Source of the DNA: an uncultured bacterium | GTDB taxonomy: Bacteria; CAIJMQ01 | Assembly: GCA_903821905.1 (NCBI GenBank) | Contig: CAIJMQ010000060.1 | Location: forward strand, 1-19,090 | Reading direction: 5' to 3' | Length of the DNA stretch: 19,090 bases | Shown: in pieces, positions 1 through 19,090 of the stretch | Layout: the number at the start of each line of letters is the position of its first letter | Numbering within the stretch: the first letter of the stretch is position 1 | Made by a program: the position numbers and the translations under genes | Notes under the pieces: model-generated | Told to the model about the DNA's origin: nothing | The model's database searches: none | The model's input: the letters and a program-made list of their open reading frames with translations, nothing else

Positions 1-298
1 CGCCGGCGTCGGTCAGCGGGTCGACTTCGTCCACGGTGACGCGCGAAGGGTTGACCGCCCCGTATTCCTGAAGGAGGTCCTGAACGCGCGACTGCTGCTC
101 GACGGAATCCGGCAACTCGGGCGAATTCGACTTGATGTAGAGGTTCGTCAGGGTGATGTCCTGCTTGAGGTCCCCCAGCAAGGCCTTGGTGCGGGGGCTC
201 AGGCTGAAGCGGCCCGTGGCGGTCCAGTCGCTCCGCCCGCGGCCCTTGAGGAGGACGTCCGACAGCCAGACGGCCGCCACCAGGAGCGCCGTGGCCAG
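1..298 (-). CDS. GldG-like ABC-export/gliding auxiliary protein, fragment cut at both ends
   Basis: Reading leftward from 298 gives 99 uninterrupted codons. They begin with a hydrophobic segment (LATALLVAAVWLSDVLL), followed by a SDWTATGRFSLSPRTKALL stretch and then a beta-rich segment with LTNLYIKSNSPELP. A membrane anchor followed by D-T-G-R-(F/Y)-S-L-S-P-T is typical of the GldG-like family, the auxiliary subunit of gliding-type ABC exporters. The C-terminus lies beyond the left edge. The N-terminal residues before the membrane segment are missing because AT-rich DNA of another origin begins at about 298. The strong GC richness is unlike everything downstream and suggests a different organism. 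Family call by eye; the truncation is seen directly. Confidence 0.6.
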   Translation of the reverse strand, partial: MATALLVAAVWLSDVLLKGRGRSDWTATGRFSLSPRTKALLGDLKQDITLTNLYIKSNSPELPDSVEQQSRVQDLLQEYGAVNPSRVTVDEVDPLTDAG

Positions 299-302
299 AA
301 TT
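295..302. other. Abrupt composition junction, probable chimera point
   Basis: Left of about 298 the sequence is GC-rich and codes on the minus strand. Right of it the sequence is AT-rich and codes on the plus strand. Both reading frames are cut in mid-domain at the same position, and no repeat, target-site duplication or transposon end is visible. Confidence 0.7.
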
Positions 303-525
303 TGACCACGTTTATTTGATTGGACTTGTTGATGATGAGTTGCCTTCCTTCCAGAGTAAACAAAAAGGCGACAATAGTCCAGAGATGGAGGAAGAAAGGC
401 GTAACTGTTTTGTTGCAATTACTAGAACCATTGAAAGTTTAACCCTTAGTTACGCAAAAAAATATAGGGGTTGGTCTAAAAAACCTTCCAGATTTCTTTT
501 GGAGATGGGATTACTTAATGGTTAG
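298..525 (+). CDS. UvrD/Rep-type superfamily I helicase, C-terminal fragment
   Basis: The open frame starts at the junction with EFDHVYLIGLVDDELPSF and ends in a stop at 523-525. EFDHVYLIG is the core of helicase motif V, where the usual preceding KG-L/M is lost at the junction. EEERRNCFVAITRT is motif VI with its conserved arginine. The end, GWSKKPSRFLLEMG, is the usual C-terminus of short UvrD-like proteins. About 75 residues remain of a protein that is normally 600-700 residues long, so the ATPase motifs I-IV are absent. An internal TTG at 316 could be taken as a start, but family homology extends upstream of it to 298. As it stands the fragment cannot be an active helicase. It is most likely an intact gene in the real genome that is cut by a misassembly. 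Confidence 0.75.
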   Translation, partial: EFDHVYLIGLVDDELPSFQSKQKGDNSPEMEEERRNCFVAITRTIESLTLSYAKKYRGWSKKPSRFLLEMGLLNG

Positions 526-639
526 AACTACTAAGAGAGGCATGATAACAATAGAGGACAAAATACCTAAATAGTTATAGATTTGATATAGAAAAATTAT
601 TAAAGCAAGAGAGCACATAAATAATTAAGGTGTAAAAAG

Positions 640-2298
640 ATGGGAGAAAATACGTTAGTTATAGAAACAGAGGTTTCAAAAAGGAAATATTTTCCTTCAG
701 AACCAGTTAGTCATGCTGTTGAATCTCCATCTGTTGATAATATAAGACCAATGTATAAAGTCCATAAGTATTGGGCTAGAAAACCTTGGTATGTTGTAAA
801 CAGATACATACAACACTTTACAAAAGAAGATGAAGTAGTGCTTGACCCTTTTTGCGGTAGCGGTGTTACAGGGATAGAAGCGATAGCAAATAATAGAAAA
901 GCCATTTTAATTGATTTAAATCCTATAGCAGTTTTTATCGCAAAAAACACTGCCCGAGTTGATTTTGAACCCGAGGATTTAATGATGGCTTTTGAGAAGA
1001 TAAAGCATAAATGCGAAAAGGAGATACGAGGGCTCTATTCCTTAGATGAGGAATGCCCTGTTTGTAAGGTAAATTTCGAGATGCGGCATTTACTCAGAGG
1101 ACCTAAGTTTAAAGAATGGGTAGTATATGGCGTTTGTCCTAATTGCGAAGCCGGGAAACAATATTTAAGAAGACTTCTTAAGAAAAGTGAGCTTAGAAAG
1201 ATAGGGGAAATCGAGAAAAGAGAAATTAAATACTGGTATCCTAAGACAGCATTTCCAGAGAAGTTTGATAAAGACAGAATCACTTACAAGGGCATAAAGC
1301 ATATACACCAGATTTTTACCAAGAGGAACCTTTATGCTTTATCTATTATTTGGGAACAGATTATAAAAATTAAAGATGAGCCAATTAAAGATTTGATGAA
1401 GTTAGCTTTTTTAAATACTCTGTTGCATGTCAGCAAATTGAAAGCAGAAAATGTAAGACCGATGGCTGTAAATAATTATTGGGTTCCTGATGACTGGATT
1501 GAAGAAAATGTTTGGTTTAGATTCAATGAAAGGTTTAATCTCTTAAAAAAGGGTAAGGATATTTCATTAAAAAGAATTAGCTGCGAATCATATAATGACT
1601 TAAGTATTCTCAACGCTTCTGCATTAAACTTGTCAACGCTAGAAAATAATTCGGTTGATTATATTTTTACCGATCCTCCTTATGGAGATAGCATTCAGTA
1701 TTCTGAATTGTCTATGATATGGAATGCATGGCTCGGGAATATGCCCTCAAATAAAGAGGAGGTTGTTATTAATCCCTCTCAAGGAAAGAAGGTCGATCAC
1801 TACGGAGAGTTGCTTGAATCAGCCTTTAATGAAATGTTCAGGGTTTTGAAGCGTGGCAGGTGGATGAGCGTATGTTTTCATAATAAAGAGTTTAAGGTTT
1901 GGAATGCAATATTGCGTGCATGTAGAAATTCCGGCTTCGTCCTTGTAAATGCCGTACCTCAAGAGCCAATTTCACAATCCTTTAATCAGGCTTGGTCAAA
2001 GTATGCCTCCAAAACCGATATGATTATCAATTTAGTTAAACCGTTTCCTGAAGACAAGAGTCTTCTCTATGAAAAATTCGGACGAAATGGGAAGCTTAAA
2101 TTAAACGATGTAATAGATGAAGTAATATCTAAAAAAGATTCTTCTGAAATTAAAATAACCGATTTATATGATAGAGTCTTAATGAAAATTATGCGGGAAT
2201 CTTTTTTCTCAGAGAATATGTTAGAGCAAGATGCATTTTCTATTTACAAAATTGACGAACTTTTATCTAAATATGATATGGGGAGATTAAGAAAGTGA
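640..2298 (+). CDS. DNA methyltransferase with DPPY motif and zinc ribbon (RM operon gene 1)
   Basis: This 552-residue amino-methyltransferase probably makes N6-methyladenine or N4-methylcytosine. An N-terminal VHKYWARKPWYVV segment (residues 41-53) is followed by the SAM-binding motif I LDPFCGSGVTGIEA (68-81) and an acidic ILIDLNP strand. A long insert carries a CxxC...CxxC zinc ribbon (C139, C142, C166, C169). The catalytic motif FTDPPYGDSIQYSEL has DPPY at 345-348. SAM-motif first, long insert, then the catalytic motif fits an alpha-type order, with the insert as likely target recognition domain. The HKYWARKP motif also occurs in large adenine-specific methylases of the DUF1156 type. The ATG at 640 follows an AAGGTG site. 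The stop overlaps the GTG start of the next gene, so the genes are translationally coupled. Recognition sequence unknown. Confidence 0.85.
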   Translation: MGENTLVIETEVSKRKYFPSEPVSHAVESPSVDNIRPMYKVHKYWARKPWYVVNRYIQHFTKEDEVVLDPFCGSGVTGIEAIANNRKAILIDLNPIAVFIAKNTARVDFEPEDLMMAFEKIKHKCEKEIRGLYSLDEECPVCKVNFEMRHLLRGPKFKEWVVYGVCPNCEAGKQYLRRLLKKSELRKIGEIEKREIKYWYPKTAFPEKFDKDRITYKGIKHIHQIFTKRNLYALSIIWEQIIKIKDEPIKDLMKLAFLNTLLHVSKLKAENVRPMAVNNYWVPDDWIEENVWFRFNERFNLLKKGKDISLKRISCESYNDLSILNASALNLSTLENNSVDYIFTDPPYGDSIQYSELSMIWNAWLGNMPSNKEEVVINPSQGKKVDHYGELLESAFNEMFRVLKRGRWMSVCFHNKEFKVWNAILRACRNSGFVLVNAVPQEPISQSFNQAWSKYASKTDMIINLVKPFPEDKSLLYEKFGRNGKLKLNDVIDEVISKKDSSEIKITDLYDRVLMKIMRESFFSENMLEQDAFSIYKIDELLSKYDMGRLRK

Positions 2299-3395
2299 AA
2301 CTTGATAGAGAGAACGTTATTAAGATACTAAATAAGAATTTTGGTTTCAGCATAGTTGATAATCCTGTGGCTGGCGAAGTTATTAAAGTGTCAGCCTTAG
2401 ATGCTTATCTTTATTCTTCTATTACAGGACATCCGTACCTTTGTAATCCTTCAGGAGGCTTTTCTCCAAATGGCTTAATGCAGGTTTTTAATCAAGCCAA
2501 CTCCTACAATTTAGTTTCTGGCATGTTTGACAGGGCGGGGTTTTTCAAATATACCCCCTTATTGTTGTCCCGAGACTACCCTTTTATAAAAGATACTGAA
2601 AAATATATTATTCCTTTGGAATATGAAAAACATTCAGAATACGAATCAAAAAGGAAAACACTATTTGAAAAGCTCAAAAAAGAGGGATTTGATCCAGCAA
2701 ATTTTATAATCTGCACTATAAAGAAAAGCACGTCTGGATACGGCATGGAACCTTTTTGTGAGTATGTTACAAGCGAATATTTCAGACGACGGGGTTATCT
2801 TACCGAGACACAGATTCCATTTTATTATAATGGTGGAACTCCTGATTTTGCTGCATATGATTTCCCAGAGGTTTTAAGTATTTTAAGAAAGGATGGGCTA
2901 ATTTCATCTGGTGCCACGTTAATAGAATTGTCGACCTTTAGGTTATTTAGAACCAGCAAGTCAAAAACCCTTGGAAGTAAAGAAACGGAAGCAATTGTAG
3001 GCGAGGCAAAAACCAGCTCGATGGAGGCAATAAAACAAATAAAAAAGTATCTCGGGAAGAAGATTTTTAATAGAGCTTATGAAATTATACCTCATAAAGG
3101 CAAGCCTGAAATTATCTGTGGCTTAATAACATTTAACGATGCTGGGGAGATTTTAGTCTTTGAAGGTAAAGAAAAACCTTTGGTGGATAAAAAGATACAG
3201 GCGGATTATTTTGACTGGTTGAGCAATTACTTAAAATATTTCCTATTAGCTAATCTCGATAATTCTGAGCTTAATGATTTTTATAAAAGAAAAACAGGCA
3301 AAGAATTTCCAACAGGTATAAGCAATCTCTTATCTTTTGTAAATGCCTTGGAATATCAGGAAATCATTGAGGAAATTCTAACCCTTGTAGGATAA
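2295..3395 (+). CDS. Probable restriction endonuclease, PD-(D/E)XK fold (RM operon gene 2)
   Basis: The start is GTG at 2295, overlapping the methylase stop (GTGA), with GGGAGATT just upstream. The 366-residue product has MEPFCEYVTSEYFRRRGY (151-168), a helix with a conserved acidic residue. It is followed by an amphipathic strand, GGTPDFAAYDF (PD at 183-184) and, about 50 residues later, IVGEAKTSS (E237, K239). Acidic helix, PD, then E-x-K is the active-site layout of PD-(D/E)XK nucleases, with the E-x-K spaced further from PD than usual. Position between two methylase genes supports a role as cleavage subunit. No homologue is recognised by name. The fold call is from motifs only. Confidence 0.65.
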   Translation: MKLDRENVIKILNKNFGFSIVDNPVAGEVIKVSALDAYLYSSITGHPYLCNPSGGFSPNGLMQVFNQANSYNLVSGMFDRAGFFKYTPLLLSRDYPFIKDTEKYIIPLEYEKHSEYESKRKTLFEKLKKEGFDPANFIICTIKKSTSGYGMEPFCEYVTSEYFRRRGYLTETQIPFYYNGGTPDFAAYDFPEVLSILRKDGLISSGATLIELSTFRLFRTSKSKTLGSKETEAIVGEAKTSSMEAIKQIKKYLGKKIFNRAYEIIPHKGKPEIICGLITFNDAGEILVFEGKEKPLVDKKIQADYFDWLSNYLKYFLLANLDNSELNDFYKRKTGKEFPTGISNLLSFVNALEYQEIIEEILTLVG

Positions 3396-3396
3396 A

Positions 3397-4422
3397 ATGG
3401 CTTTTAAATCAGATTACATAATTAAACAGGAACTTAATTCTATCGGCGAAGTCGGGAATTTGAAATTAAGAATCTTTCCTGGCTCAAGCAGGGAAGACCA
3501 GATTCATTGGGTTAATGGCGGATTATGTTTTGGGAAAACAGATTTGCTTTACGGTTCAAACGACGCGGTGTGGTATCTTGAACAGCAATGGAGAGATCCT
3601 TTAACAAATAGAGAATCTGTCGCAAAGCCAGTTATTGCAGTTGAGGGAACTCTTGCATTAGAGCGTGGTTCAAGCGGGAATGCCCAATATCAGAGATTTT
3701 TCCATGCTTTGGGTGCGGTTTTGTCAGGTGTTATTGGGATATATTATCTAAGGGAAGGCAAGGATTCTCTAAGATATGACATGCCTATGGCTGCACTTAA
3801 TGCAGGAGAAATGCATAATTGTGATTATTTCATTACAACAGCTTTAGATGATGTGAGAGAGATCGTTGAGACAGTCGGGAATCATGGGGTATCATCTACA
3901 GAATACCGCAATTTAGCAAATAGAATTAAGAATCAAATGCGACAATATTTTACTGATGCATTAAACAGAATTCATAATGGCAATATTAATGATTATTTTA
4001 AGCATAGGTCAATAATCAAGCTGTCGAATGGCACAAATATCAAATATCTGGCAGGAAATTACAGAAATTTTACAGAGAGCAGCCAAAGGGGAGGCCATGT
4101 TATTCTGGGCGAATTTTTACTGGCAAAATATTTTCTTAAAGAGAAATTCTATTTCCTTTTACCAAGACTGACCCATAGCGACATTGAGCGGTTAGATAAT
4201 TCTGACAAGAAAGAGTGGAAGGTTATTAGAGCTGATGAGTTTGGAGAGGTTATAACTATGGATGAGATGGATGGTATTCCTGAGCGAATAAAAAGAGAAA
4301 TACTGGAACTTAAAAATACGCCTTTAGGTGGACCTACTTGCTCTGAAGCCAAGGTCAAGTGGAATAGGCTAATTAATGAGCTTAAAGGATTAATAGAAAG
4401 AGGAACGGTTAGGATAAGATAA
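3397..4422 (+). CDS. Unknown protein in RM operon, candidate second endonuclease subunit (gene 3)
   Basis: A 341-residue protein beginning one base after the previous stop and ending one base before the next start, so it is part of one polycistron. No membrane segment or signal peptide is seen. The N-terminal half has alternating strands with KTDLLYGSNDAVWYLEQQ (48-64), then KPVIAVEGTLALERGSSGN (77-95) and a helix QYQRFFHALGAVLSG (97-111). An acidic strand followed by V-x-V-E-G-T and a helix resembles a PD-(D/E)XK core in which the usual lysine is replaced, but this is weak. It could be a second subunit of a heterodimeric endonuclease, a specificity factor or a regulator. I do not recognise the family. 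Confidence 0.5.
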   Translation: MAFKSDYIIKQELNSIGEVGNLKLRIFPGSSREDQIHWVNGGLCFGKTDLLYGSNDAVWYLEQQWRDPLTNRESVAKPVIAVEGTLALERGSSGNAQYQRFFHALGAVLSGVIGIYYLREGKDSLRYDMPMAALNAGEMHNCDYFITTALDDVREIVETVGNHGVSSTEYRNLANRIKNQMRQYFTDALNRIHNGNINDYFKHRSIIKLSNGTNIKYLAGNYRNFTESSQRGGHVILGEFLLAKYFLKEKFYFLLPRLTHSDIERLDNSDKKEWKVIRADEFGEVITMDEMDGIPERIKREILELKNTPLGGPTCSEAKVKWNRLINELKGLIERGTVRIR

Positions 4423-4423
4423 C

Positions 4424-5326
4424 ATGGAAAAGAGAAAAATTAAACCAGAAGAAAGGCAAACAAAGGGATGGGGGGATTTAGTCCCTGAAATAAGTCCAAA
4501 GAAAAGCAAGTATGCCGGGAAAGTTCATCCCAAAAATAAGCTCAATAATCTAACCGGTAAGGAATGGACACTTTTTACCAAAAGCTGGTTTCTTTTTAAT
4601 GCTCTGCATTCTGATTTAAAGGAAGAACGAGCAGTTACTAAAGACACTGCTACGCATCCAGCCACTTTTTCTCCTACCATGATAAGCGAGTTCATAAGAT
4701 TCTTTACGAAAGAAGGACAGACTGTTTTGGATCCCTTTGCAGGGATAGGAAGCACTTTAGTTGCATGTGATAGGACTGACAGGAAAGGTATCGGGATAGA
4801 ATTAAATAAAAAATATGCCAAGATAGCAAAAATGAGAACAAAGCAAAAAGTTATAATTGACGACGCGCGAAATATATCAAAAATAAATCTGCCCCAGATT
4901 GATTACAGCATAACCTCTCCACCTTATTGGAACATTCTGCATAGAAGCACAGGTGATTTCAAGGAGAGGAGAGAAAAGAATAACTATGATATGAAATATT
5001 CAGAGGAACAAGCAGATTTAGGCAACATCGAAGATTATGAACAGTTCATTGATGAATTATTTAAAATTTACAAGCAGATTTACACTATCCTGAAGAATAA
5101 GGGATATATCACTGTCATTATTAAGAATGTCAAGAAACAAGGAAAACTTTATCCTTTGGCTTGGGATTTAGCAAAAAAGCTTGGTGAATTATATGTATTA
5201 AAAGATGAAAAAATATGGATTCAAGATAAAGTTAGATTAGCACCTTATGGATATCCTTATGCTTGGGTTAGCAATATAATTCATCATTATTGCCTTATTT
5301 TTCAGAAAGACGAACATCGTTCTTAA
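4424..5326 (+). CDS. DNA methyltransferase with SPPY motif (RM operon gene 4)
   Basis: A 300-residue amino-methyltransferase. HPATFSPTMISEFIRFF (78-94) leads into motif I, VLDPFAGIGST (101-111), then GIGIELN with the SAM-ribose acidic residue. The catalytic motif is SITSPPYWNIL (SPPY at 165-168). TSPPYW with the HP-x-F element is common in N4-cytosine methylases and in some N6-adenine enzymes, so the target base is uncertain. It differs from the first methylase in size, motif and domain layout, which suggests that the two modify different strands or bases of one asymmetric site. It is the last gene of the operon, one base after gene 3, and a candidate terminator follows at 5361-5397. Confidence 0.82.
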   Translation: MEKRKIKPEERQTKGWGDLVPEISPKKSKYAGKVHPKNKLNNLTGKEWTLFTKSWFLFNALHSDLKEERAVTKDTATHPATFSPTMISEFIRFFTKEGQTVLDPFAGIGSTLVACDRTDRKGIGIELNKKYAKIAKMRTKQKVIIDDARNISKINLPQIDYSITSPPYWNILHRSTGDFKERREKNNYDMKYSEEQADLGNIEDYEQFIDELFKIYKQIYTILKNKGYITVIIKNVKKQGKLYPLAWDLAKKLGELYVLKDEKIWIQDKVRLAPYGYPYAWVSNIIHHYCLIFQKDEHRS

Positions 5327-5360
5327 CTCTCATCCATTATAAAATATTTCTGTTAAAAAT

Positions 5361-5397
5361 AAAGTTCACTTTACATAGGAAGTGCGAACTTTTCCAT
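5361..5397 (+). terminator. Candidate terminator after RM operon
   Basis: AAAGTTC-ACTT and AAGT-GCGAACTTT form an imperfect hairpin (a two-base bulge on the 3' arm) around an eight-base loop, with a T-containing tail. It lies 35 bases after the last methylase stop. The stem is AT-rich and weak. Confidence 0.4.
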
Positions 5398-5539
5398 TTT
5401 ATCTTCTAATTCCTATCTGATTCATTCCGCGTCGTTAAATCTATTTCTTTAAGATTCCTCTATTTCTACAATCTACTAATTTTTTTCTCCGTTTTTCTTC
5501 TATTTCTCATTTCCAGAATCCCACTCTCTAAACCAACGT

Positions 5540-5554
5540 CGGAAAGCTTAAATA
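5540..5554 (+). promoter_or_regulatory. Archaeal-type BRE + TATA promoter of recombinase operon
   Basis: CGGAAAG is followed directly by CTTAAATA, a good match to an archaeal TFB-recognition element plus TATA box. The predicted transcription start is around 5577-5580, about 33 bases before the recombinase ATG. Confidence 0.6.
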
Positions 5555-5592
5555 CATCTATTTCGTTTTTATTATAGCAGTTCACCTTTCCT

Positions 5593-5616
5593 ATGAAACA
5601 TGAACACACAAAATGA
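5593..5616 (+). CDS. Possible leader peptide MKHEHTK overlapping the recombinase start
   Basis: ATG at 5593 opens seven codons whose TGA stop overlaps the recombinase ATG (ATGA). The recombinase has no visible Shine-Dalgarno site, so re-initiation from this minicistron could set its translation. This could be chance; no independent support. Confidence 0.2.
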   Translation: MKHEHTK

Positions 5617-6227
5617 CATTTACATGGATATTAGACGAAAGTAAGTACCTGAAAACAGAAGAAGTGAGGAAACTCATGGATACTTGCCGGAGATTAACGC
5701 AGAAACACAGGAGTTATTTAGCAGTTAGGAATTGTTTCATGGTTGAGCTTGGCTTGTTTACAGGCTTGAGAGTGAAGGAAATGGCTAACCTGAATTGCGG
5801 TGATCTTTTAATCGGAAACGAGCAATCATCATTAATAGTAAGCAAAGGCAAAGGAGACAAGAAAAGAATTGTAAAACTCAACAGTGAATTCAGGGAAAAA
5901 TGTTTAAAGTTTCTCAAATACAAGCAAAAAATAAATCAAAGCATATCTGAAGACTCTCCCCTGCTCTGTTCTCTTTCAGGCAGAAGATTAACCAAAAGAG
6001 CACTGCAAAAATCATTCAAGAAATGTATGAAAATCGCAGGATTGCCTGAGCATTACGGAATTCACAGTTTGAGGCACACTTACGGCTCTCATCTATACAA
6101 AGCAAGCAATCACAATCTCAGATTAGTACAGGAGCAATTAGGCCATTCTTCTATAAGAACAACAGAAGTTTACGCAAGCCTGATGGCAACAGATGTGAAT
6201 GAAGCACTTGAAAAGCTTTACAAGTAA
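5613..6227 (+). CDS. Short tyrosine recombinase/integrase (catalytic domain only)
   Basis: All catalytic residues of the phage-integrase/Xer family are visible in 204 residues: R53 in FTGLRVKEM, the beta-hairpin lysine in SKGKGDKKR (about K80), H151 and R154 in HSLRHTYGSH, H178 in QLGHSS, and nucleophile Y187 in TTEVYASL. The usual N-terminal core-binding domain of about 100 residues is reduced to a helix of about 30 residues. It is therefore roughly two thirds of XerC/D length, and no frameshifted remnant is seen upstream. It probably integrates or excises the surrounding element, or resolves dimers. It heads an operon with the zinc-finger gene 11 bases downstream. Whether it is active without the missing domain is unknown. 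Confidence 0.88.
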   Translation: MTFTWILDESKYLKTEEVRKLMDTCRRLTQKHRSYLAVRNCFMVELGLFTGLRVKEMANLNCGDLLIGNEQSSLIVSKGKGDKKRIVKLNSEFREKCLKFLKYKQKINQSISEDSPLLCSLSGRRLTKRALQKSFKKCMKIAGLPEHYGIHSLRHTYGSHLYKASNHNLRLVQEQLGHSSIRTTEVYASLMATDVNEALEKLYK

Positions 6228-6238
6228 GGAGGTGCAAC

Positions 6239-6445
6239 ATGTTTGAGTATTGTGGCTGGTGCAACAAGCATATCAATCTTCTGAATTTTCAGAAAGTTGC
6301 ATTAAGGATAAACGGAAATATTGAAAAGAAAAGATTATGGTTCTGTGCGCCAAGATGTCTTCTTGAATTTAACAGGCTTTATGAGGGAAATAATTTCAAC
6401 ATGCGACTTGACGTTCCAAAACCATTGAAAGCAGGTAAATGGTGA
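6239..6445 (+). CDS. Small zinc-finger protein
   Basis: A 68-residue protein starting six bases after a strong GGAGGTG site placed at the recombinase stop. CGWC near the N-terminus and WFCAPRCLLEF in the middle give a CxxC...CxxxC pattern with an aromatic residue before the second knuckle, similar to TRASH/MYM-like treble-clef fingers. Charged C-terminus, no membrane segment. Coupled between recombinase and propeller gene, it may be a recombination accessory or a regulator. Specific function not recognised. Confidence 0.65.
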   Translation: MFEYCGWCNKHINLLNFQKVALRINGNIEKKRLWFCAPRCLLEFNRLYEGNNFNMRLDVPKPLKAGKW

Positions 6446-6455
6446 AACTAATAAA

Positions 6456-6465
6456 AAAGGAGGGA
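6456..6465 (+). promoter_or_regulatory. Shine-Dalgarno site deciding start of the propeller gene
   Basis: AAAAGGAGGG lies four to five bases before ATG 6469. An ATG at 6439 is also in frame, but it would place this site inside the coding region and spoil the signal peptide. Confidence 0.7.
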
Positions 6466-6468
6466 AAG

Positions 6469-8436
6469 ATGAAAAAGCTGTTAAGTGTTGCAGTTTGTTT
6501 TTTCATTCTTTCTGTATTCGTCAGAAATGCAGAAAGCAAAATAGCCTTTTCTTCTGACAGGGACGGAGATTATGAAATTTACGTAATGGATGACGACGGA
6601 ACGGGTTTAATAAAACTGACTAATAATGCAACATATGATGATATATGGCCTGTTTTTTCTCCTGACGGAACTAAAATTGCTTTTTCATCCAATAGAAATA
6701 GTAATTATGAGATTTACGTTATGAATAGTGATGGGAGCAGTCAGACAAGATTGACTTTTGATAATGCAGAAGACTGGGCTTCTGACTGGTGCGGTAATGT
6801 TATTTTTTTTACTTCCAATAGAACTGGGACTTACGAAGTATATGTCATGTATAGCGATGGAAGTAATCAGGAAAGAATAACTTTTAATTGGCCCTTTGAG
6901 GATGCAGATCCTAGTTGTTATGGCAACAAGATTGCTTATACTTCTAATATTTCAGGTAGTCTTCCACCGGGCGAGGCGAGTTATAACATCCGCATCGAGG
7001 AAATTGATGGATCATCGTACCAATTAACAAATAGCGGGGACAACGGTTATGCCAGCTTTTCTCCTGACGGAACTAAAATCGCTTTTTCATCTAATGCCCA
7101 TGGAGGTTCTTCGGAAATATACACCATGAACAGTGATTATGGAGATGGCAAGATGAGATTGACCTATTTGAACGCATGCAGTAAGAGAGCTCACTGGTCT
7201 CCCGATGGTTTTCAAATAGTTTTTGAATCTGACAGTAATGGTAATTCCGAGATTTACGTTATGAATTCCAGTAACGGAAACAACATGGTCAATCTAACAA
7301 ATAATAGTGCAGATGACATAACACCTTGTTGGTTAGATAGTGGAGGCAATGACGAGGAAGGCGATTCTTACGAACCTGATGATACTTATTCTCAAGCTAA
7401 TAACATCTCTATAAATGGAACCGTTCAGACTCATACCATAGAACCAGCCGGTGATATAGATTGGGTGAAATTTTATGCAACTTCTGGCAAAAGTTACACT
7501 ATAAAAACTCTTAATTTAGGTAGTGGTTGTAATACCTACATTTACCTTTATTCTACTAACGGGACTACTTTAATTAACGAAGATCACGATAGTGGAGAAG
7601 GATATGCATCAATAATTGAATGGACTTGCACCATCTCCGGGACCTATTATGTGAAAATTAGACACGATAACCCTGCGCTCACAGGTTCATACGATATTTC
7701 GGTGACCGAATCAGGTGGTGGTGTAATTGATGATGGAAATGACTCTTTTGGCGAGGCACAAGATATTGACATTGGCTCAACGATTGAAGATTCTATTGAT
7801 ACAGAAGGTGACAGTGATTATTTCAAGTTCACGACTTCTGATTATGGTCTGGTAACTGCCAAACTCACATTTGGAGCATCGTCAAATCTTGATCCTGACA
7901 TTTATCTCTATAACTCGTCTCAAACCTTAATCGCACAGTCAGCTGGTCATAATCCTGCTATTATTTCCGAAGAAATTGATGAATACCTTGATGCAGGAAC
8001 ATATTACATTAAAGTGCAGGGTTATAGCGGAACAGGGGCTTACGATCTCAAGGTTAATCTTACAATCTATGAACCACCATATTATTGTGGCGATGGTGTT
8101 TGTGATGCAGGCGAAAGTTGCTCTTCTTGCCCTGGAGATTGTGGTAGCTGTGGAGATAGTGGAGATGGAGGAGGAGGTGGTGGCGGAGGTGGAGGCGGCG
8201 GTTGTTTCATCGCAACTGCTTGTTATGGCACATCATCAGCCAAAGAGGTTATGACATTAAGGCAGTTTAGGGATGACTGCTTACTCACCAATCCGGTTGG
8301 AAAAGTTTTCGTAAACACTTATTATAAAATCTCTCCACCGATAGCTAATTTCATAAGAGAACATCCTGTATTGAAGACAATAACAAGAAAATTATTGAAA
8401 CCTTTAATCTGGATAGCAGAGAAACACGAAAATTAG
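6469..8436 (+). CDS. Secreted TolB-type beta-propeller protein with PPC domains and CFI-box C-terminus
   Basis: A 655-residue exported protein. MKKLLSVAVCFFILSVFVRNAES is a signal peptide. Residues 24 to about 288 hold about six PD40 blades (SPDGTKIAFSSN...EIYVMNSDG). Two pre-peptidase C-terminal (PPC-like) beta domains follow (about 298-414 and 420-535). Next comes a Cys-rich knot, CGDGVCDAGESC...CPGDCGSCG (540-562), then a run of 12 glycines, and CFIATACYG starting at about 579, followed by LRQFRDDCLLTNPVGK and SPPIANFIREHP. That ending matches the CFI-box C-terminal domain of surface proteins in archaea and bacteria. The family propeller usually binds proteins or glycans, and the C-terminus probably anchors or matures the protein. 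It follows the zinc-finger gene by 23 bases, so it is co-transcribed with the recombinase, which is unusual. Confidence 0.85.
   Translation: MKKLLSVAVCFFILSVFVRNAESKIAFSSDRDGDYEIYVMDDDGTGLIKLTNNATYDDIWPVFSPDGTKIAFSSNRNSNYEIYVMNSDGSSQTRLTFDNAEDWASDWCGNVIFFTSNRTGTYEVYVMYSDGSNQERITFNWPFEDADPSCYGNKIAYTSNISGSLPPGEASYNIRIEEIDGSSYQLTNSGDNGYASFSPDGTKIAFSSNAHGGSSEIYTMNSDYGDGKMRLTYLNACSKRAHWSPDGFQIVFESDSNGNSEIYVMNSSNGNNMVNLTNNSADDITPCWLDSGGNDEEGDSYEPDDTYSQANNISINGTVQTHTIEPAGDIDWVKFYATSGKSYTIKTLNLGSGCNTYIYLYSTNGTTLINEDHDSGEGYASIIEWTCTISGTYYVKIRHDNPALTGSYDISVTESGGGVIDDGNDSFGEAQDIDIGSTIEDSIDTEGDSDYFKFTTSDYGLVTAKLTFGASSNLDPDIYLYNSSQTLIAQSAGHNPAIISEEIDEYLDAGTYYIKVQGYSGTGAYDLKVNLTIYEPPYYCGDGVCDAGESCSSCPGDCGSCGDSGDGGGGGGGGGGGGCFIATACYGTSSAKEVMTLRQFRDDCLLTNPVGKVFVNTYYKISPPIANFIREHPVLKTITRKLLKPLIWIAEKHEN
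6655..6693 (+). repeat. Intragenic repeat, propeller blade copy 1
   Basis: A 39-base segment encoding FSPDGTKIAFSSN, repeated at 7057-7095 with two mismatches. An 18-base segment at 6709-6726 is also repeated exactly at 7249-7266. Such nucleotide identity points to recent blade duplication or gene conversion. Confidence 0.75.
7057..7095 (+). repeat. Intragenic repeat, propeller blade copy 2
   Basis: Second copy of the 39-base segment at 6655-6693, differing only at two third-codon positions. Confidence 0.75.
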
Positions 8437-8450
8437 CAAGCTGAAATCTC

Positions 8451-8490
8451 GGGGATATGGGATTAATTTTCTATATCCCCTATTTTTTTA
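8451..8490 (+). terminator. Hairpin terminator after propeller gene
   Basis: GGGGATAT (8451-8458) pairs perfectly with ATATCCCC (8473-8480) around a 14-base loop and is followed by TATTTTTTTA. It lies 15 bases after the stop codon and closes the recombinase operon. Confidence 0.8.
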
Positions 8491-8498
8491 TCCCCATT

Positions 8499-8529
8499 AA
8501 CATAGTTTGCTTACAAATAAGTTAAATAC
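8499..8529 (+). promoter_or_regulatory. Extended TATA promoter, copy 1 of a shared element
   Basis: AACATAGTTTGCTTACAAA (8499-8517), then four bases and TTAAATACC. The TTAA lies 26 bases before ATG 8548, as for a leaderless archaeal transcript. The same element recurs at 9125-9151 and 11709-11737. Confidence 0.65.
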
Positions 8530-8547
8530 CTTTTGCATTTCGCCTTA

Positions 8548-9126
8548 ATGAGAGAGGTGAATTGGCTTTATGCGCCATGCGTAGTTATTATTCTGAAATA
8601 TCTCATTATCACGCCAAGAACTCCCATGCAGTTGAGAATGCTGACAAAAATCCCCGGAAATTACGCAAACCTAATCCTGAAAAAACTTCAGAAGCAAGAA
8701 ATCGTCAACTGCCTTACTCCCTATGAAAAAATAGGGAAAGTGTTCTGTATAAATCCTATAAGTAAAGATTTAGTCGAGAAAATCTTGAAATATTCAGGAT
8801 ACAATCTCAAAGCATATTCTCTGCCGGAATTAAACTGGAAAGCATACGGAAAATTAAACTGCAAAACCTGCAAGCAGATAAAAAAGATATTTCACACAGC
8901 AGTCAGCTTGAGAAATCTCGGCATAGCAATAACACAGCAGAATATCAAAAATAAACTGAAAGATGCAGAAGGGATGACTAATATTAACAGGAGTGACATC
9001 TACAGAGCATTAAGGCAGTTAAAGAAATTGGAACTTATGATTCCAATAAAGAAAAAACATGAATATCTCGAATATGAATTAACAGAAGACGCCCTTGATT
9101 TGAATGAATTTATCAACTCCCACTAA
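8548..9126 (+). CDS. Double winged-helix DNA-binding protein, probable regulator
   Basis: Start ATG 8548 is chosen because the TATA box lies about 26 bases upstream and no Shine-Dalgarno is present; a TTG at 8533 is in frame but falls within the promoter-to-start distance. The 192-residue product has a first winged helix at about residues 10-75 (ILKYLIITPRTPMQLRML, GNYANLILKKLQKQEIV, then a KIGKVFCINP wing). A second is at about 110-180 (TQQNIKNKL, RSDIYRALRQLKKLELM, EYLEYELTEDA). Such tandem wHTH proteins are common in archaea and often act as regulators. Cys105 and Cys108 form a lone CxxC between the domains. It is the obvious candidate to bind the element shared by the three nearby promoters, but that is inference. 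Confidence 0.7.
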   Translation: MREVNWLYAPCVVIILKYLIITPRTPMQLRMLTKIPGNYANLILKKLQKQEIVNCLTPYEKIGKVFCINPISKDLVEKILKYSGYNLKAYSLPELNWKAYGKLNCKTCKQIKKIFHTAVSLRNLGIAITQQNIKNKLKDAEGMTNINRSDIYRALRQLKKLELMIPIKKKHEYLEYELTEDALDLNEFINSH

Positions 9127-9151
9127 TATAGTCTGCTTACAAACTTTTTAA
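9125..9151 (+). promoter_or_regulatory. Extended TATA promoter, copy 2
   Basis: AATATAGTCTGCTTACAAA (9125-9143) starts within the stop codon of the wHTH gene, followed by four bases and TTAAGCC. The TTAA is 28 bases before ATG 9176, consistent with a leaderless transcript. Confidence 0.65.
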
Positions 9152-9175
9152 GCCATCGCCTACTACTCTAAAGTA

Positions 9176-9763
9176 ATGGAATATTCAATTTACAAACATA
9201 GGTTTAAAGAAAGTCCGATGGAGATTGGCTACTGGAATCAATCTCTCATAGAGCCGGGCAACTTTTATAATACAGGCTTTTCAGAAACTCTCGAGAAAAT
9301 AGTCTCAAAAGAAAATAATAAAATCCCAGACAACTTTCCGGAAAGAATAATTTTAGACAAAGGCAAAACCATGAAAGCCTCTATAAAAGCTCTCTTAAAC
9401 GAAATCCTCTTAAGAAAAAAGCTGAATTCAGAATTAGTAAGCAAGATTGACTCTGACTTGTGCGACACCCATTCCAACCTTGAAGGAATACTCACCCTTA
9501 CTGAAAGGGATTATGAGGGAAGTCTCACCTCAAACCTTAACAGGAGAAAAACACAGCTTGAATCCCAGTCGATTGATCTTGAAAAAGAAAAAAGGCAGGA
9601 ATACGTGACGTGCTGGCGTGACATGATGTTTCTAAGAAAATATCTTTTATCAGCATTAAAAGATTACTGGAACGCGAACAGCAGTAAATCATTCCTGAAC
9701 ATTGAAAATGATAAATATAGTAGAGGATACGTGCAGGAAACTGAAGCCTATAATTGGAAATAA
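9176..9763 (+). CDS. Helical/coiled-coil protein of unknown function, upstream of HerA-like ATPase
   Basis: A 195-residue soluble protein, first gene after its own TATA promoter. The middle and C-terminal parts are strongly helical and charged (KASIKALLNEILLRKKLNSE; LESQSIDLEKEKRQEYVTCW; FLRKYLLSALKDYW), suggesting a helical bundle or coiled coil. No catalytic motif, signal peptide or membrane segment is visible. Its last 56 bases overlap the start of the ATPase gene in another frame, so translation of the two is probably coupled and the product may be a partner of that ATPase. Family not recognised. Confidence 0.65.
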   Translation: MEYSIYKHRFKESPMEIGYWNQSLIEPGNFYNTGFSETLEKIVSKENNKIPDNFPERIILDKGKTMKASIKALLNEILLRKKLNSELVSKIDSDLCDTHSNLEGILTLTERDYEGSLTSNLNRRKTQLESQSIDLEKEKRQEYVTCWRDMMFLRKYLLSALKDYWNANSSKSFLNIENDKYSRGYVQETEAYNWK

Positions 9764-11711
9764 GGCTGACGAGTTATGGTATTCATGGCTTGCCTCTGAC
9801 TGGAAAGAAAGGAAAGATCTTGAAATCCAGATAGAGATGATTGCAGAGAAAGTTTTAAAGCATGGACCTTTGCAGGAAAAAGTTATTCTTCTGCCTCCAC
9901 CGTCAGAACAGCAAGCAGAAGGAGATTTCGTTCTTGGCAAAGTTATTTACCGCAACAACAAGCTTTTTCCTCTGTATCTGAAAGAAGAGGATTTCATAAA
10001 GCAGATAGGAATATTCAGCATTACAGGAGCAGGAAAAACCAATTTAGGACTGCTTCTTGCATTGCAGTTGTTAAAAAAAGATATTCCTTTCATGGTTATT
10101 GACTGGAAAAGGCAGTGGCGCTCAATGTTAAGCCTGAATAATTTCCATGAACTGAAAAAAGTGCAGGTTTACACGATTGGCAGGGATATTATTCCTTTTC
10201 TGTGGAATCCATTCAGGCCTCCTAAAAACATAGATTACAAGACTTGGATTTCAGTAATAGTCGAATGCCTTGAGAAAAGCCATCTCGGAGGACTGGGTGT
10301 GGGAGATTTTTTCATAAGAATATATGAAAAGCTGTTTGCAGAACTAAAAGACGAGAATTTTTATCCCAATTTCCATGACGGCATGAGAGAACTTGAAAAG
10401 ATAAAAGTCGGAGGCAGGGAATTCCTCTGGTGGCAGTCAACAAAAAGAATATTCAAAAGCTTCACCTTCGGGCCTTCTTCAAAATCATTTAACGCGAGAA
10501 ATCCTGTAAAACTTGAAGAGCTTCTTGAAAAGCCAGTCATATTTGAGCTTGACCAGGAAATGCCAAAACCATTAAGGATATTTTTCATGGAATTAATAAT
10601 CAGATTCATTCACCTTTACAGATTATCGCAGGGAGAAAGCGAAAATCTCAGACACGTTCTGTTTCTTGAGGAAATCCAAAATCTTTTCCAGAAAATAAAA
10701 TACGAGAAAGACAGGATAGACAGCCTTGAAAATGTTTACAGGGAGATAAGGAGTTTCGGGCAGGGATTGGTAAGCATTACACAACACCCTTCCCTATTGC
10801 CTACTTACATCTTAGGCAACTCAAGAACATTAGTATTTCTTGCATTACAGCATCAGGAAGACATTGAAGCAGCAAGAAAATCAATATTCCTGCCAAGAGA
10901 TGATGAAATTTATCTTAACATGCTCAAGACAGGACAGGGAATAGTCAAGATAATGGAGAGAATTAATCCCTGTCTTGTCCAGTTTCTTTACGTGCCTGTT
11001 GAAAAAGGCAAAATAACTGACGAATGGCTGAGAATAAATACCCCCGGGTATTTACAGCAGTCCAGCAACGATAAAAGCACAGGACACCCGGGGTATTTAC
11101 AGGGGGATAATATAGAACCCTCAAAAAATAAATACCCCCCTGATAACGCAAATATAGGCCGGCTTCTTGCTGACGTTTATCTTTATCCTTTGTCAGGCAT
11201 AACCCAGAGATACAAGAGGCTCAGTTTCAACGCAAGACACGGAAATGAATTCAAAAATCTGCTCATTTCAGAGGGATTGATTCACTCAAAAAAGATAATT
11301 ACCAATTCAGGATGGATAACCTTGTTTGAATTAACACCCAAAGGCAGGATTATGTTAAGAGATTTGGGATATGAAGCTAAGGAAGACAAGGAAAGCATTG
11401 AGCATAAATTCTGGAAATTCAGAATAACTGAATATTACAAAAACGAGGGATTAGACGTTCTGGTTGAAGAGCATATCAACGGCGAGCCCGACATAATTGT
11501 AATGAATAAAAACAATAAAACAGCCATTGAAATAGAAACAGGAAACTCTGATTTTATAAAGAACATAGAAAGAGATTTAAAACTCTTTGATAATGTTATC
11601 TGCATTGCAACAAGCAAGGAAGCTGAAAAACAAATAAAAAATGGATTAAAAGACAATCTGCACGAAAAACTAACCATAACTTCTGCTTTATTATTCCCCT
11701 TTTCCAACTAA
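9708..11711 (+). CDS. HerA/FtsK-like ATPase fused to winged helix and PD-(D/E)XK-like nuclease domain
   Basis: A 667-residue protein. The N-terminal part (1-90) is helical. Walker A is GIFSITGAGKTN (101-112), a strand FMVIDWKRQW follows (128-137), Walker B is VLFLEEIQN (317-325), and SITQHPSLLP (356-365) fits the motif after Walker B in HerA/VirB4-type DNA pumps. A low-complexity linker with two PGYLQ copies (446-480) leads to a winged helix (about 487-557). The C-terminal domain (about 562-665) has GEPDIIVMN and TAIEIETGNSD (D595, E608, E610), a PD-(D/E)XK-type core with the lysine replaced. Such ATPase-wHTH-nuclease fusions occur on archaeal integrated elements and plasmids and may pump or process DNA. 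The ATG at 9708 is preferred over TTG 9702; no clear ribosome site, overlaps the upstream gene. Confidence 0.8.
   Translation: MINIVEDTCRKLKPIIGNKADELWYSWLASDWKERKDLEIQIEMIAEKVLKHGPLQEKVILLPPPSEQQAEGDFVLGKVIYRNNKLFPLYLKEEDFIKQIGIFSITGAGKTNLGLLLALQLLKKDIPFMVIDWKRQWRSMLSLNNFHELKKVQVYTIGRDIIPFLWNPFRPPKNIDYKTWISVIVECLEKSHLGGLGVGDFFIRIYEKLFAELKDENFYPNFHDGMRELEKIKVGGREFLWWQSTKRIFKSFTFGPSSKSFNARNPVKLEELLEKPVIFELDQEMPKPLRIFFMELIIRFIHLYRLSQGESENLRHVLFLEEIQNLFQKIKYEKDRIDSLENVYREIRSFGQGLVSITQHPSLLPTYILGNSRTLVFLALQHQEDIEAARKSIFLPRDDEIYLNMLKTGQGIVKIMERINPCLVQFLYVPVEKGKITDEWLRINTPGYLQQSSNDKSTGHPGYLQGDNIEPSKNKYPPDNANIGRLLADVYLYPLSGITQRYKRLSFNARHGNEFKNLLISEGLIHSKKIITNSGWITLFELTPKGRIMLRDLGYEAKEDKESIEHKFWKFRITEYYKNEGLDVLVEEHINGEPDIIVMNKNNKTAIEIETGNSDFIKNIERDLKLFDNVICIATSKEAEKQIKNGLKDNLHEKLTITSALLFPFSN
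11036..11053. repeat. Inverted repeat inside ATPase linker, copy 1
   Basis: AAATACCC, CC, GGGTATTT is an 8-base perfect inverted repeat with a two-base centre. It lies in the codons for the interdomain linker. A related segment CCCGGGGTATTTACAG is at about 11087-11102, and the inverted half AAATACCCCCCTG at 11130-11142. Confidence 0.6.
11087..11142. repeat. Second copy and inverted partner of the ATPase-linker repeat
   Basis: CCCGGGGTATTTACAG (11087-11102) repeats most of the 11042-11057 segment, and AAATACCCCC downstream (from 11130) is its inverse, giving a possible stem of about nine base pairs with a loop of about 32 bases. Both copies translate as PGYLQ. Confidence 0.5.
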
Positions 11712-11737
11712 CACTATTTGCTTACAAAATATTTAAA
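11709..11737 (+). promoter_or_regulatory. Extended TATA promoter, copy 3, driving the small-gene/Ubl region
   Basis: AACACTATTTGCTTACAAA (11710-11728) followed by four bases and TTAAACCCC. It begins at the stop codon of the ATPase gene. The predicted start is near 11757-11762, giving a leader of about 120 bases before the first gene. Confidence 0.62.
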
Positions 11738-11773
11738 CCCCTCTTTCCTCATTCCACTAATAAAAACTTAATC

Positions 11774-11798
11774 ATAACTTTTCTTGATGAGAAGTTAT
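11774..11798 (+). promoter_or_regulatory. Perfect hairpin in the 5' leader
   Basis: ATAACTTTTC and GAGAAGTTAT pair along ten positions (one G-U) around a TTGAT loop. It begins about 15 bases after the predicted transcription start. TCTTGATGA within it recurs at 11807-11815. Confidence 0.55.
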
Positions 11799-11829
11799 AA
11801 ATCCTGTCTTGATGACTGGATTTAGCGAG

Positions 11830-11862
11830 AGAGCATCTGCATTTAGCGGTTGCTCTTTTTTC
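11830..11862 (+). terminator. Attenuator-like hairpin with T-run in the leader
   Basis: AGAGCA (11830-11835) pairs with TGCTCT (11851-11856) and a T-rich run follows, all upstream of the first gene's GGGGGTGA site (11870-11877). It could terminate early transcripts. The stem is only six pairs with a 15-base loop, so the call is tentative. Confidence 0.4.
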
Positions 11863-11882
11863 TTTGAAAGGGGGTGATTTAA

Positions 11883-12095
11883 ATGGTTCGTAATTCTCCT
11901 AGAAAATTGCCTAAATTTAATGGTTATACAGTTGATTTCAGGCTTAGGGAATTCAGAAAAGTTGTGTATGGCAAAAGTATTGAGTTCATTAATTTTAACA
12001 GCATGCATGGAAGAAAGCTCTTCAAACAAATGGAAAGGAGTGAGCATGGAAAGAGAATTTTGCCCAGAGTGCGAAGCTCAGATTATTCATTCTAA
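11883..12095 (+). CDS. Small conserved-looking protein (YTVDFRLREFR type)
   Basis: A 70-residue protein starting five bases after GGGGGTGA. The pattern LPKFNGYTVDFRLREFRK...IEFINFNSMHGRKLF resembles small proteins seen often on archaeal and candidate-phylum contigs and phage-like elements, with a consensus of roughly GYTVD-RL-EFR and F-S-G-LL. No function is known to me. Its last 50 bases overlap the next gene's start in another frame; the family-like part ends at about residue 50, so the tail may be incidental. Confidence 0.6.
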   Translation: MVRNSPRKLPKFNGYTVDFRLREFRKVVYGKSIEFINFNSMHGRKLFKQMERSEHGKRILPRVRSSDYSF

Positions 12096-12291
12096 ATCAT
12101 GCGAGCTGTGTTCATGCTGCGGATGGTCTGAATGTGAAAGTATTTCTTTAAACAGAAAGGAGGAATTAGATGTACAGCCCGGCATTGAGAGAGAAAACAA
12201 CAAAAACAATTTACCGGCTGAAAAGATTCTACAAAAAGCCGATGACAGAAATCACAGAACAGCTTATTCAAAAATCACTCAGCAAGGTTGA
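12046..12291 (+). CDS. Small zinc-ribbon protein
   Basis: ATG 12046 follows AAAGGAG at a spacing of about five. The first 30 residues contain CPEC (6-9) and CELCSCCGWSEC (19-30), a zinc-ribbon pattern like the C-terminal ribbon of class II ribonucleotide reductases and many stand-alone archaeal ribbons. The 81-residue frame continues 122 bases into the next gene, and those later residues look polar and unstructured. The true protein may be shorter in relatives, with a stop lost or a small frameshift near 12150-12170. Role unknown, perhaps protein or nucleic-acid binding. Confidence 0.55.
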   Translation: MEREFCPECEAQIIHSKSCELCSCCGWSECESISLNRKEELDVQPGIERENNKNNLPAEKILQKADDRNHRTAYSKITQQG

Positions 12292-12391
12292 GAAGGAATT
12301 TATATGCAGGGTTTGCATTAGCGAGAGAAACAATAAGTGTGAGGAATGCTGTTTGAATGAAAGGAATGAGCTATGTGGAACAAACCAGTAA
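12170..12391 (+). CDS. Small basic protein with Cys-rich tail, possible RHH-like fold
   Basis: ATG 12170 has AAAGGAGG six to seven bases upstream, the best ribosome site in this cluster. The 73-residue product has a basic strand-helix-helix section (KTTKTIYRLKRFYKKPMTEI, then TEQLIQKSL) resembling ribbon-helix-helix DNA-binding proteins. It is followed by CRVCISERNNKCEECC, a CxxC...CxxC(C) metal-binding tail. It overlaps the previous zinc-ribbon frame by 122 bases and the next gene by 19 bases. It may be a small transcription factor of the element; the RHH call is inference. Confidence 0.55.
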   Translation: MYSPALREKTTKTIYRLKRFYKKPMTEITEQLIQKSLSKVEKEFICRVCISERNNKCEECCLNERNELCGTNQ

Positions 12392-12699
12392 AAGAAGAAC
12401 TGGAAAAAATCCCGGTGTTTTATTCAACAGAAGAAATACCACTGAAAGAGAAGATGATTCAAATGCACTTCTTTCTTGGAGGGTGTGACTGGTACGTTGC
12501 TGAATATGACACTGAAAACCAGATATTCTTTGGCTTTGCGATACTGAACGATGATTATGACAATGCTGAATGGGGATATTTCAGCATGCAGGAACTGTGC
12601 GAGTTAAAGATTGAATGCTTTGAAATTGACAGGGATTTATATTTCACGCCGAAAAAAGCAATTGAAATCAAAAAGATAAGGAAAGCAGAAAAATGGTAA
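12373..12699 (+). CDS. DUF2958-like protein
   Basis: A 108-residue protein with a weak AAAGGA site before ATG 12373 and a 19-base overlap with the previous gene. IPVFYSTEEIPLKEK, then FFLGGCDWYVAEYDTENQIFFGF, then AEWGYFSMQEL and FEIDRDLYFTP, follow in order the pattern of DUF2958 proteins (W-Y-E-D, FFG, E-GYFS--EL, ERD). This family is frequent on plasmids, integrative elements and phages; its biochemical role is not known. Its place directly before the E1 gene suggests that it is part of the same transcript as the Ubl cassette. Confidence 0.72.
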   Translation: MWNKPVKEELEKIPVFYSTEEIPLKEKMIQMHFFLGGCDWYVAEYDTENQIFFGFAILNDDYDNAEWGYFSMQELCELKIECFEIDRDLYFTPKKAIEIKKIRKAEKW

Positions 12700-12721
12700 T
12701 TACAAAATTCAAAAGTGAATG

Positions 12722-12728
12722 AAAGGAG
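12722..12728 (+). promoter_or_regulatory. Shine-Dalgarno site deciding the E1 start
   Basis: AAAGGAG lies eight bases before ATG 12737. An in-frame ATG at 12719 would lie upstream of this site and add only MKGETK. Confidence 0.7.
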
Positions 12729-12736
12729 AAACAAAA

Positions 12737-13390
12737 ATGGATAAAAAATTCTCAAGACAAACGGATTTAATAGACATGAAAAGATTAGAGCAAACGGCAG
12801 TAACAATCATAGGAGCAGGAAGCATTGGCTCTTTTGCAACTTATGCCTTAGCCAAAATGGGCGTTAAGGACATTACCGTTTATGACGATGACATTGTAGA
12901 ACAGCACAATTTCTCTAACCAGATATACAGAATAGAAGACATAAACAAAAAGAAAGTCACATGCCTCAAGAACAGAATAAAGACTGACACAGAAGTAAAG
13001 ATAAAAGCCATCGAAGACAAATATGAAAACCAGAAACTCAAAGGCATTGTGCTAAGCGCGGTTGATTCAATGGAAACAAGAGAAATCATCTGGAAAAACT
13101 GCAGGCTCAATTATGACGTTGAGCTTTTTATCGATGTGAGAGTTGGCGGACAGGTTTACAGAATATATGTAGTAAACCCAATGGACCCGGATGAGATAGA
13201 GCAATACGAGGCAACCCTTTATCCCAGTTCAGAAGTAAGTCCTCTCAAATGCACAGAAAGGAGCATTATCTTCAGCGTACTGGGTCCTGTAGCGATGGTA
13301 TGCAATGCAGTTAAGAATTACGCTAACAAAAACAATCACAGGCTGGAATTCATCTTTGACTTTGCAACGCTTTATGCCACGCCTGTCTAA
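12737..13390 (+). CDS. E1-like ubiquitin-activating enzyme (ThiF/MoeB family)
   Basis: A 217-residue adenylating enzyme that would activate the Ubl encoded next. FSRQTDL (5-11) carries the N-terminal arginine of the ThiF fold. GAGSIGS (26-32) is the nucleotide-binding loop, VYDDDIVEQHNFSNQIYR (48-65) binds ATP-Mg, and LSAVDSMETR (106-115) matches the conserved D-x4-R. CTERSIIFSVLGP (172-184) aligns with CAEAGVLGP of MoeB and supplies the probable thioester cysteine C172. The two CxxC zinc knuckles of MoeB/ThiF are absent and the protein is slightly short, so it is a minimal E1. The second arginine of the usual N-x-x-RQ is replaced (NFSNQ). It is 37 bases after the DUF2958 gene and 38 before Ubl. 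The family call is strong; activity is inferred. Confidence 0.9.
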   Translation: MDKKFSRQTDLIDMKRLEQTAVTIIGAGSIGSFATYALAKMGVKDITVYDDDIVEQHNFSNQIYRIEDINKKKVTCLKNRIKTDTEVKIKAIEDKYENQKLKGIVLSAVDSMETREIIWKNCRLNYDVELFIDVRVGGQVYRIYVVNPMDPDEIEQYEATLYPSSEVSPLKCTERSIIFSVLGPVAMVCNAVKNYANKNNHRLEFIFDFATLYATPV

Positions 13391-13416
13391 ATTATTTTTT
13401 AAAACAAAAAAGAAAG

Positions 13417-13424
13417 GAGGTGAT
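13417..13424 (+). promoter_or_regulatory. Strong Shine-Dalgarno of the Ubl gene
   Basis: GGAGGTGA is a near-perfect anti-16S match four bases before ATG 13429. The GTG inside it at 13420 is in frame but is part of the binding site, so the start is at 13429. This is the strongest ribosome site in the cassette, fitting a high need for Ubl. Confidence 0.75.
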
Positions 13425-13428
13425 AATA

Positions 13429-13647
13429 ATGCCTAATCATAAGCTAGTCAAAGTCGGCAAGCTGGGCGAGTCAGTACAGGAGTATTCTCTGACAAACGGA
13501 GAAACAGTAGCAGATCTTCTGGAAATGGCAAGCATTGAGCTGGAGAACGAGGAAGTTCAGAGAAACGGTCAGAGAGTAGAGCTTGATAGTGTGCTTGAAA
13601 ACGGAGACATCGTGATGGTTGTTCCGAAAGTCGCAGGAGCTCTATAA
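13429..13647 (+). CDS. Ubiquitin-like protein modifier (ThiS/MoaD-type beta-grasp)
   Basis: A 72-residue protein: KLVKVGKLGESVQEYSL is a beta hairpin, NGETVADLLEMASIEL the helix, and VQRNGQRVELDSVLENGDIV followed by MVVPKVAGAL the closing strands. This is the beta-grasp layout of ThiS, MoaD and bacterial Ubl proteins: N-G-x-x-V near residue 46, the L-x-x-GD turn at about 57-60, and a V-P-K/N-V end. The C-terminus is Ala-Gly-Ala-Leu, not Gly-Gly, so either two residues are trimmed, perhaps by the JAMM protein, or a non-canonical tail is used. It lies between E1 and E2, with an attenuator-like hairpin just downstream. An AT-rich TTTTTTAAAA segment upstream could be an extra promoter. Confidence 0.88.
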   Translation: MPNHKLVKVGKLGESVQEYSLTNGETVADLLEMASIELENEEVQRNGQRVELDSVLENGDIVMVVPKVAGAL

Positions 13648-13660
13648 CCAAGAGAGAGGC

Positions 13661-13701
13661 GGGGCTGTATCTGTTTTTCGGTACAGCCCTGTTTCTTTTT
13701 A
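13661..13701 (+). terminator. Hairpin + T-run between Ubl and E2 (attenuator-like)
   Basis: GGGGCTGTATC (13661-13671) pairs with GGTACAGCCCT (13680-13690) over 11 positions including two wobbles, with an eight-base loop and GTTTCTTTTT after it. The E2 ribosome site follows within a few bases. If partial, it would make E1 and Ubl more abundant than E2, JAMM and the last gene. Confidence 0.75.
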
Positions 13702-13716
13702 TAGGAGGTAAATCAT

Positions 13717-14652
13717 ATGGAAAGAGTAATTATTGAAGACAACATTTTCACAATTCCGTCTCTAAAGGCAAAACTTGAATACTTAAGCATATTCTCAGGC
13801 AAACAGATAAAAGTAACCAGCGATGTTAACAGAGTCATTTTGCCTGAGCAAATTCTCATAGCAGTTAATCCCCGTGAACAGATAGAGGATGGAATTGCAG
13901 ACGGAAAAGTGCGTTTTTTTGAATCCAATAAATTCTTAATACCCTTGATGAACGAACAGTGCATAAACAAAGTGATTAATCTCTACAAAAACAATTCACA
14001 ATTAGTAGAAAAGCAAACAAAAATCAAGGAAACAGAGGCTTTCAAAAAAGCACTGGCATTCAAATTAAAACAGGCAGTAGATTATAAGATTAATGACATA
14101 AAAGAAAACATGGAATTTACTCAGACACAACTCAGGTTATGCCAGGAAACCATCATTGAACTCAGCAAAATTTTAGAAAAGGCAAACAAAGGGCTGCAAC
14201 AGGCAAAAACCATGAAAGACACAATTGATAATGATGAAGACAGATTAAAAAGAGCAATAGAAGAAATCATGGCTCTAAAAAAGAACAATGTTTTCACAAA
14301 AATCAGCTTTAAGCTTAATGAGATTGTTGCAGAAACACCGGTGGTTTATTGTGAGCACCAAAACAAAACCTACATGCTTGGAAGATATGAAATCCATATT
14401 TCTTTAGACAGCAATGAAGTCAGAATATATAACCTTACAAAACAAGTAGAGGGATTCAATCATCCGCACGTGGATGCCCAGGGAAAACCATGTTTAGGCA
14501 CTCTCTCTGATGTGATTCCAAAATACATGGGAAGAGCAGAATTTGCAGTCATCTTAGGCGCACTTAACACTTATTTGCACAGCTATAACCCGGCCAGTCC
14601 TTACAGAAGAATCGAGCACTGGCCCAAAAGCAGGAGGAAAGTAAAAAAATGA
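13717..14652 (+). CDS. E2-like ubiquitin-conjugating enzyme with coiled-coil extension
   Basis: A 311-residue protein with AGGAGGT eight bases before its ATG. The C-terminal third has the E2/UBC layout: strand and turn YMLGRYEIHISLDSNEVRIY (219-238), then HPHV (249-252) and GKPCLGTL (256-263) with catalytic cysteine C259 ten residues after the HPx motif, as in HPN...C of eukaryotic E2s, followed by a helix AEFAVILGALNTYLHSY. Residues 1-90 look like an alpha/beta domain, and 93-190 form a long coiled coil (LVEKQTKIKETEAFKKAL ... LKRAIEEIMALKK). The extension is absent from canonical E2s and could scaffold or oligomerise. The gene overlaps the JAMM gene by ATGA. It resembles E2-like protein B of PRTRC cassettes in type, but alignment was not possible here. 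Confidence 0.82.
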   Translation: MERVIIEDNIFTIPSLKAKLEYLSIFSGKQIKVTSDVNRVILPEQILIAVNPREQIEDGIADGKVRFFESNKFLIPLMNEQCINKVINLYKNNSQLVEKQTKIKETEAFKKALAFKLKQAVDYKINDIKENMEFTQTQLRLCQETIIELSKILEKANKGLQQAKTMKDTIDNDEDRLKRAIEEIMALKKNNVFTKISFKLNEIVAETPVVYCEHQNKTYMLGRYEIHISLDSNEVRIYNLTKQVEGFNHPHVDAQGKPCLGTLSDVIPKYMGRAEFAVILGALNTYLHSYNPASPYRRIEHWPKSRRKVKK

Positions 14653-15350
14653 ATACTCTATATTTCAAACTCGATTGTTTAACAAAGTTGTCCGGATATG
14701 TAAATGCAGCAGAAGGAGAAGTAAGCGGAATGGGACTGGTTGAGAAAATCAAGGACATGTTCGTGGTTACAGAGATTTTTCTTCTGAAACAGGAATGCAG
14801 TTTCTCAACAACAGAGATTGATTCAGAGGATTTAGGAAAACTAATGCTTGAACTTGCAAGACAGGGCAAAGAGGGAAATCTTAAATTGTGGTGGCATAGT
14901 CATGGCTCAATGAATGCGTTCTGGAGTACCACAGACAACCATACTGCAAGAAACTTATCAGGAAGCAACTGGATGTTTAAAGCAGTAGTCAACAAGGAAG
15001 GCAAGATGAAAGTCTCTCTTGATGTAAGCATTCCCTTTCATCATGTGACAGATGACATTCAGGTTAGCATATATGATCCAGACACGAGCAGAATATTTGA
15101 AATCTGCAAAAAAGAGATTAAGGAAAAGGTAAAAGAGGGAAAATTATCTGATGGCAAGCAGAGAGAAATGTTTGATGATATTGAACTATGCCCTGTCTGT
15201 CACACTATTATCTTAAACGATGAAAAACAATGCCCTCAATGCGGGCATAAAATAAAGGGGGTTAGATATGAAACTCATGTTCCCGGAAAAAAGAGAAATG
15301 GAAAGCATAGAAAAAGAAAATTGTCCGCAGATATTCAAGATAGAGGATGA
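14649..15350 (+). CDS. JAMM/JAB deubiquitinase-like metallopeptidase with C-terminal zinc ribbon
   Basis: A 233-residue protein coupled to E2 by an ATGA overlap, with AGGAGG upstream. The JAMM site is complete: E24 in AEGEVSGMG, then LWWHSHGSMNAFWSTTD with H83-x-H85, S93 and D96, the Zn2+-binding HxH-x7-S-x2-D motif of Rpn11/CSN5 and prokaryotic JAB peptidases. A C-terminal CPVC (181-184) and CPQCGH (195-200) form a zinc ribbon, often used for substrate or partner binding. Its likely work is cleaving the Ubl from conjugates or trimming its AL tail. The last 83 bases overlap the next gene in another frame, where the coded residues are a basic tail (KKRNGKHRKRK). Confidence 0.9.
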   Translation: MNTLYFKLDCLTKLSGYVNAAEGEVSGMGLVEKIKDMFVVTEIFLLKQECSFSTTEIDSEDLGKLMLELARQGKEGNLKLWWHSHGSMNAFWSTTDNHTARNLSGSNWMFKAVVNKEGKMKVSLDVSIPFHHVTDDIQVSIYDPDTSRIFEICKKEIKEKVKEGKLSDGKQREMFDDIELCPVCHTIILNDEKQCPQCGHKIKGVRYETHVPGKKRNGKHRKRKLSADIQDRG

Positions 15351-16248
15351 AAACCTGAATGAGATAGAAAAAATATGCTTGGGCAACAGAACTGAAAGAA
15401 TCACCAAAGTCTATGCCATCAGCAGAACCAATGTTCCTGATTTCGCGGCAAAAATGAAAGAGATGCTTTTCCGTGAATATACAGAAGGGTTAAAAGAGAT
15501 AAAAGGAAACAGCAGAGAAGACGTTGAATTATTCAACAGCATAGCAAGGCATTTCGGACACAGGATTATCCAGATTCAGCTGAAGTTTCAAAAAGTGGCT
15601 GTTGAGTATGAAATGCTGGAAGGTGTTCAGCAGGCACTTGAAGAAAAATACGATGAGATAAAAGAAATAGTTAAGAGGCTCAATGTAGTGAAAGCTGCCA
15701 GAGAGCTGAGAAGAAGGTTCAATAACTGGAAAAGACAGTTAAAAGAATCTCCTGCATGGAATTACTGCAAAATTGAAAAGGAACAGGGAAGCAAGATAAA
15801 AGAGTTCGCTGAAGGGCATTTCAATCCTTCTATTTCTGCGATGCTGAATCCTGACACAGACTTCCAGTCTGGTTATTGCATGATAAGGCATAAATACAAG
15901 ATATCTGTTGAATTGTGGAAGTGCCAGGAGAGAGAATCTTGGTTTGTCATCTCAGTAATATCGCCTAACAAGCAGGACTGGGTTGAAGTAATTCGTTTAA
16001 GGGAGAGAATGGAAGAGATAGCCCGCCGGAATAACTTCAACGTGCTTATCGGAGGTTCAAGATATGATTACAGATGGTTTGATGCACGAATAAAGCTGGA
16101 AAGGAAAAGAGAAAAAGATGCTCTTAATATCATGGAAAAGCTAAAGCAAGCATCATTCAAAATGGCAGAAGCCTCTTATGAGATGGCAAGAAAACTCAGG
16201 GAGTGGAAACTGGAAGAGATAAGACGAGAAACAGGAGAGGACAATTAG
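15268..16248 (+). CDS. Helical protein of unknown function ending the Ubl cassette
   Basis: ATG 15268 is supported by GGGGG seven bases upstream and lies inside the JAMM gene, an 83-base overlap. The 326-residue protein has a short N-terminal region, a helical and coiled-coil part (about 95-175, VEYEMLEGVQQALEEKYDEI, LRRRFNNWKRQL), and a beta-containing middle (ISAMLNPDTDFQSGYCMIRH; KYKISVELWKCQERESWFVISVISP; VLIGGSRYDYRWFDARIKLE). It ends in a highly charged helix. No membrane segments or known catalytic motif. As the last gene of a tight operon it may be the substrate, an E3-like adaptor or a sensor. Family not recognised. Confidence 0.65.
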   Translation: MKLMFPEKREMESIEKENCPQIFKIEDENLNEIEKICLGNRTERITKVYAISRTNVPDFAAKMKEMLFREYTEGLKEIKGNSREDVELFNSIARHFGHRIIQIQLKFQKVAVEYEMLEGVQQALEEKYDEIKEIVKRLNVVKAARELRRRFNNWKRQLKESPAWNYCKIEKEQGSKIKEFAEGHFNPSISAMLNPDTDFQSGYCMIRHKYKISVELWKCQERESWFVISVISPNKQDWVEVIRLRERMEEIARRNNFNVLIGGSRYDYRWFDARIKLERKREKDALNIMEKLKQASFKMAEASYEMARKLREWKLEEIRRETGEDN

Positions 16249-16264
16249 GGGAAGCAAAGGTCCC

Positions 16265-16297
16265 GGGCATGACTGAAAACTGCCCTGTTTCTTTTTA
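16265..16297 (+). terminator. Terminator after Ubl cassette
   Basis: GGGCA (16265-16269) pairs with TGCCC (16281-16285) around an 11-base loop and is followed by TGTTTCTTTTTA. The last 16 bases are identical to 13686-13701 in the Ubl-E2 spacer. It lies 17 bases after the last cassette gene. Confidence 0.65.
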
Positions 16298-16304
16298 ATA
16301 TAGA

Positions 16305-16312
16305 TTTAAAAA
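16305..16312 (+). promoter_or_regulatory. TATA-like promoter of the methyltransferase gene
   Basis: TTTAAAAA is centred about 26 bases before ATG 16334, and no Shine-Dalgarno precedes that ATG. This matches a leaderless archaeal promoter. Confidence 0.5.
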
Positions 16313-16333
16313 CAAAGTGGTACTAATAAGAAT

Positions 16334-17104
16334 ATGTTAAAAGAAGAAGTTGAAGAATTTTATGACATCTTTTCGAAAAACTATCCCAAACTACATTCAT
16401 CAAGGTTCGTAGATAAAATCTTTGAATATTTCATCTCACGGTATTTACCCCCAAAAGAGAAATTGATTATATTAGATGCTGGGGGAGGAATAGGAAGATT
16501 TTCGTTTCCTCTTGCTAAAAGAGCTTATAAAATAATTCTTACAGACATTTCTATTGGTATGTTAAACAAAGCTAAAGAAATAGCTGATAATTTAGGATTT
16601 AAAAATATAAAATTTTTTAAGGAATCGGTAACTAATATGAAAAACCAGAAAAATGACGAATTTGATGTTGTTTTATTAATGAATAGCATATTAGATTATT
16701 GCAGTGACCATAAAAAAGCACTTAGAGAAGTATTTAGAGTACTCAGAAAATATGGTGTTGTGTTGGGAACTGTAAATAACAGACTAATTTATACAACCAC
16801 GAATATATTACTTGAAAAAAAAGATGTCAAAGAATTTGAAAAAGCATTTGAAACAGGAAACTATCCGAAAAGATTCCTAATACATGATTTTACATTAGAA
16901 GAGTTAAGAAAGGAGTTAACAGAAGCAGGGTTTAAGATAATAAATATTCTCGGGCCAACAAATCTTTTAAGAAAATGGGAATATGAAGATATTGTGAATA
17001 AAGAGAACGAAAAAGATATACTCAATTCTCAGATTAAATTCACACAAAAGAAAGAGTATCTTAATAATTCTAGCGATTTCTTTTTTATAGCGAAGAAATC
17101 ATAA
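16334..17104 (+). CDS. Class I SAM-dependent methyltransferase
   Basis: A 256-residue small-molecule type methyltransferase. LDAGGGIGRF (48-57) is motif I, ILTDIS (68-73) carries the SAM-ribose acidic residue, EFDVVLLMNSILDY is motif IV, and LREVFRVLRKYGVVLGTV is the usual helix-strand after it. This is the Methyltransf_11/25 pattern, so the substrate (lipid, sugar, quinone or metabolite) cannot be read from sequence. It converges with the glycosyltransferase on the other strand and their ends overlap by six bases. Given these neighbours it may act in a surface glycan or lipid pathway. Confidence 0.85.
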   Translation: MLKEEVEEFYDIFSKNYPKLHSSRFVDKIFEYFISRYLPPKEKLIILDAGGGIGRFSFPLAKRAYKIILTDISIGMLNKAKEIADNLGFKNIKFFKESVTNMKNQKNDEFDVVLLMNSILDYCSDHKKALREVFRVLRKYGVVLGTVNNRLIYTTTNILLEKKDVKEFEKAFETGNYPKRFLIHDFTLEELRKELTEAGFKIINILGPTNLLRKWEYEDIVNKENEKDILNSQIKFTQKKEYLNNSSDFFFIAKKS

Positions 17105-18181
17105 AAACTTTTGGTATATGCTTTCGTACTTAGTAGCAACATCAGCCCAACTAAGCCTATTTACTATTTTATAACCAGAATCTACAACTTTATTTCGAAA
17201 ATATTCATCAAAAATTATTTTTTCGATCATACCTATTACTTCATTTGTGTCTGATACATCTTCTATTCTTGCAAGGGGTAACTCTTCTTTAGCATCATAA
17301 AAAACACCATTTAAATTACTTGATATCACCGGAACTCCAAGAGACATTGCTTCTAATGTAGACAAAGAGTATCCTTCATATATACTTAAACAAAGATAAA
17401 TATCAAGTTTCCTATAAAAATCTTTCTGTATATCAGATTTTCCCATCACATTTATTTCGTATCTTGAATTAGTTTCTAAAAATTTTTTAATATCATCATT
17501 ACATCCTACCCCCACACATCTTAGTCTTATACCCTTAGAGACAAGTCTATTGAAAATATCTTTCATAAAAACTATCCCTTTTGCGTATAGATTTCCTCCA
17601 GTAAATCCTATAGTACAAAAATCTTTCTTTTTATTTTCTGTACCTTTTTCTTTACAAAATCTAGAACTGCCAGAAACTATTTCAATTCTTTTTTTACTTA
17701 TCTTATATCTATTGGATAAATCTTCTGCGACCTTATTTGAAACAGCTATTAACCCTTCCTCATGCAAATTAGATAACATCCTTTCTTCTAAATTTATTAA
17801 TTTATGGTAGTCTTTTCTTAAGTGTTCTGGTAAATATTCTTTACCAAAAATTTCAATAAACTTACCAAAATACGATGCAAGACAAATATGTGCTGTATAT
17901 ATATCCAGTAGAAAATCGTAAACCCCATGGGAATGTATAATGTCATATTTTTCAAATAACTCTTTAATCTTATTTGAAAAGCTTTTATTCTCCTTTATGC
18001 TCATAAACCGTAGATCTCTTTCACAATTAATTAGGATTGTTTTTGTCGTAGGGGTATTTGAATTTTTTTCTATTGTTAATAACTCAAAATTCGATGGGTT
18101 TTTGAAATGAGTAATAGTTTCAGTAATATATCTTCCGACTCCACCATGTTTCACGCAATAACCATAGACTATCCCAATCAT
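17099..18181 (-). CDS. Glycosyltransferase, GT4/GT-B family
   Basis: A 360-residue enzyme that would transfer a sugar from a nucleotide donor in polysaccharide or glycolipid synthesis. The N-terminal glycine-rich motif KHGGVGRYI (11-19) and IIHSHG (81-86) fit the acceptor half of GT-B enzymes. IGFTGGNLYAKG (191-202), VGVG (223-226) and the donor-site E-x7-E motif EGYSLSTLE (E269, E277), followed by AMSLGVPVISS, fit the C-terminal half. The start ATG overlaps the radical SAM stop (ATGA), so both are in one minus-strand operon. No signal peptide. Sugar specificity unknown. Confidence 0.88.
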   Translation of the reverse strand: MIGIVYGYCVKHGGVGRYITETITHFKNPSNFELLTIEKNSNTPTTKTILINCERDLRFMSIKENKSFSNKIKELFEKYDIIHSHGVYDFLLDIYTAHICLASYFGKFIEIFGKEYLPEHLRKDYHKLINLEERMLSNLHEEGLIAVSNKVAEDLSNRYKISKKRIEIVSGSSRFCKEKGTENKKKDFCTIGFTGGNLYAKGIVFMKDIFNRLVSKGIRLRCVGVGCNDDIKKFLETNSRYEINVMGKSDIQKDFYRKLDIYLCLSIYEGYSLSTLEAMSLGVPVISSNLNGVFYDAKEELPLARIEDVSDTNEVIGMIEKIIFDEYFRNKVVDSGYKIVNRLSWADVATKYESIYQKFL

Positions 18182-19090
18182 TTTTTATCAGCTTCTTTTA
18201 AAATATTGTTTACTGGCGCAAACCAACATGTTTTGCATTTAATATATGATTGTTTAATCCATCGATGCCTCTCTTCTGAGTTCCAAGCTTCTTTTAAAGA
18301 ATTATAATTTCTTAAGTCTATTATTTTATAATCTTCCAAATAACTTACAGCACAACAAGGATAAATACCATAATCTGCACCAATTGTCACATCAAAGTAA
18401 TGTGATCTGCAAATAATGTTTCCATTAGAATCTTTAACAGATTTTCCTTCTGGTTCTAATATTCTAACATTACAATCTGTTATCTTTTGACGTATTCTCT
18501 CCATTTCCTTTAAACTTTTTTTACTTGTTTTTATGTTATCGGGATAGTTTAAATCAAAAGCAGGACTTATAGTGATGCACTTAATCCCAAAATTATTTAA
18601 CCAATATACAGTTTCTTCTAAATTATTCATTGTGTTATCTCTTACTATAATCGTAACATTTAGATTTGCTTTTTTATTTAATAGAGATTCTAAATTTCTT
18701 TTTACTCTGTCAAAGTTGGCTTTACTTCCTCTAGTTGTTTCATAAATTGTTTTATTGCATGTATTTAAATTTACATTTATGCCGTCTAATTTTACTAATG
18801 AATCTAAAAAAGCATCGATATCAACATCCAAGTTTGTGTATAAGAAACTGGAAAATTCGTAGTCGGTTGCTGTTTCCATAATTCTTCTTATATCTTTATG
18901 TAATAAGGGTTCCCCTCCTCCACTTATAATTAATTCATTTATATCATAACCAGAAAACTGTTCAATTAGTTTTATTACATAATCCCCATCTAAAAAACAA
19001 TCATTTTTTTCTTTATTTTCCTTTGTTTTTAAGTTTAAAAAATTATAACAAAAATCACATTTATGATTGCAGACTGTGTTAAGATGTAAC
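18178..19090 (-). CDS. Radical SAM/SPASM-domain protein, N-terminus beyond window
   Basis: The frame is open to the right edge, giving 303 residues of a larger protein. The upstream part holds LNTVCNHKCDFCYNF, the CxxxCxxC motif that binds the radical-SAM 4Fe-4S cluster, and LIISGGGEPLLHKDI, the GGE SAM-binding motif. An internal ATG at 18879 lies after both motifs and cannot be the true start. The C-terminal part has IICRSHYFDV, IYPCCAVSY and IKCKTCWF, a SPASM-type auxiliary cluster region with SLKEAWNSEERHRW. SPASM enzymes act on peptides, sugars or cell-surface precursors; the adjacent glycosyltransferase suggests a modified carbohydrate or peptide route, but the substrate is unknown. Confidence 0.88.
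   Translation of the reverse strand, partial: LHLNTVCNHKCDFCYNFLNLKTKENKEKNDCFLDGDYVIKLIEQFSGYDINELIISGGGEPLLHKDIRRIMETATDYEFSSFLYTNLDVDIDAFLDSLVKLDGINVNLNTCNKTIYETTRGSKANFDRVKRNLESLLNKKANLNVTIIVRDNTMNNLEETVYWLNNFGIKCITISPAFDLNYPDNIKTSKKSLKEMERIRQKITDCNVRILEPEGKSVKDSNGNIICRSHYFDVTIGADYGIYPCCAVSYLEDYKIIDLRNYNSLKEAWNSEERHRWIKQSYIKCKTCWFAPVNNILKEADKK

Follow-up and report, generated by a model that had tools for sequence, protein, structure and literature searches.

In the operon type 6d described by Iyer, Burroughs and Aravind in 2006, which we take to be the PRTRC system (NCBIfam TIGR03735-03738), a separate E1 and a JAB protease are joined by a small Ubl, an E2 and one helical protein, and the operon is often found on mobile DNA. 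The same holds for the cassette described here, which lies in a window (the whole stretch of DNA analysed) of 19,090 nucleotides. As in type 6d, a separate small Ubl with a C-terminal Gly stands beside E1 and JAB, the window variant ending GA-L. None of the cassette proteins passed the curated NCBIfam models for PRTRC (A, B, C and ThiF); E1 scored 41.9 bits against a cut-off of 144.75 and JAB 17.8 against 101.8, and E2 and Ubl gave no match to these models. In the type 6d E2 the usual upstream active-site His is missing and a conserved downstream His is present (PMC1779556), whereas the window E2 has HPH before its Cys. The type 6d JAB carries an extra N-terminal domain, whereas the JAB domain of the window protein begins at the N-terminus. 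A reading made from the sequence alone had described the cassette as related to, yet distinct from, PRTRC, and this description stands.

The antiphage conjugation system Bil (BilABCD) likewise has four genes, encoding Ubl, E2, E1 and JAB; its Ubl is tandem, its E1 has an inactive and an active adenylation domain, and its E2 bears the CEHH motif, that is Cys, Glu at +6, His at +8 and His at +13 (PMC11354881). The window cassette is rejected as a Bil member since it has a single-domain Ubl, a single-domain E1 of 217 aa instead of two adenylation domains, and D265, I267 and G272 at +6, +8 and +13 from C259 of E2. Type II CBASS (Cap2/Cap3) and 6A-MBL share the E1 adenylation domain and JAB chemistry with the cassette, and the window E1 matches the CBASS/6A-MBL models over only about 70-95 aa. 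Cap2 is an E1-E2 fusion, whereas the window E1 and E2 are separate proteins, and neither a nucleotidyltransferase (CD-NTase) nor an MBL partner was found among the annotated window genes; for want of the fusion and the nucleotidyltransferase, membership of type II CBASS was also rejected. The ubiquitin operon of Caldiarchaeum subterraneum shares Ubl, E1, E2 and a JAMM enzyme with the cassette (PMC5654768, PMC6043591). In contrast to that operon, no RING E3 was recognised in the cassette ORFs, the distribution is bacterial and viral, and the host gives no proteasome match.

Gene content and active sites

Five adjacent ORFs occupy 12737-16248 on one strand, where the sequence-only reading had placed them. 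The first four (12737-15350) encode E1, the beta-grasp modifier (Ubl), E2 and the JAMM/JAB protease with intact active sites, so that one operon holds the general elements of a ubiquitin-like pathway: an E1 Cys, a UBC-fold E2 with Cys, a beta-grasp modifier and a JAMM peptidase. Some 20-30 divergent relatives keep the catalytic residues that had been named, and the cassette is therefore far beyond chance. No RING family reached the Pfam cut-off in any cassette ORF; in its place there is the zinc ribbon of JAB.

The E1-like activating enzyme (12737..13390, + strand) is a single ThiF/MoeB adenylation domain (Pfam ThiF 4.6e-23), whose start at ATG 12737 is backed by the Shine-Dalgarno sequence GAAAGGAG. 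Its predicted catalytic Cys is C172 in KCTERS (codon 13250-13252), or C178 if counted from 12719; in the latter numbering the family invariants are R13, Q14, D56, D58 and C178-T179-x-R181.

Ubl (13429..13647, + strand), a single domain of about 72 aa (72-75 aa), matches Pfam ThiS at 2.5e-6, above the cut-off. It probably starts at ATG 13429, just 3' of AAAGGAGGTGAT, the mechanical start being GTG 13420, and it ends in VPKVAGAL, with GA where GG is commoner. GA-type ends are also seen at three related loci (L055, L038 and L064), and in many relatives a short tail follows GG. The Ubl profile matches ubiquitin (4.5e-14) and SAMP2 (8e-9), and the predicted model (pLDDT 88.6) takes the expected beta-grasp fold, with structural matches to MoaD/SUMO/ubiquitin, the Caldiarchaeum ubiquitin structure among them. 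Between Ubl and E2 lies a strong RNA hairpin with a T-run (13651..13700, + strand; -33.3 kcal/mol, z -6.0), and of 22 loci about half have a comparably strong hairpin 3' of Ubl. It was not listed by a simple terminator scan, which leaves folding as the sole pointer to a terminator role; an attenuator or mRNA-stabilising element would fit.

The E2-like conjugating enzyme (13717..14652, + strand), recognised by its family profile, its AlphaFold model and the catalytic C259, comprises a variable N-terminus, a long coiled coil (80-189) and a C-terminal UBC domain (about 190-305). In its motif H249-P-H251-(x7)-C259 (HPH-x7-C-L-G; Cys codon 14491-14493) the spacing equals that of the eukaryotic HPN-(x7)-C. 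The Cys is kept in 26 of 27 relatives, the exception coming from Aenigmatarchaeota, and HPH stands directly upstream of it in 21 of the 27, the window E2 counted. The sequence alone matched nothing in Pfam; the family profile matches UBE2L3-type E2s at 3e-4 with H-P-x and the Cys aligned. Searched with Foldseek against the PDB, the full model gave no significant match, owing to the dominance of its long coiled coil, and VIA re-alignment resolved the UBC domain, with UBC-fold matches at Z 6-7 that bear out the proposed fold. Vimentin and cilia rows at similar Z were set aside as coiled-coil matches, as was the top sequence match of the profile, 4psl_A, which covers the coil only. The structure of a bacterial E1-E2-Ubl complex was listed by Foldseek in one weak row only (8tz0_D, E 1.7), and a viral fold library returned one significant unnamed match (A0A516LW79, 1.7e-4). 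Single-sequence searches of genome contigs, plasmids and phages with E2 found no matches, and weak profile matches in G106, G217, G240, G144 and G322 were set aside as matches to the coiled coil (profile columns 49-171).

The JAMM/JAB metalloprotease (14649..15350, + strand) has the exact JAMM pattern E24...H83-S-H85-x7-S93-xx-D96, conserved in the family, and a C-terminal zinc ribbon (CPVC...CPQC); its Pfam match (Prok-JAB 4.9e-5) falls just under the cut-off. It is predicted to process and deconjugate Ubl. The fifth gene (15268..16248, + strand; 326 aa) gave nothing above the cut-off in Pfam or NCBIfam. A whole-genome search found two homologues, 62-63% identical, both in G352, a distant bacterium in which the two copies have differing flanks and a RadC-like gene adjoins; the same genome has an E1 fragment 82-83% identical to the window E1. 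No match to the fifth protein was found in the other cassette loci or viral contigs. It is, judging by these searches, a lineage-specific companion confined to the window branch.

Genomic context and relatives

The region had been taken for archaeal. The source genome shares its domain with a Deltaproteobacteria genome, and its ribosomal and LPS genes, among others, are of bacterial type, which rules out an archaeal origin; 16S was no help in placing it because archaeal and bacterial models both lacked a match. As context only, the window contains a tyrosine recombinase/integrase (5613..6227, + strand; Pfam Phage_integrase 4.8e-30) and a HerA/CedD-like ATPase (9702..11711, + strand) whose C-terminal part may be a nuclease-like domain, the ATPase being matched in Pfam and NCBIfam (DUF87 7.5e-7; CedD 3.2e-21, under cut-off). 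Other cassette loci do not have the HerA-like gene in common, so the HerA link that had been remarked on is no family feature. Immediately 5' of E1, and possibly co-transcribed with it, is a DUF2958 gene (12373..12699, + strand; Pfam DUF2958 1.2e-6); this arrangement was seen at one other locus (Myxococcales L039), and DUF2958 homologues are annotated on plasmids. No clear phage structural gene was found on the window contig.

Relatives of the four-gene set are sporadic on bacterial chromosomes (5/385 other genomes sampled). Among the viral contigs of IMG/VR, 18 carry them too, and a terminase is present on 10 of these; a further set lies on one Aenigmatarchaeota contig, whose E2 lacks the Cys; in the tree viral and chromosomal copies are intermixed. 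Gene order differs among loci, Ubl-E2-JAB-E1 being usual, and the window order, which had been thought unusual, recurs as E1-Ubl-E2-JAB on the viral contig L060. One chromosomal copy has a CRISPR-like array on one side and Gabija on the other (a single case), Nitrospinae copies sit among ordinary chromosomal genes, and three Methylomirabilota sets have no adjacent JAB. No neighbour other than the four genes is common to all cassettes.

A more divergent related set is found in crAss-like phage and Flavobacterium phage, with annotations such as 'thiamine biosynthesis protein' and 'metalloprotease'. In this crAss-like/FpV4 block the order is Ubl-like, E2-like, JAB, E1, as is usual in the relatives, and E1 and JAB are clearly homologous. 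For E2 the link is weak, with an hhalign probability of 22%, yet H.H..C.G aligns; for Ubl it does not reach significance, the Ubl-like domain lies within a longer protein, and the cr106_1 genome seemingly lacks one. We found no description of the window cassette family in openly licensed papers; the literature covered included PRTRC/Bub, jumbo phages, crAss in connection with ubiquitin or ThiF, and conjugation encoded by phages.

Proposed pathway and alternatives

We favour, at a probability of about 70%, the reading that the cassette encodes a compact ubiquitin-like conjugation pathway which can be reversed, and that it is a member of a family borne by phages and mobile elements. Homology, intact active sites, folds, gene association and mobility are established here; catalysis, targets and phenotype are what we infer. 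The predicted E1-Ubl-E2-JAB chemistry is well supported by homology. E1 would adenylate the C-terminal Gly/Ala of Ubl and hold Ubl as a thioester on C172, from which it would move to C259 of E2 and be placed on protein amino groups; the UBC domain of E2 is carried on the coiled coil, together with a variable N-terminal region that may choose targets or oligomerise. The JAMM protease would strip Ubl off targets and would also trim Ubl precursors, many relatives carrying short tails beyond GG. The hairpin after Ubl probably holds the modifier in excess over the enzymes. The fifth protein, specific to this branch, may serve as target, adaptor or effector. Phages and plasmid-like elements would carry the cassette, with bacteria sometimes keeping copies in defence-rich loci, and its role is probably that of a tool in phage-host or phage-phage conflict, not archaeal housekeeping. 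Counting against the conjugation and conflict reading are the GA-L end of Ubl, the Aenigmatarchaeota E2 without Cys, the Methylomirabilota sets without adjacent JAB, the ordinary Nitrospinae context, the single Gabija case and the window contig without a clear phage structural gene.

A role in virion assembly or maturation, by processing or tagging structural proteins in the manner of lambdoid phage gpI (Ub-like) and gpK (JAB-bearing), would explain why several viral copies lie within a few kb of terminase genes (L055, L061, L064). We consider it improbable, since the L038 cassette adjoins phage primase, helicase and DNA polymerase genes with homologous neighbours in L055 and L058, the crAss-like set also adjoins replication genes, chromosomal copies lack surrounding virion genes, and E1 and E2 are missing from lambda-type clusters (PMC1779556). 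Equally unlikely is a counterpart of PRTRC that maintains plasmids or mobile elements: the parts list equals that of type 6d and the neighbours (DUF2958, integrase, RadC-like, HerA-like) would suit it, but no PRTRC model was passed, no ParB-like gene was recognised, and the cassette is present on lytic-type phage contigs.

ThiF and ThiS are the best named matches of E1 and Ubl, which points to a sulfur-carrier pathway in which a Ubl thiocarboxylate would serve cofactor, nucleotide or tRNA thiolation and JAB would cleave the adduct between Ubl and product, as happens in cysteine synthesis of the Mec type. Such pathways, however, do not include an E2 that is conserved, has the UBC fold and keeps the canonical spacing before its Cys, and Pfam found no rhodanese domain in E1; we regard this as quite improbable. 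Archaeal or eukaryote-like turnover leading to a proteasome would suit the E1-Ubl-E2-JAB make-up, which resembles the Caldiarchaeum operon (PMC5654768, PMC6043591). We consider it highly improbable: the host genome, 84% complete, yielded no match to the proteasome/HslV family, no adjacent ORF was recognised as a RING gene, and the six other genomes of the host phylum that were searched lack the E2.

Extending the conjugation and conflict reading, we suggest tentatively that tailed phages, human-gut crAss-like phages among them, carry self-sufficient ubiquitin-like conjugation pathways, complete with modifier, E1, E2 and deconjugase, that act on host or rival proteins in the replication phase of infection, and that bacteria repeatedly captured them, some into defence islands. 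If true, compact machinery of the ubiquitin type would have a reservoir in phages. Among known bacterial ubiquitin-like pathways, Bil and type II CBASS are anti-phage defence systems; a full enzyme set found mainly in phages and mobile DNA, with an E2 of canonical eukaryotic UBC spacing, would put the weapon on both sides. The minimal Ubl-E2-JAB-E1 module also bears on how ubiquitin pathways came together and passed from one replicon to another. These proposals are directly testable, because two cultured phages, Bacteroides phage DAC15 and Flavobacterium phage FpV4, carry the related block.

Cassette genes and predicted chemistry

The window spans one complete contig of 19,090 bp. The five ORFs of the sequence-only reading were all found on its forward strand. 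E1 (12737-13390), Ubl (13429-13647), E2 (13717-14652) and the JAB-type JAMM protease (14649-15350) start with ATG at 12737, 13429, 13717 and 14649, each with a clear Shine-Dalgarno sequence upstream. A DUF2958 gene (12373-12699, forward strand) ends 37 bp upstream of the E1 start codon, and the two may share a transcript. E1 consists of one ThiF domain (217 aa; Pfam, 4.6e-23) with C172 within CTERS, while Ubl matches ThiS (Pfam, 2.5e-6) and has the tail AGAL. The E2-like protein contains HPHVDAQGKPCLG, and the JAB protein matches the JAMM pattern exactly (E24...HSHGSMNAFWSTTD) and has a zinc ribbon at its C-terminus.

The UBC and beta-grasp folds proposed from sequence are borne out, because the profiles and models of E2 and Ubl match UBC and ubiquitin-type folds. 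The E2 family profile matched human UBE2L3 and related E2s at ~3e-4, aligning HPHiseggspClG against the HPNIDEKGQVCLP-type sequence of UBE2L3-like E2s. In the AlphaFold model of E2 (pLDDT mostly >90) a long helix, residues 80-189, precedes an E2-like fold. Structural re-alignment with many eukaryotic E2s gave Z 6-7 (rmsd ~3.1-4.2 Å over 99-123 residues), which by itself is modest, but the sequence evidence agrees. The Ubl model (pLDDT 88.6) matches MoaD, SUMO, NEDD8 and Caldiarchaeum ubiquitin, and its profile matches ubiquitin and SAMP2.

By analogy with established E1-E2-Ubl chemistry, E1 would adenylate Ubl and form a thioester on C172, Ubl would then move to C259 of E2, and an isopeptide bond would be made between Ubl and target proteins. 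The JAMM protease would trim Ubl and reverse the tagging. Homology and residue conservation suggest this scheme, while the AGAL tail of the window Ubl and the loss of the E2 cysteine in one relative (L037, below) call for caution.

The region had also been called archaeal-type, a view we abandon: contigs of the host assembly, a 1.3 Mb metagenome-assembled genome, carry ribosomal-protein, LPS and other genes of bacterial type (identified by eye), and a kinship search places it in the same domain as Deltaproteobacteria bacterium RBG_13_61_14 (G046). No gene of the proteasome/HslV family was found in this 84% complete genome, and the cassette E2 was absent from the six other genomes among the seven sampled in the host's phylum.

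A family in chromosomes and viruses

With the E2 as query, a search of 386 bacterial genomes revealed four distant homologues outside the window, and an E2 profile added one; E1, E2, JAB and Ubl are adjacent in all five of these loci. An E1 profile found more copies in Methylomirabilota, Nitrospinae and an Aenigmatarchaeota contig, and an E1 alone in Myxococcales. It also found 18 viral contigs in IMG/VR, the longest 183 kb, a count of family members that excludes more distant E1 matches. The commonest gene order is Ubl-E2-JAB-E1, with E2-JAB-E1-Ubl and Ubl-E1-JAB-E2 as variants. The window's arrangement, E1-Ubl-E2-JAB, also occurs in the viral contig L060.

The E2 cysteine is retained in 26 of 27 relatives, 21 times preceded by HPH, and is lost in the Aenigmatarchaeota relative (L037). 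The E1 cysteine is retained throughout as CT, CS or CG, and the JAMM motif in nearly all members. Most Ubl tails read GG and some GA, and a few residues often follow. Three Methylomirabilota E2-E1-Ubl sets (L033, L034, L036) have no adjoining JAB gene, and the deconjugase may therefore be dispensable. Whereas the window's zinc ribbon lies on JAB, some E2s (L029, L032, L049, L050, L052, L057, L061) have Cys-rich CxxC repeats after the UBC domain, possibly a built-in E3-like or target-binding module.

Operon type 6d (PMC1779556) consists of largely the same components as the cassette, but the cassette fits none of the PRTRC models, and its E2 active site differs from that of type 6d. Nor is it Bil, which has a CEHH E2, a double Ubl and a two-domain E1 (PMC11354881), or a member of CBASS. 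We found no earlier description of the family in the openly licensed literature; one may exist elsewhere.

Terminase large subunit genes are present in 10 of the 18 viral contigs. In viral contig L038, primase, helicase and DNA polymerase genes come after the cassette, and the neighbours in L055 and L058 are homologous to them. The L038 JAB gene (3979-5584) is interrupted exactly at the HSH active-site motif by an insert that contains a free-standing LAGLIDADG-like ORF, the pattern expected when an intron or intein encodes a homing endonuclease.

Several phages carry a divergent block that adjoins a gene for DNA primase or toprim and is ordered Ubl-like protein, YMHSH...PC(T/L)G (or close variant) protein, JAB, E1. 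They are the Crassvirales DAC15, PhiCrAssBcn18, cr106_1 (where the Ubl-like protein is not evident), cr111_1 and cr126_1, together with Flavobacterium phage FpV4 and bajarodcaudo virus 1. Profile comparison links this block to the cassette through E1 (5.8e-39) and JAB (4.7e-15). For E2 the connection is weak, at a probability of 22%, even if the H.H..C.G residues line up, and for Ubl it was not significant. In the E1 tree, viral and chromosomal copies are intermixed, crAss-like E1s cluster with two viral copies (support 89/83), and the branching does not fix the exact position of the window E1. The annotation of these phage blocks (L089, L091-L095, from crAss-like and related phages, and L090, from FpV4) goes no further than thiamine biosynthesis protein, metalloprotease or hypothetical, and a uracil-DNA glycosylase gene lies nearby.

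The post-Ubl hairpin and the fifth gene

Between Ubl and E2, the window RNA (13651-13700) folds at -33.3 kcal/mol (z -6). Across 22 loci, mean z is -2.7 for the 80 nt downstream of the Ubl stop codon, compared with -0.2 to -0.9 downstream of E1, E2 and JAB (p about 1e-5). This comparison is biased, because the non-Ubl stretches often reach into the following gene and the loci are not independent of one another. Strong hairpins straight after Ubl occur in very divergent loci (L029, L048-L051, L055, L057, L058, L061, L063, L064), several followed by T-runs. Most simply, this would mean that the modifier is produced in excess, and the hairpin may set Ubl dosage.

The fifth gene (15268-16248, forward strand; 326 aa) has no homologues in the other cassette loci or viral contigs searched. 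Two copies, 62-63% identical, were found in G352, a genome from another bacterial family, each cut off by the end of its contig, and the flanks of the two differ. On a third G352 contig lies a fragment of an E1 with 82-83% identity to the window E1; a RadC-like gene comes before it, and a DNA-polymerase-clamp-like gene lies further upstream (both by eye). A profile search found no E2 in G352, presumably because the assembly breaks there. With both the fifth gene and so similar an E1 in this genome, the gene appears to be carried along with the window's branch of the family; we would guess that its product is an adaptor, target or effector.

Chromosomal surroundings

In genome G141 (single contig; L107 1969-10477, 16435-19501), the cassette is flanked by a 20-copy CRISPR-like array and a Gabija pair (GajA, E 5e-235; GajB, E 1.5e-122). 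In genome G161 an RtcR-type sigma-54 activator adjoins the cassette and an integrase-like gene is a few kb away, and in the window a tyrosine recombinase and DNA methylases are found upstream. The Nitrospinae copies have what look like ordinary chromosomal genes around them. The genomic contexts point to mobile-element conflict, the Gabija neighbour being a single case. A large protein with masked residues sits between array and cassette in L107.

Window positions 1-420 have a GC content of 60%, against 36% elsewhere, and contain an ORF similar to a gliding-motility ABC auxiliary protein; they are possibly a chimeric join or recent insert. At 640-5326, two N6/N4 DNA methylases flank two proteins (366 and 341 aa) without a Pfam match, in what looks like an uncharacterised restriction-modification operon.
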